DNA from: an uncultured Aeromonadales bacterium
GTDB lineage: Bacteria > Pseudomonadota > Gammaproteobacteria > Enterobacterales > Succinivibrionaceae
Length of the DNA: 64,000 nt
Assembly (NCBI GenBank): GCA_902782145.1
Contig: CACZLZ010000016.1
Span: forward strand, 1 to 64,000
Reading direction: 5' to 3'
Below are positions 1-64,000 of the stretch, piece after piece (position 1 is the stretch's first letter; every line of letters starts with the position of its first letter). A model generated the notes under the pieces. It saw only the letters and a list, made by a program, of their open reading frames with translations. It did no database searches and had not been told where the DNA came from. Made by a program: the position numbers and the translations under genes.

Positions 1-367
1 CGGCAGCATCAGCAGTCCCGACAACTCCGGCACCGTCAGCAGTCCCGGCGACATCGGCAGTCACGGCACCAGTCCCGGCAACATCGGCTGCATCAGCAGT
101 CCCGGCACCGGTTCCGGTAGCGTCAGCAGTCTTGGCGGCTCCAGCAATATCAGTTTTCCCCGCACCGGCTCCTGTCCGCTCCCCAGTCCCGGCATCCGCA
201 CCGGGATCTCCAGTTGCCAGATCGCGGCCAGATCCGCTGTCCCCGGGAAAGATCCGCTCTTCCGGGGACAGATCACCGGCACCGGACGTGGCTCCCGTGA
301 TCAGATCCTCCTCTGCCCTGCCCTCCTGCCCGGGGGTGCCTGGCTCATGCTTCCCGGTCGGGTTCAC
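1..367 (-). CDS. Possible partial Ala/Gly/Thr/Asp-rich ORF after rnd (runs off window)
   Basis: On the minus strand a frame one base off that of rnd is open from about position 400 to the window edge. A GTG at 365-367 could start it. The predicted product is low complexity, with repeated Ala-Gly-Thr-Ala-Asp-like units near the edge and a Pro/Gly/Glu-rich beginning. It has no ATG near its beginning and no recognisable domain. It could be a separate GTG-started gene just after rnd, a frameshifted C-terminal extension of RNase D, or noncoding repeat DNA that happens to be open. The repetitive DNA (recurring cagcagtcccgg and catcggc words) favours caution. Confidence 0.3.
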   Translation of the reverse strand, partial: MNPTGKHEPGTPGQEGRAEEDLITGATSGAGDLSPEERIFPGDSGSGRDLATGDPGADAGTGERTGAGAGKTDIAGAAKTADATGTGAGTADAADVAGTGAVTADVAGTADGAGVVGTADAA

Positions 368-374
368 AGCGGGA

Positions 375-1628
375 TCACCCTTCTCCGGTGCCCGGGGCAG
401 TTACCGCCTCCGGGGCAGCAGCCGCCTCCGGCACTGCCGGCAACCCCAGCAGTTCCCTGATCTCCGGTATGGCAGCCACCTTTTCCCGGCCCGGGAGATC
501 CGGCTCCCCCAGCACCTGGCTTAAGATCTGCCGCCGCCAGGGGGTGCTGAGCATTTCCGGCAGATGCAGCAGATGCCGATCTTCACAGGACAGCCACACC
601 GTAAGCTCCTTCTGGCGCCGCTTGGATCCGGCCCGCTGATCCTCAATGCCCCTGGAGGCGCAGAAAGCGGCCAGGCGCTCCCGGTAACTGGCGACAAACT
701 GGACGGCAAACAGCTCTGAATTCATGGATGCGGAGCTGATCCCGGCGGGATCGGCGTGACGGTCAAAGAGGATGTTCAGGATCTCCCGGCCAAACTCCCG
801 GGAGGCCCGCCAGTGAAGCCCGGCCTTCTCCAGGGAGGCGGTGTTGCGGAAGGTGCCCGTAGCCAGCACCGGCAGCAGGCTGTCGGGGAAGATCCGCCTT
901 AAGGGGATGTTTTTCCGGGAGGCGGTCTCCTGGCGGAAGTTCACCAGTGCCCGGAGGCGGATGCGCGCTTCAAGCCCCATGCCCGGTGTCACGTGCTCAA
1001 GATAGGAGGAGGCGGGATCAAACTCATCGTGGCACCGCTCCACCCCCAGAGCCAGATCCTGCCGGTAGCAGTCCGTGTTTCCCCGCTCCTCCAGGAGGGC
1101 GGAAAGGATGTCATGGAGGCGCAGCAGATGGTACACATCCATGGCTGCATAGCGGATCTGCTTCTGGTTCAAGGGCCGGGACATCCAGATGCTGGTGGTC
1201 TGATCCTTGAGTACTTCCACATGAAGGTATTTGTCAGCGGCCGCGGCCAGACCCTGTTTGCTGGAATCCCCCACAAAGGAGAGCATGATCTGCAGATCGT
1301 CAATGTTCCGTGGCAGGGCTCCGGCACAGTGCCGGATGAGATCCAGATCCTCCCGCATGGAAAAGAAGATGAACAGGCAAGGAGAGCTGATCAGGGCCTG
1401 CCAGAAGGATCCGGCGGCGTCGCCCCGGAGGGCCACCAGATCAATGATGTACACCTCCCTGCCGTCATAAAGCTGCACCAGGGACGCCAGGGGATGCAGG
1501 GTGTCGATCTTCACAAACTCCGTGTCGATGCCCACCCGGCAGCCGGAGGCCAGCATCTCAAGCACCGGCTGGATCTTTCCGGGAGTGTCCACATACACCG
1601 GGCTCACACCCGCCGCCACCTCAGGCAT
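375..1628 (-). CDS. rnd: Ribonuclease D
   Basis: RNase D is a 3'-to-5' exoribonuclease that trims tRNA and other small RNA 3' ends in the cytoplasm. The 417-aa product starts with a DEDDy exonuclease domain: the first acidic motif is DTEFVK near residue 31, a QGLAA stretch follows, and the last motif carries Tyr and Asp in RYAAMDVYHL. The C-terminal half is helical and HRDC-like, ending in an Ala/Pro/Glu-rich tail. The chosen ATG overlaps the fadD stop by 8 bp. Starts further upstream would lie inside fadD. E. coli also has fadD followed by rnd, which supports both calls. An open frame beyond the stop may reflect a frameshift in the tail. Confidence 0.93.
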   Translation of the reverse strand: MPEVAAGVSPVYVDTPGKIQPVLEMLASGCRVGIDTEFVKIDTLHPLASLVQLYDGREVYIIDLVALRGDAAGSFWQALISSPCLFIFFSMREDLDLIRHCAGALPRNIDDLQIMLSFVGDSSKQGLAAAADKYLHVEVLKDQTTSIWMSRPLNQKQIRYAAMDVYHLLRLHDILSALLEERGNTDCYRQDLALGVERCHDEFDPASSYLEHVTPGMGLEARIRLRALVNFRQETASRKNIPLRRIFPDSLLPVLATGTFRNTASLEKAGLHWRASREFGREILNILFDRHADPAGISSASMNSELFAVQFVASYRERLAAFCASRGIEDQRAGSKRRQKELTVWLSCEDRHLLHLPEMLSTPWRRQILSQVLGEPDLPGREKVAAIPEIRELLGLPAVPEAAAAPEAVTAPGTGEG

Positions 1629-3327
1629 TGATGTTCCTCCTGTCCTTTTCCCTTTCCTTTTCCCGCTCCATCTCCCGGAGTCTGTTCCGCAGGATCTTGC
1701 CCACATTGGACTTGGGCAGGCTGTCCACAAACTCCACATATTTGGGGATCTTGTAATGGGCCAGATATTTCTGGCAGAACTCCGTGAGCTCCTGGGAGGT
1801 GAGGCCGGGATCCTTCCGCACCACAAAAACCTTCACCCGCTCCCCGCTGCCCGGATCCCTGACGCCGATAGCCGCCGCCTCCACCACCTTGGAGTTGGTG
1901 GCGATGACCTCCTCAATCTCGTTGGGATAGACATTGAAGCCCGACACCAGGATCATGTCCTTCTTCCGATCCACCAGGCGGATGAAGCGGTTCTCCAGCC
2001 ACACCCCGATGTCCCCGGAGTGAAACCAACCGTCAGTGAAAGATCCCCGGGTGTCCGCATCCCGGTACCAGTAGCCCCGGCACACCTGGGGTCCCCGGAT
2101 CCACAGCTCCCCGGGCTCATTCATGGCGGTGATCTCCTTGCCCTCCGGATCCACGATCCGCACCTCGGTGTAACTCACGGGACGGCCGATGTTGCCGGTG
2201 TAGATCTTCTGATCTGCCGGGCCCACGCACACCAGGGGTGAGCATTCAGTCATGCCGTAGCCCTCCAAAATGAAGGTGCCGGTGATCTTCTGCCAGCGCT
2301 CCGCCACCGCCTTCTGCACTGCGCAGCCGCCGCCCACCACCAGCTTCAGGGTGCTGAAATCAATGGAGGGGAAGTCGGGACTGAAGGTCAGGGCGTTGAA
2401 CAGGGTGTTGACCCCGGTGATCACCGTGGGGCGGAAACTGCGGATGGATCGGACCAGGGCGGGGATCTTCCGGGGATCCACGATAAGGCAGCTGCAGCCG
2501 CCGATCCGGGAGGTGAGCAGGAAGTTGATAGTCAGGGCAAAGACATGGTAAAGGGGCAGCGCCGACATGATCCGCTCCCGGCCCTCCTCCAGGATGCTGC
2601 CGTACTCCAGCAGTGTCTGCTCAATGTTGGACAGCAGGTTGGCATGGGTGAGGATGGCGCCCTTGGGGATCCCCGTGGTGCCCCCGGTGTACTGCAGAAA
2701 GGCGATGTCTCCGGAATCCGGATGCACCATGTCCGCCGGGGAGGACTGACCCAGCTTCAGGGCCTGGCGGAAGGTTCTGAAAGTGCGCAGGTTCCGGAGC
2801 CCCTCTCCGGTGCGGTGCACCAGGTAGTTGATCTTGTTCAGGAAAAAGGCCGACGCCCGGCCCCGCATGTCACCGATCCGGGCCACCACCACATGGCGCA
2901 CCAGGGTGTAGTCCATGATCTCCGCCAAACGTCCGGCGAAGTTCTCCAGGATCACCACGGCAGTGACCCCGGCGTCCAGGAGCTGATAATGCATCTCCCG
3001 GGAGGTGTACTGGGGATTGACGTTGACCACCGTGAGTCCGGCCCTGAGGGAGGCGATGATGGCCACAGGCATCTGGATGATGTTGGGCATCACCATGGCA
3101 ATGCGGTCCCCCTTCCGCATGCCCAGCACATTGATGAGATAGGAGGAGAAGGCAGCGGCCATGCGGTCAATCTCCCCGTAGGTCAGTGAGACGCCCATGC
3201 CCTCCAGCATGGGACGGTCAGCCCAGGCCGAGCAAACATGGGTGAACATGTCGGCCAGGGAGCGGTAGGGAAGCCTGAGCTTTCCGCCCCCGGGGGAATT
3301 GGTGGAGTCATCACTGGTGCTGTGCAT
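1621..3327 (-). CDS. fadD: Long-chain fatty acid-CoA ligase
   Basis: FadD activates fatty acids to acyl-CoA using ATP, at the inner membrane. The 568-aa product has the AMP-binding signature YTGGTTGIPKGA, the GYGMTEC motif, the WFHSGDIG motif and the late motif around DRKKDMILVSGFNVYP. These are the hallmarks of the acyl-adenylate ligase superfamily, and the length matches E. coli FadD (561 aa). The ATG at 3325-3327 was chosen because the alignable N-terminus begins there; the frame stays open another 300 bp upstream without family similarity. It is translationally coupled to rnd by an 8-bp overlap. Other long-chain acyl-CoA ligases are possible, but rnd next door favours FadD. Confidence 0.9.
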   Translation of the reverse strand: MHSTSDDSTNSPGGGKLRLPYRSLADMFTHVCSAWADRPMLEGMGVSLTYGEIDRMAAAFSSYLINVLGMRKGDRIAMVMPNIIQMPVAIIASLRAGLTVVNVNPQYTSREMHYQLLDAGVTAVVILENFAGRLAEIMDYTLVRHVVVARIGDMRGRASAFFLNKINYLVHRTGEGLRNLRTFRTFRQALKLGQSSPADMVHPDSGDIAFLQYTGGTTGIPKGAILTHANLLSNIEQTLLEYGSILEEGRERIMSALPLYHVFALTINFLLTSRIGGCSCLIVDPRKIPALVRSIRSFRPTVITGVNTLFNALTFSPDFPSIDFSTLKLVVGGGCAVQKAVAERWQKITGTFILEGYGMTECSPLVCVGPADQKIYTGNIGRPVSYTEVRIVDPEGKEITAMNEPGELWIRGPQVCRGYWYRDADTRGSFTDGWFHSGDIGVWLENRFIRLVDRKKDMILVSGFNVYPNEIEEVIATNSKVVEAAAIGVRDPGSGERVKVFVVRKDPGLTSQELTEFCQKYLAHYKIPKYVEFVDSLPKSNVGKILRNRLREMEREKEREKDRRNINA

Positions 3328-3837
3328 ACAAATCGCGCCACTATGGATTGGCGCCGCCGCTGAATGAAAAGAGTGAGCCCGGCTCCCCGGGCCGGCGGAG
3401 TGTATGGACACAGCCCGCCCCCGTGATTTTGATCCAGATCCCCTGTCCATGGCAAGCAAAGCGGTGCCGCCACATGGCAAAACATAACCACAGTCAAAAA
3501 ACCGGGATGGACAGGCGCCATGGAGAGGTGGAGGGATCCCCAAGACCGGGAGTGCTGCGCCGTGCCGGAAGACGGAAGCCGCCGGTGTCCCGGCAGTCTG
3601 TGAGAGCGGCGATTCGGTCCGGACGGACACAGGATCTTAATCCCTGCACATGGTGTCATACCGGGAGCTGAGACCGTACCGTAATGGGATCGGTGATCTA
3701 AGCCGGATCCTCCGGGAAGCGATCCGGCGGTCACAAAATTCCATGGAGAAACCTGCCTGCCGGTAACATGATCTGTCAGGGACAGGCTATCATCCGGTAA
3801 GGAAACACGCTGATGAAAGCCGGATCAGTGTCCGATA

Positions 3838-4066
3838 ATTCCATGGAAAAAGTAGTCATGAGGTCAGAAAACTCCATGAAAAAAGTAGCCTGACTGATAT
3901 AAAACTCCATGGAAAAAAGCTGGCTGGCTGACAGAAATTCCATGGAAAAAGCTGAAAAACTGACAGAAACTCCATGGAAAAAGCTGAAAAACTGACAGAA
4001 ACTCCATGGAAAAAGCTGAAAAACTGACAGAAACTCCATGGAAAAAGTTGTCATCCCCATCCAGAA
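3838..4066. repeat. Degenerate 32-33 bp tandem repeat array
   Basis: Seven units begin with tccatgg or tccatga at about 3840, 3873, 3906, 3939, 3971, 4003 and 4035. The period is 32-33 bp. The units at 3939, 3971 and 4003 are nearly identical (core ccatggaaaaagctgaaaaa). The first and last units are diverged, and an isolated relative lies at about 3741. The minus strand happens to be open as a Phe/Ser-rich frame, which is not believable as a gene. The rest of the gene-free stretch 3328-4324 is GC-rich with no recognised gene. Confidence 0.8.
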
Positions 4067-4324
4067 ACTCGCTGGAGAAACAGCCGCCTGTCCGGAAATC
4101 CGAGTCCGGAAATCCGCCTGCAAGCCAATGCCCGCCGGAAAAGATGCCATCATCAGCAGCATCTGGTCAGCACCGGAACCGCTGCCCCTGATCCGGACTG
4201 TCCTCTGATCCGGATCAGCGGTCAAACCGGGTTTTCATCATCCCGGAGCCGCCACCCAGAGGATGCGTTGCTATCCCGCCTGCCAACCAGCTCCGTCTAC
4301 TGGCTCACTGATCATGGAGATCCA

Positions 4325-5683
4325 ATGCTGGAACGAAAAACTGACCGCATCCTCCGGGAATGGAAGTCCCAGCCCGGACACCGGCCCCTGATCATCAGGG
4401 GTTGTCCCCGGTGCGGCAAAACCTTTTCAGTGCAGAAGTTTGCCCGGGAAAACTATGCCAGGATCATCAGCCTCAGTTGCAGGGAAAACCCGGATCTGGC
4501 CGCTGCCCTTGCCGGCAGGACAGATCCGGACTCCATCCTCCTTAGGCTCTCGGCGCTGCTTCCTCCGCCGGTGAACTTTGTCCCGGGGAACACGCTCCTG
4601 ATCTTCAGGGAGATCCAGGAATGCCCCGGTGCCTGGGCCGCCCTCAGGCTCCTCAGCCAGAACGGAAGGTTTGACGTGATCGGCACCAGCTCCTTTCCAG
4701 AAGCCGGGGATGTCTTGCAGTCCTCCGCCGCAGATCCGGACAACCGGGAGACGGTCCGGATCATGCACCCCCTGGACTTTGAAGAGTTTCTCCTGGCCCA
4801 GGGCATCGGTGATCAGCACATCGCACTGCTCGCCGATGCCCTGAAGTCGGAAAACCCCGTGCCCGAAGCTTTGCACTGCCGCATGAGGGAACTGCTCCTG
4901 CTGTATGCGGTCACCGGGGGCATGCCAGAGGCGGTGGAGTGCCTGCTGGAGACCCATAACCTGCGCCTGGTGCGGGAGATCCAGCAGGACATCATCGGAT
5001 CTTTCCTGGACAGCCCTCTCCGGCAAACCGGAGCCTTTACCGCCCACTCATCCTCCGGATCCCGCAGCCGGTCCCTTGTCCGGGAATGCCTACTGTCCGT
5101 TCCGGATCACCTCAGCCGGGAGAACCGGAAATTCCAGTATGCCCGGGTACGGAAAGGCGGAACCGCAGCGCAGTTTGCCGCCAGCCTCCGGTGGCTGGAG
5201 GAGGCCGGGATCATTGTCCGGTGCCACAACCTTGCCCGCTTGGAACTGCCCCTGGAAGACAGCGTCCTGCCGGAAAGCTTCAAGATCTACATGCAGGACA
5301 CGGGGCTGTTCGTCAGCATGCTTGATGATCGGCTCCCCGCCGCCATTCTTCAGGGCAGCCTTGCGGGGAACAATGGCGCCGTTGCCGAGGCCCTGGCGGC
5401 TGATATCCTCAACAAATTGGACCTCCGGCTATGCTACTACCGCCGGAAGTCAGGCCTGACTGTTGACTTAGTCCTCCCGTACCAGGGCGAATGCCTCCTG
5501 ATAGAGATCCGCAAAACCACGGGGAACGCAAAGGCACTCCGAATGGTTCTGGCCCGCCAGGACGGACACCCGGTGGCCGGCGCCTTCAAGTTCGGGGACT
5601 GGAACATCAGCCGGCAGGGAAGGATCCTGCGCCTGCCGTGGTACATGATGTTCCTGCTGAAGCCATCCGGGGACGGAGACTGA
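4325..5683 (+). CDS. AAA_14/DUF4143-type ATPase
   Basis: The 452-aa product resembles the mobile ATPase family with an N-terminal AAA_14 domain and a C-terminal DUF4143 domain. The P-loop GCPRCGKT lies about 25 residues from the start, followed by a LIFREIQECP segment in the Walker B position. Near the C-terminus a VDLVLPYQGECLLIEIRKT stretch resembles the PD-(D/E)XK-like part of DUF4143, but with Arg where the ExK lysine would sit. The start is the ATG preceded by GGAG with five bases of spacing; the frame is open another 19 codons upstream. The gene stands alone and is as GC-rich as its surroundings. The biological role of the family is not established. Confidence 0.75.
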   Translation: MLERKTDRILREWKSQPGHRPLIIRGCPRCGKTFSVQKFARENYARIISLSCRENPDLAAALAGRTDPDSILLRLSALLPPPVNFVPGNTLLIFREIQECPGAWAALRLLSQNGRFDVIGTSSFPEAGDVLQSSAADPDNRETVRIMHPLDFEEFLLAQGIGDQHIALLADALKSENPVPEALHCRMRELLLLYAVTGGMPEAVECLLETHNLRLVREIQQDIIGSFLDSPLRQTGAFTAHSSSGSRSRSLVRECLLSVPDHLSRENRKFQYARVRKGGTAAQFAASLRWLEEAGIIVRCHNLARLELPLEDSVLPESFKIYMQDTGLFVSMLDDRLPAAILQGSLAGNNGAVAEALAADILNKLDLRLCYYRRKSGLTVDLVLPYQGECLLIEIRKTTGNAKALRMVLARQDGHPVAGAFKFGDWNISRQGRILRLPWYMMFLLKPSGDGD

Positions 5684-5928
5684 TTCGGTACCAAGGCAAG
5701 GATCGTGGTCGGATCCTGATCATGAGGATCCCGATCATGATAACGAGCCTGCTCCTGCCCTTTTTCTGATCGGCGGGATCAGGATCCTGCAAAGCCGGGC
5801 ACAAGTCCGTCCCCAGACCACACGGGGAGCTGCGCACCATTGATGATCGGCAACGACCCGGAGCATGGATCCCGCCCGCCCGGGAGAGCCCCTCCCGGAC
5901 TTCTGCCAGCCCCGCACGGAGATCCGCT

Positions 5929-7410
5929 TCAGCTGATCCCCCGGTCCCGGCAGACGATCTCCCAGGCCACATTGATGGCCTTGGTCATCTCGGTGCATTT
6001 GGCCACCGACTCCGAGGACAGACCCAGGGACATGGCCTTGTCCGGATGATAGCGGGCAAGAAGCCGGCGGTAGGTCCGGCGGAGGGTGTCATCCGGATCA
6101 TTCCGGGAGCACTGGAGGGTGACATAGGCCTGGCGGATCTCATCCGTGGTGCTGTCCAGGGACTCACTCTTCCGGCCGCTTCTTCCCCGGTCACTGCGGG
6201 ATCCCCCTGCCCCGTTACGCTGCTCCTGCCAGGAGCCGTCCCGCCGGGGCTCCTCCTGGTGCCGCCGGTAACGGCGGGACCGGAGGATCTCGCTGCTCAC
6301 ATAGTCCCCCTCCGTCTCATCCAGGAGAAGATCATATCTGGCAGCCATGGCCGCAAAGAGCCCATCAGCAATCTGGCGGCTGATCCCCAGGCATTCGGCA
6401 AGACTGCGGAAGTAGCGCTGCTCCCCGGCGGTGACATGCTCGTCATAAAAAAGCGGGGTGGTCACCAAAGCCAGAAAGCCCCGGGCAAACCTCAGTCCCC
6501 GGCGGGGGATCTCCCCCCGGCCCACCAGACGGCTGATCTCAGGAAGGGTCAGACCTGCACCCCGAACTATGTGGCCGGCGGCAGCCGCCGCCTGTCTCCG
6601 GGGGAGGGCAAGCTGATAGAAGATCTCGTCAACGCACAGCTGCCGGAACTGATCATCGCTGGAGCATATGGCCAGACTCTTGCCCAGAACCACAAATATG
6701 CTCTGGAGCATTTCCTCAGAGATCTCCAGACCCTGAAACAGCCAGGCATATTCGGCATCCTCCGGCCGGGAACTGGCACCTCCCCCGTTAGGATCGAACT
6801 CAGCCTGCTCCCGCCGGGAGGAATTCCCATCCGGCTGTGACCCGCCGTCCTGCTCCCCCGCCAGCTCCGGATCCCAGTCAAAAAACCTGTTCAGGGAAAG
6901 GAAGGCCTCACGGTACCGGGGCATGCAATAATAACGCCAGACTGCCATGAAGAGCCCCACACACAAGGCGCTCAGGAAAACCGTACTGACACCGAAGCCA
7001 CAGGCGATGCCCACCCGGGGAACAATGAAGGCCGGCACCAGCACCAGGGTGGCCGATGCCCGGGCGTCCACCATGTAGTGGGCGCTGTTGCTCTTAAACT
7101 CCAGGGCCACCATAAGCACTGCCGCCAGGATCCCGTACACCACGTAAGGGGTGCCCAAATCTGCAGCGGAAAAAACGGTGAACAGCAGAAGGGCGAAGAG
7201 GGAAACAACTCCGGCCAGCCCCAGGATCACCGTGGCCCCAAGATCCAGGATCCTTAAGAGGCGCAGGATCCCCGGGGACGCCCGGGTGCCCCGGGGATCC
7301 AGTGCATACCGGAGAAACTGCAGTCCCGGGATCCACAGGATGGCAACCAGGAGCAGAAAAACGATCAGATGATCGTCATAGAGCAGGTAAAAAGGCTCCA
7401 GCAGGTTCAT
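5929..7410 (-). CDS. Membrane-anchored DjlA-like J-domain protein
   Basis: The 493-aa product begins with several hydrophobic segments (roughly residues 10-180, about four or five membrane spans). A charged linker follows, then a helical TerB-like region (about 225-380), a second Arg/Ser-rich linker and a C-terminal J-domain. The J-domain carries the HPD motif in RYHPDKAMSLGL and ends close to the C-terminus, as in DjlA. J-domains stimulate DnaK ATPase activity, so this is probably a membrane co-chaperone. It differs from E. coli DjlA, which has a single membrane span. The start has a GGAGG five bases upstream. It lies downstream of the HEAT-like gene on the same strand. Confidence 0.7.
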   Translation of the reverse strand: MNLLEPFYLLYDDHLIVFLLLVAILWIPGLQFLRYALDPRGTRASPGILRLLRILDLGATVILGLAGVVSLFALLLFTVFSAADLGTPYVVYGILAAVLMVALEFKSNSAHYMVDARASATLVLVPAFIVPRVGIACGFGVSTVFLSALCVGLFMAVWRYYCMPRYREAFLSLNRFFDWDPELAGEQDGGSQPDGNSSRREQAEFDPNGGGASSRPEDAEYAWLFQGLEISEEMLQSIFVVLGKSLAICSSDDQFRQLCVDEIFYQLALPRRQAAAAAGHIVRGAGLTLPEISRLVGRGEIPRRGLRFARGFLALVTTPLFYDEHVTAGEQRYFRSLAECLGISRQIADGLFAAMAARYDLLLDETEGDYVSSEILRSRRYRRHQEEPRRDGSWQEQRNGAGGSRSDRGRSGRKSESLDSTTDEIRQAYVTLQCSRNDPDDTLRRTYRRLLARYHPDKAMSLGLSSESVAKCTEMTKAINVAWEIVCRDRGIS

Positions 7411-7481
7411 GCAGGCCTCCGGTTACAGGTGAGTGATCTCACGGATCTCAGGTTCAGACTCAGGAGCAGGATCCGGTCCCC

Positions 7482-7964
7482 TCATAAGGGATCTTCCTGG
7501 CTTCCCGCGCCCTGGCGCTCAGGAGATGGATCCAGACCCGAACGGATCCGGGCAATACGGTCCTCAGCCAGGCGCCACCCCATGAAAAGATTGATATCCT
7601 CCAGGGCGTCAGCAATACGTCCGGAGAAATCCCGGTTCTCCGCCAGTTCCCGGAGCAGCAGCGGCCGAACGGTATCTCTGTCCAGGCATCTTTGCCGCCG
7701 GACCGCGTAGGATAGACCCAGGACGGCATTGGCCCGGATCCGGGGATCCAGATCAGACAGGAGCCGTACGCATATCGCAACGGCCTTCCGGGGATCTGGC
7801 AACAGTTCACCCACCCTGAGTGGCAACAGCAGACGCTCCTCAGCACTGCCCTCCCGAAGGATCCGTCTGGCCTCAGCAAAGGTGACCTCCACCAGGGAAC
7901 GATAGATCATGCCATCACTGACCTCACCGATGCCGGTCAAACCACTGAAGGTAGGAGAATGCAT
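7482..7964 (-). CDS. Small HEAT-repeat-like protein
   Basis: The 160-aa product is helical and contains a HEAT/armadillo-like stretch (RLLSDLDPRIRANAVLGLSY) of the kind found in protein-protein interaction scaffolds. No catalytic motif or signal peptide is visible. It ends 71 bp before the DjlA-like gene on the same strand, so the two may be co-transcribed. The ATG at 7964 has only a weak ribosome-binding site; an internal ATG at the MIYRSLVE segment is an alternative. Its promoter would lie in AT-rich DNA next to the transposase remnant. Function unknown. Confidence 0.55.
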   Translation of the reverse strand: MHSPTFSGLTGIGEVSDGMIYRSLVEVTFAEARRILREGSAEERLLLPLRVGELLPDPRKAVAICVRLLSDLDPRIRANAVLGLSYAVRRQRCLDRDTVRPLLLRELAENRDFSGRIADALEDINLFMGWRLAEDRIARIRSGLDPSPERQGAGSQEDPL

Positions 7965-8098
7965 GTCACTTGGTTTATTTAAATGTCTTAAGTCCTAAAG
8001 TGGTTGTCATAATCTTGTAGCATACCATAATGAGTGGCGAAAATTTTTCGACCCCAAAAGATCCTTATGCAGTCTATACTTTTAGCACTTAAAAAATT

Positions 8099-8386
8099 TT
8101 GCAAAAACCCAAAATTCCTGCTGGTAAATTCACTAACGGTCAGTTCAATATTCAAAGGATAAATAGTTATCATAGCGAGCATAAAAATTTAACAAATTTT
8201 CATTTCCATAGCGTAGCCACAAAGTATCTTAACAACTATGTGGTATACCACAACTTTGTTAATATCGCTAAAGAGACTTTTAGTGAAAAACTTGATATTT
8301 TAAAGAACTTTGTATTCTCAACTGTGTGCAACACAAGAGAATACAGGATTGTTTTAAGAATTCAATTTCTGTTTAATACTTTGTAA
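8099..8386 (+). pseudogene. 3' remnant of an IS1595/ISXO2-like transposase
   Basis: A 95-codon open frame contains a GKFTNGQFNIQRINSYHS segment followed by VATKYLNNYVVYHNF. This is the C-terminal signature of ISXO2-like (IS1595 family) transposases as I know them. The catalytic DDE core is missing: the frame is closed by a stop just upstream and there is no initiating ATG, so it is a fragment. It is AT-rich and sits immediately downstream of the restriction-modification genes, suggesting the island arrived with or near an insertion sequence. The rest of 7965-8386 has no recognised gene. Confidence 0.55.
8239..8252. repeat. Perfect 14-bp palindrome
   Basis: TGTGGTATACCACA is perfectly self-complementary. 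It lies inside the transposase remnant, between the methyltransferase stop and the HEAT-like gene. It may be chance, an operator, or a trace of the mobile element; nothing else supports a function. Confidence 0.3.
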
Positions 8387-9502
8387 TTATTTCTGCATAA
8401 AAATCAAGTACTCTTTATTATCATCATTTCTAGTCCATTCATTAGTCCACTTCATTCCTGCCATTACATTTTTTTTATAATCTATTTCATATATATTTTT
8501 TAAAGAACCATTTTCATTTACAATATCAATCAATTCTTCTTTGGTTGCTCTACCTCCAGAACTATATGATAGTAAAATATAATTGGCATCAGTTGAATCT
8601 ATAAGTCGTTTTAAAGATTGCATTGCAATATAATGACCAGTATCATCTTTTCTGAACTCTTCAAACACTGATGCACTAACCGTATCTCTTGAATCTTCCC
8701 TTCTATTTACTTTACCAAATAACTTCGGTTTATCATTTAAAATTACACTTGTCCAAAAATGATAATAGGAATTATAACGAACTCTGCTAGGTGGCATTTT
8801 TTCATTATTTGAACCATAAGGCGGATCAAAATATGCAAAATCATAATGACAATTTTTAATAACATTAAAAACGTCGTTTTTGATAACATTATTATTTGAA
8901 TGAATGTTAAATCTTTTTGGTAAGACTAAATATAGATCGTTACTTGATCTAGGAGACCATTTTGCTAAGTAAGAGGAAAAATGACCAATCGTACTGTCAA
9001 CCTTATCAAGTGCTAAAATTAGCGAGGTTAATAAAACCGATTTATCCACTTTATCGAGTTTTAAATTTTCTATTTCTTCACGAATAACATCTAATTTTTG
9101 CATATTCTTGCGTTTGAATGGCTTTTTAGAGTCATCATCATATCCACCATAATTCTCCGTAAACCAACCATCGCAAGGTGTCAAATTATTCAAATGATCT
9201 ATCAAATTTTGATAAAATGAATCATCTTTTCCTTTCATTAAATAGCAATTACCGAATACCTCTGACCAACAAGAAATATCATTACATGTTGTATCATATC
9301 CCATTTGTGCAAACATCTGGCTAACTCTAGTAGTTCCGCTAAAACCATCAAGTACAGTTTTGATATTAGGTTGAGATTTGATAATGCTTTCTATATAAGG
9401 AAGTAATTTTAATTTTGAACCAGCATATTTAATACCTTCAGTTTCTAAAGGCAAAGATTTATTATCAAAATTAGAACTTTTGAACAATTCTAACTGACAC
9501 AT
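8387..9502 (-). CDS. D12-class adenine-specific DNA methyltransferase
   Basis: This is the modification half of a restriction-modification pair, methylating adenine N6 with S-adenosylmethionine. The 371-aa product shows the SAM-binding motif (VLDGFSGTTRVSQ, about residues 50-62) and the catalytic DPPY motif (YFDPPYGSNNEKMPPSR, about residue 225). It starts with an AAGGAG ribosome-binding site and follows the endonuclease gene after 4 bp. Base composition is far more AT-rich than the flanking chromosome, a clear sign of transfer. The recognition sequence cannot be told from the sequence. Confidence 0.88.
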   Translation of the reverse strand: MCQLELFKSSNFDNKSLPLETEGIKYAGSKLKLLPYIESIIKSQPNIKTVLDGFSGTTRVSQMFAQMGYDTTCNDISCWSEVFGNCYLMKGKDDSFYQNLIDHLNNLTPCDGWFTENYGGYDDDSKKPFKRKNMQKLDVIREEIENLKLDKVDKSVLLTSLILALDKVDSTIGHFSSYLAKWSPRSSNDLYLVLPKRFNIHSNNNVIKNDVFNVIKNCHYDFAYFDPPYGSNNEKMPPSRVRYNSYYHFWTSVILNDKPKLFGKVNRREDSRDTVSASVFEEFRKDDTGHYIAMQSLKRLIDSTDANYILLSYSSGGRATKEELIDIVNENGSLKNIYEIDYKKNVMAGMKWTNEWTRNDDNKEYLIFMQK

Positions 9503-9506
9503 ATAA

Positions 9507-10391
9507 TTACTCCTTGTTATCTCTCAGTGTATTTATATGAGTTTGAAGTTCTTCTTTTATTGTTTTATGAATTTTTTCTTCAGCGAGCAATGCTAAAGAA
9601 AAAACTTCAACAAGGGTTTTATTGTGTTTATAATTTATCCAACCTGTTATTGAGATAAAATAATCACTTGCCCTTTGTGTATTTGTCCACAATCCTCTTT
9701 GTAGAGCATTTGCAGTTTTACCACCATATCTAATTTCAAAAATATATTTATTATCTTCATTAAAGAACTGAATTACAGGGTGTTTCCTTCTACCATTATC
9801 TATTGATTTTGTATCGCAATTATAAATTTCATTTGTGTCTACAAAAACTATTTTATTTATTTCCTTTAATGCTTTTTCATAATCAAAAATCATAATGTTA
9901 CATTTATTATCATTTTCGTTATATATAAGAGGCATTACATTGATATTAGTAGAATTTTTTATTACATCTAAATTAAGAATTCTTGTTATAATTTCTTTTT
10001 TATCAATAATATGTGGATTATTGTTAAAAAGTTTTTTCACTTCAGTATATAATTTAGAATCTTTATCCGTGGATAATTGTAAAGGTCCGGTTCCATATGC
10101 TTTTAAACTTATAGGGATGTTTACATTTGTGAGTTCATTTATTACAAGTATATCTTCTTCATGTTCTTTTGATCTGAATAAATCTTTTCCTACATGTTTG
10201 CTTTTGAAGTCATACATAAACTGATTAATAAATTCTGAAATACCAATTTCTGCTAAATCTCCATGAGTTTTATTTCCTATTAATCTCATTGAAAATATGT
10301 TAGATAATGTAGTTGTTATTAATTCTGGTCTTTTAGATATTAGTAATTGTAATCTTTTAATAAAATCATAATAATCATTTAAATTTGACAT
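9507..10391 (-). CDS. Putative type II restriction endonuclease
   Basis: The 294-aa product lies directly upstream of and nearly touching an adenine methyltransferase gene, with the same AT-rich composition. This is the usual arrangement of a restriction partner. Visible features are a conserved-looking GDLAEIGISEFINQF segment and a VNIPISLKAYGTGPLQLSTD segment. The latter's charged residues would suit a PD-(D/E)XK-type active site, but I cannot assign catalytic residues with certainty. There is no signal peptide or membrane segment. The endonuclease call rests mainly on context. Confidence 0.7.
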   Translation of the reverse strand: MSNLNDYYDFIKRLQLLISKRPELITTTLSNIFSMRLIGNKTHGDLAEIGISEFINQFMYDFKSKHVGKDLFRSKEHEEDILVINELTNVNIPISLKAYGTGPLQLSTDKDSKLYTEVKKLFNNNPHIIDKKEIITRILNLDVIKNSTNINVMPLIYNENDNKCNIMIFDYEKALKEINKIVFVDTNEIYNCDTKSIDNGRRKHPVIQFFNEDNKYIFEIRYGGKTANALQRGLWTNTQRASDYFISITGWINYKHNKTLVEVFSLALLAEEKIHKTIKEELQTHINTLRDNKE

Positions 10392-10425
10392 TTTGTTAAT
10401 CTCTTTACGAGGATAAATTTTTAGT

Positions 10426-10431
10426 ATTATA
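10426..10431 (-). promoter_or_regulatory. Candidate -10 element of the restriction-modification operon
   Basis: A perfect TATAAT reads leftward 35 bp upstream of the endonuclease ATG, in very AT-rich DNA. The -35 region is poor (TATGTA-like at 17 bp spacing). The remaining gap to 10678 holds no recognised gene. Confidence 0.4.
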
Positions 10432-10678
10432 GTTATTATTGTGGCTCATACATAAGTTTTGCATAGTTATTCTGTATCATAAAAAGCTTCACACTTCAAC
10501 AAAAACTTCGCTGTTTTAGTACCAAGCACATCAAAACTTCTGGATTGACAACATTCACCTGTCTTGAACGGCCCCCTTTTCCAGATCCTTCGACCCTATC
10601 TGATCTCTTATTCACTAATGCACTCAGTTCATAACATGGATCAGGCGGGTTACTGGATTCCTCAACACGAAACCAACC

Positions 10679-10721
10679 AAAAAAAAACGGCGGCTCCGGA
10701 AGCATCCCGGAAAACCGCCGT
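10679..10721 (-). terminator. Rho-independent terminator after purF
   Basis: On the minus strand an ACGGCGG/CCGCCGT stem encloses a roughly 20-base loop with a further internal CCGG pairing. It is followed by nine T residues. It lies 90 bp downstream of the purF stop and would end the serS-cvpA-purF transcript. Confidence 0.8.
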
Positions 10722-10811
10722 CAAACCCCGGCGGGATCTGCCCCCCAGGTGAAGTCAGCACCGGTCACGGGCAGCAGGATAAACACCGCCCGGCGGCCGG
10801 ATGAGACCGGA

Positions 10812-12332
10812 TCAGTTGTCCTCGTTGTAGAGCTCCAGATCCGTGAGACCCTCGTTCCAGGCCTTCACGGCCTTGGCATCATCTGATCGCTGGCGGTCCA
10901 GATACTCCAGATAAGCCTGATCAATATCCCCGGTGACATATTCCCCAGTGAACACCGAAGTCTCAAACTCCTCCAGGGCGGGATTCTCCGTGCGCACCGC
11001 CTTCTCCAGATCGGCCAGATCCTGGTAAATGAGCCCGTCGGCCCCGATAAGATGGCAGATCTCATCATTGGTGCGACCGTAGGCGATAAGCTCATTGCTG
11101 GTGGGCATGTCGATGCCATAGACATTGGGATAGCGGATCTCCGGCGCAGCGGAGGCGAAGTACACCTTCTCCGCCCCGGCCTCCCGGGCCAGATCGATGA
11201 TCTGCCCGCTGGTGGTGCCCCGAACGATGGAGTCATCCACCAGCAGAACCTTCTTGCCCCTGAACTCAGACTTGATGGCGTTGAGCTTGCTGCGCACAGA
11301 CTTCTTCCGCTGCTTCTGGCCGGGCATGATGAAGGTGCGGCCGATATAACGGTTCTTCACAAAGCCCTGGCGGTACTGGATCCCCAGGTACTTGGCGATC
11401 TCCAGGGCCACATCGCAGGAGGTCTCAGGAATGGGGATGATCACGTCGATGTCCAGATCCGGCCACTGGCGCTTGATCTTCTCCCCCAGGAGCCGGCCCA
11501 TGTTCACCCGGGAGGCGTAGACCGACACGTCGTTCAGGAAGGAGTCCGGCCGGGCAAAATAGACATACTCAAAGATGCAGGGACGCAGGCGCACGTTCTC
11601 ACAGCACCTGCGGGAATGGAAGGTCCCGTCCTCGGTGATGTAGATGGCCTCACCCGGCTCCACATCCCGCTCCAGGGTGAACCCCAGAATATCCAGGGCC
11701 ACGCTCTCCGAGGCCACCATGTACTCCCGGGTGCCGTCCTTCAGCTGCCGGGAGCCGAACACCAGGGGGCGGATCCCGTTGGGATCCCGGAAGGCCACCA
11801 TGCCGCCGCCGATGATCAGGGACACCACCGCATAGGCGCCCCGGATCTTGGAGTTCACCGCCGTCACCGCAGTGAAGATATCGTCCGGTGTGGGCTGGGA
11901 GTTGCCGCACTTCTCCAGTTCATAGGCGAAGACATTCAGCAGGAGCTCCGAGTCGGAGCTGGTGTTGATATGGCGCCTTGCCACCCGGGCCAGCTTCTCC
12001 CTGAGTTCCCGGGCATTGGTCAGGTTGCCGTTGTGGGCCAGAGCCATGCCGAAGGGGGAGTTCACATAAAAGGGCTGGGCCTCGGCGGCGCTGGAGGATC
12101 CCGCAGTGGGATAGCGCACATGACCGATGCCGATGTTGCCCCGGAGACGGTGCATGTGCCTGGTCTCAAACACATCCTTCACCAGACCGTTGGCCTTGCG
12201 CTGCCTGAAGTTGCCGTTGTCCAGGGTCAGGATCCCCGCAGCGTCCTGCCCCCGGTGCTGCAGCACCGTCAGAGCGTCATAAAGGGACTGATTCACAGGC
12301 GTCCTGCCCACGATGCCCGCTATTCCACACAT
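10812..12332 (-). CDS. purF: Amidophosphoribosyltransferase
   Basis: PurF makes 5-phosphoribosylamine from PRPP and glutamine, the committed step of purine synthesis. The 506-aa product starts MCGIAGIVG, placing the nucleophilic Cys at position 2 with no propeptide, which fixes the start 18 codons inside the longest frame. The glutaminase domain ([22 protein letters not shown]) is followed by a phosphoribosyltransferase domain with [13 protein letters not shown] as the PRPP loop. Length matches E. coli PurF (505 aa). It follows cvpA by 62 bp as in E. coli and is closed by a strong terminator. Confidence 0.97.
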
Positions 12333-12394
12333 AAAACACCTGCCGTGTATACGCCAAAAAGAAAAAAAGCCGGATCGCTCCGGCACAGGAAAAC

Positions 12395-13123
12395 CTAGCG
12401 GCTCTCCCGGAGGATCCGCTCCACGTCCTCGGGATTGATCTTGGAGGGATCAATCTCAATCTTGCCGTCCTCGCCCACGGTCACCGCCCCGGACAGGGAA
12501 CTGGCGTCAGCGCCGGATGTGCCTCCGTCAGGGGCATGGATCAGGCCGCCGCCGCCCGAGGAAAGGGCATGATCGGCTCCCTGGGTGTGATCCCCCAGGT
12601 TGCTGATGACGTCGGTGACAATCTCACCCACGTTGATCTTGTCAAAAAACCAGAAGACCACCTTGTTAAATTCGGGGATGAAGGCCGACTTCTCCCAAAA
12701 GGGCATCTTCTGCACAAAGGAGAGGAAACCGATGCTGAACAGCAGCTGGCATGCCGCCAGGCACGCACAGACGATCATGATCCCCCTGAGGGCCCCGAAG
12801 CACATGCCCAGGATCCGGTCAGTAACGCTCAGGACCCCGTCGGCCTTGCGCAGCAGGCGCACCACCTGGTAGATGATGAGAAAGCCCAGCAGCAAAGTGG
12901 TGACGAAAAGGATGAGAATGGAAGCGGGAACCCGGAAGTCCGCCTGCATGGAGGACATCAGGGAACTCTGGGACAGATCATAATAGAAGAACTTGGCCAC
13001 GGCGAAGGCCAGGAACCAGTTGATCAGGGACAGACACTCCCTGAGGAAGCCGTTGATGATGCTCAGCAGGGTGGACGCAGCCACCACTGCCACTATGACC
13101 CAGTCAACCCAAACCAATTCCAT
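12395..13123 (-). CDS. cvpA: CvpA family membrane protein
   Basis: The 242-aa product has four hydrophobic spans in the first 140 residues, starting with [20 protein letters not shown], typical of the CvpA/colicin V production family. A Gly/Ser/Asp-rich, probably disordered C-terminal tail of about 70 residues makes it longer than E. coli CvpA (162 aa). CvpA sits in the inner membrane and contributes to envelope homeostasis; its exact activity is not known. The cvpA-purF pairing is conserved in gammaproteobacteria and supports the call. It follows serS by 11 bp. Confidence 0.92.
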
Positions 13124-13134
13124 GGGGGACAGTC

Positions 13135-14475
<1,341 letters not shown>

Positions 14476-14613
14476 TTAGCAGAAAAAGCACAGCCGGACA
14501 CGGGGAAAACCGGAGGAAATTTTTGGGTCCCCGGCGGAGAAAGGACGGCCCCGGGAAACGGGAGGCAGAGAGGATGCGGGCTTCCGAACCGCCCGGGGAA
14601 GATCCCGGAAGCA

Positions 14614-14825
14614 TGCCGTGAGAATGCCACCGCCACGGCCGGGAAAGGTCACTGCTACCCCGCCGGGAAAGGCACTGTCACACTGCCACGAAGGTGCACG
14701 ATCAGTCGCCCCGGAAAAGCACACGGTCTCCCTGCCGGGAAAAGAAGCACAGTCACCACTGCCGGGAAAGGACACAGTCACTCCGCCCCGTGAAAGATAC
14801 GGGGGCCTGGCAGGAAAGGGGCTGC
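14614..14825. repeat. Degenerate repeats between rarA and serS
   Basis: The gene-free stretch 14431-14847 contains about seven imperfect copies of a motif close to ccgggaaaggcacagtcac, at irregular 20-40 bp intervals. No believable gene is present; the open frames across it are low complexity. It may carry a serS promoter, but none is evident. Confidence 0.55.
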
Positions 14826-14847
14826 CCCGCCCGGGAGTGGAGTGTTG

Positions 14848-16320
14848 TCAGGCACCAGAGGGTGAGGACGGGGAAGAAGAAGAGTCCGGTGGGGATCCGG
14901 CACCAGCCGCCTCATCCAGGGCCCTGAGCTCCGCCAGTTTCTGCCGGATCCTGGCCTCAGTGCCCCGATCGGTGGGCTGGTAGAAGGACACCTGCCCCAG
15001 CTCCGGGGGCAAATAAGTCTCCCCGGCGGCATAGGCCCCGGGCTCGTCATGGGGATAACGGTAGCCCTTGTGGTAGCCCAGCTCCTCCATCAGCGCCGTG
15101 GGGGCGTTGCGCAGGTGCATGGGCACCTCCAGCTCCCCGGAGGCGGCGGCGGCCTCCCGGGCGGCATGCCAGGCCAGGTACACCGCATTGCTCTTGGGGG
15201 CGGCAGCCAGGTACACCAGGGCCTGGGCAATGGCCCGCTCCCCCTCGGCCGCCCCCACCCGCTCAAAGCAGTCCCAGGCGTTCAGGGCCACCCGCATGGC
15301 GTTGGGATCTGCATTGCCCACATCCTCCGAGGCAATGGCCAGAAGACGCCGGGCCACATAGAGGGGATCCCCGCCGCCCTCCAGGATCCGGGCATACCAG
15401 TAAAGGGCGGCATCAGGACAGGATCCCCGGACGGACTTGTGCAGAGCTGAGATCAGGTTGTAATACTGCTCCCCCTTCCGGTCGTAGGCAGCCGGGCGCC
15501 GGCCCAGGACCTGGCGCACCAGATCCAAGGTGACGGCGGCGGTGCCGTCCTCCCCGGTCTCCGCCAGATCCCCCAGGGCCTCCAGGAAGTTCAGGGCCCG
15601 CCGGGCGTCCCCGCAGGAGAAATCCACCAGGCACTCCAGGGCACCCTCCTGGAACACCAGGCGCCGCTCCCGGATCCAGGGATCCTGTTCCAGGGCCCGG
15701 GTGATCACAGAGAGGATCTCCTCCCGGGTCAGGGACTTGAGCACATAGACCCGAAGCCTTGACAGCAGTGCACTGTTCAGTTCAAAGGAGGGGTTCTCGG
15801 TGGTGGCACCGATGAAGAAGATGGTGCCGTCCTCAATGAAGGGCAGGAAAGCGTCCTGCTGGGACTTGTTGAACCGGTGGACCTCATCCACAAAGAGCAC
15901 CGTGCGCTGACCGGCCAGACGGTTCTTCCGGGCCGCCTCCACCGCCTCCCGGATATCCTTGATCCCGGAGGTGACGGCGGAGATCTTCCGGACTGCGGCC
16001 CGGGCCCGGGAGGCCATCATCTCCGCCAGGGTGGTCTTCCCGGTGCCCGGAGGACCCCACAGGACCATGGACTGGCAGGCGCCGGACTCCAGTACCCGCC
16101 GCAGGGGACGCCCGGGACCCAGGATATGGCTCTGGCCCGCATACTCCTCCAATGTCCGGGGACGCATCCGGGCGGCCAGGGGGGCAAAGAGGAGGCTGTC
16201 ACCGGCGGCGCCGGCTGTGCTGTCACCCGCGCCGGAGCCTTCATCACCCGCATACTCCCGGGCCGGGGAGGGATCCGGGGCGGCGGCAGCCGGAGCCGGG
16301 GCAAAAAGTTCGTTGTCCAT
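14848..16320 (-). CDS. rarA: Replication-associated recombination protein A (MgsA/RarA)
   Basis: RarA is a clamp-loader-like AAA+ ATPase acting at stalled replication forks. The 490-aa product has the Walker A motif GPPGTGKT near residue 88, Walker [17 protein letters not shown], the sensor segment [18 protein letters not shown] and the family's C-terminal tetramerisation region ([11 protein letters not shown]). It begins with a 45-residue Ala/Pro-rich extension and ends in a Ser/Pro-rich tail, both unusual next to E. coli RarA (447 aa). The start ATG lies one base after the lolA stop, so the two are translationally coupled. Confidence 0.95.
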
Positions 16321-16321
16321 G

Positions 16322-16957
16322 TCAGCGCCGATCATCCACGGTGACGCCCTCGGGCATGAGGAACACAAACTCCACCGAGGGCACGGTGCGGTAAAACTTC
16401 CTGCCGGTGAGCTTGTACACCGCCCGCTGGCCGCCGGGATCCCGGGACTCCACTGTTGAGAGGCCCTCCTCGTCAAAGGCCAGGCGGTAGACGCTGCCGT
16501 CCTTCCGGTCCCGCTCCGCCACCAGGAACACATCCCGGGAGGGGGATTCAATTGTAAATTGGCTGAAATCCCGGCTCTTCCGATCCAGGACGATCCAGAA
16601 AGGGGAGGATTTCCGGAGCTCCTCCATGGAATAAACCGTCACCTGATCCAGGGACTTCTCATAGTAGTGCACGTCCCTGCCGTTGCACACCAGCTGGCTC
16701 TCCTCGGGCTTTGAGGTGTCAATGCGGAAGGAGGAGGTGTCGGAGTTCAGCTTGAACCGGCCCTCAGAGCGCTCCAGCTCCAGGCCGTCCTCGTCGTAAA
16801 CCTCCTGGACAAAGCCCGCATCCAGACCGTGGAGATCTGCCATCCGGGCGCTGAAGGCCGCCTCGGGAGACTGGGATCCGGCCAGGGCCGGGGATCCGGA
16901 GATCAGGAAGGTGCCGGCCAGCAGAGCGGCGGAAAAGAGACGGCGGAGGAATAACAT
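16322..16957 (-). CDS. lolA: Outer-membrane lipoprotein carrier protein
   Basis: LolA is the periplasmic chaperone that ferries lipoproteins from LolCDE to LolB. The 211-aa product has a signal peptide (residues 1-26, ending SPALAG). Family features include [34 protein letters not shown] and the Trp in SPFWIVLD. Gene order ftsK-lolA-rarA is the same as in E. coli. Confidence 0.92.
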
Positions 16958-17097
16958 AACTCATCTCCTGCATGATCAGGCCCCGGAGTCGGATCTCCCG
17001 GCGCCGGGGCGGAAAAATAAGGAAAAGAAAAAGAGGGACGGGAGCAGGGCGGGCGCCGGATCGGCAGATCCGGGATGCACTGCTCCCTCCCGGAGCG

Positions 17098-20000
17098 TCA
17101 CTGCCCCAACTGCTCCAAGTAACTATCGTCAATCAGCACCTTGCGCTTGCCGGCCTGGTTCATGGGCTGGGAGATCAGACCCGCCTCCTCCAGCTCGTAA
17201 ATCAGTTTGGAGGCCCGAGGATAGCCGATCCCCATCCTGGTCTGGAGCACTGAAGTGGAGGCCCGCCGGGTTTCCAGGATCACCCTGACTGCCTGATCAA
17301 ACAGTTCGTCCTTGCCGGCAGCGGCAGTCCGGGCCTGGACCTCAGTCTTCTCACTGGGCAGGGCGTTCTCCTCGGTGACCTCATCGTCCAGGATGTTGTC
17401 CACATACTCCGGGGTGCCCCGGCTCTTCCAGAAGTCCACAATCCGGTCAATCTCCCCTCCGGACACATAGGCGCCGTGAATACGCATGGGCGTGTTGGAT
17501 CCTGTGGGTGAGAACAGCATGTCACCGTTGCCCAGCAGGGACTCGGCGCCGGTCTGCTCAATGATGATCCGCGACTCCAGCTGGCTGGACACGGTGAAGG
17601 ACATCCGGGAGGGAATGTTGCTCTTGATGATGCCCGTGAGCACATCCGCCCGGGGGGACTGGGTGGCAATGATCATGTGGATCCCGGCGGCCCGGGCCTT
17701 CTGGGCCAGACGGGCAATGAGCTCCTCCACCTTCTTGCCGATCTGCATCATCATGTCCGCCAGCTCATCGATGACCAGGACAATGTAAGGCAGCTTGCCC
17801 AGATAAGGGCGCTTGTCCGACAGTTGGGCTGTGGGCTCCCACAGGGGATCCGGAATGGGCTCCCGGTTGCGGATGGCCAGTAGCACCTTCTCATTGTAGC
17901 CGTCAAAGTTCTTCACATTGATCCGGGACATGAGCCGGTAGCGGCGTTCCATCTCCCCCACGCACCACCGGATGGCACTGGTGGCATCCTTCATGTCCGT
18001 CACCACCGGGGTCAGCAGGTGGGGGATCCCCTCATAGGAGGAGAACTCCAGCATTTTGGGATCAATGAGGATCATCCGCAGATCATCCGGGGTGGACTTG
18101 TAGAGCATGGACAGGATCATGCCGTTGACACCCACCGACTTGCCGGAACCGGTGGTTCCGGCCACCAGCAGATGGGGCATCTTGGCCAGGTTCATGGCCT
18201 GGGGCTTGCCCACCACATCGCACCCCAGACCGCAGGTGAGCCGATCCTTCCTGCTCCGGAAATTGTCGCTGTCCAAGAGCTCCCGGAAATACACCGTCTG
18301 GCGCTTGGGGTTGGGGATCTCCAGGCCCACATAGGAGGTTCCGGGGATCACATCCACCACCCGGACGGACTTCACCATGAGCACCCGGGCCAGATCGTTG
18401 CGGATCCCCACCAATTTGGACACCTTGGTGCCCGGGGACAGGGTAAGATGGAACTGGGTGATCACCGGGCCCACGGCTGCGCCGGACACGGTCACCGAGA
18501 TCCGGTACTCACTGAGTTTCTCCTCGATCATCCGGCTGAGGAGGTCAATCTCCTCCTGGGTCATCCGGGAGGGTTTGGGAGGTACAGGATCCAGCAGCTC
18601 CACCGAAGGGAGATCATGGGGGTTGTAGGTGCCCCGGAGGCGGAACAGCAGATCCGGGGTGATCTCCTCATGCAGGGAGGTGAAGTAGTCGTCGGTCCGG
18701 ACAGTACCGGCGGAGCCGGAGGATCCCGGGAACCCGGGCGCTGCCCCGGCGGCAGGGCCGGCGGCGGAAACCGAGGCCGAACCAGCACTGGAAGACAGGC
18801 TCCGGGAGTTGTAGTCATCGTCCAGAACCGACTTCTGGCCGGGAGGCAGGAAGTCCGGAATGTCATCCAGATCCATGGCCTCCGCCGCCAGGATGGCGTT
18901 GCCGGTGTCATCCCCGGCAAAGGAGCCGGTGTTCCGGGACACCTGCTGGCTCCCGTCATCCAGGGAGGAACGGGAAGGGAAAGTCACACTGAAGCCGCTG
19001 CCGGAGGCAGAGGCGGAAGAGGCGCCGGAAGAGTTCCCAACCCCGGCAGCGGCAAAGCCTGAGTCCCCGGAGGACAGATCAAAGTCCGGCTCCGGATCGC
19101 CAGAGGACATACCCCGGAAGGAGATCTCCGGCGGGGTGTCCGGGGCAGTGCCGGCGGCAGATGAGGACGCTCCGGGGACAGGGCCGGAGGAACTCCGGAG
19201 ATCCTGAGTCCAGAGGGCGGGATCGGCGCCGTCATTCTCCCCTGCCCTGCCGGAAGGGGCGCCACCGGCGGCGCTGTCCTCCTCCAGAGGGGCCCAGAAA
19301 TCAGAGCTGTCAAAAGAGCTGCCACCGTCCGGGGAAGAACTGTCACCGGCAAAGGCGCTGTCAGCGGCCGATCCGGCGCCGGCACTCCAGGCAACAGCAG
19401 GAGATCCCCCCGGGAGATCGGCGGTCACCACGCCATCCCGATCAGGGGATCTCCCGGTCCGCATGGCGGCGGAGGCAGTGGCAGCAGCCTCAGGCTCCGA
19501 AGATCTGGAGGAGGTGAAGCGCCCCATGTCCCCCAGGGGAATGTCCAGATCATCAGCCCAGGGATCAGGCTCTGCCCGATCTGGTTCGCCAGACTCCAGG
19601 GCCATCCCTGAGACCGGTGCGGCTGATCCCGAAGACATGATCCGGCCGGAGTCGGCAGGAGCAGCAGAAACGGCTGCGGCGGCGGCAACTGCCGGCACCG
19701 GGGAAAAGGTGCCGGCTGCCCCCGGGGCGGAGGCCGCCTCCCCGGAAGACACGGCGCCGGCCACGGCTCCCGCAGGCGCAGCACCGGTAGCCGATCCCGT
19801 GATCCCGCCTGCCATGGTGCCGCCAGGGACACCCGCCACATCACCGCCCGGGGCACCCGTCGATACGGCACCAACACCGGAGGCGGCCGGAGCGGCCGAT
19901 CCTCCCCGGCTCCCGGCGCGCTCCTTCACCTCGCTCTTCAGCAGGGGGTAGTCATCATCATCGTAGGAGGTGGAGCCGGCATAGCGGATCTCCGCATCAT

Positions 20001-20745
20001 CCCGGAGGTACACCGCAAAGCCGGTCTCCGGATCAAACACCGTGGGCTCTCCAGAGTCCTCACCGCCCTCCTCAGCCTCCGCCAGGAAGATGCGGCTTTG
20101 GCGGTTGGCCTCCAGTTGCATCTCCGCCTTGCGCCGCTCCTTCCATGCCCGGTGGTACACAGCGGCAAAGAACAGCCCGCCCACGGCGTCGCACAGGGAC
20201 AGCAGGGAGATCCCGGTGAACAGGGGCACCGAGCACACCAGAAGCGCCAGGAACAGCACTGAGGCCCCCAGTTCTCCCAGGCTGCCGATGGTCACCCCGG
20301 CCAGAATGTTGCCAGCCACGCCCCCGGACAGGAAGTCCCCGTGCTCCACATTCATGCTCACCAGGGCCAGGGTGGAGCAGATCATCATCACATAGCCCAG
20401 GATCCGGAGCCCCAGGGTGAAGAAATCCACGTCAAAAATGTTGAAGCGCCGGACAAAGAGGCAGAAGCCCACATAGATCACCGTCAGGGGGACCAGGAAA
20501 GCGCCCCAGCCCAGGAGGAAGAACAGCAGATCGGCAACCAGGGCGCCAACAGAGCCCATGAGGTTCCGGATCTGGGCCCCGGGAGCGGCAGTCTGGGACC
20601 AGCCGGGATCAGCGGGGTCATGGGACCACAGGGCCAGCAGCAGAAAGAGTGAGATAAAGAGAAGGATGATGAAGGCGGACTCAAAAATCCGTCTCGCACC
20701 GCTGAGCCTTTCCAGTTTGTTGCCGCCTTCAGCCATCAGGATCAT
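17098..20745 (-). CDS. ftsK: DNA translocase FtsK
   Basis: FtsK is a septal DNA pump that resolves chromosome dimers and coordinates segregation with division. The 1215-aa product has four N-terminal membrane spans (residues 20-190). A long low-complexity Ala/Gly/Ser/Pro linker (about 260-720) follows, then the motor with Walker A AGTTGSGKS near residue 860 and Walker B IVLVIDELADMM. It ends in the winged-helix gamma domain that reads KOPS sites (RMGIGYPRASKLIYELEEAG). The ATG at 20743-20745 follows a GGGGGTGA ribosome-binding site; an ATG three codons on is an alternative. It is followed by lolA. Confidence 0.96.
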   Translation of the reverse strand: MILMAEGGNKLERLSGARRIFESAFIILLFISLFLLLALWSHDPADPGWSQTAAPGAQIRNLMGSVGALVADLLFFLLGWGAFLVPLTVIYVGFCLFVRRFNIFDVDFFTLGLRILGYVMMICSTLALVSMNVEHGDFLSGGVAGNILAGVTIGSLGELGASVLFLALLVCSVPLFTGISLLSLCDAVGGLFFAAVYHRAWKERRKAEMQLEANRQSRIFLAEAEEGGEDSGEPTVFDPETGFAVYLRDDAEIRYAGSTSYDDDDYPLLKSEVKERAGSRGGSAAPAASGVGAVSTGAPGGDVAGVPGGTMAGGITGSATGAAPAGAVAGAVSSGEAASAPGAAGTFSPVPAVAAAAAVSAAPADSGRIMSSGSAAPVSGMALESGEPDRAEPDPWADDLDIPLGDMGRFTSSRSSEPEAAATASAAMRTGRSPDRDGVVTADLPGGSPAVAWSAGAGSAADSAFAGDSSSPDGGSSFDSSDFWAPLEEDSAAGGAPSGRAGENDGADPALWTQDLRSSSGPVPGASSSAAGTAPDTPPEISFRGMSSGDPEPDFDLSSGDSGFAAAGVGNSSGASSASASGSGFSVTFPSRSSLDDGSQQVSRNTGSFAGDDTGNAILAAEAMDLDDIPDFLPPGQKSVLDDDYNSRSLSSSAGSASVSAAGPAAGAAPGFPGSSGSAGTVRTDDYFTSLHEEITPDLLFRLRGTYNPHDLPSVELLDPVPPKPSRMTQEEIDLLSRMIEEKLSEYRISVTVSGAAVGPVITQFHLTLSPGTKVSKLVGIRNDLARVLMVKSVRVVDVIPGTSYVGLEIPNPKRQTVYFRELLDSDNFRSRKDRLTCGLGCDVVGKPQAMNLAKMPHLLVAGTTGSGKSVGVNGMILSMLYKSTPDDLRMILIDPKMLEFSSYEGIPHLLTPVVTDMKDATSAIRWCVGEMERRYRLMSRINVKNFDGYNEKVLLAIRNREPIPDPLWEPTAQLSDKRPYLGKLPYIVLVIDELADMMMQIGKKVEELIARLAQKARAAGIHMIIATQSPRADVLTGIIKSNIPSRMSFTVSSQLESRIIIEQTGAESLLGNGDMLFSPTGSNTPMRIHGAYVSGGEIDRIVDFWKSRGTPEYVDNILDDEVTEENALPSEKTEVQARTAAAGKDELFDQAVRVILETRRASTSVLQTRMGIGYPRASKLIYELEEAGLISQPMNQAGKRKVLIDDSYLEQLGQ

Positions 20746-21117
20746 CTTCACCCCCGGGAAAAACACATGCCGGGATCCCCGCCGCCCCCACGGGCAGATC
20801 CGGCGCCCAAAAGGCGGATCAGATCCCCCGGGGAATGCGGAAGGCAATCCCGTGACAGGACATGTATTTTAACAGTTACCGGGGGAAAAAGGCAGACGGG
20901 GACACAGCCTCCGGGGACGCCGGATGCGGTCACGGTGTGAAGACCCGGAGCAGGATCCGAAGACCTGCGGACAGGGCCTGGGTTCAGGCACAGAAAGCCG
21001 CCTGCGCCCGGTCAGCGGACGGGCACAGCAGGGATCAGCCGTAAGGCGGGATCTTCAGGGGATCAGGGGAAAACCATGGACGGCAGACCGGGGGAGCCCG
21101 GCTTCAGCCGGAGATGC
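20746..21117. other. Gene-free stretch between infA and ftsK
   Basis: The 372 bp are GC-rich and contain no recognisable protein or RNA gene. Just after the infA stop the minus strand has a short ccggctgaagccgg hairpin without a T-run. A promoter for ftsK presumably lies here, but no clear -10/-35 pair stands out. Confidence 0.4.
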
Positions 21118-21336
21118 TCAGCGGGCTCTGAACACAATGCGGCCCTTGCTGAGATCATAAGGGGTCAGCTGCACCGTCACCTTGTCACCGGTGAGGATGC
21201 GGATGTAGTTCTTTCTCATCTTGCCGGAAATGTGGGCCACAATCTCGTGACCGTTGTCCAGCTGGACTCTGAAGGTGGTATTGGGCAGGGTCTCAATAAT
21301 GGTTCCCTGCATTTCTATGCTGTCTTCCTTGGACAT
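21118..21336 (-). CDS. infA: Translation initiation factor IF-1
   Basis: IF-1 binds the ribosomal A site during initiation. The 72-aa product is a single S1/OB-fold domain with the family motifs [33 protein letters not shown] and [17 protein letters not shown], and exactly the E. coli length. The start is preceded by AGAGG. In E. coli infA lies next to aat; here an accessory block of about 11 kb separates them. Confidence 0.98.
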
Positions 21337-21358
21337 ATAGCCTCTGAGTGAAAAAAAG

Positions 21359-21382
21359 TTGAGTTATCATGCCAAAACTCAA
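21359..21382. promoter_or_regulatory. Inverted repeat upstream of infA
   Basis: TTGAGTT and AACTCAA form 7-bp arms around a 10-bp spacer, 22 bp upstream of the infA ATG in an AT-rich patch. On the transcript this would make a hairpin in the leader just before the ribosome-binding site; on DNA it could be an operator. Confidence 0.4.
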
Positions 21383-21676
21383 TTCCAAAGTAAAGTTTTT
21401 TGTGCGCTGACCGACATTTCCGGAATTTGACCGCCACTAGCACCAGAAGATCGGGTGCGGAAAAGGTCCTCCCTGCATGATCCTATGTCCCGTCTTCCCT
21501 GCCCTCCCCAACCGGAGGATCCTGCCCCTGACTGACCGGCAGATCCTACGTTGTTATGGCCTGTCCTGTCCGTTCTGTCCGGCCCCGCCCGGCGTGCGCC
21601 GCACCGCTGCGATCTGTCCGGACGTTCCTGTCCTGCCCGCACCTCTGATAGCGGATGGCAGATCTGCCAGGCACCG
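21383..21676. other. Stretch between infA and the GTPase pair
   Basis: No gene is recognised. Part of this sequence resembles the segment just downstream of the second GTPase gene (about 22960-23050), so it may be part of the duplicated unit. Confidence 0.35.
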
Positions 21677-22831
21677 TCACCACCGGATGGTGTCATCCTC
21701 CCGGATCAGCCGGTTCAGACGATCCCTGACCCCCGCCTCGTCACGCTCAATGGAGGCAAAGAAGTTATCCAGCCTGCCGGTGACCTCCCGGTGCAGGCGG
21801 TCCAGGGCTTCGGCATACTTGTCCCGGTACAGATCCTTCCGCCAGAACATGGAGAACAGGCCGCCGGTGAGGACGGTCAGCACCAGGGTGGCCACATACT
21901 CGGCAAAAGAGCCGTCCCAGGCATCCGCGGGGGTGAGCTGCTCGTCAGCCATGAGGCTGGCAAACTCTATGCCGCACTTTTTAAGATCCAGACCCGTGTA
22001 GCCCTCAATGACGTTTTTGCACAGGCTGTTGATCTGGAGGGAATTCTCCTCAAAGATCCGGTACACCTCCTGGGAGCGGCTTTTGTAGCAGTCCGCCGAG
22101 TGCCGGTTCAGTTTCCGGTTCAGATCCTCACTGTAGACGGTGAAGAAGCCGGCCTCATCGTCAAAATACTCCATGGAGGATCTCTTGGCCTCCTCCAGGG
22201 CCTGGGCCATGGAAGACCGCATGTTGCTGATGAGGTGCTGGAAAAGGTTTTTCCTCAGGTTCTGGCAGATCTCCTGGAACAGCTCCTTTCTGCCGGCAGT
22301 CGCCGTGACCCGGCCGTTTCGGAGCTTTTTGCTGACGGACTCGATCTCAATCCTGGGGGCGTCAGGATAGCTGGTCCCCAGGACCTCATGGGCTGCCTTC
22401 TTCTCCGCCTCGGAGCACAGCCCCCATTTGGTCATGGCAAAGATCAGGGGGTAGCCCTCAGCAATGATCCCGTCCAGAATGTGGGTCCGCTCAAATTCGT
22501 CCAGCCGCGACTGCTTGGCGTCATAGCAGTAGATCACCGTGTGGATCCAGTCCTTCACATCGGGATTGCGCCCGGTGCGGGCCAGCTCGTCCTTGAGGTT
22601 TTCTAGCCACTCCCCGGCCTTGTCCGGCTCCAGGCCCCAGCTGTCCCAGACCACAATCTCCATGTTCCGGAACATGAAAGGATGGTGGCGGTGGAGTCCC
22701 CTAGCGGTCACCGGCCTTCCCGCCTTGGCCAGGGCAACCTCCTGACCGTAAAGATAGTTGACCAGGGTTGACTTCCCGGCCCCGCTTTTCCCCAGGATCA
22801 GGATGTTGGTGGCAAACTTCTTATGGCGCAT
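21677..22831 (-). CDS. P-loop GTPase, YfjP/IRG-like, copy A
   Basis: The 384-aa product starts at once with a G domain: G1 GKSGAGKS at residues 14-21, a Thr-containing G2 candidate in PVTARG, and G3 DSWG at 63-66. The G4 position reads TKWG (134-137), without the Asp that normally reads guanine. The C-terminal half is helical and has one hydrophobic segment (VATLVLTVLTGGLFSMFW) followed by a basic stretch, suggesting membrane association. The start was chosen for its GGGAGG site and because copy B starts at the same point. It is a close tandem paralogue of the next gene and the last member of the accessory block. Function unknown. Confidence 0.72.
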   Translation of the reverse strand: MRHKKFATNILILGKSGAGKSTLVNYLYGQEVALAKAGRPVTARGLHRHHPFMFRNMEIVVWDSWGLEPDKAGEWLENLKDELARTGRNPDVKDWIHTVIYCYDAKQSRLDEFERTHILDGIIAEGYPLIFAMTKWGLCSEAEKKAAHEVLGTSYPDAPRIEIESVSKKLRNGRVTATAGRKELFQEICQNLRKNLFQHLISNMRSSMAQALEEAKRSSMEYFDDEAGFFTVYSEDLNRKLNRHSADCYKSRSQEVYRIFEENSLQINSLCKNVIEGYTGLDLKKCGIEFASLMADEQLTPADAWDGSFAEYVATLVLTVLTGGLFSMFWRKDLYRDKYAEALDRLHREVTGRLDNFFASIERDEAGVRDRLNRLIREDDTIRW

Positions 22832-23052
22832 GGCCTTTCCTCCCTGTTGTACGCACATCCATGTCTCCTGCCCTTCAGAGATCCCGTCCGGCATTTCCGT
22901 GAGCACTGACTTCGCCCTCCGTCTCCGGCCCTGCAGAAGCATTCCTGCCCGGCTGGTTCTCCCTGGGCTGCTCCGGTCGGTCGGCCTGTTCTACTCTTCC
23001 TGGACCTGTCCGGCGCACATCTGCTGGCGGATGACGGGACTGCGGAGAGATA

Positions 23053-24246
23053 TCACCACTGGATGGTGTCGTCCCCCCGGATCAGCTGGTTCAGACGGTC
23101 CCGAACCACTGCATCGACACGCTCAATGAAAACGAAGAAGTGAACCAGCCTTAAGGTGACCTCCCAGTGCAGGCGGCCCAGGGCCTCGGCATACTTGTCC
23201 CGGTACAGATCCTTACGACTCTTCCCCCAGAACATGAGGGACAAGCCGACGGGACCAAAAAAACTCAGCAGGACGTTCTTCAGGATGTGCGGTCCCGTGG
23301 TGGACACAAACTCGGCAAAGGAGCCGTCCCAGGCATCATCGGGAGTGAGCAGATCGTCAGCCATAAGGCTGGCAAACTCTATGCCGCACTTTTTAAGATC
23401 CAGACCTGTGTAGCCCTCAATGACGTTTTTGCACAAGTTGTTGATCTGGAGTAAATTCTCCTCAAAGATCCGGTACACCTCCTGGCAGCGGCTTTTGTAG
23501 CAGTCCGCCGTGTGCCGGTTCAGTTTCCCGATCAGCTCCTCACTGTAGACGGTGAAGAAGCCGGCCTCATCGTCAAAATACTCCATGGAGGCTCTCTTGG
23601 CCTCCGCCAAAGCCTGAACCATGGAGGATCGCGTATTGCTGATGAGGTGCGAGAAAAGGTTTTTCCTCAGGTTCTGGCAGATCTCCTGGAACAGCTCCTT
23701 TCTGCCAGCAGTCACCGTGACCCGGCCGTTTCGGAGCTTTTTGCTGACGGACTCGATCTCAATCCTGGGGGCGTCAGGATAGCTGGTCTCCAGGACCTCA
23801 TGGGCTGCCTTCTTCTCCGCCTCGGAGCACAGTCCCCATTTGGTCATGGCAAAGATCAGGGGGTAGCCCTCGGCAATGATCCCGTCCAGAATGTGGGTCC
23901 GCTCAAAGTCGTCCAGCCGCGACTGCTTGGCGTCATAGCAGTAGATCACCGTGTGGATCCAGTCCTTCACATCGGGATTGCGCCCGGTGCGGGCCAGCTC
24001 ATCTTTGAGATTTTTCAGCCACTCCCCGGCCTTGTCCGGCTCCAGGCCCCAGCTGTCCCAGACCACAATCTCCATGTTCCGGAACATGAAAGGATGGTGG
24101 GGGTGGAGTCCCCTGGCGGTCACCGGTCTTCCCGCCTTGGCCAGGGCAACCTCCTGACCATAGAGATAGTTGACCAGGGTTGACTTCCCGGCCCCGCTTT
24201 TCCCCAGGATCAGGATGTTGGTGGTGGCTAACTTCTCATGGCACAT
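23053..24246 (-). CDS. P-loop GTPase, YfjP/IRG-like, copy B
   Basis: The 397-aa product is nearly identical to copy A over the G domain and middle region, with the same G1 (GKSGAGKS), G3 (DSWG) and altered G4 (TKWG). It diverges at the C-terminus, where the hydrophobic stretch is longer (HILKNVLLSFFGPVGLSLMFW) and carries an insertion. The upstream leader, including the ribosome-binding site and a decayed coding-like segment, is also duplicated, so the unit arose by tandem duplication of about 1.4 kb. Both copies lack disabling mutations, suggesting selection for two versions that might heteromerise. Confidence 0.72.
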   Translation of the reverse strand: MCHEKLATTNILILGKSGAGKSTLVNYLYGQEVALAKAGRPVTARGLHPHHPFMFRNMEIVVWDSWGLEPDKAGEWLKNLKDELARTGRNPDVKDWIHTVIYCYDAKQSRLDDFERTHILDGIIAEGYPLIFAMTKWGLCSEAEKKAAHEVLETSYPDAPRIEIESVSKKLRNGRVTVTAGRKELFQEICQNLRKNLFSHLISNTRSSMVQALAEAKRASMEYFDDEAGFFTVYSEELIGKLNRHTADCYKSRCQEVYRIFEENLLQINNLCKNVIEGYTGLDLKKCGIEFASLMADDLLTPDDAWDGSFAEFVSTTGPHILKNVLLSFFGPVGLSLMFWGKSRKDLYRDKYAEALGRLHWEVTLRLVHFFVFIERVDAVVRDRLNQLIRGDDTIQW

Positions 24247-24457
24247 GGTCTTTCCTCCAAGTTGTACGCGCATCCGGATCTCATCATACTCCTCAGAGAT
24301 CCCGTCCGGCATTTCCGTAAGCACTGACTTCACCGTCCGGCATTTCCGTGAGCACAGACTTCACCCTTCGTCTCCGGCCCTGCAAAAGCCTTCCTGCCCG
24401 GGCCGGGATCCGGAAGGGAACTCATTCACCCGATCCGCCCGTGGCAGGCCCCGCGCC

Positions 24458-27412
24458 TTAAGGCTGGTCCGGATCCCGGCAGATCCACAAAGCCGGGCGC
24501 ACCAGGGCGAAGGGATAGCTGACGGCGTTGCCCCCGGGGCTGACAGCCCCGTTCTCACTGACGCCGGCAGCCTTGTTCTCCAGTCCCCCTGGGCTCCTGA
24601 GCCACCAGAAGGATCCCCCGCTGACCCCCACCCGGCAGCCGCGGCTGACAGCCAGGTCTGTGCCCTGGCAGATCCGCTGGGCATTCTTCAGTCCCAGGTC
24701 CCGGATCTCCTCCAGGCTCAGGCAGAAGATCTGATCCTCCGTTACACTGCCCCCGGGGATCCCCTTTTCCCGGTTACCGGGATTCTGGAGCACGGAGTGG
24801 CGGATCCGGGCCCTTTCCCCGGGGGAAAAGGCCGCCGTCAGAAAAGAGCTGTTCAGCCACCGGCGCAGATCACAGTGCTCCCAGTCCACAGCCTCGTCCC
24901 GGGAATGGAAGGAGGCAGTTTCCAGCCCGCGGCAGCTCAGCAAAAGGATCATGCCGGACTCCTGCCGGACCACCAGCCACTCAATGGGCTCCGGGGATCC
25001 GCTCCGGGACTGGCGGAAAGTGCCGAACCTCATGGTTTCCCCCAGAAGGAGCTCAGGATACCGGGTGCCGGCTATGCTGATGGTGCCCGGCTCAGCCCTC
25101 CGGGAGGCCAGATCCATAAGGCCCCTGATCTCCGGCCCCAGCACCGGGTTTCCTGAAAGGGCTTCCAGGGCACGCCGGTGCACCGTGACAAAATCCCGGA
25201 TCCTGCCGGGCCGGTCCCTCTCACCCGCTGTCAGATCCCGGAGATAGCCGGCAGCATCTTCTGAGGACGGGAAGGTGAGGTAGTCAAGGCTCACCACGTC
25301 CCCGGCGGCCCGCAGCACCCGCTCCAGAAGATCCTTCAGATCCCCGTGGCGCATCAGCTCCCGGATCTCCCGCTCATGGAAGCCCACGAAATCCCGGAAA
25401 TACCCCGGCTGCTCCCGGATCCCCGCCAGCATCTCCTCCAGAAAAGAAGCCAGATCTTCCCGGGACGGAAACAGCCGATCCCCCAGCATCACACTCTGCG
25501 CCATTCTCTCCTCCAGCTCCCTGCACCAGTCCCGGATCCACACCTGCCGGCAGACACTCTTCAAGGCGTCCCGGTAGCGGAGCAGCAGATCCCGCACCAC
25601 ATAGCCCCGGCGATCAGACGGCAGCGCATCAATACTGCGGATCATGTCTCCGCCGTCCAGGAAGAAGTAGTCCCCGTCGCCGAACTCCGCCCGTGAATAG
25701 CGGTCAAGGACGCCCTGGACCGCCGCGGCACATTCTTTTCCCCCGAAGGCCCGGACATAGAAGGCCAGCTCCTCCCGGATCTCCCCGGTGAACTTCAGAA
25801 AGGCCCCCGGATCCCGGGATGCCAGCTCATCCATGACCCGGGCAAAGTCTGCCGGGCTCTCATAAATCCGTCCACCGGCGGCCATCCGGGAGTTCCCGGA
25901 AACGGCATAGCCGAAAAGCAGCACCGTCTCATTCCGGCCGCATCCCAGGGCCGCAGCCTGGCTGCGGATCTGCTGGAGCAGTTCAGCCAGATCCGGATCC
26001 CCGAGCACCTCCCGGGCATAAAAATCCCCCAGGGATCCGGCGGCAAAGGCATGGGCTGCCAGGAAGATCTCCCGATCCTTCCCCGGATCCGCTCCCCCGG
26101 ATCCGCTGCCGTCCTCCCCTCCGGCCAGACGGAGGGCCAGGGCCGCATCCACGGCCCGGCTGCCAAACTCTTCCAGGCTCCCGAACTCCTCCCCGCCGGC
26201 GCACAGCATCCTCAGTTCCGGAGCCAGCCGGTATGCCAGCTCGCAGACAATCCCCGGATCCCCGCCGTCGGGGGAAGACTCAAGCCTTTCGGCGGCCTGA
26301 CGGCACAGCTGCCCCATCTCCGGATCCAGCAGGGAGAAATGATAGGACAGGATCCCCCGTCCCAGCTCCTTAAGGCCCGCCTCCGGATGCAGCAGGAGGG
26401 AGCGGCAGAGCTCCGGCACCGAGGTGTGCCGGATCCCCATGAAAGTATAGGGCAGCGTCTCCATGGTCCGGCCCGGGCTGGCGCCGGCCGCCCCGGGCAC
26501 CGGCCGTGGTTTGCCCTCCAGCCAGCACTGGACCTCCTCATAGCCCCACCGCCGGTTGGGATTGTCCCGATCGTGGCGGCCGGAAATATCCCGGTAGGTC
26601 AGACCCAGCACCAGATCCCTAAGATCCGGGGGGAAATCCTCCGGAAAGGAGATGGTGCTGATCATGGTCAGCCGGGACAGTTCCTCCTCAGAGGCGGCGC
26701 TGCCGGCAAAGGGGGTGTGTCCCGTGAGCAGCTCATAGACAGTGATCCCGAAAGCAAAGTAGTCCGAGCTCAGGCTGAAGACGCCATGGACAACCTCCGG
26801 GGCGGCATATCCCGGAGTCAGGGAGCCTGAACCGACCACCAGGGTCTGTCCCCCGGAGTCTGCGCTGATCCCGAAATCCGTCAGAAGAATATGCTCCCCC
26901 TCCGGATCGGGGATCAGGTTGGCTGGTTTCAGATCCCGGTGCAGGATCCCCAGTTCATGGATGGCCCTGAGCCCCTCATTCACCGAGGGGATGATCAGTT
27001 TCCTGAGTTCATCCGGGGAAAAGCACTCCCCGGAGCGCAGCACCTCCCCCAGGTTGGGACCGGGATAGTAGGGCCGGACCGCATACTGGTGCCCCTCATA
27101 TTCTCCGGTCAGGAGCACCGGGGCCACCCAGGGGCTCCGGAGATCCTTCAGCTTGGCCACCACCTTCGGATCCAGAGAGCCCTTCCGGCGGTAGAGCTTC
27201 AGCACATACTCTTGGGATCCGCCCTCTCCGCCGCCCCCGTCCCAGGAAGCCAGATAGATATCAGCCTCCCCGGAGCACACCGGCAGCCGGGATCTGATCT
27301 GGCACGGACCCACGGTGATCCCGGTGAGATCCGGCACCGCCTCGCTTTCCGTGGACATCCGGGTACGGTTCAGCCGGGCCCGGAAATCGTCATTAATCCT
27401 GGTGACGGACAT
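24458..27412 (-). CDS. Ser/Thr protein kinase with C-terminal DUF6273-like domain
   Basis: The 984-aa product carries a eukaryotic-type kinase domain at about residues 35-300. It shows a degenerate Gly loop (SGEAD), Lys72 in the VLKLY strand, HRDLKPAN at 158-164, DFG at 179-181 and an APE motif, so it looks catalytically complete. A long helical region (about 320-790) has no recognised domain. The last 180 residues resemble DUF6273: PIEWLVV, DLRRWLNSSFLTAAFSPGE, SFWWLRSPGG and VRPALWI. The start has GAGG eight bases upstream; the longer frame upstream has no support. No membrane segment is seen, so it is probably cytoplasmic. It lies between zinc-ribbon and GTPase genes on the same strand. 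Its substrates may be those neighbours. Confidence 0.82.
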   Translation of the reverse strand: MSVTRINDDFRARLNRTRMSTESEAVPDLTGITVGPCQIRSRLPVCSGEADIYLASWDGGGGEGGSQEYVLKLYRRKGSLDPKVVAKLKDLRSPWVAPVLLTGEYEGHQYAVRPYYPGPNLGEVLRSGECFSPDELRKLIIPSVNEGLRAIHELGILHRDLKPANLIPDPEGEHILLTDFGISADSGGQTLVVGSGSLTPGYAAPEVVHGVFSLSSDYFAFGITVYELLTGHTPFAGSAASEEELSRLTMISTISFPEDFPPDLRDLVLGLTYRDISGRHDRDNPNRRWGYEEVQCWLEGKPRPVPGAAGASPGRTMETLPYTFMGIRHTSVPELCRSLLLHPEAGLKELGRGILSYHFSLLDPEMGQLCRQAAERLESSPDGGDPGIVCELAYRLAPELRMLCAGGEEFGSLEEFGSRAVDAALALRLAGGEDGSGSGGADPGKDREIFLAAHAFAAGSLGDFYAREVLGDPDLAELLQQIRSQAAALGCGRNETVLLFGYAVSGNSRMAAGGRIYESPADFARVMDELASRDPGAFLKFTGEIREELAFYVRAFGGKECAAAVQGVLDRYSRAEFGDGDYFFLDGGDMIRSIDALPSDRRGYVVRDLLLRYRDALKSVCRQVWIRDWCRELEERMAQSVMLGDRLFPSREDLASFLEEMLAGIREQPGYFRDFVGFHEREIRELMRHGDLKDLLERVLRAAGDVVSLDYLTFPSSEDAAGYLRDLTAGERDRPGRIRDFVTVHRRALEALSGNPVLGPEIRGLMDLASRRAEPGTISIAGTRYPELLLGETMRFGTFRQSRSGSPEPIEWLVVRQESGMILLLSCRGLETASFHSRDEAVDWEHCDLRRWLNSSFLTAAFSPGERARIRHSVLQNPGNREKGIPGGSVTEDQIFCLSLEEIRDLGLKNAQRICQGTDLAVSRGCRVGVSGGSFWWLRSPGGLENKAAGVSENGAVSPGGNAVSYPFALVRPALWICRDPDQP

Positions 27413-27600
27413 GGGCAAATCCTCATCTGAACATGACTGTCTGACATCGGGGCTGCCGGGCACCCCGGATCTCCCGGAAGATACCGGGATCCGATCCGGC
27501 CCGGCAGCAACCCGGTGACAGCCGAAAGAAGGCGGGAGCGCCACCCGGCCCGGAGTTTCCCGGATCCGGAGCCGTCCCGGGGACGGGGCAGCACATCCGG

Positions 27601-28446
27601 TCAGTCCCCGGACTCAGCCTCCCCGGCAGCCTGGGGCTCCTGATCGGCATCATCCCCGGCAGACTCCGTCTCCAAAACAGCATCTTCCCCGTCAGGATCG
27701 CCGTCCAGCTCCGCCAGATCCAGGCTCATCCGGCACAGGAGTTCCCCGGTGATCCGGACGCACTGCTTCAGGTAACCGCAGATCGCCACCTCCGGCTCCT
27801 TCTCCAGGTAGTCCGGATCCATAGGCCAGCACTCCCCGGTCTCCCGGGCCAGGACACGGTCCACCTGCTCACCTGGCTCCCCCAGAAGCAGGCACAGGAA
27901 CTCATCCTCAGTCAGGCTGTCCCCCAGAGCCACCGCCTTCATGATCCGGCGCTTCTTCTCCTCATCCTGAAAATCCTGCTCCAGGCTCCCGGCAGTGATC
28001 CGGGGAAGCTCCGGACAGAGCCTGCCCCCGCAGATCCCGTCCAGGAGGCGGTTGCCGGTGTTCAGTAAGACGATGATCTCATCGAGTTTGGTCATCAGCA
28101 TATCCCTGCCCTCCAGGGTGAGGGTTCCCAGGCGCTCCTGGAAAGCCTTCTCAGATCCGGGATCTGCACTCTCCTGGGCTGCGGGATCCATATCCTCATC
28201 CTTTACCAGAAGCTCATCCAGGGCATCCATCTGCCGGATCTCCGTGTCCAGGACCGCAATCACCGCAGCCATGCCGGCGGAGGAGAGTTTGTCCGAAAGA
28301 TCATAGACATCCTCAATCCCGTGCATGCGCATCAGTTCCTTCTCCTGCTCCAGGACTGCCGCAATCTGGCTGCTGCCGCAGTGGGGGCAGATCATGGCGG
28401 CGGGCTTGCTCTTGCCGCAGACAATACAGGTTCCGTTTGCTTTCAT
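27601..28446 (-). CDS. Zinc-ribbon protein, paralogue 1
   Basis: The 281-aa product opens with a four-cysteine zinc ribbon (CIVCG and CPHCG, residues 8-24). It continues as an acidic, helical protein, ending in an Asp/Glu-rich tail. A NRLLDGICGGRLCPELP segment in the middle matches NRLLETAAGCRLCPYV in the next gene, so the two are paralogues, and the Cys pair may form a second metal site. No enzymatic motif is visible. It lies 188 bp upstream of the kinase gene. It may be an adaptor or kinase substrate, which is inference only. Confidence 0.6.
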   Translation of the reverse strand: MKANGTCIVCGKSKPAAMICPHCGSSQIAAVLEQEKELMRMHGIEDVYDLSDKLSSAGMAAVIAVLDTEIRQMDALDELLVKDEDMDPAAQESADPGSEKAFQERLGTLTLEGRDMLMTKLDEIIVLLNTGNRLLDGICGGRLCPELPRITAGSLEQDFQDEEKKRRIMKAVALGDSLTEDEFLCLLLGEPGEQVDRVLARETGECWPMDPDYLEKEPEVAICGYLKQCVRITGELLCRMSLDLAELDGDPDGEDAVLETESAGDDADQEPQAAGEAESGD

Positions 28447-28618
28447 TTTCTTCTATCTCCAGTTCGTACCAAAAAAAACACTGTCCGATCCCGGGTGCCG
28501 GGGCTGTTGGCCCCCGCCGCCGGATCCGGGGATCTGTCAGCCCGGATCCCCGCCGTAAGACTCAGCTATGGCGGGGGACATGTCCCCAGGAGCAGAGACG
28601 GCGCCCCGGATCTAAAGC

Positions 28619-29416
28619 TCACGCCCGGCTCGTCCCAGGTTCAGCCCCGGCCTCACCGGCAAGAGTCAGCAGTGCCTCTCCCAGTTCACCCAGCTCCCGG
28701 GCCAATGTCCCGGAACGGGAACTGAGGTAGCAGGACACCAGCTGTGGTCCCCGGAGAAGGGCCAGCTCAGAGTCCGTGGCACCGGACTCCCGCAGTTCCC
28801 GCACCATAAACTCCCGGTCATCCTCACTCCCGGCGCTGTCCAGCATCTCCTGCAGGCTCAGTTCCTGGACGTAAGGGCAAAGCCGGCAGCCGGCGGCCGT
28901 CTCCAGAAGCCGGTTGGCGCAGTTCACCATGAAGGTCATCCGGCTGTATGCCGCGGCATCCCGTTCAAGATCCGCCTGCAACTCCTCCTCATCCTCCCCG
29001 GGAAACATGGCGCTGATCAGGAAGTCCTCCATCTCCTGCCCGTCTTCGGCATTCATGGCCTGCTCCAGGATGCCGGCGAGGTGATCCGTCACTTCCTCAT
29101 CCTGATCTGCGAGCCGGGCTCTGAACTCGGCGGGAGCACTTATGCACCTGCCGGCGAACAGGAGCAGATCCCCGGACTCCTCCACAAGGCCGTGCTTCCT
29201 GAACAGATCCTCCGCTTTCCGGGAAAGAGCCGCAAACTGGTTCCCGCCGCAGTGGGGACACACCATGGAGGGACTCATCTTCCAGCCGCACTGCAGACAG
29301 CTGACCTCATCCACGCCCATGCTGGCAGAAGACGGGCGGAGTAGCTCCTCAGGTGACACGGTGCCGGATGGCGCCTGATCAGCCGCCGGCGCCCCGGCGC
29401 CGGATCCCGGCCTCAT
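28619..29416 (-). CDS. Zinc-ribbon protein, paralogue 2
   Basis: The 265-aa product has a 38-residue Ala/Ser/Pro-rich lead, then a zinc ribbon (CLQCG and CPHCG). An acidic helical body follows with the shared NRLL...RLCP segment. Its start overlaps the stop of the upstream GTPase gene by four bases (ATGA), indicating translational coupling. That supports this ATG over an internal one at MGVDEVSC. No catalytic motif is visible. Duplication of the zinc-ribbon gene parallels duplication of the small GTPase gene in the same block. Confidence 0.6.
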   Translation of the reverse strand: MRPGSGAGAPAADQAPSGTVSPEELLRPSSASMGVDEVSCLQCGWKMSPSMVCPHCGGNQFAALSRKAEDLFRKHGLVEESGDLLLFAGRCISAPAEFRARLADQDEEVTDHLAGILEQAMNAEDGQEMEDFLISAMFPGEDEEELQADLERDAAAYSRMTFMVNCANRLLETAAGCRLCPYVQELSLQEMLDSAGSEDDREFMVRELRESGATDSELALLRGPQLVSCYLSSRSGTLARELGELGEALLTLAGEAGAEPGTSRA

Positions 29417-30570
29417 GCCGGATCCTCCTCATCCAGCCCCTTTTCCTTCCAGTCCCGGGCCTCCTTGGCGTACTTCTTCACATTTTCAATGAAACTGTCC
29501 CCGAAAAAGTCGCTGAAATTGACCGCCAGGCCCGCAAGCTCCCGTTCACACATCATGCGGCAGGTCTCGTTCAAGGCCTTGCCCAGGCCGTAGGTCAGGC
29601 TGAAGGCCACCGAGGCGTTGACGATCCCGCCCATGATCTGCCCGATCCCGGGAATGAACTTGATAATGTTGCCGGCAACAAACCGCCCCAGCATGGGTAA
29701 GATCTGATCGATGCAGGCCGCCTTCAGCAGGTTCTGCATCTGATTCATGTTCCAGACACTGAGGATCCGGCCCACCATGGCCAGCTGGACAGGGGTTATG
29801 ATGGCGGCGTCTGAGAAGGGCACCGGGGAGACGGCTGCGGTTCCGGCCATGGCCGAGTACTCCCGGGTGAGTTTGACGCAGTAGTCGTATTTCCGGTCAA
29901 AGGCCCGGCCGCAGGCGATCATGAAGGCATCCTTCCTTGACTCCTCCAGGTTGCCCAGGGTCCACTCATAGAGGGCGTCAATTCCCATGCCGGAGGTGTC
30001 AATCTCATGGGCCACCATGGGATCCGTGGAGCTTTCAAACACCGCCGTGTCCGATCCCGTGGCGGACTTCACCGTGTCCGCCAGCACATCTGAATCCTCC
30101 TGGCTGCACATGTCCGCCTGGGTCAGGATCACGGCAATGGGACGCCGGCGGGTCCTGAACTCCTTTATCACGCTGATGTCAGCGTCGGTAACCCGGGCCC
30201 CGGCAGAGCTGATGCAGTACCAGATGATGTCCACGGGATTGCCGTTTTCATCCTGCCGATCCATGAAGTCCGTGATGATGGAGAAATAGTCCTGGCCCTC
30301 GCCGCCGCTGCCGAAGTTGGCCCCGGTCTCGTAACCCTCGGAGTCATGGATGATCACAGGAATATCCTCAGCCTGGATCTCCCGGATCCCCCGGGTCTGG
30401 GGGCGGCCGCTGCCGGCAGCACACACATCACGCTTGAATACCAGGTTGCACAGCGTGCTTTTGCCGCATCCGGTGGATCCGGCCAGCAGGATCCGGGGCT
30501 TGTCCAGGGAGCTGACAAACTTTTGCATCTCGTTTTTGATGTCGCTTTTGACGTTTTCAGTGTCAAGCAT
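29413..30570 (-). CDS. Era-like GTPase with DUF697-like C-terminus
   Basis: The 385-aa product has a G domain with G1 GSTGCGKS at residues 31-38, G3 DSEG at 76-79 and G4 TQAD at 150-153, which keeps the guanine-reading Asp. The C-terminal part (PVPFSDAAIITPVQLAMVG, then FIPGIGQIMGGIVNASVA) resembles DUF697/YcjF-type membrane-associated tails. The start has an AAGGAGG site eight bases upstream. It is the first gene of the leftward block and is coupled to the zinc-ribbon gene by an ATGA overlap. Divergent transcription from the WYL regulator suggests shared control. Confidence 0.75.
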   Translation of the reverse strand: MLDTENVKSDIKNEMQKFVSSLDKPRILLAGSTGCGKSTLCNLVFKRDVCAAGSGRPQTRGIREIQAEDIPVIIHDSEGYETGANFGSGGEGQDYFSIITDFMDRQDENGNPVDIIWYCISSAGARVTDADISVIKEFRTRRRPIAVILTQADMCSQEDSDVLADTVKSATGSDTAVFESSTDPMVAHEIDTSGMGIDALYEWTLGNLEESRKDAFMIACGRAFDRKYDYCVKLTREYSAMAGTAAVSPVPFSDAAIITPVQLAMVGRILSVWNMNQMQNLLKAACIDQILPMLGRFVAGNIIKFIPGIGQIMGGIVNASVAFSLTYGLGKALNETCRMMCERELAGLAVNFSDFFGDSFIENVKKYAKEARDWKEKGLDEEDPA

Positions 30571-30861
30571 GGGAAGTTCCTCCTTCAGAGTGAAAATTGA
30601 TGCAGCATGGGGGATGCACAGATCGGCGGCTCAGGGCAAGATGGAAGAGCCTCCGAGCCTCCCGATGCCTGTCCGGCTCCCGTCCCCCGGCTCCGGGATC
30701 CGCTTTGGCGATCCGGCAGAAAACTGACCGGATGCGCCCTCATTGAACCGGTTCCGGAGCAGTTCCCGGACGCCAGTCATGTCCGGGGCCGGAACGGCGG
30801 GGAGACGGTAACAGCAGGATCGCCAGATCCAGGGACTCCGGCACGCTTAGGATCCTACGAA

Positions 30862-30890
30862 GAAAACTGTTCATAATATGGATAGTTTTC
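30862..30890. promoter_or_regulatory. Inverted repeat in the GTPase/WYL divergent region
   Basis: GAAAACT and AGTTTTC form arms around a 15-bp spacer in a short AT-rich island of an otherwise GC-rich 662-bp divergent region (30571-31232). This is the sort of site a dimeric WYL regulator could bind. The right arm lies in ggatagttttcc, which resembles the second site at 31066. Confidence 0.4.
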
Positions 30891-31065
30891 CCTTCATTCC
30901 CGCCCTGTCCGGTCCGTCATTCCGGATCCTATCCGGGAATGCCGGAGTCAGCCACCGGTGACGCCGCCATATGCGATGAAGTTCATAACCCAGGCGCCCC
31001 GGTGCCGGAAGGCAGGATAGCTCACCCTATTGGCGGAATAATAAACAGCCATCAATCCATGAGAC

Positions 31066-31077
31066 GGATAGTTATCC
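31066..31077. promoter_or_regulatory. Second operator-like site, GGATA-N2-TATCC
   Basis: The 12-bp near-palindrome GGATAGTTATCC lies 155 bp upstream of the WYL gene. The related ggatagttttcc lies at 30880. A TACAAT hexamer at about 31174 could be the -10 of the WYL gene, with no good -35. Confidence 0.35.
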
Positions 31078-31232
31078 CCTAAGATCATCCATGGAGTTTT
31101 CCCGGATCAGACACAGCTCCGGAAAACAGTGCCATGATCCGGCTCCGGCAGCATTTTCCGGAGACCGGATGCTCTACAATCTCAATGGAGGCACGATCTG
31201 CCAGATCAGTGCCAGGCAACAGAGGAGATACC

Positions 31233-32234
31233 ATGCCAAGAAAAATTGACGAGGACGCAACCACAGGCAACAAACTGCTGCGGCTGTTCCGGAAACTGAT
31301 GTTCACCCACAGCAAGCTGTACGTGGCGGATCTGGCCAGGGAGCTGAACTGCTCCCGGCAGACGGTCACCCGGCTGCTGAATGAGATCGAGAATGTGATG
31401 GGAAGCCAGCTGCAGTCAGGACTGGACAGCAACCGCAAATGGTACCAGTACAGCCATGACGGCCTGCCGGTTCCGGGACTGGAGATGGAGGAGCTCAGGC
31501 TCCTGAGCGTCTGCCGGGATCTGGCAGATCCCTACATCAGCGATGAGATCAGGGATCGGCTGGATCGGTTCATCATCGACACCACCGTGGCCCTCTTGGG
31601 AGACGATGGGTTTGCCAGGGACTATCAGAAGATCCTGGCCCCGGACTACCGGTTCTCCAGCAAGGGAACCCTTGACTACACGCCCCATGCCGCCACCATC
31701 GCCACACTGGAGAACGCCATCCGCAACGGCACCATTCTGAAGATCACCTACAGCTCCCAGAACAGTTCGGCGGTAAAGGAGATCATCTTTGCCCCCCGGA
31801 GGTTTGTCTGCCAGAGCGGCACTCTGTACGTCATCGGCTCAAGCCTCACCGGCGACATGTCAGCCATTGAAAAGCTCCGCTCCCTGGCGGTCCACCGGAT
31901 CAGCCGCCTGGAGGACACCGGCCAGAAATGCCAGCTTCCCCAGCCCGACGCCGATCTGGGGGACTTCGGTCTGCCCTGGAGCAGCAGACTGTGCACCTTT
32001 GTCATAACCTTCAGGCCCTCCAGCGCCGTGGCCTACGTCAAGGAGCGCATGTGGTGCAGCACCCAGGAGTTCAGGGATCTGCCCGACGGCGGCTTGGAAC
32101 TCACCCTGAAGACCAAAAGCGGCCCGGAGGTGATCTCCTGGTGCCGGGGATTCGGGGACTGTGTGACCTCAGTGACCATCAACGGCCAGAAGGTCGCCAA
32201 TATCATGAGCAATGATATCTTCCGGCAGATGTGA
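31233..32234 (+). CDS. WYL-domain transcriptional regulator
   Basis: The 333-aa product has an N-terminal winged helix-turn-helix (about residues 15-65, SKLYVADLARELNCSRQTVTR). A WYL domain begins near residue 150 (ILKITYSSQNSSAVKEIIFAPRRFVCQSGTLYVIG), followed by a WCX-like C-terminal extension. WYL proteins such as BrxR and CapW are known regulators of anti-phage islands, often sensing nucleic acid or nucleotides. The start was chosen for AGAGGAG six bases upstream; the frame is open 33 codons further. It is transcribed away from the kinase/GTPase block. Confidence 0.85.
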   Translation: MPRKIDEDATTGNKLLRLFRKLMFTHSKLYVADLARELNCSRQTVTRLLNEIENVMGSQLQSGLDSNRKWYQYSHDGLPVPGLEMEELRLLSVCRDLADPYISDEIRDRLDRFIIDTTVALLGDDGFARDYQKILAPDYRFSSKGTLDYTPHAATIATLENAIRNGTILKITYSSQNSSAVKEIIFAPRRFVCQSGTLYVIGSSLTGDMSAIEKLRSLAVHRISRLEDTGQKCQLPQPDADLGDFGLPWSSRLCTFVITFRPSSAVAYVKERMWCSTQEFRDLPDGGLELTLKTKSGPEVISWCRGFGDCVTSVTINGQKVANIMSNDIFRQM

Positions 32235-32242
32235 GTCCGGAA

Positions 32243-32296
32243 GAGGAGGGAAAAAGCGTGGAGGAGGGAAAAAGCGTGGAGGAGGGAAAAAGCGTG
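32243..32296. repeat. Three perfect 18-bp tandem repeats
   Basis: The unit gaggagggaaaaagcgtg occurs three times head to tail, starting 8 bp after the WYL stop. Further on, at about 32398-32462, a 31-bp segment containing cccagacagccgtctcc is duplicated. No terminator is evident between the convergent WYL and aat genes. Confidence 0.85.
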
Positions 32297-32452
32297 GAGC
32301 AGTGAACCGGCACCGTGCCTGAACTGCACTGCCCGATTGCCAAGCCGGAAGATCGGGGCCGGACGTTTCCAAGAAAAGATCCTGCCTCCCGGACTCAGCC
32401 CCCAGACAGCCGTCTCCAGGATCTCAGTTCCCAGACAGCCGTCTCCGGGATC

Positions 32453-33196
32453 TCAGTTCCCGGCCTCCTGGCGGGGACGCCCGATGCTGACAAGTTCCCG
32501 GATCTGCTCCTCCACACCTCCGGCGGGATCCGGGAAGATCACCCCGGGCTCCTTGAAGGAGGTCTCAGGCCAGGCCTGACCCCACTTGGCCAGCAGTTTC
32601 CGGAAGAACTTCCGGGGATATTCCCGGCAGCCCAGGGAGGCGGTGTGATCATTGAGGATCTGGGAGTCGATGTAGCGGAACCCGTAGCGGCGGCAGTGAA
32701 GCACAAAGGCATAAAAGGCCAGCTTGGAGGTGTTGCTCTCCCGGCTGAACATGGACTCCCCGCAGAAGATCCGGCCCACGCACAGGCCGTACAGTCCCCC
32801 CACCAGCTCGTCCTCCTGGTTGAACACCCCGGCAGAGACGAAGTTGGGCATGCTGGCATACAGCCGGGGAAAATCCTCCCCGATCCAGCCGTCACCATCC
32901 TTCCGGGGAATGTTCCGGCAGTTTTCCACAATCTCCTGCTTCCGGGTGTTGATCCGCACCTGGTACCGGCCGGGGCAGGATCGCAGGAACTTCACCATGC
33001 TCCGGGAGATCTTGATCTCATTCAGATCAAACAGCGCCCGCTGCCGGGGACAACCCAGGATCAGATACCCGGGACGCTTTTCCGAGGCCATGGGAAAGAT
33101 CCCCTGGGAATACATCTCCATAAGGATCAGCTGATCCAGCCCCTCACAGGGAGTGAGGACGTAGTCCTTGTCCTTGAAATAGTCCACAAGCCCCAT
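32453..33196 (-). CDS. aat: Leucyl/phenylalanyl-tRNA--protein transferase
   Basis: Aat adds Leu or Phe to proteins with N-terminal Arg or Lys, creating N-degrons for ClpS-ClpAP. The 247-aa product has the family core: QGIFPM, YFKDKDYVLTPCEG near the start, VGRIFCGESMFSRESNTSKLAFYAFV and DSQILNDHTASLGCREYPRKFF. The ATG at 33196 matches the family's N-terminus; an upstream ATG would add 29 residues with no similarity. Length is close to E. coli Aat (234 aa). Proximity to clpA and clpS groups the N-degron pathway. Confidence 0.95.
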   Translation of the reverse strand: MGLVDYFKDKDYVLTPCEGLDQLILMEMYSQGIFPMASEKRPGYLILGCPRQRALFDLNEIKISRSMVKFLRSCPGRYQVRINTRKQEIVENCRNIPRKDGDGWIGEDFPRLYASMPNFVSAGVFNQEDELVGGLYGLCVGRIFCGESMFSRESNTSKLAFYAFVLHCRRYGFRYIDSQILNDHTASLGCREYPRKFFRKLLAKWGQAWPETSFKEPGVIFPDPAGGVEEQIRELVSIGRPRQEAGN

Positions 33197-33350
33197 GGCC
33201 GCTCCCGTCTTCAACCAGCCGCTCCTCCGGAGCGGTCGATCCGCCGCTCTGCTGATCATTCTGATCCGCTGATCGTAAATCATCAGATCCGCCGCTACCC
33301 TGCGCCGCCGACCCGCCGATCCTCAGATCCGCTGTACGCCGCTCCCCGGC

Positions 33351-34289
33351 TCATAGCATGGAGAGATAATGCTCCGCATCCAGGGCAGCCATGCAGCCGC
33401 TGCCGGCGGCCACCACCGCCTGCTGATAGCGGGCGTTGGCCACGTCCCCTGCGGCGAAGAGCCCCGGCACCGCCGTGGCGGTGGCATGCTCCGGATCCCC
33501 GGCCAGGGGGATGTACCCCCGATCCAGCTCCAGCAGTCCCTCAAGATAGCCGGTGTTGGGCACATGGCCCACGGCCTCAAACACGCCGTCCGTCGCCAGC
33601 ACCGACTCCTCACCGGTCACCGTGTCCCGGATCCGGACGCCCTCCAGGCTCTCACCCCCGACAAACTCCAGGGGCACCTTGGAAAGGTGCAGGCTGATCC
33701 TGCCCTCACCGGCGGCGGACATCAGCTTGTCAGTAAGGATCTTCTCGCAGCGGAACTCATTGCGCCGGTGCACCAGGCTGGTCTTTGCCCCCAGGCCGGC
33801 AAGGTAAAGGGCATCGGTGACGGCGGTGTTGCCCCCGCCGATGACCACCACCCGCTTCTTCCGGAAGAAGAAGCCGTCACAGGTGGCGCAGGCGGAGATC
33901 CCGGATCCCCGGAACCGATCCTCACCGGGGATCCCCAGATATCTGGCGGAGGATCCCGTGGCGGCAATGACGCTGCGGGCTGTGAGCACCTCACCGCCTG
34001 CCATATGGAGACTGAACACCCCGTCCTCCCGGGTCAGGGTGCTGACGCTGTCCTGGAGGATCTCCACGTCAAACTTCCGCACATGCTCCAGCAGGGACTC
34101 CATGAGCTCAAAGCCCGAAGGGAAATGATGGGCCCCGGGCCAGTTCTCCACCCCGGAGCTCTGGGTCAGCTGCCCGCCCTGGAGCAGTCCGGCCACCAGC
34201 AGGGGCTCAAGCCCTGCCCTGGCGGCGTAAATGGCGGCAGTGCACCCCGCCGGGCCCGAGCCGATAACAATGACATTCCTCAAAGCCAT
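33351..34289 (-). CDS. trxB: Thioredoxin reductase
   Basis: TrxB reduces thioredoxin with NADPH. The 312-aa product has an N-terminal FAD-binding GSGPAGCTAAIYAARAG, the redox-active CATC in SACATCDGFFF, the NADPH-binding VVVIGGGNTAVTDALYLA and the late FAD segment GLFAAGDVAN. Length matches the family. It lies between clpA and aat on the same strand, close to the arrangement in E. coli but without cydDC. Confidence 0.95.
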   Translation of the reverse strand: MALRNVIVIGSGPAGCTAAIYAARAGLEPLLVAGLLQGGQLTQSSGVENWPGAHHFPSGFELMESLLEHVRKFDVEILQDSVSTLTREDGVFSLHMAGGEVLTARSVIAATGSSARYLGIPGEDRFRGSGISACATCDGFFFRKKRVVVIGGGNTAVTDALYLAGLGAKTSLVHRRNEFRCEKILTDKLMSAAGEGRISLHLSKVPLEFVGGESLEGVRIRDTVTGEESVLATDGVFEAVGHVPNTGYLEGLLELDRGYIPLAGDPEHATATAVPGLFAAGDVANARYQQAVVAAGSGCMAALDAEHYLSML

Positions 34290-34397
34290 GAACTTCTCCT
34301 TGATGACATGACAGGACGGTGCCGGGATCCGGGAAGATCCGCCGGCGGGAAAGGATCAAGCCCCAGGACGGCGCCCAGGGCACGGGATGTTAGTGGG

Positions 34398-34419
34398 ATC
34401 CCCCGGCTCTCCGGGGGAT
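34398..34419 (-). terminator. Strong hairpin after clpA
   Basis: ATCCCCCGG and CCGGGGGAT pair around a CTCT/AGAG loop 27 bp after the clpA stop. No T-run follows on the minus strand, so it may be a pause, a 3'-end stabiliser or a weak terminator. Confidence 0.4.
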
Positions 34420-34445
34420 GGGTTGCAGTGACAGGTGCCGCCGGT

Positions 34446-36854
<2,409 letters not shown>

Positions 36855-36857
36855 GTC

Positions 36858-37166
36858 CTACTCCTCCACGGTGCACACCAGCGGATAGCCCTGGGCTCTG
36901 GCCTGCTCGGTGACCTCCGCCACCTTGGTCTCGGCCACCTCCTTGCTGTACTGGCCCACCACGGCACTGCCCTGGCTGTGCACAGCATAGGCCAGGGTCT
37001 GGGCTGTGGCCTGATCCTTGTCAAAAATGTCCATCAGGGCCTGGATGACAAAGTCAAAGGTGGTCACATCGTCGTTGTACATGATCACATTGAATCTGGG
37101 CACCTTGGGACTTTTGATCTTGGTTGCCACGGCAACATCCGTCTGCCGTTCCTTTTCCATAGCCAT
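36858..37166 (-). CDS. clpS: ClpAP adaptor protein ClpS
   Basis: ClpS recognises bulky N-terminal residues and delivers them to ClpA. The 102-aa product has the signature FNVIMYNDDVTTFDFVIQAL and a HSQGSAVVGQYSKEVAETK segment, matching the substrate pocket and ClpA-binding surface. It is 3 bp upstream of clpA. Confidence 0.96.
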   Translation of the reverse strand: MAMEKERQTDVAVATKIKSPKVPRFNVIMYNDDVTTFDFVIQALMDIFDKDQATAQTLAYAVHSQGSAVVGQYSKEVAETKVAEVTEQARAQGYPLVCTVEE

Positions 37167-37650
37167 AACTGCCTCCGCCGTCTGTGCTCCCCCTGATCTC
37201 AGCGGGAAACAATTGCAATCCTGTCTTCATTATAACCCGAAAGGGCACCAATTGCGCCCGGAGACGGCATGCCAGTCCCCCGCCATCTCCGGCGGATGGG
37301 AGGCGTTCCCATGAGGTGTCTCCACAGGGCGGCACTTACCGGATTGGAAAATTCTTCATATACGTCAGAATCAGCCGATATTGTCCCGGTGCCGCCGGTG
37401 CTTTTCTGAATTTCTGTCGATAAGATGTACATTTTTAGACATAGCACATAATTTTCTGCACATTCACCGGATTTATCAGGGAAGGCGCCAGATTTTCTGA
37501 CAGATTTGCACCATTCTGCGGAAAACGCCGAAATTTTGCGGTAAAATCAGCATGCTTCCCCGCCGGAATCCAGGATCGGACAGACCAGGAAGGCGGGAAA
37601 GCCGGGACGGAAGGGAATCCGTCCGGGAACAGATTCAAGGAAGGATTGTT
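37167..37650. other. Divergent clpS/cspD regulatory region
   Basis: The 484 bp hold no convincing gene. The right part (37400-37550) is AT-rich. It has a TAAAAT hexamer at about 37541 that could be a -10 for cspD and several TTTTCTG words. No firm -35 can be paired with it. Confidence 0.4.
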
Positions 37651-37974
37651 ATGGCAACCGGAAAAACCAAATGGTTCAACAATGTCAAGGGGTTCGGGTT
37701 CATCACCCCGGATGACGGCTCCGAGGAGGTCTTTGTCCATTACTCGGCCATCAGAGCGGAAGGCTTCAGGACATTGAAGCCCCGGGATGCGGTGGAATAC
37801 CAGGTGGTGCGCACCGAAAGGGGGCTCCATGCGGTGGATCTGATCCCTCTGGGAAAGAGCGGATCCGCTCACGGCAGTGCCGGCGGTGACAGCAGGGAAG
37901 ATCGGCAGGAAGATCAGGAAAGGCAGCGGGAAGAACAGTTGGCAGCAGTGACGCTGGAAGAACAGCAGAGCTGA
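37651..37974 (+). CDS. cspD: Cold-shock domain protein (CspD-like)
   Basis: The 107-aa product has a cold-shock domain in the first 70 residues, with RNP1 [10 protein letters not shown] and RNP2-like VFVHYSAI, for binding single-stranded nucleic acid. A 35-residue Gln/Glu/Arg-rich tail follows, longer than in typical Csp proteins. CspD in E. coli lies divergently next to clpS and inhibits replication in stationary phase; the same position supports the symbol. The ATG has AAGGAAGG upstream; the upstream frame is not coding-like. Confidence 0.85.
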
Positions 37975-38210
37975 CTCTGGCAGGACGGCAGATCAGCCCC
38001 GGGACGGAATACCCTGAACCAGATCTGAACCAGATCAGCAGGCAAGTTCAGGATCACAAGCAGGATCCGGATGCCGGATCATTACCCGGGAACCAGAACT
38101 CTGCCATCGTCTCCCTGCCAGGGAACCAAGGCTCAGCGGACGTCTCCCTGCCCGTAAACCCCTGCCCGGAAACTGGACTCAGCGGCTGTCTACCTGCCCG
38201 GATCCGGGGC
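37975..38210. repeat. Imperfect direct repeats after cspD
   Basis: Several degenerate copies of a roughly 40-bp unit containing ctcagcgg and gtctccctgcccgg occur between cspD and the convergent ATPase gene. No clear terminator was found. Confidence 0.45.
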
Positions 38211-40265
38211 TCAGCCTCCGGCTCCGGAGACAGTCCGGGATCCCGGGACACTCTCACCCGGAGATCTTGCTCCGCCCTCCTTCCCGGCGATCCGGCCGCC
38301 GGCGGCGGAAAAGCTTCCCATCAGACAGCGGCACACCTGCTCCCCCAGGTCACAGCGGCAGGCCAAAAGGTTCATCCTCTGCCGGCCCTGCCAGCGTTCC
38401 TGGCTCAGGATCCCGCCCCCCGGGGCTCTGAGTTTCGCATCCATACCCGCAAGCACCTCCGCCTCCGGGATGTCCCGGGAGAACTCCCCCAGGATCACCG
38501 GACGGTCCCCGCCCACCTCCAGGGGCACCAGGGCCACCACACAGCTTTCCGGGGAGAACTCCACCTCCGGCTGGTACACCCCGCCCATGCGCCATTTCAG
38601 CCGGGACAGCATCAGGGAGACAAACAGCTCCAGGATGTTGGGAACCAGGGGCATGGACTCCATCACCGACCGGAGAATGTCTGTCAGCATCACCGAGGCC
38701 ACCGTGAGCCGCCCCTCCTCCAGGCTCTCCAGGAGGGATCCCGAGTCCAGCAGCTGGGGCATGGATCGGGCCCATTCCTGCTCCCGGATCAGGAAGTACA
38801 TGGAATAGGACATGACAAAGTTGGGCACTGCGGCCACGGTCTCGCCGTCGGCCGCTGTGATGGATCCCAGGAACCCCCGGCACAGTAGCACGCACCAGAT
38901 GTTCTCCGGGGCCCCCACCTCCTGGATATCACCCCGGAAAAACTCCCGGGTGAACCGCACCGATCTCCCCTCCAGCACCTGGATCAGTTCCTGCTGGTAG
39001 TTCCAGTCCATGCCGGAGACCAGGCGTAAGAACTCCCGATCATCCCCGCTGCCCGTCTGCAGGGGGAACACCGGGGATCCGGTGATCAGGGAGCTCATCA
39101 CATGCCGGGGGTTCATCATGCCCAGCCCCCCGTTCTGGTAGCCCTCATACCAGCTGCACAGCAGATCACCGGTCACCGGGGATCCGATCCTGGAGGCCAG
39201 CTCCTCCGTCTCCTGCCGGGTGAAGCCGAAAAACTCCCCCAGAAGCTCCGGATCCAGCATGGTGCTTTCCCGGAAGGAGGGCAGCATGGAGATCCCGTCA
39301 GAGTTCCGGGGCACCGGGGATCGGCCCGTGAGCAGCACCAGGGAGAAGAACCGCCGTCCCCGGGGCGTCTCCAGCAGATCCGTCAGGAAGCGCCGCCAGC
39401 GCTCACGGCTCCCGGGCGTCCCCTGGAACAGGAGCAGATCCCAGTCATCCACCACCAGCACATACCGCCTGCCGGGCTCAGCCATCCCCACTTTCTCCAG
39501 GGCCGGGATCATGGGATCCCCCGGAGTCACCTCCCAGTCCCGGAGGATCCCGGGATACAGCTCTGCCAGCTCCCGCACCACCAGATACTGGACAAACCAG
39601 CAGGGATCCCCCAGCATCACATTCTCCTGGCGCACAAACTCCTGGCAGATCCCGTCAATCCAGCGCATATCCAGAAATATCACGTCATGGCGGTTCATGT
39701 GCCGGGTGTGATCCTCCGGGATCACCCGCCGGGTCCGGGGGCCAGATCTGCGGATCACCGGCTCGAGGGTGAAGGCGCCCACCGGGGCGGGACGGGTGGA
39801 ACGGCCCGGATCCCAGGCGGGGATCTCCCCTGCCCCGTTCCCGGTCACTGTCCCTGCCCCGGCTCCGATCCCTGTCCCTGTCCCTGATCCTGCCCCGTCT
39901 GCCGGAACGCCGGAGGCTGGGTAGAAGGCGGAAGAAGAAGAGGATATGCCGGGACTGGCGCCGCTCGCACTGGCAGGGGCGGCGCCACCACCATCCGGAG
40001 CTCCCCCGGGAATCCGGGCCACCGCCATACCGGAGAAGAAATCCGATCCGTCGGTGCCCCGGGAAAAGAAGTCCGTAACCATGGCGCAGATCCGGCTCTT
40101 GCCCCAGCCGGAAGGCCGGGACACGGCCAGAAAGCCCTCCGGGGTGTCCAGACGGCTGATGAGCTCCCTGAGCAGGAGGCTCTTGTCCACCAGGAAGCGC
40201 CGGATCTCAGGGGCGCCCATGGGGCGGATGAAATACTGTATTTCCGGATTTACAATGCCGCGCAA
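38211..40265 (-). CDS. PF09820-like AAA ATPase with degenerate C-terminus
   Basis: The 684-aa product resembles the predicted AAA-ATPase family (PF09820). It has RRFLVDKSLLLRELISRL, the P-loop in SRPSGWGKSRICAM, VLVVDDWDLL as Walker B, LLTGRSPVPRNSDGISML, LLGEFFGFTRQE and CSWYEGYQNGGLGMMNPRHV. These all align in order with the intact homologue at 45887-47545. It has a 110-residue Ala/Gly/Pro insertion after the P-loop. In the C-terminal nuclease region the expected IEFK is GEFS, so the PD-(D/E)XK lysine appears lost. A TTG start is preferred: a GGAGG lies six bases upstream and no ATG has a site. Role unknown. Confidence 0.65.
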   Translation of the reverse strand: MRGIVNPEIQYFIRPMGAPEIRRFLVDKSLLLRELISRLDTPEGFLAVSRPSGWGKSRICAMVTDFFSRGTDGSDFFSGMAVARIPGGAPDGGGAAPASASGASPGISSSSSAFYPASGVPADGAGSGTGTGIGAGAGTVTGNGAGEIPAWDPGRSTRPAPVGAFTLEPVIRRSGPRTRRVIPEDHTRHMNRHDVIFLDMRWIDGICQEFVRQENVMLGDPCWFVQYLVVRELAELYPGILRDWEVTPGDPMIPALEKVGMAEPGRRYVLVVDDWDLLLFQGTPGSRERWRRFLTDLLETPRGRRFFSLVLLTGRSPVPRNSDGISMLPSFRESTMLDPELLGEFFGFTRQETEELASRIGSPVTGDLLCSWYEGYQNGGLGMMNPRHVMSSLITGSPVFPLQTGSGDDREFLRLVSGMDWNYQQELIQVLEGRSVRFTREFFRGDIQEVGAPENIWCVLLCRGFLGSITAADGETVAAVPNFVMSYSMYFLIREQEWARSMPQLLDSGSLLESLEEGRLTVASVMLTDILRSVMESMPLVPNILELFVSLMLSRLKWRMGGVYQPEVEFSPESCVVALVPLEVGGDRPVILGEFSRDIPEAEVLAGMDAKLRAPGGGILSQERWQGRQRMNLLACRCDLGEQVCRCLMGSFSAAGGRIAGKEGGARSPGESVPGSRTVSGAGG

Positions 40266-40390
40266 TTGCAGCCTCCATGGCAACTGCGGCCCCATGCCGC
40301 AGGCTCCGGGACATCCGGAGCATTCTGTCAAGTTTAACCCCAAATCCCCCTGTGGCAAGGATCCGGAATGTGGCGGGATCAAATTCCGGG

Positions 40391-40445
40391 AAAAAAAGAC
40401 GCGGGATCCCGGAAGGCCACAAGGCCCTGCCTGGGATCCCGCGTC
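40391..40445 (-). terminator. Rho-independent terminator after icd
   Basis: GACGCGGGATCCC and GGGATCCCGCGTC pair on the minus strand around a loop of about 20 bases, followed by seven T residues, 31 bp after the icd stop. Confidence 0.88.
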
Positions 40446-40475
40446 CGGGGATCAGCCCCGCAGAGGGGGATCAGA

Positions 40476-41729
40476 TCACATCCTGGCGATGATCTCTGAA
40501 GCGAACTCGGAGCAGCGGATCTCCGTGGCGTTCTCCATCAGCCGGGCAAAGTCATAGGTGACCCGCTTGGCGGCAATGGCCTGCTCCATGCCCCTGATGA
40601 TGAGATCAGCAGCCTCGGTCCAGCCCATGTGGCGGAGCATCATCTCAGCGGAGAGGATGATGGAGCCGGGGTTGACCTTGTCCATGCCGGTGTATTTGGG
40701 AGCGGTGCCATGGGTGGCCTCGAACATGGCGCAGGTGCTGCCGATGTTGGCCCCCGGGGCGATGCCGATGCCGCCCACCTGGGCTGCCAGGGCGTCGGAC
40801 ATGTAGTCGCCGTTGAGGTTCAGGGTGGCGATGACGTCATACTCCGCCGGACGCAGCAGGATCTGCTGCAGGAAGGCGTCGGCAATGCAGTCCTTGATCA
40901 CGATGCTGTCGCCGGTCTCCGGATTCTTCACCGTCATCCAGGGGCCGCCGTCCAGGGGAGTGCCGCCAAACTGCTCCCGGGCAACCTCATAGCCCCACTC
41001 CTTGAAGGCGCCTTCGGTGAACTTCATGATGTTCCCCTTGTGCACCAGGGTCACGGACTTCCGGCGGTTGGCAATGGCATACTCAATGGCAGCCTTCACC
41101 AGCCTCTGGGTGCCCTCCTTGGACACAGGCTTGACGCCCACGCCGCAGTCCTGCTCAAAACGGATCTTGGTGACGCCCATCTGCTCCTTCAGGAAAGAGA
41201 TCAGCTTCCCGGCCTCGGGGGTTCCGGCCTTCCACTCAATGCCCGCGTAGATATCCTCGCTGTTCTCCCGGAAGATCACCATGTCCACCAGCTCAGGATG
41301 CTTCACCGGGCTGGGCACACCCTGGAAATAGCGCACCGGGCGCAGGCAGATGTACAGATCCAGGTTCTGCCGCAGAGCCACGTTCAGGGAGCGGATCCCG
41401 CCGCCGATGGGGGTGGTCAGGGGTCCTTTGATGGAGACCACATACTCCTGGAGCAGATCCAGGGTCTCCTGGGGGAGCCAGACGTCGCTGCCGTAGACCC
41501 GGGTGGCCTTCTCACCGGCGTAGATCTCCATCCAGCTGATCTTCCGGTCGCCGCCGTAGGCCTTGGCCACCGCCGCGTCCACCACCCGGATCATGGCCGG
41601 GGTGATGTCGCTGCCGATGCCGTCACCCTCAATGAAGGGGATGATGGGGTTGCCGGGAACATTCAGGGTCCCGCCGGCGCCCAGGGTGATCTTCTCTCCC
41701 TGTGCGGGAACCGTAACCTTGCTGCTCAT
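40476..41729 (-). CDS. icd: NADP-dependent isocitrate dehydrogenase
   Basis: Icd oxidises isocitrate to 2-oxoglutarate in the TCA cycle. The 417-aa product keeps the substrate-binding [20 protein letters not shown] segment (with the phosphorylatable Ser), [48 protein letters not shown] and HGTAPKY. It is very similar to E. coli Icd (416 aa). The ATG has GGAG seven bases upstream; the frame is open 11 more codons. It stands alone, with its own terminator. Confidence 0.97.
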
Positions 41730-41978
41730 ATGAAAACTCCATGCAAACTCGCTGAAAAACACCGGGCATTATATCATCATGCGGGATCATTCGGCAGGGA
41801 TCCGCCGCCCCCCGGCCCCTGATGCGAAACAGTGCGCAATCTGCTAAAATCAGTGCCCGTAGCGTTCCCGGATCCGGGCGGGCGGCAGTGCTCATCCCCG
41901 TCCCCAGCATCAGGGAAGGCAGCAGGACCGGGACGGCAGGGCCGGCCCGGGGGGATCCGCCCCGGCAGGTGCAGAGCA

Positions 41979-43082
41979 ATGAAGGGAAAAGTGGTGGTAG
42001 GCATGTCCGGAGGGGTGGACTCCTCAGTGGCGGCTTACCTGCTGAAGGAGCAGGGATGGGATGTCACCGGCCTCTTCATGAAGAACTGGGAGGAGGACGA
42101 CACCAGCGGCCTGTGCACCGCCGCTGCGGATCTGGCCGACGCCCAGGCGGTGTGCGACCGCCTGGGGATTGAGCTGAAGACCGTGAACTTCGCCACGGAA
42201 TACTGGGACAGCGTGTTCGAGTTCTTCCTGGAGGAGTACCGCTCAGGCCGGACCCCCAACCCCGACGTGCTGTGCAACAGCCAGATCAAGTTCAAACACT
42301 TCATGGACTACGCCCTGGACGTGCTGGGGGCCGACTGCATCGCCACCGGGCATTTTGCCTCCCGGGATCAGGATCCCGCCACCGGCAGGTACCGTCTGCT
42401 CCGGGGCCTGGACGTAGCCAAAGATCAGAGTTATTTCCTCCACGCCGTCAGCCATGAGCGCATCGCCCGGACACTGTTTCCCGTGGGGGACATGATCAAG
42501 AAGACGGAAGTAAGGCCCCTGGCCGCCCGGCTGGGCCTGGCCACCGCCGCCAAAAAGGACAGCACCGGGATCTGCTTCATCGGGGAGCGCCGCTTCCGGG
42601 AGTTCCTCAGCCGTTTCCTCCCTGCCACCCCGGGGAACATCGAAACCCCCGAGGGCCGGATCATCGGCCGCCACGACGGCCTCATGTTCCACACTCTGGG
42701 ACAGCGGAAGGGACTGGGGATCGGCGGCACCCGGGACGGCAGCGGGGAGCCCTGGTTTGCCGCGGAGAAGGATCTGGAGCGGAATGTGCTCATTGCCGTC
42801 CAGGGAAAGGATCACCCCCTGCTCATGTCCACCGGCCTCACTGCCGGGAAGATGGCCTGGGTGAGCCGGCAGCCTCCGGAGGAGGAGTTCGCATGCACCG
42901 TGAAGATCCGGTACCGCCAGCAGGATATCCCCTGCACCGTCACCCCCCTGGATCCGGAAACCGTCAGCATCGTATTCTCCCGCCCCGTGTCCGCCGTGAC
43001 CCCGGGGCAGTACGCCGTCCTCTACAGCGGCCGGGTGTGCCTGGGAGGCGGGATCATCACTGCAAGGACAAGGCTTGTTTGA
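41979..43082 (+). CDS. mnmA: tRNA-specific 2-thiouridylase MnmA
   Basis: MnmA thiolates U34 of Lys, Glu and Gln tRNAs. The 367-aa product has the PP-loop [15 protein letters not shown], the catalytic Cys in [18 protein letters not shown], and the second catalytic Cys in [11 protein letters not shown]. Length equals that of E. coli MnmA (368 aa). The frame is open 49 codons upstream of the chosen ATG without similarity. It is followed by hflD after one base, as in E. coli. Confidence 0.96.
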
Positions 43083-43083
43083 C

Positions 43084-43698
43084 ATGGACATTAGCAAACT
43101 GACATATGCGCTGGCCGCGGCCGCCGAGGCCCTCTACCAGATCACCCTCATCAGCCACGGCCGGGAGGCTGACAGCCATACGGTGGGCGGTCTGCTGAAG
43201 GGGGTGCTCCGGACCGAAAGCGCTCTCTCCACCAGCATTTATCCCATGGAGATCCTGCGCCACGGCCTCCAGTACTTCAGCAATGAGCCCCACCTGGATC
43301 CTGCCATCCACCGGGAGATGAGCTACTACCTGGCCAGCATCCTGAAGCTCACGGGCATGTACCTGGAGGATCAGGCTGCCCGCACCTCCCTGGGAAACGA
43401 GATCCAGGGGATCAAGGAATCCCTGTCCGCCCAGACGGCCAAGACCGCCTATGTCAGCACCCGCCTTGCCGACTGGTATGCCCGGGAGATCTTCACCGGC
43501 CGGAACTTCAAGGTCATCATCTACGGCGATGAGCAGGTGCTGAAGGCCCCGGAGAACCTGTCCCGGATCCGGGCACTGCTGCTCTCCGCCCTGCGCTCCT
43601 GCGTGCTGTGGCGCCAGATGGGCGGCACCCAGATGAACATGCTCTTCGGCCGATCCAAAATGGCCGTCTGCGCCCGGCGCATGCTGGAGGTGCTCTGA
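43084..43698 (+). CDS. hflD: High-frequency lysogenization protein HflD homologue
   Basis: HflD is a helical peripheral membrane protein that, in E. coli, interferes with phage lambda CII. The 204-aa product is helical with no signal peptide. Segments such as LTYALAAAAEALYQITLIS, ALSTSIYPMEILRHGLQYF and RALLLSALRSCVLWRQMGG fit the family. The ATG is one base after the mnmA stop; a TTG three codons earlier would overlap it. The order mnmA-hflD-purB is conserved with E. coli, which carries much of the weight. Confidence 0.9.
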   Translation: MDISKLTYALAAAAEALYQITLISHGREADSHTVGGLLKGVLRTESALSTSIYPMEILRHGLQYFSNEPHLDPAIHREMSYYLASILKLTGMYLEDQAARTSLGNEIQGIKESLSAQTAKTAYVSTRLADWYAREIFTGRNFKVIIYGDEQVLKAPENLSRIRALLLSALRSCVLWRQMGGTQMNMLFGRSKMAVCARRMLEVL

Positions 43699-43785
43699 TC
43701 CCCTCCTAAAGGACCGCGGACCGCCCGGTGCGGCAGAGCCTGACCGCTCATGGCCGCCGTGAGCCTCCCCTTGCCAGAGCCCTGA

Positions 43786-45282
<1,497 letters not shown>

Positions 45283-45330
45283 TCTGCCATCCGGGGACTG
45301 TCCCCGGCACATCATCCCTGCCATGACTTC

Positions 45331-45364
45331 TGCGGCGGCTGTACATCAGCCGCCGCTTCCTTTT
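45331..45364 (+). terminator. Rho-independent terminator after purB
   Basis: GCGGCGGCTG and CAGCCGCCGC form a perfect 10-bp stem around a TACAT-centred loop, followed by TTCCTTTT. Confidence 0.88.
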
Positions 45365-45444
45365 GGAGACGGGGGATCACAGACAGATCTTCTGGCCAGT
45401 AAGACGGGGCCGTCGGATCAAGGGATCAGGACAACCTAAAGCTT

Positions 45445-45850
45445 TCACTCCCGCCCCAGCAGCCAGTCGGGGAGATTGTGGATCCTGATCCCCTCGTAGT
45501 CATAGGTTCTGTGCCTGGTGCATGCCAGGATCATCTTCGGATAGGCATCCCTGATCTTGAGAAAGGGCTCATACTCCCGCTTAAAGGTCTCCGGCCGGGA
45601 AATGTCGTCACTCACCTGGATGTAGACCTTTTCGTTGCCCCTGAGGGCCACAAAATCCACTTCCTTCTGATACAGTTTGCCACCCAGACTTCATACCCGC
45701 GGCGTAGGAGTTCAATGCAGACAATGTTCTCATACATCCCGTCGTGATCAAGATTCCGCCTGCCAAGTCTGGCAAACCGGATTCCGTATCGCCAAGATAG
45801 TGCTTAACAGAGGTCTTTAGATATCTCCTACCGCGAATGTAGTATCAGCT
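45445..45850 (-). pseudogene. Frameshifted C-terminal remnant of an AAA_14/DUF4143 ATPase
   Basis: The last 71 codons read VDFVALRGNEKVYIQ-like to LLGRE, the typical DUF4143 C-terminus. Just upstream, in another frame, MYENIVCIELLRRGYEV continues the same family. Further up, GRRYLKTSVKHYLGD does so in yet another frame. At least two single-base frameshifts therefore break the gene, and the P-loop half is missing. Composition is intermediate between the island and the core. It adjoins the intact PF09820 ATPase. Confidence 0.75.
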
Positions 45851-45886
45851 TCCTGCTCCTGCATGATTTTATAAAGTCTTTATAAT

Positions 45887-47545
45887 TTAAACCAGTTTTT
45901 CAATCAAGCACTGGTGATCCTTGGTCTTGGTGCTGTAATTTATTCCGACAAGTATGATATTTCTGTACTGGCCAACGTACCGTTTGAAATACTCTTGTTC
46001 CTTAATCTGCTTAATAGCTTCTTCGGCAGAGTCGTCGTACTTAAACTCAATCAGAATAAGAGGAGATGTTCCTTTTATCGTAGGTTCGTATACAAGATCA
46101 GCTCTGCCTTTACCGGCCTGTTCTTCCCGGTGAGAAATGTATTTTCCAAGAGTTGACCATAAAAGACCAGTCATTACGCAGTATGTAAGAGATTCTTCAT
46201 CGTTATAGTCAAGAAGTGCAACAGCAGGGGAATTATGAACATCCTGAATCAGCGTTGCTGCGGTTGACGCATCAAGTTCCAATATGGCTTTGAGAAGGTT
46301 TTCTGAACGCCTGATGGTCTCCATTCGTTCATACCATTCCTGTTGTTTTATGATCCCTATTAATGCCCGTTTAATTTCCTTATTCGGAACATAGGCTAGT
46401 TTAAGCTCTTCATCCCCATCTATATCGGAGCATCCCAGATATCCCAGACATACTAAAAGACTGAATACATCGTTTTTGTCTTTTATGGTGACCATATCAT
46501 TCTGGAAATTGGTGAAATCAAATTGTACTCTGGCACCTTCGATTAAATTCATGATGTCCTTTTTTATGCCGTCAAAATCCATGTTGATAAGTCGTACTAC
46601 TTCTTCATTTGATGAAGTTTTACTCCAATAACTTTTACATTTACCATCATTGATGGCAGAAACAACAGAGTTGGGATTATAGATATCAATCCCATTTAGC
46701 TTATATCCCTCATACCATTCTTTCAGCTCCAGCAGTGATAATGTGCTGGTCGGTCTTTTCACAATATCGGCAACTTCATCTTCTGTGAAACCAAAATATT
46801 TTTCAAAAGGCTCAGGATCCAGCATATTATATTCATCAAAGCCGTTTAATGCAGATTGAGAGTTGTATTTCTTGATAGGAAGAATACCGGTAAGGTAAGC
46901 CAAAGCAAAACAATCCTGTCCACCATCGGCCTTAAATAAATTTTTTAACAGTTTAATAAATTTTTTCTGTAAGACTTCATCGTTGCGGTATTCGCGATAT
47001 ACCAGATCCCATTCATCCATAATAAAGATGAATTTGGTGTTTAAATCCTGAGTAATAGAAAGTAGAGTTTCCAGAAGACCGGTATTTTCAATTTGATGCT
47101 TTTCAAGACATGCTGAAAAAACATCGCTAGACTTTAATTCTTTAATTATTGAGTACTCAAGATAGTCAACCAGATCGTTAACACCTTCAACTTTCTGTTT
47201 TTTGTTGGTGTAGCCGTCAAACAATCCATCAATGGTGTTCATATCGATATAAAGTACATCATATTTATTAAGATGTTCTTCATAGCTGTCTTTCTTTGAA
47301 ATTTTTAGGTCATCAAAAATTTTTTGCCCTTCATATCCTTTGGAATAATAAGCAGAAAGCATATGAGCTGTTACTGTTTTCCCAAATCTGCGGGGACGGG
47401 TTATAGCAAACAGGCGTTTAGCTGCATTGAGCTTTGCAGACATCTTTTCTATAAAATCTGTCTTATCTACAAAAATTTCAGAATTTTTGAATTTAACCAG
47501 TCTTATAAAGCTGTTATCCTTGTCAGGATTCAGAATGCTTCCCAT
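45887..47545 (-). CDS. PF09820 AAA ATPase with PD-(D/E)XK nuclease-like C-terminus
   Basis: The 552-aa product belongs to the predicted AAA-ATPase/PDDEXK_9 family. It has IFVDKTDFIEKM, P-loop ITRPRRFGKT near residue 55, FIFIMDEWDLVY as Walker B, and LTGILPIKKYNSQSALNGFDEY. LKEWYEGYKLNG and a C-terminal nuclease motif (GRADLVYEP then LILIEFKYD) complete it. The catalytic Asp, Glu and Lys are all present. The ATG has GGGGAGG eight bases upstream and was preferred over an ATG 13 codons earlier. It is more AT-rich than the core genes, indicating transfer. Molecular function in cells is unknown. Confidence 0.82.
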   Translation of the reverse strand: MGSILNPDKDNSFIRLVKFKNSEIFVDKTDFIEKMSAKLNAAKRLFAITRPRRFGKTVTAHMLSAYYSKGYEGQKIFDDLKISKKDSYEEHLNKYDVLYIDMNTIDGLFDGYTNKKQKVEGVNDLVDYLEYSIIKELKSSDVFSACLEKHQIENTGLLETLLSITQDLNTKFIFIMDEWDLVYREYRNDEVLQKKFIKLLKNLFKADGGQDCFALAYLTGILPIKKYNSQSALNGFDEYNMLDPEPFEKYFGFTEDEVADIVKRPTSTLSLLELKEWYEGYKLNGIDIYNPNSVVSAINDGKCKSYWSKTSSNEEVVRLINMDFDGIKKDIMNLIEGARVQFDFTNFQNDMVTIKDKNDVFSLLVCLGYLGCSDIDGDEELKLAYVPNKEIKRALIGIIKQQEWYERMETIRRSENLLKAILELDASTAATLIQDVHNSPAVALLDYNDEESLTYCVMTGLLWSTLGKYISHREEQAGKGRADLVYEPTIKGTSPLILIEFKYDDSAEEAIKQIKEQEYFKRYVGQYRNIILVGINYSTKTKDHQCLIEKLV

Positions 47546-47833
47546 GACTTTAACCTCCCCGAACTCAACATCATCGGCTGTCATTTTATCACAGCAACGA
47601 ATTTTTATCCGTGATACAGGATGGAACTTCCTGTAAACAATTATCCAAGACGTTAATCTGTCAGTAATTTAACTAGTATCACCAAATTATTAAACTGTTA
47701 TCTAATGCTTAATCTGTAGATAAGTCATTCTGTAGTTGCACAATAGCCCTTGTCTAAAAACAAGGTTAAATCAAAATAACATTTGTCTAGTTTAGACTAA
47801 TAACATTTGTCCATTATGGAAGCTTCGCTTTCC

Positions 47834-48334
47834 TTAGTCGGGAGTACACCCCAAGTCCTGATTGAGTGCCTGAAAGGCAAAGAGATAGTGGATCCAGTCA
47901 CCACCAAGTCTGAAGCAGTGCCGATTAACCATCCCCCTGCAATGCGTTTCCAACCAGTCTCTCCCCCAGTAGGAACGAATACGATTAACCAACATCTTTG
48001 ATGCTATATGGTAGCCACTTTCTACTGGGGCAACTCTGATATCCGTAACTCCGTCAGTGGTAGCTACCTTCTGGAGTTTTTCTATCCACATTTCTCTCCT
48101 GATCCGTTTTCTGTTCGCAAGCAACATGGCAGCGGTCCTGGTCAGCACATGGGAATGCCTGTCCGCTGTCAGTTCCTGGCAACTGGCTTCATTGATGTCC
48201 TCCGGTGTGGGAAGCCTGTATTGCTGATCCTGCCACAGGGAAGTTTTTACCAGCGGACAGTCATATATGTCACAGGTGTTCACCAGAGCAAGTTGCCATA
48301 TGAGTTTCCAGTAGTTTTCCCCATACCGCTCCAA
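47834..48334 (-). CDS. Unrecognised protein, possibly a fragment
   Basis: A 166-codon frame with non-random composition reads TRTAAMLLANRKRIRREMW, VESGYHIASKMLVNRIRSYW and CFRLGGDWIHYLFAF. I do not recognise the family. It lacks a clear ribosome-binding site and begins just where an AAA_14 N-terminus breaks off, so it may be the 3' part of another broken gene or of a mobile element. Upstream AT-rich DNA (47585-47833) contains small inverted repeats: CCTTGT/ACAAGG at 47748-47765 and GTCTA/TAGAC at 47785-47797. Confidence 0.35.
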   Translation of the reverse strand: MERYGENYWKLIWQLALVNTCDIYDCPLVKTSLWQDQQYRLPTPEDINEASCQELTADRHSHVLTRTAAMLLANRKRIRREMWIEKLQKVATTDGVTDIRVAPVESGYHIASKMLVNRIRSYWGRDWLETHCRGMVNRHCFRLGGDWIHYLFAFQALNQDLGCTPD

Positions 48335-48336
48335 AT

Positions 48337-48429
48337 GCAGCGCCGGATCCCGGTGATGATCTTGATGTTCGTAGTACCCATGAGATCAAGCAGCCGCTGC
48401 ATATACTCCGGCCTTTCGATACGCTTCAT
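48337..48429 (-). pseudogene. N-terminal stub of an AAA_14-type ATPase
   Basis: The first 31 codons (MKRIERPEYMQRLLDLMG, then IKIITGIRRC) match the start of AAA_14 ATPases up to the point where the P-loop GKS should follow. There the reading changes to unrelated sequence. It is the third AAA_14 trace in the window. Confidence 0.6.
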
Positions 48430-48434
48430 GACAT

Positions 48435-48518
48435 CACTTCCGAAAATGAAATAATTTTTTAGTTTCGCACCTGGGTTCATGAACAGTGCCGAAAGCATGT
48501 CATACCTATGATGGCAGG
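48435..48518. repeat. 84-bp direct repeat, copy 1
   Basis: The segment begins cacttccgaaaatgaaataa and ends ctatgatggcagg. It is repeated at 48590-48673 with a single visible difference (g or a in gtgccNaaagc). It overlaps the leader of the AAA_14 stub. Confidence 0.9.
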
Positions 48519-48589
48519 TGCTGTCCCCTAACCTAACCAGCCCCGTTACTGAGAAGTTGAGGGATTTCCCCAGTGTGATTCCCAGAGGC

Positions 48590-48673
48590 CACTTCCGAAA
48601 ATGAAATAATTTTTTAGTTTCGCACCTGGGTTCATGAACAGTGCCAAAAGCATGTCATACCTATGATGGCAGG
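48590..48673. repeat. 84-bp direct repeat, copy 2
   Basis: This is the second copy, 71 bp after the first. The segment between and the flank to 48880 contain no recognised gene. The pair could be the scar of a small duplication or of a lost insert. Confidence 0.9.
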
Positions 48674-48880
48674 ACTATACCACGACCTGTCCCTTTCCGG
48701 GGAACTGGTAAACTGCCGAGGCTTTCCAGGAATTCCCCCCGGGCTCCCGGCACGCGCCTGATCAGGATGCCAGCAGTCCATCCTTCCCGCACATCCGGAC
48801 AGGGGATGTTCGGGCAGCACCGGCTCTGACAGATGAGATCTGTGCCGTCACCCAGGGAAAATGGCAGCGCCCTAATGCTG

Positions 48881-48903
48881 AAAAGCCCCGCTTCTGCGGG
48901 GCT
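48881..48903 (-). terminator. Rho-independent terminator after the His-rich gene
   Basis: AGCCCCGC and GCGGGGCT pair around a 4-base loop on the minus strand and run into TTTT, 38 bp beyond the stop of the gene at 48942. Confidence 0.75.
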
Positions 48904-48941
48904 GTAATGCCACAGCCGGAGATCCGGCTCCTTCCGCAGTC

Positions 48942-49547
48942 TCAGAGTCTGGGAGGCGGCGGAAGGGCGTCACGACCTCCCGGAGGGGGAGGGGGCGCAT
49001 GATGTCCTCCCTTGGGAGGAGGCGGCGCATGATGATGTCTACCCGGAGGGGGCGGAGGCGCATGATGATGTCTACCCGGAGGGGGCGGAGGCGCATGATG
49101 ATGTCCTCCCGGAGGGGGCGGAGGCGCATGATGATGCCCGCCCGGAGGGGGCGGAGGCGCATGATGATGTCCACCCGGAGGGGGCGGAGGCGCATGATGC
49201 CCACCCGGAGGAGGCGGCGGCGCATGATGATGGTGTCCTCCAGGAGGCGGAGGAGGGGGAGGAAGGCGGGTGTCATGACACGGAGGCGGCATGGGGCCAT
49301 TGTAATGACGCGGCTGAGGACCGTGCCTGCACGGAGGCGGACCTGCCAGAAGATCATTGACTCCCTGTCCCGCAAAGTCCCGGAAAAGGGACTGCAGGCT
49401 CTCCTGCCCTGCCTTTCCGGCATCCGCCACAACTAACTGAGTCAGACCGGAGGTGCTGAACTCAGTGTTCGTCACGGCTGCACCGGCGGTCGCAGAGACC
49501 GCAGTCAGAGCGGAGATCAGGGGAAGAAGCGCATACTTGAGTTTCAT
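48942..49547 (-). CDS. Secreted His/Pro-rich repeat protein
   Basis: The 201-aa product has a signal peptide (MKLKYALLPLISALTAVSATA, cut near AGA). A 65-residue ordinary segment follows, then about nine repeats close to PPPPPGGHHHA. The repeats are 11-aa units encoded by 33-bp DNA units. Runs of three or four His separated by poly-Pro suggest binding of Ni, Zn or Cu in the periplasm or at the surface; this is inference from composition. The gene has its own terminator. It is one of four unusual secreted proteins in a row. The other open frames across the repeats are shadows. Confidence 0.75.
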   Translation of the reverse strand: MKLKYALLPLISALTAVSATAGAAVTNTEFSTSGLTQLVVADAGKAGQESLQSLFRDFAGQGVNDLLAGPPPCRHGPQPRHYNGPMPPPCHDTRLPPPPPPPGGHHHHAPPPPPGGHHAPPPPPGGHHHAPPPPPGGHHHAPPPPPGGHHHAPPPPPGRHHHAPPPPPGRHHHAPPPPKGGHHAPPPPPGGRDALPPPPRL

Positions 49548-49564
49548 GCCCTGTTTCCTTTTGC

Positions 49565-50440
49565 CTAAGTGAAAAACGATAAAACCTCATGGGGGCTCAT
49601 AACGCAGCAGACGATGATCTTCTGTGAGGAAGCCCCGCAACCGGCTTCAGCGTGGCCCCTGCTGGGCACCACCGCCACCGGAAACGCCACCCCTGAACTC
49701 CTGCTGCACAGGAGGATGCCGGGGATCCCCATGCCGGGGATCTGAATGATGAAGTCCGGTCCCGTCATGGTGAGCAGCCGGCCGCCGTGTCTCGCCGGGC
49801 TTCGGCTGATGAACATCTGGTCTGACGGTCTCACCGGGCCTCGGGTGATGGGCACCGGGCTTAACGGTTTCACCGGGCCTCGGGTGATGGACACCGGGCT
49901 TAACGGTCTCACCGGGCCTCGGGTGATGGACACCGGGCTTAACGGTCTCACCGGGCCTCGGGTGATGGGGTGATGGACACCGGGCTTAACGGTCTCACCG
50001 GGCCTCGGGTGATGGACACCGGGCTTAACGGTTTCACCGGGCCTCGGGTGATGGACACCGGGCCTAGGGTGATGGACACCGGGCTTCAAGGTATCGCCGG
50101 GCTTCGACTGGTGGACACCTGGCTTCAGGGTCTCCCCGGCCTTGGGACGGGGCGGCTGGGGACGGACATGGGCACTGCGGCTGGTTCCGGCCTTTGTCCG
50201 GCCATCAAGCCTTTCGAAGCGGGTCTCCGCCACCTGGATCCGGCCTAGATCTCCGATCTCATGATATCCCACGCTCCCTGGGGCTGGGGAATGCACCGCA
50301 GTCCCGGGTGCCGGGATCAGCACCTGGACTCCGCTTCCGGAATAAGCGTTTCCGGATCCGGTGACCGCCTCTGCACTGCCGGCACTGATCAGACTCAGGG
50401 CCGGGATCACTAGGAACAGAACTTTAAGATCCTTCCTCAT
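49565..50440 (-). CDS. Secreted Pro/His repeat protein with a probable frameshift
   Basis: The product starts with a signal peptide (MRKDLKVLFLVIPALSL to GSAEA), with AAGGAG upstream. It contains 13-residue repeats GVHHPRPGETVKP encoded by 39-bp units (about 49800-50110). One unit near 49963-49976 carries 7 extra bases, after which the reading changes to ITRGPVRPLSPVS repeats and a 291-aa product results. In the other frame the normal repeat continues and ends at 49647 with RGGVSGGGGAQQGPR. That ending resembles the RGGVGGGGGAQPGPRRH end of the neighbouring lipoprotein, so the other frame is probably ancestral. Confidence 0.65.
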   Translation of the reverse strand: MRKDLKVLFLVIPALSLISAGSAEAVTGSGNAYSGSGVQVLIPAPGTAVHSPAPGSVGYHEIGDLGRIQVAETRFERLDGRTKAGTSRSAHVRPQPPRPKAGETLKPGVHQSKPGDTLKPGVHHPRPGVHHPRPGETVKPGVHHPRPGETVKPGVHHPITRGPVRPLSPVSITRGPVRPLSPVSITRGPVKPLSPVPITRGPVRPSDQMFISRSPARHGGRLLTMTGPDFIIQIPGMGIPGILLCSRSSGVAFPVAVVPSRGHAEAGCGASSQKIIVCCVMSPHEVLSFFT

Positions 50441-50479
50441 ACAGAAAATCTCCTTGCAGAACAGGTTCTGCTGCAAATG

Positions 50480-50513
50480 AAAACGGCGGATTGCCCTGAT
50501 AAGCAGTCCGCCG
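50480..50513 (-). terminator. Rho-independent terminator after the His-rich lipoprotein gene
   Basis: CGGCGGA and TCCGCCG form the stem on the minus strand with an inner TGC/GCA pairing, followed by TTTT. It separates two same-direction genes, so each has its own transcript. Confidence 0.75.
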
Positions 50514-50543
50514 CTGTGATCATGTTGTCAGGCCTGCAGCATG

Positions 50544-51098
50544 TCAGTGACGACGGGGACCCGGCTGGGCTCCGCCACCGCCACCAACACCGCCGCGGAT
50601 ACGGTGATCGCCACCGTCACGACCTCCTGACGGTCTGGATCCGCCGCCGTGATGTGCGCCTGGTCCGTCATGACGTCCACCACCGGAATGTCCGCCTGGA
50701 GTCGGCCTGGGACCAGGTCTGGGCCCGCTGCTGTGGGGACCGCCATGTCCGCCAGGGCGCATTCCCGGATGACCGCCAGGACCGCGGTGTCCACCGGGAC
50801 CGAAGCCCTGGTGTCCGTGATGTCCGCCAGGTCCGTCATGATGGGGGCCATGATATCCACCGGGTCCGGGTCTCGGTCCGGGTCTCGGTCCGGGACCATG
50901 GTGGGGCCCATGATGACCATCATGATGGTAACGATGGTGGTGTGGAGGCGGAGGAGGCGGCGGGCCGCGGTGATGATGATGATATGACGGCTCGTAATCA
51001 TAGTCGTCATAGTACAGATCGTCATCGATGACGATGCAGCCCGTCAGGCAGACGGCACATGCAAGTCCTATGGCAAGAAGAGTGGATTTCAGTTTCAC
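50544..51098 (-). CDS. His/Gly/Pro-rich lipoprotein
   Basis: The 184-aa product has a lipoprotein signal with lipobox LTGC at residues 18-21, followed by an acidic IVIDDDLYYDDYDYEP segment. The rest is almost entirely His, Gly and Pro (PSYHHHHRGPPPPPPPHHH). Ile at +2 after the Cys fits outer-membrane sorting. The start shares MKLK with the other His-rich gene. Metal binding at the envelope is the likeliest role, by composition only. The acidic CIVIDDD start is shared with the next lipoprotein, so the two are related. Confidence 0.78.
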   Translation of the reverse strand: MKLKSTLLAIGLACAVCLTGCIVIDDDLYYDDYDYEPSYHHHHRGPPPPPPPHHHRYHHDGHHGPHHGPGPRPGPRPGPGGYHGPHHDGPGGHHGHQGFGPGGHRGPGGHPGMRPGGHGGPHSSGPRPGPRPTPGGHSGGGRHDGPGAHHGGGSRPSGGRDGGDHRIRGGVGGGGGAQPGPRRH

Positions 51099-51237
51099 GA
51101 ATGTTCCTCAGAAAAGAAATTCAGGGATTGCCGGAACGCCGTCAGGATGTGAACCCGGAGGGCACAGTTCATGGCGGCTAGTCCGATTATAACACTGTTG
51201 ACCAGGAAACAAAGCGGGCAGCCAGGGGAGATGCGTC

Positions 51238-51576
51238 TCAGCGGCGGTCCCGGCGGACATGTCCCTGATCTGCCTGATGCCTGTCGTGGCTGCGGGCATC
51301 ATGGTGCCTGCTGTCATGGCCGGAGCTGTCTTTATGACGGGTGTCATGGGGGCGGCTGTCATGATGCCGATCGTCGTGACGGCTGTCATGGTGCCTGTCA
51401 TCATGGTGCCGGCTGTCATGGTGCTTGTCATCATGGTGGTGTGAGGGGGGAGGCTCATGATGGTGATGACGGGGCCCGTCATCATAGTCATAGTAGTCAT
51501 CGTCTATGACCACACATCCCCCAAGACCCAGGGCCGAGGCAAAGAGCACCGGCACGAGAACACGCAAAGCTTTCAT
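51238..51576 (-). CDS. His/Asp-rich lipoprotein
   Basis: The 112-aa product has a signal with lipobox LGGC (residues 18-21), the acidic VVIDDDYYDYDDGP segment, then repeated HHDSRHHDD-type units. The alternating His and Asp would give many metal ligands. The start has GAGAGG upstream, and the longer frame upstream overlaps pdxH in the wrong sense. It is a relative of the preceding lipoprotein. The gene is monocistronic and lies after pdxH on the same strand. Confidence 0.75.
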   Translation of the reverse strand: MKALRVLVPVLFASALGLGGCVVIDDDYYDYDDGPRHHHHEPPPSHHHDDKHHDSRHHDDRHHDSRHDDRHHDSRPHDTRHKDSSGHDSRHHDARSHDRHQADQGHVRRDRR

Positions 51577-51670
51577 GGAAACACCTCTCTGGAAAACCGA
51601 TCCGCCGGAGCAGATCCGGGAAAACGTGAACTGCCCCGGCCTTGACCGGCAGCAGAATGAAAGGAGGAGA

Positions 51671-52384
51671 TCAGGGGGCAAGCCGGTCAATGTTCCAGCC
51701 GCTGTCCGACCGGGTGTACAGGAAGCGGTCATGGAGACGGTTCCGGCCGCCCTGCCAGAACTCCACCGAACAGTGCTCCACACGGTAACCGCCCCAGAAG
51801 GAAGGCAGGGGGATCCTTCCCTCCCGGAAGCGCTCCTTCATTTCAGCAAACTTGGACTCCAGGACCGAACGGGCGGAGATCACCGATGACTGGTGGGACA
51901 CCCAGGCACCGATCTGGCTGTCCCGGGGACGGGAGGCAAAATAACTCATGACCTCCAGGCTCCCCAACTTTGATGCCCGTCCCTGGATGTGCACCTGACG
52001 CTCCAGGGGATACCAGGGGAACAGCAGGCTCACCGGACTTCCGGCGTCAATCTGCCGGGCCTTCCGGGAAGACAGGTTGGTGAAGAACACAAACCCCCGG
52101 TGATCAAACTTCTTCAGCAGCACCGATCGCTGGAAGGGCATGCCCTGGCCGTCCACCGTGGCCACCACCATGCCTGTGGGATCAGCCAAGGAGGCGTCCA
52201 CTGCCTCCTTGAGCCACTTCTCAAAGAGGATCAGGGGATCCCCGGGCATATCCTCCCTGCGGAGGCTTCCCCGCTCATAGGAGCGGCGGATCCCGCTGAT
52301 CTCCATGGCCACTCCGGCCTCAGATCCGGAAGCCGGCGCGGCACCCACTTTATCGATCACTTGATTGTTCTCTGAATCGCTCAT
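51671..52384 (-). CDS. pdxH: Pyridoxamine 5'-phosphate oxidase
   Basis: PdxH makes pyridoxal phosphate using FMN and oxygen. The 237-aa product has [52 protein letters not shown] and the C-terminal signature [17 protein letters not shown] ending IDRLAP. The first ATG gives a 26-residue extension with a weak ribosome-binding site. An ATG at 52306 (MEISGIRR) has GGAG five bases upstream and may be the true start. Confidence 0.95.
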
Positions 52385-52476
52385 GGCTCAGGCTGTGTCC
52401 CCTTCAGTCAATAACCGCGGCAACGTCTCCGGCTGCTCCCGGAGTTTCCCGTCTCCGGAAGCCCCGGAGTTCCCCG

Positions 52477-53007
52477 TCACCGGAACAGGCAGGTGTCCTC
52501 CGTACCGTCAAAATGGGTCTCATTGTAGAACACCATGGTGGCCAGCCGGTCAAACTCCTTGACCTTGTCGGCACGGGTGTCATTGTCCGCCGCCCGGCGG
52601 CGCAGGGCCCGGACCATGGAGGTCATCAGCTCGGTATTGGAGCCGAAGGCATGGACCATGCAGTTGCTGGCCAGATCAATCTCGTTGCGGATAATGTTGA
52701 TCCCCACTTCATTGATCTCCTGCTCGGGAGTGTAGAACTGGGTCTTGAACAGATGCTGGTAGACCTGGGCCATCTGCATCATGGAGTTCCGCTGCATCTG
52801 AGTCAGGAAGGTCAGGGTCTCAATGTAGGACTCCACGTCATCCCGGATATCGTTGTGGTTGTCATCAAAACCCAGCAGATCCCCGCCACAGCCGGTCACG
52901 GCCGCCAGCCCCAGGAGCAGGATCCCCAGGAGGCGCCCCGCCCTCAGCGGCGCTGCCCCCGGCCTGCGGTTCCCCGGTCTTTCCTCTGCTCTGATCCCCG
53001 GCTCCAT
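52477..53007 (-). CDS. Putative lipoprotein with a [11 protein letters not shown] motif
   Basis: The 176-aa product has a basic lead of about 26 residues, a hydrophobic stretch and a lipobox [22 protein letters not shown] segment follows, of a type seen in small calcium-binding-like lipoproteins. The remainder is helical with Met/Gln-rich parts. It overlaps the end of ygiQ by 64 bp; the ATG has GAGAGGAG upstream, so the overlap is probably real. No function is known to me. Confidence 0.65.
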
Positions 53008-55202
53008 GCTCTCCTCTCCGGTCTCTGCTGTGACGATCTACCCCTGCCGTCTCCGGCGCCAAGGCCTGCGGCTCCCCGCCGGCGGTCCCGGCGATCCTCC
53101 GGGGGCACCAGACAGCCGCTGCCGGTGCCGATGAGGCGCTCAAGCCCCAGCTCCCGGAGGCGCTTTCGAATGATGTCCCAGTTCTCAGGGTCGTGGTAGC
53201 GCAGGATGGCCTTCTGGATCCGGCGCCGGATCTCCCCCCGGACACAGGGAACGACGGGGCTATTATCCTTTATTTTCAGCATGGGATCAAAGCCCGTCCA
53301 GTACATGGTGGTGGAGTCCGACAGGGGTGTGGGATAGAAGCTCTGGACCTGATCCACCTGGAGTCCCCGCTCCTTAAGCCACAGGGCCAGGGAGATCATG
53401 TCCTCATCCTCCGTGCCGGGGTGGGAGGCGATGAAATAGGGGATCATCACCTGCCGCCGGCCGGCCTCCTGGGAGCAGCGGAGGAAGATCCGCTCAAAAT
53501 CCCGATAAGAAAGGGCCCCGGGCTTGTGCATGTGCCCCAGAACCCGGTCGGACATGTGCTCCGGAGCCACCTTTAGGTGACCGCTGACATGGTGCAGTGC
53601 CACCTCCCGGATGTAGTCGGGCCAGCACAGTGCCAGCTCCAGCCGGATCCCCGAAGAGATGAAGAGCCTCCGGACATGAGGGCTCTGCCGGAGCCGGCGG
53701 TACAGTTCCACCGCCGGGGACTGATCTGTGTCCAGGAAGCGGCAGATGTTGGGATAAAGGCAGGATCCCCGGCGGCAGGCTCCCATGGCCCGCCGGTTCC
53801 GGCAGCCCAGGCGGTACATGTTGGCTGAGGGCCCTCCCACATCGGTGATCACCCCGGCATACCCCGGCACCCGGCGGCTGATCTCGGCGATCTCCCGCTC
53901 AATGCTCTCCGGAGATCTGCTCTGGATGAACTTCCCCGCATGCAGGGCGATGGTGCAGAAGGCGCAGCCTCCAAAACACCCCCGCATGGCAGTCACCGAG
54001 GTCTTGATCATCTCATAGGCAGGGATGGTCTCAAGATAGGAGGGATGGGGACGGCGCATGAAGGGCAGATCGTAAACCAGGTCCATCTCCGGGGTCCCCA
54101 GGGGCCAGGGAGGCGGGTTGATCCACACGCCCCGGTCACCATGGCGCTGCAACAGGAAGGAAGCGCAGAAGGGATTGTTCTCCCGGCGGAGCAGGTGCAT
54201 GGAATGGGCATAAAGGCGCCGATCCTCCCGGACATCCTCAAAGGAGGGCATCAGCACATAGCGCCGCCCGGAGGTGTCATCCGGAAAACCGTCCCGGATG
54301 CCCTGCTCTGCCGGATCCCCCTCGGTCCCGTCCCCGGGATCAGACGGCGCCGGGGCTTCCGCCTCCGGGGATTCCGCCCCGGGATCAGGGCTCTGCCCCG
54401 GTGCCTCCGGGATCGCCGGCTCTTCCCCGGCAGCCTTCCCGGGATCAGAGCCCTCCGGCAGGATCACCGGGGGGATCTCCGTCTCCGCCCCGGGCCGGGT
54501 TTCATCTGATCCCGGGATCCCCGGTGGCGGATCCCGGAGGATCACCGCCGAGCCCCGGATGTTCCAAATAGTACTTATCGTCTCCCCCCGGTGCAGGCGC
54601 AGGGCCAGCTCCGTCAGGGAGCGCTCCCCGCTGCCGTACAGCAGGATATCGGCCTTGGCATCGAAGATCAGCGCCCGCTTCACGGTGTCGGACCAGTAGT
54701 CGTAATGGGCGCAGCGTCTGAGGGAGGCCTCAATGCCCCCCACCGCCACGGGGATCCCCCGGTAGGCCTCCCGGCAGCGCTGGGCGTAGACCACCGCCGC
54801 CCGATCGGGACGGCGGCCGCTGACATTGCCCGGGGTGTAGGCGTCGTCATGGCGGATCTTCCGGTCAGCAGTGTAATGGTTCACCATGGAGTCCATGTTG
54901 CCGGCGGACACCCCCCAGAGCAACCGGGGCGGTCCCAGGCGCCTAAAGTCATCGCAGCTGCGCCAGTCAGGCTGGGCGATGATCCCCACCCTGAAGCCAA
55001 AGTGCTCCAGGGTGCGGCCCAGGATGGCGGCGGCAAAACTGGGATGATCCACATAGGCGTCCCCGGACACCAGGATCACATCGCACTGGCTCCAGCCCAG
55101 GCGGCGCATCTCCTCCCGGGACATGGGCAGGAAGTGATCCCCGCAAGCCGGGGGCTTGCCGGCAACAGGGAATGATGTCAGAGGCAGGGCGGCAAAGTCC
55201 AC
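52944..55202 (-). CDS. YgiQ family radical SAM protein
   Basis: The 752-aa product matches the YgiQ family: [56 protein letters not shown] and the radical SAM cluster [16 protein letters not shown] near residue 395. The C-terminal [17 protein letters not shown] is also typical. An insertion of roughly 85 residues, rich in Pro, Glu, Gly and Asp (about 230-315), interrupts the N-terminal domain, and the tail is Arg/Gly/Ser-rich. The substrate of the family is not known. It is followed by an overlapping lipoprotein gene. Confidence 0.92.
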
Positions 55203-55337
55203 GGCAGCATCACCAGATATCAGGGATCGAAAAGGATGGGCATCCCGCCGCGGAAAGAAGATCCGGCAGGGAGAAGCGGAAGGGGAGCGCCGGATGGAAG
55301 CCGCAGCAAGTTGATCCGGCAGCAGAAAAAGGTGATC

Positions 55338-56426
55338 TCACCGGCGGATCTGCCGTCTGGCGGCGGCGGCGGCCAGATCCCGCTTGGAGCCCCGGCTGCG
55401 GTAGGAAATGCCCTCCAGCACGGAAAAGGCCAGTTCCTTGTCCTCCATGTGGCCGTAGTACTTCATAAAGCACTGGGTGGCCCACTCGGTGTTGCCCTCG
55501 TCAGCCACCAGTTCCCCCAGGGAGCGCCAGCTGTCAGGATAACTGGGGTTGATCTTCACCGCCGAGGTAAAACTGATGATGGCCTGCTTGCGGTTGCCGG
55601 ACATGTGGTGGGCCCGGCCCAGCATGTCAAAGAGCTCATGATCCGTGGGGGCCAGGGCCTTGACCTGCTCCAGCATCCGGGCCGCCTCCAGGGGCTGCCC
55701 CTGATCCATGAACTCCAGAGCCTTGATCTTGGTGTCCAGCACATGCTCCTTGGCCTTCTCCGGGGAGGTGGTGACCACCGGCCGCAGGGCAGAGACCCCG
55801 GAGCCCTTGGAGGAGGTGCTGAAACGGCGCATCTCATCCTCGGTCAGCAGGTAAAGCTTGTCCGGCGGGGTGTCTATCATGGCCATGCGGATGCTGTCAG
55901 GAACTTTCCACTCCCGGTAGAAGTCGTTCATGGAAATGGACACCGCCCGGGCGTCCCGGGTGTCCTGGGAGTCATGGTTGGCCCGGTGCACCCCCATCCG
56001 GGCCCCGGGGAAGGCGGTCCGGGGAACACCCCCGGCGAAAATGGAAATGCAGGAGCTGAAGCAGTGCTTGCCCCGCTCCACTGCCGTGGCGATCCCGTTC
56101 TGGTGGAGGAACCGCCCCATGAGGACCCCCTCGGCCACCAGGCCCCCGTTGCTGTTCAGCAGGATGAGCTCCACCGGGGTGCCGCTGCGGCGCATGGCCT
56201 CCACCTCCTCCTTGAGGTTTTTGAAGTCCCCCTCGGTGACGTCCCCGTCATAATGCAGCGCCCCCCGGCCGTCACTGGTCACGGCCCGGGAGATCTCCGC
56301 CCCCAGGGCCGGAGCCGGCAGCAGGAGCGGCGCCAGGAGACCCGCCCCCAGAAGCAGGATCCGGGATCCGGAACAAAGAGCAGTTCTGATGAGCCTCTGG
56401 GTCTGCACCCCTCCCCCGAAAGCCAT
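55338..56426 (-). CDS. Periplasmic ClpP-fold protein with TPR tail
   Basis: The 362-aa product has a signal peptide ending LPAPALG (about residue 42). A ClpP/crotonase-like domain follows: LHYDGDVTEGDFKNLK, VELILLNSNGGLVAEG, a Ser-containing CFSSCISIFAGG as possible nucleophile, and RMGVHRANHD as possible His. From about residue 240 it has TPR-like helices (HELFDMLGRAHHMSGNRKQA, then YPDSWRSLGEL). It is probably a periplasmic serine hydrolase-like protein. Whether it is active cannot be told. It stands alone. Confidence 0.65.
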   Translation of the reverse strand: MAFGGGVQTQRLIRTALCSGSRILLLGAGLLAPLLLPAPALGAEISRAVTSDGRGALHYDGDVTEGDFKNLKEEVEAMRRSGTPVELILLNSNGGLVAEGVLMGRFLHQNGIATAVERGKHCFSSCISIFAGGVPRTAFPGARMGVHRANHDSQDTRDARAVSISMNDFYREWKVPDSIRMAMIDTPPDKLYLLTEDEMRRFSTSSKGSGVSALRPVVTTSPEKAKEHVLDTKIKALEFMDQGQPLEAARMLEQVKALAPTDHELFDMLGRAHHMSGNRKQAIISFTSAVKINPSYPDSWRSLGELVADEGNTEWATQCFMKYYGHMEDKELAFSVLEGISYRSRGSKRDLAAAAARRQIRR

Positions 56427-56651
56427 CCCGCACCTCCTGTGACAGACTGTGACCGGAATTCAGATTAATACTTTGCCCCCGCCCTGTCCACAGGGAAGGG
56501 AACAGGGCGTGAGCTTTTTTCCGGCGCCGTCACTCACTGCCCGGTGCCTCCTCCTGGATCCCCACTTTCTCCCGCAGCCGCACACCTCCTGCCCGGGTGG
56601 CAGCGCCCCGGCTGTGAGTAATGCCCCCGGCTCCGGGATCCTTTGCCGCTG

Positions 56652-56680
56652 TGGGCAGTCCCCGGGGCATGTGCTATAAT
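56652..56680 (+). promoter_or_regulatory. Candidate sigma-70 promoter of purM
   Basis: TGGGCA and TATAAT are separated by 17 bp, with a TG one base before TATAAT (extended -10), 41 bp upstream of the purM start. Confidence 0.6.
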
Positions 56681-56720
56681 CGGCGGCATTCAGAAACAGC
56701 CAGCAACATGGAGTCAGTTC

Positions 56721-57758
56721 GTGTCCCAGCAGAAACTTAACTACAAGGAAGCAGGCGTTGACATCGACGCCGGAGAGGCCCTGGTGGAGAAAATCAAGGG
56801 CGATGTGAAGAAGACCGCCCGTCCCGAGGTCATCGGAGGCCTGGGGGGCTACGGCGCCCTGTGCCGCATCCCTGCCGGGTACCGCAAGCCCGTGCTGGTC
56901 TCCGGAACCGACGGCGTGGGCACCAAGCTCAGGGTGGCCATTGACATGAACCGCCACGGCACCGTGGGCATCGATCTGGTGGCCATGTGCGTGAACGATC
57001 TGATCGTCCAGGGTGCCGAACCCCTGTTCTACCTGGACTACTACGCCACCGGGCACCTGAACGTGGATCAGGCCGCCCAGGTGATCTCCGGGATCTGCCG
57101 GGGCTGCGAGATGGCCGGCTGCGCCCTCATCGGCGGCGAGACCGCTGAAATGCCCGGCATGTATGCCAAGGGGGATTATGACATGGCAGGCTTCGCCGTG
57201 GGCGTGGTGGAAGAGGACGAGATCATAGACGGCAGCGCCGTCACCCCCGGGGACACCCTCATCGGCATCGCCTCCTCGGGCCCCCACTCCAACGGCTACT
57301 CCCTGATCAGGAAGATTGTGGAGGTCAGCGGCGCCGATCTCTCCCAGGAGTTTGACGGCCGGACCCTGGGCGAAGCACTGCTGGAGCCCACCAGGATTTA
57401 TGTGAAGCCCCTGCTGAAGCTGATCAAGGCCCTGCCGGTGCACGCCCTGGCCCACATCACCGGCGGCGGCTTCTGGGACAACATTCCCCGGGTGCTGCCC
57501 GAGGGAACCAAGGCTGTCATCGACGGCACCTCCTGGCAGTGGCCCGCCATCTTCTCCTGGCTCCAGGAGAAGGGCAATGTGGACCGCCGGGAGATGTTCC
57601 GCACCTTCAACTGCGGCGTGGGCATGATCGCCGCAGTGCCATCTGACCGGGCTGCCGAAGCCGCAGAGCTCCTGAACGCCCAGGGGGAGAAGGCCTGGAT
57701 CCTGGGATCCATCCAGCAGGCCGCCCCCGGGGAGGCCCAGGTGGAGATCCGGGACTGA
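56721..57758 (+). CDS. purM: Phosphoribosylformylglycinamidine cyclo-ligase
   Basis: PurM closes the imidazole ring in purine synthesis to give AIR. The 345-aa product has [62 protein letters not shown] and [13 protein letters not shown]. The start is GTG with GGAG seven bases upstream, giving exactly the E. coli length; the ATG further upstream would add an unrelated lead. No purN follows; a terminator closes the gene. Confidence 0.96.
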
Positions 57759-57783
57759 TCCCGAACCTTCCCCGTTTCACCAG

Positions 57784-57809
57784 CCCCGGGCATGTCCCGG
57801 GGATTTTTT
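57784..57809 (+). terminator. Rho-independent terminator after purM
   Basis: CCCCGGG and CCCGGGG form a 7-bp stem with a CATGT loop, followed by six T residues after one A. An ATG in its loop is therefore not a likely start for the next gene. Confidence 0.82.
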
Positions 57810-57821
57810 CCGGCACACTCC

Positions 57822-58271
57822 ATGGGCGGCATCACCTACCACATCCCCTGCCCCTCCTGCGGCAGGATCCATGAGATCACCACCGGGGTGAGCATGCTCT
57901 GCACCCCGCCTGCCCTCACCGTGTCCAGCCTCCACAACGGAGGCAGACCCCTGCTGGAATACCTGGTGGGCACTAAAAGGCTCCGCACCCAGACCTTCAG
58001 CCTCCTGGATCAGGGCTATGCCCTGGATCCGGGCTACGGCTACCGCCCCCACTACTGCCCCCGCTGCAAGCGGATCCTCACCCGCTTCCACTTCACCCTC
58101 ACCTCCCCTGACGGCCAGAGCTGGGAGCCGGACTACCGGTGCTGGCGCTGCCGGGGCGGTCTTACTTGCATAATGCAAGACTCTTTTACCGATCTGGAGA
58201 TCCTCTGCCCCTGCGGCACGGTCTTCCACCCGGATCCCGCACAGGATCCCGCTCCCGAGGAGTGGTCCTGA
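57822..58271 (+). CDS. Small multi-CxxC zinc-ribbon protein
   Basis: The 149-aa product has four Cys knuckles: CPSCGR near the start, CPRCKR, CWRCRGG and CPCGTVF, probably two zinc ribbons. No catalytic motif, signal or membrane span is visible. The ATG at 57822 was preferred because an ATG ten codons earlier lies within the purM terminator loop; neither has a strong ribosome-binding site. Function unknown. Confidence 0.5.
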   Translation: MGGITYHIPCPSCGRIHEITTGVSMLCTPPALTVSSLHNGGRPLLEYLVGTKRLRTQTFSLLDQGYALDPGYGYRPHYCPRCKRILTRFHFTLTSPDGQSWEPDYRCWRCRGGLTCIMQDSFTDLEILCPCGTVFHPDPAQDPAPEEWS

Positions 58272-58460
58272 TCTCCCTGCCCGTTCCCCGGACACTCCCA
58301 CATCTTCCCCTTTTTGGCACCCTAACCCCCGGATCCTGTGGTGGTCTTTCCTGTTATATCACTCACAGAATTAAATTTTTCTCAAATTTTGACAAAAAAG
58401 ATGTGGTTATAATGAATGTTGCCGCATATAACCTATAACCAAGAGCCCCTTTCCCGCATT

Positions 58461-58504
58461 TTGCAAAATGCAAACATCAAATCCGGAACTTTTGCAATAT
58501 GCAA
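58461..58504. promoter_or_regulatory. Two palindromic TTGCAWWATGCAA-type sites upstream of the HD-GYP gene
   Basis: TTGCAAAATGCAA at 58461-58473 and TTGCAATATGCAA at 58492-58504 begin 31 bp apart, about three helix turns. TTGCATAATGCAA occurs at 58166-58178 inside the preceding gene. The stretch 58272-58630 otherwise holds no gene. A TTGACA at 58389 and TATAAT at 58408 are too close together (13 bp) for a standard promoter. Confidence 0.5.
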
Positions 58505-58630
58505 GACCGGACGCGGGATGGAGCCATGACGGCCAGGGCTTAAGGGATCACTGGCGGCACTGCCCCATGACGTTGATCAGCCACCGGAACAGCTTTAACC
58601 AGGACGATCAGAGACAGGACGATCAGAGAA

Positions 58631-60244
58631 ATGACTTCAGAACCCAGCGGTAACGGAAAGCACTCCGAACACAATGCCGTGACCTCCTTCCTCCGCTACG
58701 ACAAGACAGCTCCCCTGAAGGAGTGGAAACTCCTGATAGTAGATGACGAGGACGATGTCCACCGCATCAGCCGGCTCTCCCTGACGGGGATCCGCTATGA
58801 CGGCATGAAGATCAGGTTCCTCTCCGCCTACTCCAAGGAGGAGGCGTGCCGGGTGCTGAAGGAGAATGACGACATCGCCCTGGTGCTGCTGGATGTGGTG
58901 ATGGAGACCGATCACGCCGGACTGGACGTGGCCGCGTACATCCGCAACGATCTGCAGAACTACCTGACCCGGATCGTGCTGCGCACCGGACAGCCGGGAC
59001 AGGCCCCGGAGGACGGGATCCTGGATCGCTTTGACATCGACGACTACCGGGAAAAGACAGATCTCACGGCCCAGAAGCTCAGGACCCTGGTGCGGAGTAA
59101 CTTTCACGCCTACAAGGACAAGCGGGATCTGTGCCAGATCACCCACCGGATCATCAACATCAACGAGATCTCCCACGGGATCGTCAGCTGCGAAAGCATC
59201 TTTGAGGGCGCCCGCTACGTCTACCGCACCCTGGTGAAGCTGCTCACCGGAGTCACCGTGGACAGCGAGGATGACATGAAGGGGCACATCTTCTCCTTCA
59301 TCAACGCCGGCGGTGACCACATCACCTACATTGACTACATAACCAGCGCCACCGTCCCCGAGGACAAACTGCCGGACAACATCATCCCCCGGACCATCCG
59401 GGAGAACCGGGCCCAGCACAGCGGCTGCCGCTACACCTTCATGAGCTCCGCCGACTTCCACGGCATGGTCTACTACATTGAGAACAGCGGGGACGAGCTT
59501 ATCGAGTTTGATCAGGATATTGCCAACCTGCTCCAGGAGACTCTGTCCACCCACTACCGGAACATGTACCTCAATGATCTCATCAACCGCAACCAGCGGG
59601 AGATCATGTACCGGATCTGCGAGGTGGTGGAGACCCGGTCCAAGGAGTCGGGAGTCCATGTGAAGAGAGTGTCCGCCTACTGCGAGCTCCTGGCTCGGCT
59701 GTCCGGCATGCCCTCCAAGGACGTGGAGCTGCTGAAGAAAGCCGCACCCCTGCATGATCTGGGGAAGATCGCCATCCCCGATGAGATCCTGCACAAGCCC
59801 GGGAAGCTGAACGACTACGAGTGGCAGGTGATGAAGACCCACGCCCAGATCGGCTACGAGATGCTCAAGGACTCAGAGATCGAACTGTTCAACGTGGCGG
59901 CGGAAGTTGCCTTCTACCACCATGAGAAATGGAACGGCAAGGGCTACCCCAACGGCCTGGCCGGGGAGGCCATTCCCATCAACGGCCGGATCACTGCCAT
60001 TGCCGACGTGTTCGACGCCCTGGCATCAGATCGCTGCTACAAGAAGAAGTGGCCCATGGACAAGATCTACACCCTGTTCAAGGAGGAGCGGGGACAGCAC
60101 TTTGATCCCCACCTGTGCGATCTGTTCATCGAGCATTTTGACGAGTTTGTGGCCATCCGGGAAAGCCTGGACAGCGGTGAACTCACCGCTGAGGAGATGT
60201 TCCAGAACCTGGGGCCTCAGAAGCCCGCGCCGGAAGCCGGCTGA
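58631..60244 (+). CDS. Response regulator with HD-GYP cyclic-di-GMP phosphodiesterase domain
   Basis: The 537-aa product has a REC domain (residues 32-155, acidic DDEDD and phospho-acceptor Asp88 in VLLDVVMETD). A DUF3369-like sensor region follows (about 165-320), then an HD-GYP domain. The last shows HDLGK with His375 and Asp376, KTHAQIG, YHHEKWNGKGYPNG with the GYP at 438-440, and ADVFDALASDR. All catalytic ligands look intact, so it probably hydrolyses cyclic-di-GMP in response to an unlinked sensor kinase. The ATG follows an AGAGAA site. Confidence 0.9.
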   Translation: MTSEPSGNGKHSEHNAVTSFLRYDKTAPLKEWKLLIVDDEDDVHRISRLSLTGIRYDGMKIRFLSAYSKEEACRVLKENDDIALVLLDVVMETDHAGLDVAAYIRNDLQNYLTRIVLRTGQPGQAPEDGILDRFDIDDYREKTDLTAQKLRTLVRSNFHAYKDKRDLCQITHRIININEISHGIVSCESIFEGARYVYRTLVKLLTGVTVDSEDDMKGHIFSFINAGGDHITYIDYITSATVPEDKLPDNIIPRTIRENRAQHSGCRYTFMSSADFHGMVYYIENSGDELIEFDQDIANLLQETLSTHYRNMYLNDLINRNQREIMYRICEVVETRSKESGVHVKRVSAYCELLARLSGMPSKDVELLKKAAPLHDLGKIAIPDEILHKPGKLNDYEWQVMKTHAQIGYEMLKDSEIELFNVAAEVAFYHHEKWNGKGYPNGLAGEAIPINGRITAIADVFDALASDRCYKKKWPMDKIYTLFKEERGQHFDPHLCDLFIEHFDEFVAIRESLDSGELTAEEMFQNLGPQKPAPEAG

Positions 60245-60354
60245 TCCTGGCCCCTGCCGTTTCCTCCGGAGAAGAAGGTGACACACAGAGGAGGCGGACA
60301 GAAGGGAAGGGATGGGCTTTGCGCCCGTATTTTTGCATTCCTTGTTTGGTTCTG

Positions 60355-60381
60355 AGCCCGTCCGCCAAGGCGGGCTTTTTT
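60355..60381 (+). terminator. Rho-independent terminator after the HD-GYP gene
   Basis: AGCCCG and CGGGCT enclose a nested CCGCC/GGCGG pairing and are followed by a run of T residues, 110 bp after the stop. Confidence 0.8.
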
Positions 60382-60493
60382 GCGCCCTGATCAGCAGATC
60401 CCCAAAGGAGATCTGGTAGCAGGATCTGCCGCGGTCTGTCAGCCATGCGGGAGGAGCCCGCCCCGCCCTACTCTGCTCCAGGGGGCGCCATCA

Positions 60494-61219
60494 TCACTCC
60501 CAGTAGGTCAGCCAGTTGGCCTTTCGGTGATCCTTGCTCTCCATTTCCCCCAGCTTGTCCATATGGGCCTTCAGCTCTGCCTCAGTGGGATGGATCACCT
60601 TCAGGGGACCATGGGCGATGGGCACCGGAGAAAGGATCCCCTCCGGCTCCTTGTCGAAGGACATGGACTTCTGTCCGCCAGTCATGGCCAGGTACACCTC
60701 CGCCAGGAGACGGGCGTCCAGGAGTGCGCCGTGCTGGGTGCGGCCGGAGTTGTCAATGTGGAAGAAATCGCACAGTGCGTCCAGGCTGTATTTGGCATGG
60801 CCGGGGCTCAGGCGCCGGGACTCGGAATAGGAGTCGACGATTTCCTTGCAGAACTTGTTCAGGGGTTCAGTGATGCCGGCCAGGCTCAGCTCCTGATCCA
60901 GAAAGCCCACGTCAAACTTGGCGTTGTGGATGATGAGCACCGCATCCCTGATGAAATCGATAAAGTCCCCGGCCACCTCCCGGAACTCCGGCTTGTCGGC
61001 CACAAACTCATCGGTGATCCCGTGAACCGAGATGGCCTCAGGATCGATTTTCATGCCCGGGTTCAGGAACTGACGGTATTCCCGGCCGGTGAAGTTGCGG
61101 CAGTCCACCTCCACCGCACCAATCTCAATCACCCGGTGGCCCACATGGGCCGGACCGGTGGCGGCCTTGCCGGTGGTTTCAGTATCCAGAAAAACACAGC
61201 GGATCTTGCTGATATCCAT
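60494..61219 (-). CDS. dnaQ: DNA polymerase III epsilon subunit (3'-5' exonuclease)
   Basis: DnaQ proofreads during replication. The 241-aa product has the ExoI motif FLDTETTGKAA (catalytic Asp and Glu), the ExoII region HNAKFDVGFLDQEL and the ExoIII region HGALLDARLLAEVYLAMTGGQ. The C-terminus (KANWLTYWE-like) fits the polymerase-binding tail. Length matches E. coli DnaQ (243 aa). It is not next to rnhA in this window. Confidence 0.95.
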   Translation of the reverse strand: MDISKIRCVFLDTETTGKAATGPAHVGHRVIEIGAVEVDCRNFTGREYRQFLNPGMKIDPEAISVHGITDEFVADKPEFREVAGDFIDFIRDAVLIIHNAKFDVGFLDQELSLAGITEPLNKFCKEIVDSYSESRRLSPGHAKYSLDALCDFFHIDNSGRTQHGALLDARLLAEVYLAMTGGQKSMSFDKEPEGILSPVPIAHGPLKVIHPTEAELKAHMDKLGEMESKDHRKANWLTYWE

Positions 61220-61404
61220 ATGCTCAAGCCTCAGCTAACCAAAAAAGTGCTCTTTCACAAAAAAGGAGGGGATCTGACAGGGCAATTGTAGCAGACCGGA
61301 GGGGACAGCGGGATCCGGGGATCCCACATTCCCGGTGAGAAGTCTGCCGCCCCAACACCGTCCTTCTTCCGATCGGCGGCAGATCTCCCCAAAGGCGGGG
61401 CTGT

Positions 61405-61432
61405 TTGCAAAATGCCGGGGGTGTGCTATATT
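61405..61432 (+). promoter_or_regulatory. Candidate sigma-70 promoter of yhbY
   Basis: TTGCAA and TATATT are separated by 16 bp, 110 bp upstream of the yhbY start. The rest of the 323-bp divergent dnaQ/yhbY region (61220-61542) holds no gene. Confidence 0.5.
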
Positions 61433-61542
61433 CATGCGCCGCCCGGGAGACAGCCTGTAAGGCCGGTCCCGGACTCCTCCGGGAGCCGCCCTCCCCGCCT
61501 GCCCGAGGGCACAACTTTCAACCCAATTCAGGAATGAGCAAA

Positions 61543-61839
61543 ATGCTGACTAAATCCCAGATCACCTATCTCAGATCCCTTGCCCACAGCAAAAAGCCCG
61601 TGGTGCAGATCGGCAACAAGGGCGTCACCGACGAGGTGCTGAAGGAGATCACCACAAGCCTGGAGCACCATGAACTGATGAAGATCAAGGTGGCCGGCCT
61701 CACCCGGGACAACCAGGAAGAGGTGGCCGGTGAGCTCAGCTCCCGCTGCCATGCCGAGACCGTGCAGATCCTGGGCAAGATCATCACCCTGTTCCGCCAG
61801 CGGGAAAAGAACTCCGCCATCACCCTGCCCCGGGACTGA
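61543..61839 (+). CDS. yhbY: CRM-domain ribosome assembly RNA-binding protein YhbY
   Basis: YhbY binds pre-50S particles. The 98-aa product is a single CRM domain: YLRSLAHSKKPVVQIGNKGVT-type start with the GNKG loop, LEHHELMKIKVAG, and VQILGKIITLFRQ. The ATG at 61543 has AGGA nine bases upstream; an ATG three codons earlier touches AGGA directly. Length fits E. coli (97 aa). It converges with greA; these two are neighbours in E. coli as well. Confidence 0.93.
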   Translation: MLTKSQITYLRSLAHSKKPVVQIGNKGVTDEVLKEITTSLEHHELMKIKVAGLTRDNQEEVAGELSSRCHAETVQILGKIITLFRQREKNSAITLPRD

Positions 61840-61847
61840 CAGCCCCG

Positions 61848-61890
61848 AAAAAAGCAAAGGCCCGGACATCCCCCAGGGGACAGCCGGACC
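61848..61890 (-). terminator. Terminator after greA
   Basis: On the minus strand GGTCCGG and CCGGGCC (one G-T pair) plus an inner TCCCC/GGGGA stem are followed by TTTGCTTTTTT, 57 bp after the greA stop. Confidence 0.6.
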
Positions 61891-61946
61891 TCACAGCACC
61901 AGAGATCTGAAGCAGATCCCCGGGCGGGAATGCAGATCACTGTCTA

Positions 61947-62423
61947 TCAGATGTACTGAATGTCCACAATCTCCATCTTGATGGTCCCTGCCGGAACACT
62001 GATGGACACCTCGTCATCCACCTCACGGCCGATAAGCCCCTTGGCAATGGGGGTGTAGACGGAGATGAGGTTGTTCTTCAGATCTGCCTCATCCTCACCC
62101 ACAATCTTGTACACCACTTCCTTGTCCTGATCTGGACGGTAAACAGTCACCGTGCTGCCGAAGACCACCTTGCCGTCGTTCTTGATCTTGGTGATATCGA
62201 TGATCTGGGCGTTGGAGAGTTTGCCCTCGATATCACGGATCCGGGCCTCAATCAGCCCCTGGTGCTCCCTGGCGGCATGATACTCGGCATTCTCCTTGAG
62301 ATCGCCGTGCTCCCGGGCCTCAGCAATGTCCTGAACCACCTTGGGCCGCTCCACATTCTTCAGATTTTCCAGTTCAGCCCGAAGAAGCTCCGCTCCGCGC
62401 ACTGTCATGGGTACCCTTTCCAT
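61947..62423 (-). CDS. greA: Transcription elongation factor GreA
   Basis: GreA rescues backtracked RNA polymerase by stimulating transcript cleavage. The 158-aa product has the N-terminal coiled coil with the [16 protein letters not shown] tip (acidic residues at the tip), [13 protein letters not shown], and the C-terminal [24 protein letters not shown]. It is the same length as E. coli GreA. The ATG giving [10 protein letters not shown] aligns with E. coli MQAIPMTLRG. Confidence 0.97.
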
Positions 62424-62561
62424 ATGCTCTTTTCCTCTGACGGCCAAGGCCGCTTGTTGTTGTAATGCCTAACAGATCGAGAGCGGAGGGGACAGGGATC
62501 TGCCGCCTCCGCAGGAGTGACCGCCGGCGATCACCGGTGAACAGTGTCCGCCGGGCGCAGA

Positions 62562-63773
62562 TCACTTGCCGTTCTTGTCTTCGCCCAGGCTCTTGAAGAA
62601 GTCGGCGATGGCGGCGCCCCAGCTCTTCTTCTGGGGATTGTGGACAGCACTCTTGCTGCTGCCGTCACCCTCCAGGGAGGCTTCCAGTTCCCGGAACAGT
62701 TTCTTCTGCTGCTCATTCAGGTTCACTGGGGTCTCAACCCGCACCTGGACAAACAGATCACCCCGGGCATCGCTGCCGATGGCCCGGACACCTTTGCCCC
62801 GGAGACGGAACTGCTTCCCGGACTGGGTGCCCTCGGGGATCTTAAGCTCACCCCGGGTGCCGTCAATGGTGGGGATCTCCACCTTGCCGCCCAGGGCAGC
62901 CATGGTGAAACTGATGGGCATCTCACAGAACAGGTCATAGTCCCGGCGCTGGAAGATCTTGTGGGGCTTGATGAACACCTGCACCATAAGATCACCGGGG
63001 GTTCCGCCCCTGACACCGGCCTCGCCCTCGCCCCGCAGGCGGATCCTCTGCCCCTCGTCAATACCGGCAGGGATCTTGACGGTGAGAGTACGGCGCTTGC
63101 GCACCCGACCGTCGCCGCCGCAGGTCTTGCAGGGGTTCTTCACAGTCCGGCCGGTGCCCATGCAATGGGGACATTCCATGATCTGGGAAATGAATCCCCG
63201 GGACTGCTGGATCTGACCGGTGCCGTGACAGTACTGGCAGGCATCGTACTTGGCATCAGGGGTTTCACTGCCGGAGCCGCCGCACTTCTGGCAGGAGGAA
63301 TAACTCTCAAACTCAATGTCCTTGGAGCACCCGGATACTGCCTCCTCCAGTGAGATCTCAATCCGGTAATTCAGATCACTGCCCCGGATGTCTGTAGATC
63401 GCCTCCGGCCACCACTGCGGCGGCCGAACATCTCGCCAAAGACACCGCCAAACAGATCCCCAAAATCCTCAAAACCGGCCCCACCGGCGCCACCGGCACC
63501 GCCGAAGCCGCCAAAGCCTCCGAAGCCGCCCTGGCCGAAACCAGTCTGGGGATCATTAGGATCAATGCCCTGATCAAACAGCTGCTTCTTCTGGGGATCA
63601 GAAAGAACCTCGTAGGCTTCCTTAACCTTCTTGAACTCCTCCTCAGCCTTCTTAGGATCATCAGGATTGCGATCCGGATGGTACTTCATGGCCAAATGGC
63701 GGTAGGCCTTCTTGATATCGGCCTCGGAGGCATCCTTGGAGACCCCCAGAATCTTGTAGTAATCCTTCTTCAT
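62562..63773 (-). CDS. dnaJ: Chaperone protein DnaJ
   Basis: DnaJ delivers unfolded proteins to DnaK and stimulates its ATPase. The 403-aa product has the J-domain with HPD in [10 protein letters not shown], a Gly/Phe-rich linker (80-110), four CxxCxGxG-type zinc motifs ([32 protein letters not shown]) and the C-terminal substrate domain. It lies 163 bp downstream of dnaK on the same strand. It is slightly longer than the E. coli protein because of the C-terminal tail. Confidence 0.97.
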
Positions 63774-63842
63774 AAACTCTCTCGCTCAAAACCGGAACAC
63801 CGGAGCAGGACAGCTCAACAGATCCTGACACCGCAGGACGGG

Positions 63843-63865
63843 AAAACGCCCGGGACCTGCCCGGG
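63843..63865 (-). terminator. Hairpin between dnaK and dnaJ, possible attenuator
   Basis: Two CCCGGG words five bases apart form a stem on the minus strand, followed by CGTTTT. It could terminate part of the dnaK transcript so that dnaJ is made in smaller amount. Confidence 0.4.
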
Positions 63866-63936
63866 ACGTCTCAAGGCGCACCCCGTTGCCGGAGCGCGCC
63901 ACCTCTCATGCTTGCGGTCAGGCCGCAGGATGGGAA

Positions 63937-64000
63937 TTACTTCTCAGTGAACTCGCCGTCCACCACATCGTCGTCCTTGCCGGCGCCGGAGGACTGGGAG
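63937..64000 (-). CDS. dnaK: Chaperone protein DnaK, C-terminal end (partial)
   Basis: The last 20 codons read SSGAGKDDDVVDGEFTEK-like before the stop. This is an acidic tail in the style of the DnaK C-terminus, and it sits directly upstream of dnaJ in the usual order. The rest lies outside the window. Confidence 0.88.
   Translation of the reverse strand, partial: SQSSGAGKDDDVVDGEFTEK

Follow-up and report, generated by a model that had tools for sequence, protein, structure and literature searches.

Several described systems resemble parts of the locus reported here. GTPase-centric conflict systems of the DO-GTPase/GAP1 kind have been described (PMC7159879, eLife 2020), and in the Juk (jumbo phage killer) system JukA is the sensor, while the effectors are diverse and interchangeable (PMC13282480). 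Protein kinases with DGR-diversified C-type-lectin antigen-sensor tails are known from Thiohalocapsa and others (PMC10907252), and relatives of the DUF6273 domain are DGR targets (PMC10743442). Further points of comparison are Eleos, with its dynamin-like GTPases LeoA/LeoBC, and the kinase defence genes in PADLOC, including PD-T4-6.

The locus lies in a window of 64,000 nucleotides (contig CACZLZ010000016.1) from an uncultured rumen member of the Succinivibrionaceae. Six minus-strand genes (21677-30570) stand opposite a divergent WYL regulator (31134-32234, plus strand; HTH, WYL and WCX domains) and thereby separate infA (21118-21336, minus strand), the left border of the insertion, from aat (32453-33283, minus strand), its right border. 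All seven genes were found with intact frames, in agreement with a preliminary description of a same-strand block that faces a WYL gene and splits infA from aat. Read 5' to 3' on the minus strand, the block encodes GTPase C (29413-30570, 385 aa), the zinc-ribbon proteins ZnR2 (28619-29416, 265 aa) and ZnR1 (27601-28446, 281 aa), a Ser/Thr kinase (24458-27544; 1028 aa in the longest frame, with a likely ATG start at about 27412), GTPase B (23053-24333, 426 aa) and GTPase A (21677-22942, 421 aa). The reading frames of ZnR2 and GTPase C overlap by 4 nt. Judged from its orthologues, the WYL regulator likely starts at an internal ATG near 31233. The intergenic region between it and GTPase C (30571-31133) is the expected promoter site; a simple scan found no sigma-70-like site there and was uninformative. 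No further defence genes flank the block in the window.

Pfam, NCBIfam and PADLOC describe no such gene set, as the preliminary description had supposed, but the module is less isolated than first thought because related GTPase-centred conflict systems are on record. It shares with the DO-GTPase/GAP1 systems paired paralogous GTPases with zinc ribbons and a mobile neighbourhood, and those systems also have occasional protein kinases, variable partners and a likely membrane location. It differs from them in that its GTPase pairs join members of two divergent families (A/B and C), its zinc ribbons are on separate proteins, and the GAP1, GASH and FNIII components are absent; neither the DO-GTPase family nor GAP1 was detected in the window proteins by Pfam at E values up to 1. 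The link to Juk is that the same GTPase families accompany a JukA-family gene at sibling loci, whereas in the window block, where no protein matches JukA, the kinase and zinc-ribbon genes occupy its place. Eleos likewise has large GTPases in pairs, and kin of the WYL regulator stand before LeoA/LeoBC-like triplets in the same family. The PADLOC Eleos matches of the window GTPases are, however, weak and confined to P-loop stretches (3.7e-5, 3.9e-6 and 0.002), the best LeoBC-matched stretch covers about 20-27 residues, and by Pfam cut-offs the proteins do not count as dynamins. Like the DGR-sensor kinases, the kinase here would pair its catalytic domain with a putatively lectin-like domain for ligand binding, in what may be a conflict setting, but that domain is DUF6273 and the genome has no DGR-type reverse transcriptase. 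PD-T4-6 and its kin match in the Ser/Thr kinase domain only; their tails and neighbours differ. By its predicted proteins, the block would not be placed in the DO-GTPase, Eleos or Juk systems.

GTPases A and B, already described as paralogues, share 93.5% DNA identity over 1041 bp (dN 0.069, dS 0.171) and are recent tandem duplicates. GTPase B has the P-loop GKSGAGKS with DSWG and TKWG motifs, and GTPase A has one hydrophobic segment near residue 349. Because the TKWG of A and B deviates from the usual NKxD, their GTP specificity is only putative. GTPase C carries the P-loop GSTGCGKS, DSEG and TQAD, and the earlier label "DUF697-like" suits its hydrophobic C-terminal part, although the Pfam match (20.8 bits) lies below the cut-off of 27.7. 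Both types of GTPase could be anchored in a membrane. GTPase C and an A-type GTPase are linked at 14 of the 15 scorable loci of the family and are a standing pair. Its two members are adjacent, stand around JukA or, here, stand around two zinc-ribbon genes and the kinase; a further layout, pieced together across contig ends, would enclose JukA with a type I restriction system. The distribution of GTPase C is patchy (12/57 family genomes). GTPase homologues occur on plasmids, small plasmids included among the distant kin, and phage and viral collections held distant single GTPases only. A phylum-wide profile search recovered GTPase C from its own genome alone among 399, a weak negative since the first-look filter scored just four candidates per genome.

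The catalytic residues of the kinase are complete (K116, D204, K206, N209 and D223, with HRDLKPAN at 202, DFG at 223 and APE), and its predicted fold resembles PknB (4eqm, TM 0.76 of target). The central part consists of hairpin-helix repeats, and a fold search with the whole protein matched kinase domains only. The tail that had been called DUF6273-like is a genuine DUF6273 domain (24482-24955, minus strand; E-value 2.5e-20; model pLDDT 92.9). Its family is putatively lectin-like; Foldseek against the PDB gave as sole significant match 9qa6, a bacterial IgA peptidase and not a classical lectin. Prophages of the same genus diversify members of this family through retroelements. Diversification of the kinase tail itself was considered and rejected: neither a DGR reverse transcriptase nor a template repeat was found by the target, and positions equivalent to retroelement-variable ones were no more variable in kinase tails than other positions (p 0.29 and 0.13 by permutation). 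The genome has a single RVT_1 gene, on another contig, which encodes a 949-aa Drt2-like protein; its assignment as RT-Cas1 was discarded. The two zinc-ribbon proteins each have an N-terminal CxxC...CPHC zinc knuckle, followed in ZnR2 by an uncharacterised region, and are paralogues as proposed, but at an identity of only 31% their relatedness is low. No relatives of the pair were found in 60 genomes, which makes it unique to the window genome.

Part of the block recurs at other sites. UBA3769 (L069) has WYL, GTPase C (51% identical) and kinase genes in the same divergent layout next to accD, and in RUG12170 the three are divided between two contig ends. Linkage of the kinase to GTPase C was thereby seen in three genomes of two genera, and the three linked kinases are monophyletic (support 100/99). 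The window kinase clusters with kinases of a Succinimonas-type genus, apart from the others of its own genome, and the WYL regulator is 59% identical to WYL genes of G028 and G021. The co-occurrence check outside infA-aat proposed in the preliminary description therefore came out positive for the WYL, GTPase C and kinase core, found together in two further genomes, and for the GTPase pair, linked nearly everywhere; the zinc-ribbon pair and the full six-gene set were confined to one genome. Nor are the genes fixed at this locus throughout the family, since four congeners lack the block there: infA directly abuts aat in two (G001 and G003), the site is without the module in G004, and G002 has a single lone DUF6273 gene between infA and aat. 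The last case suggests that the site may attract insertions.

Defence genes adjoin kin of these parts in several places. Five genomes from two genera have a JukA-family gene inside or beside the GTPase pair; congeners, G071 and the window's own genome (L052) show the GTPase families bracketing or following it, and in G004 JukA and GTPase A appear to have a type I restriction system between them. Four of the five examples belong to one genus and may reflect a single inherited event, and because the JukA models match in E. coli as well, a JukA-family gene is no proof of defence. In Campylobacter concisus, genes for distant GTPase kin, a zinc-ribbon protein and a WYL protein adjoin Cas2, RT-Cas1, Cas6 and a Cas10-like gene of a type III CRISPR locus. 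Related WYL genes stand before dynamin triplets (with a zinc ribbon or TerB) and before a TOTE conflict system. At two loci (L115 and L117) the GTPase pair is preceded by a solitary Cas6 gene, which was not counted toward this link.

Relatives carry the core at other sites, and anti-phage genes adjoin kin of its parts; by association, the module is therefore probably a phage-defence system in a new arrangement. On balance, if narrowly, we favour a horizontally acquired conflict module, most likely anti-phage, with the WYL protein as regulator, the kinase as sensor and the GTPases as membrane-acting effectors. Expression of the divergent operon would be under the control of the WYL protein, which would probably repress it until infection gives rise to a nucleic-acid or nucleotide signal. 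The putatively lectin-like tail would bind a foreign or stress ligand, upon which the catalytically complete kinase domain could phosphorylate the zinc-ribbon adaptors, the GTPases or both. GTPase C and the A/B GTPases may then form a hetero-oligomer at the membrane that stops phage replication or the cell. The earlier proposal of a new defence or stress-signalling system is upheld by the defence-gene association and the mobile core, and weakened by the restriction of the full set to this genome and by the kinase, which belongs to a large lineage-specific expansion. Most of its paralogues have no GTPase neighbours, and such kinases may therefore serve a different function.

The strongest competitor, itself unlikely, is a regulated module for the stress or envelope response, broadly like YcjX/YcjF of the phage-shock regulon, in which the kinase reads an internal or envelope cue and the GTPases remodel or guard membranes with no dedicated anti-phage role. 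The weak DUF697 match of GTPase C, as in YcjF, and the hydrophobic segments in A/B and C fit such a module, as do relatives whose GTPase pairs have no obvious defence genes nearby (Ruminobacter amylophilus and Succinimonas amylolytica, where the pairs stand alone). The patchy distribution, site switching, plasmid carriage and defence neighbours better fit an accessory conflict system, and it is the JukA-family gene, type I restriction, type III CRISPR and the WYL kin by dynamin and TOTE genes that lead us to favour defence over housekeeping. Appreciably less probable is a composite, in which the GTPase pair and the kinase/WYL unit, each mobile on its own, reached one insertion hot spot by chance, with the zinc-ribbon genes as passengers unrelated to either. 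The UBA3769 unit without A-type GTPases, GTPase pairs without the kinase elsewhere, the restricted zinc-ribbon pair and the lone DUF6273 gene in G002 would be expected of it; the single strand, the 4-nt overlap, the one divergent regulator and the recurrent tie of kinase to GTPase C speak for a unit. A toxin-antitoxin or selfish stabilisation cassette is very improbable: the block is accessory, mobile and divergently regulated, with distant GTPase kin on small plasmids, but it is large and multi-component and has no small toxin-antitoxin pair, recombinase or replication gene.

An extension of the anti-phage reading, which we regard as tentative and rather doubtful, is that the two GTPase families form the fixed frame of an undescribed class of anti-phage cassettes with interchangeable sensing units (none, JukA, JukA with type I restriction, or zinc-ribbon/kinase), so that one membrane-acting GTPase effector would serve several infection sensors. 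The putatively lectin-like tail of the zinc-ribbon/kinase unit would belong to the same family that phages use in receptor binding. If right, the anti-phage reading would join three themes usually studied apart, namely GTPases like those of animal immunity (with G domains of the septin, IRG and GIMAP-like kinds), receptor-like kinases whose sensor is lectin-like, and sensors of the JukA family, and would offer a small cloneable operon for asking how a bacterial kinase could activate membrane-acting GTPases in infection. Rumen Succinivibrionaceae would then be a source of uncharacterised immune-like receptors; some of them carry dozens of DUF6273 domains per genome.

The 3.18 Mb draft genome holding the window belongs to a family whose other named members are Succinivibrionaceae, Ruminobacter, Succinimonas, and Succinivibrio. 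Between infA (21118–21336) and aat (32453–33283), six minus-strand genes, transcribed in the order GTPase C, ZnR2, ZnR1, kinase, GTPase B, and GTPase A, face one divergent plus-strand regulator with HTH/WYL/WCX domains (Pfam), an arrangement that matches the preliminary description. The frame of the zinc-ribbon gene ZnR2 overlaps GTPase C by 4 nt. Pfam searches identified a Pkinase domain (8e-28) and the C-terminal DUF6273 domain previously proposed (2.5e-20) in the kinase, and an MMR_HSR1-type G domain in each of the three GTPases; of the earlier label “DUF697-like GTPase”, the second word stood, whereas DUF697 was matched in GTPase C only below threshold. ZnR1 and ZnR2, the zinc-ribbon proteins of the earlier description, gave only sub-threshold zinc-ribbon matches in Pfam, yet the CxxC...CPHC pattern is clear in both. 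No NCBIfam model was matched at cut-off by the GTPases, kinase, or zinc-ribbon proteins of the block, and PADLOC matched the block proteins at domain level only. GTPases A and B arose by recent tandem duplication. With 57–65% GC, the block genes lie on both sides of the window value (60%), and foreign origin is therefore not evident from composition.

The block is mobile and represents a lineage-specific insertion. infA directly adjoins aat in two congeners (G001 and G003), the equivalent neighbourhood of a third (G004) contains no module, and in the fourth (G002) a lone DUF6273 gene (L150:4597–5277) lies between infA and aat. The window kinase clustered with kinases of the Succinimonas-type genus, and the remaining kinases of the window genome formed a clade apart from it. 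The A/B GTPases were sister to homologues of the same genus (support 97/95), and close WYL homologues (59%) were confined to its genomes. Because the block is absent from the four congeners and its kinase, A/B GTPases, and WYL regulator are closest to the Succinimonas-type genus, horizontal gain is the simplest reading. The lone DUF6273 gene in G002 suggests either an insertion hot spot between infA and aat or a remnant left there. Among 14 family genera, aat was detected only in that of the window; elsewhere it has been lost or has strongly diverged.

GTPase C and the A-type GTPases (the family of A and B) are a standing pair. GTPase C was found at 19 places in 57 family genomes, of which four were cut by contig ends and 15 were scorable. 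An A-type GTPase was linked to it at 14 of the 15, immediately beside it at ten, separated by a JukA-family gene at three, and, in the window, by two zinc-ribbon genes and the kinase; the remaining place (UBA3769, C70) has GTPase C with a kinase and without an A-type GTPase. The JukA-family gene matched the PADLOC JukA at 7e-53, although matches to the JukA models call for caution because E. coli triggers them as well. Of 56 family genomes, 21 carry JukA-family genes. They lie beside GTPase C in five genomes, four from the window’s genus with the order C-JukA-A (in G004 only C-JukA is visible, at a contig end) and one from another genus (G071) with the order JukA-C-A. One G004 contig ends with C-JukA-HsdM and another with HsdS-HsdR-A, all genes on the same strand, which suggests that, if the two contigs join, a type I restriction system is nested within the C/A bracket.

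The WYL gene, GTPase C, and kinase were also co-inherited at another site. Opposite the WYL gene in UBA3769 (L069) are GTPase C (50%) and a kinase of full length (42%); the adjoining gene is accD, identified by eye from the sequence, and not infA. In RUG12170, accD, WYL, and residues 1–66 of GTPase C close one contig, and a second opens with the remainder of GTPase C, then the kinase; as both breaks fall at identical residues, the two ends are probably one locus. The three GTPase C-linked kinases formed a single clade (100/99) in a full-length tree with 15 other family kinases. The core is patchy, since the Succinimonas type strain has no WYL homologue and no kinase neighbouring its GTPase C genes. 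L069 also encodes, at 13652–17620, a pair of zinc-ribbon proteins that carry extended arrays of DUF285 repeats; their genes are convergent with the kinase of this sister module.

Related GTPases and WYL genes have defence neighbours. A locus of Campylobacter concisus UNSWCS (L123) holds a WYL gene, an 82-aa zinc-ribbon protein, a GTPase C/A pair, and one further C-type GTPase. Next to these are RT-Cas1 and Cas6, matched by PADLOC, and genes identified by eye as Cas2-like and Cas10-like. Conflict-type genes were present at three of seven inspected family neighbourhoods of WYL homologues. Three dynamin-like GTPases accompany a WYL gene and a zinc-ribbon protein in genome G067, and two WYL genes and TerB in G061; in G068, two WYL genes lie beside a TOTE conflict-system primase-helicase (L231:862–6157). 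At L225:6517–14505 and L227:7747–17173, one or more WYL genes are followed by three dynamin-like GTPases with a zinc-ribbon or TerB protein; these triplets are distantly LeoA/LeoBC-like and possibly an undescribed Eleos-type layout. Distant C-type GTPases were found in 72 plasmid records, and on the 7.6 kb Acinetobacter plasmid pXBB1-4 the GTPase genes overlap. In sequence comparison with the PDB, the G domains showed similarity to septins, Der, Era, and immunity-related GTPases. Upstream of GTPase pairs, at a distance of a few kb, are solitary Cas6 genes (L115:5217–6419 and L117:5369–6364), and no further cas genes were observed near them.

The closest described class is that of the GTPase-centric conflict systems (PMC7159879). 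A search of the block for the GTPase family and the GAP1 protein that define this class found neither. Juk and Eleos are functional analogues, and the block is a member of neither. The parts fit a sensor-to-effector chain of regulator, kinase, zinc-ribbon adaptors, and GTPases, in which the kinase tail may bind a ligand, the kinase may phosphorylate targets, the zinc-ribbon proteins may serve as adaptors, and the hydrophobic segments of the GTPases could permit action at the membrane. Phage protection is the inferred outcome, and we consider a role in defence to be marginally favoured.

The catalytic residues of the window kinase are intact (K116, HRDLKPAN at 202, and DFG at 223) in a domain of PknB-like fold. 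Its middle was predicted with moderate confidence as a repeating short beta hairpin plus helices, and the fold of the DUF6273 tail with high confidence (pLDDT 92.9). The sole significant Foldseek match of the tail in the PDB was a bacterial IgA peptidase (9qa6), and no classical lectin was returned; published DALI comparisons group DUF6273 with C-type lectin folds, and the domain is described as a target of diversity-generating retroelements (DGRs) in phages (PMC10743442, PMC11792537). A viral library search with the tail matched phage DUF6273 proteins. DUF6273 is strongly expanded in relatives of the window genome, with 57 matches in UBA3769, 31 in RUG12170, 15 in the Succinimonas type strain, five in the window genome itself, and zero in 14 control genomes. 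Kinases with exchangeable tails (DUF6273 and DUF285/BspA-like repeats) form a large lineage-specific expansion in these three relatives and G003 (L048–L085), with at least 19 matches in the top genome, most unlinked to GTPases.

The congener G004 carries at least five DGRs (L247:6124–6883, L248:5482–6270, L250:4421–5636, L251:4739–5535, and L252:6452–6866). In its five template/variable repeat pairs, all mismatches fall at template adenines (chance 5e-8 to 1e-12), and two pairs sit in proteins of the DUF6273 type that have reverse transcriptases and phage-like genes as neighbours. The kinase tails were rejected as DGR targets, because a DGR-type reverse transcriptase is missing from the window genome and the retroelement-equivalent positions showed no unusual variability among 25 kinase tails. 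Drt2-like reverse transcriptase genes were located at L055:2813–5662 and L072:16020–18359, and the Drt2-like gene of Ruminobacter amylophilus comes immediately after two kinases of the window-kinase family.
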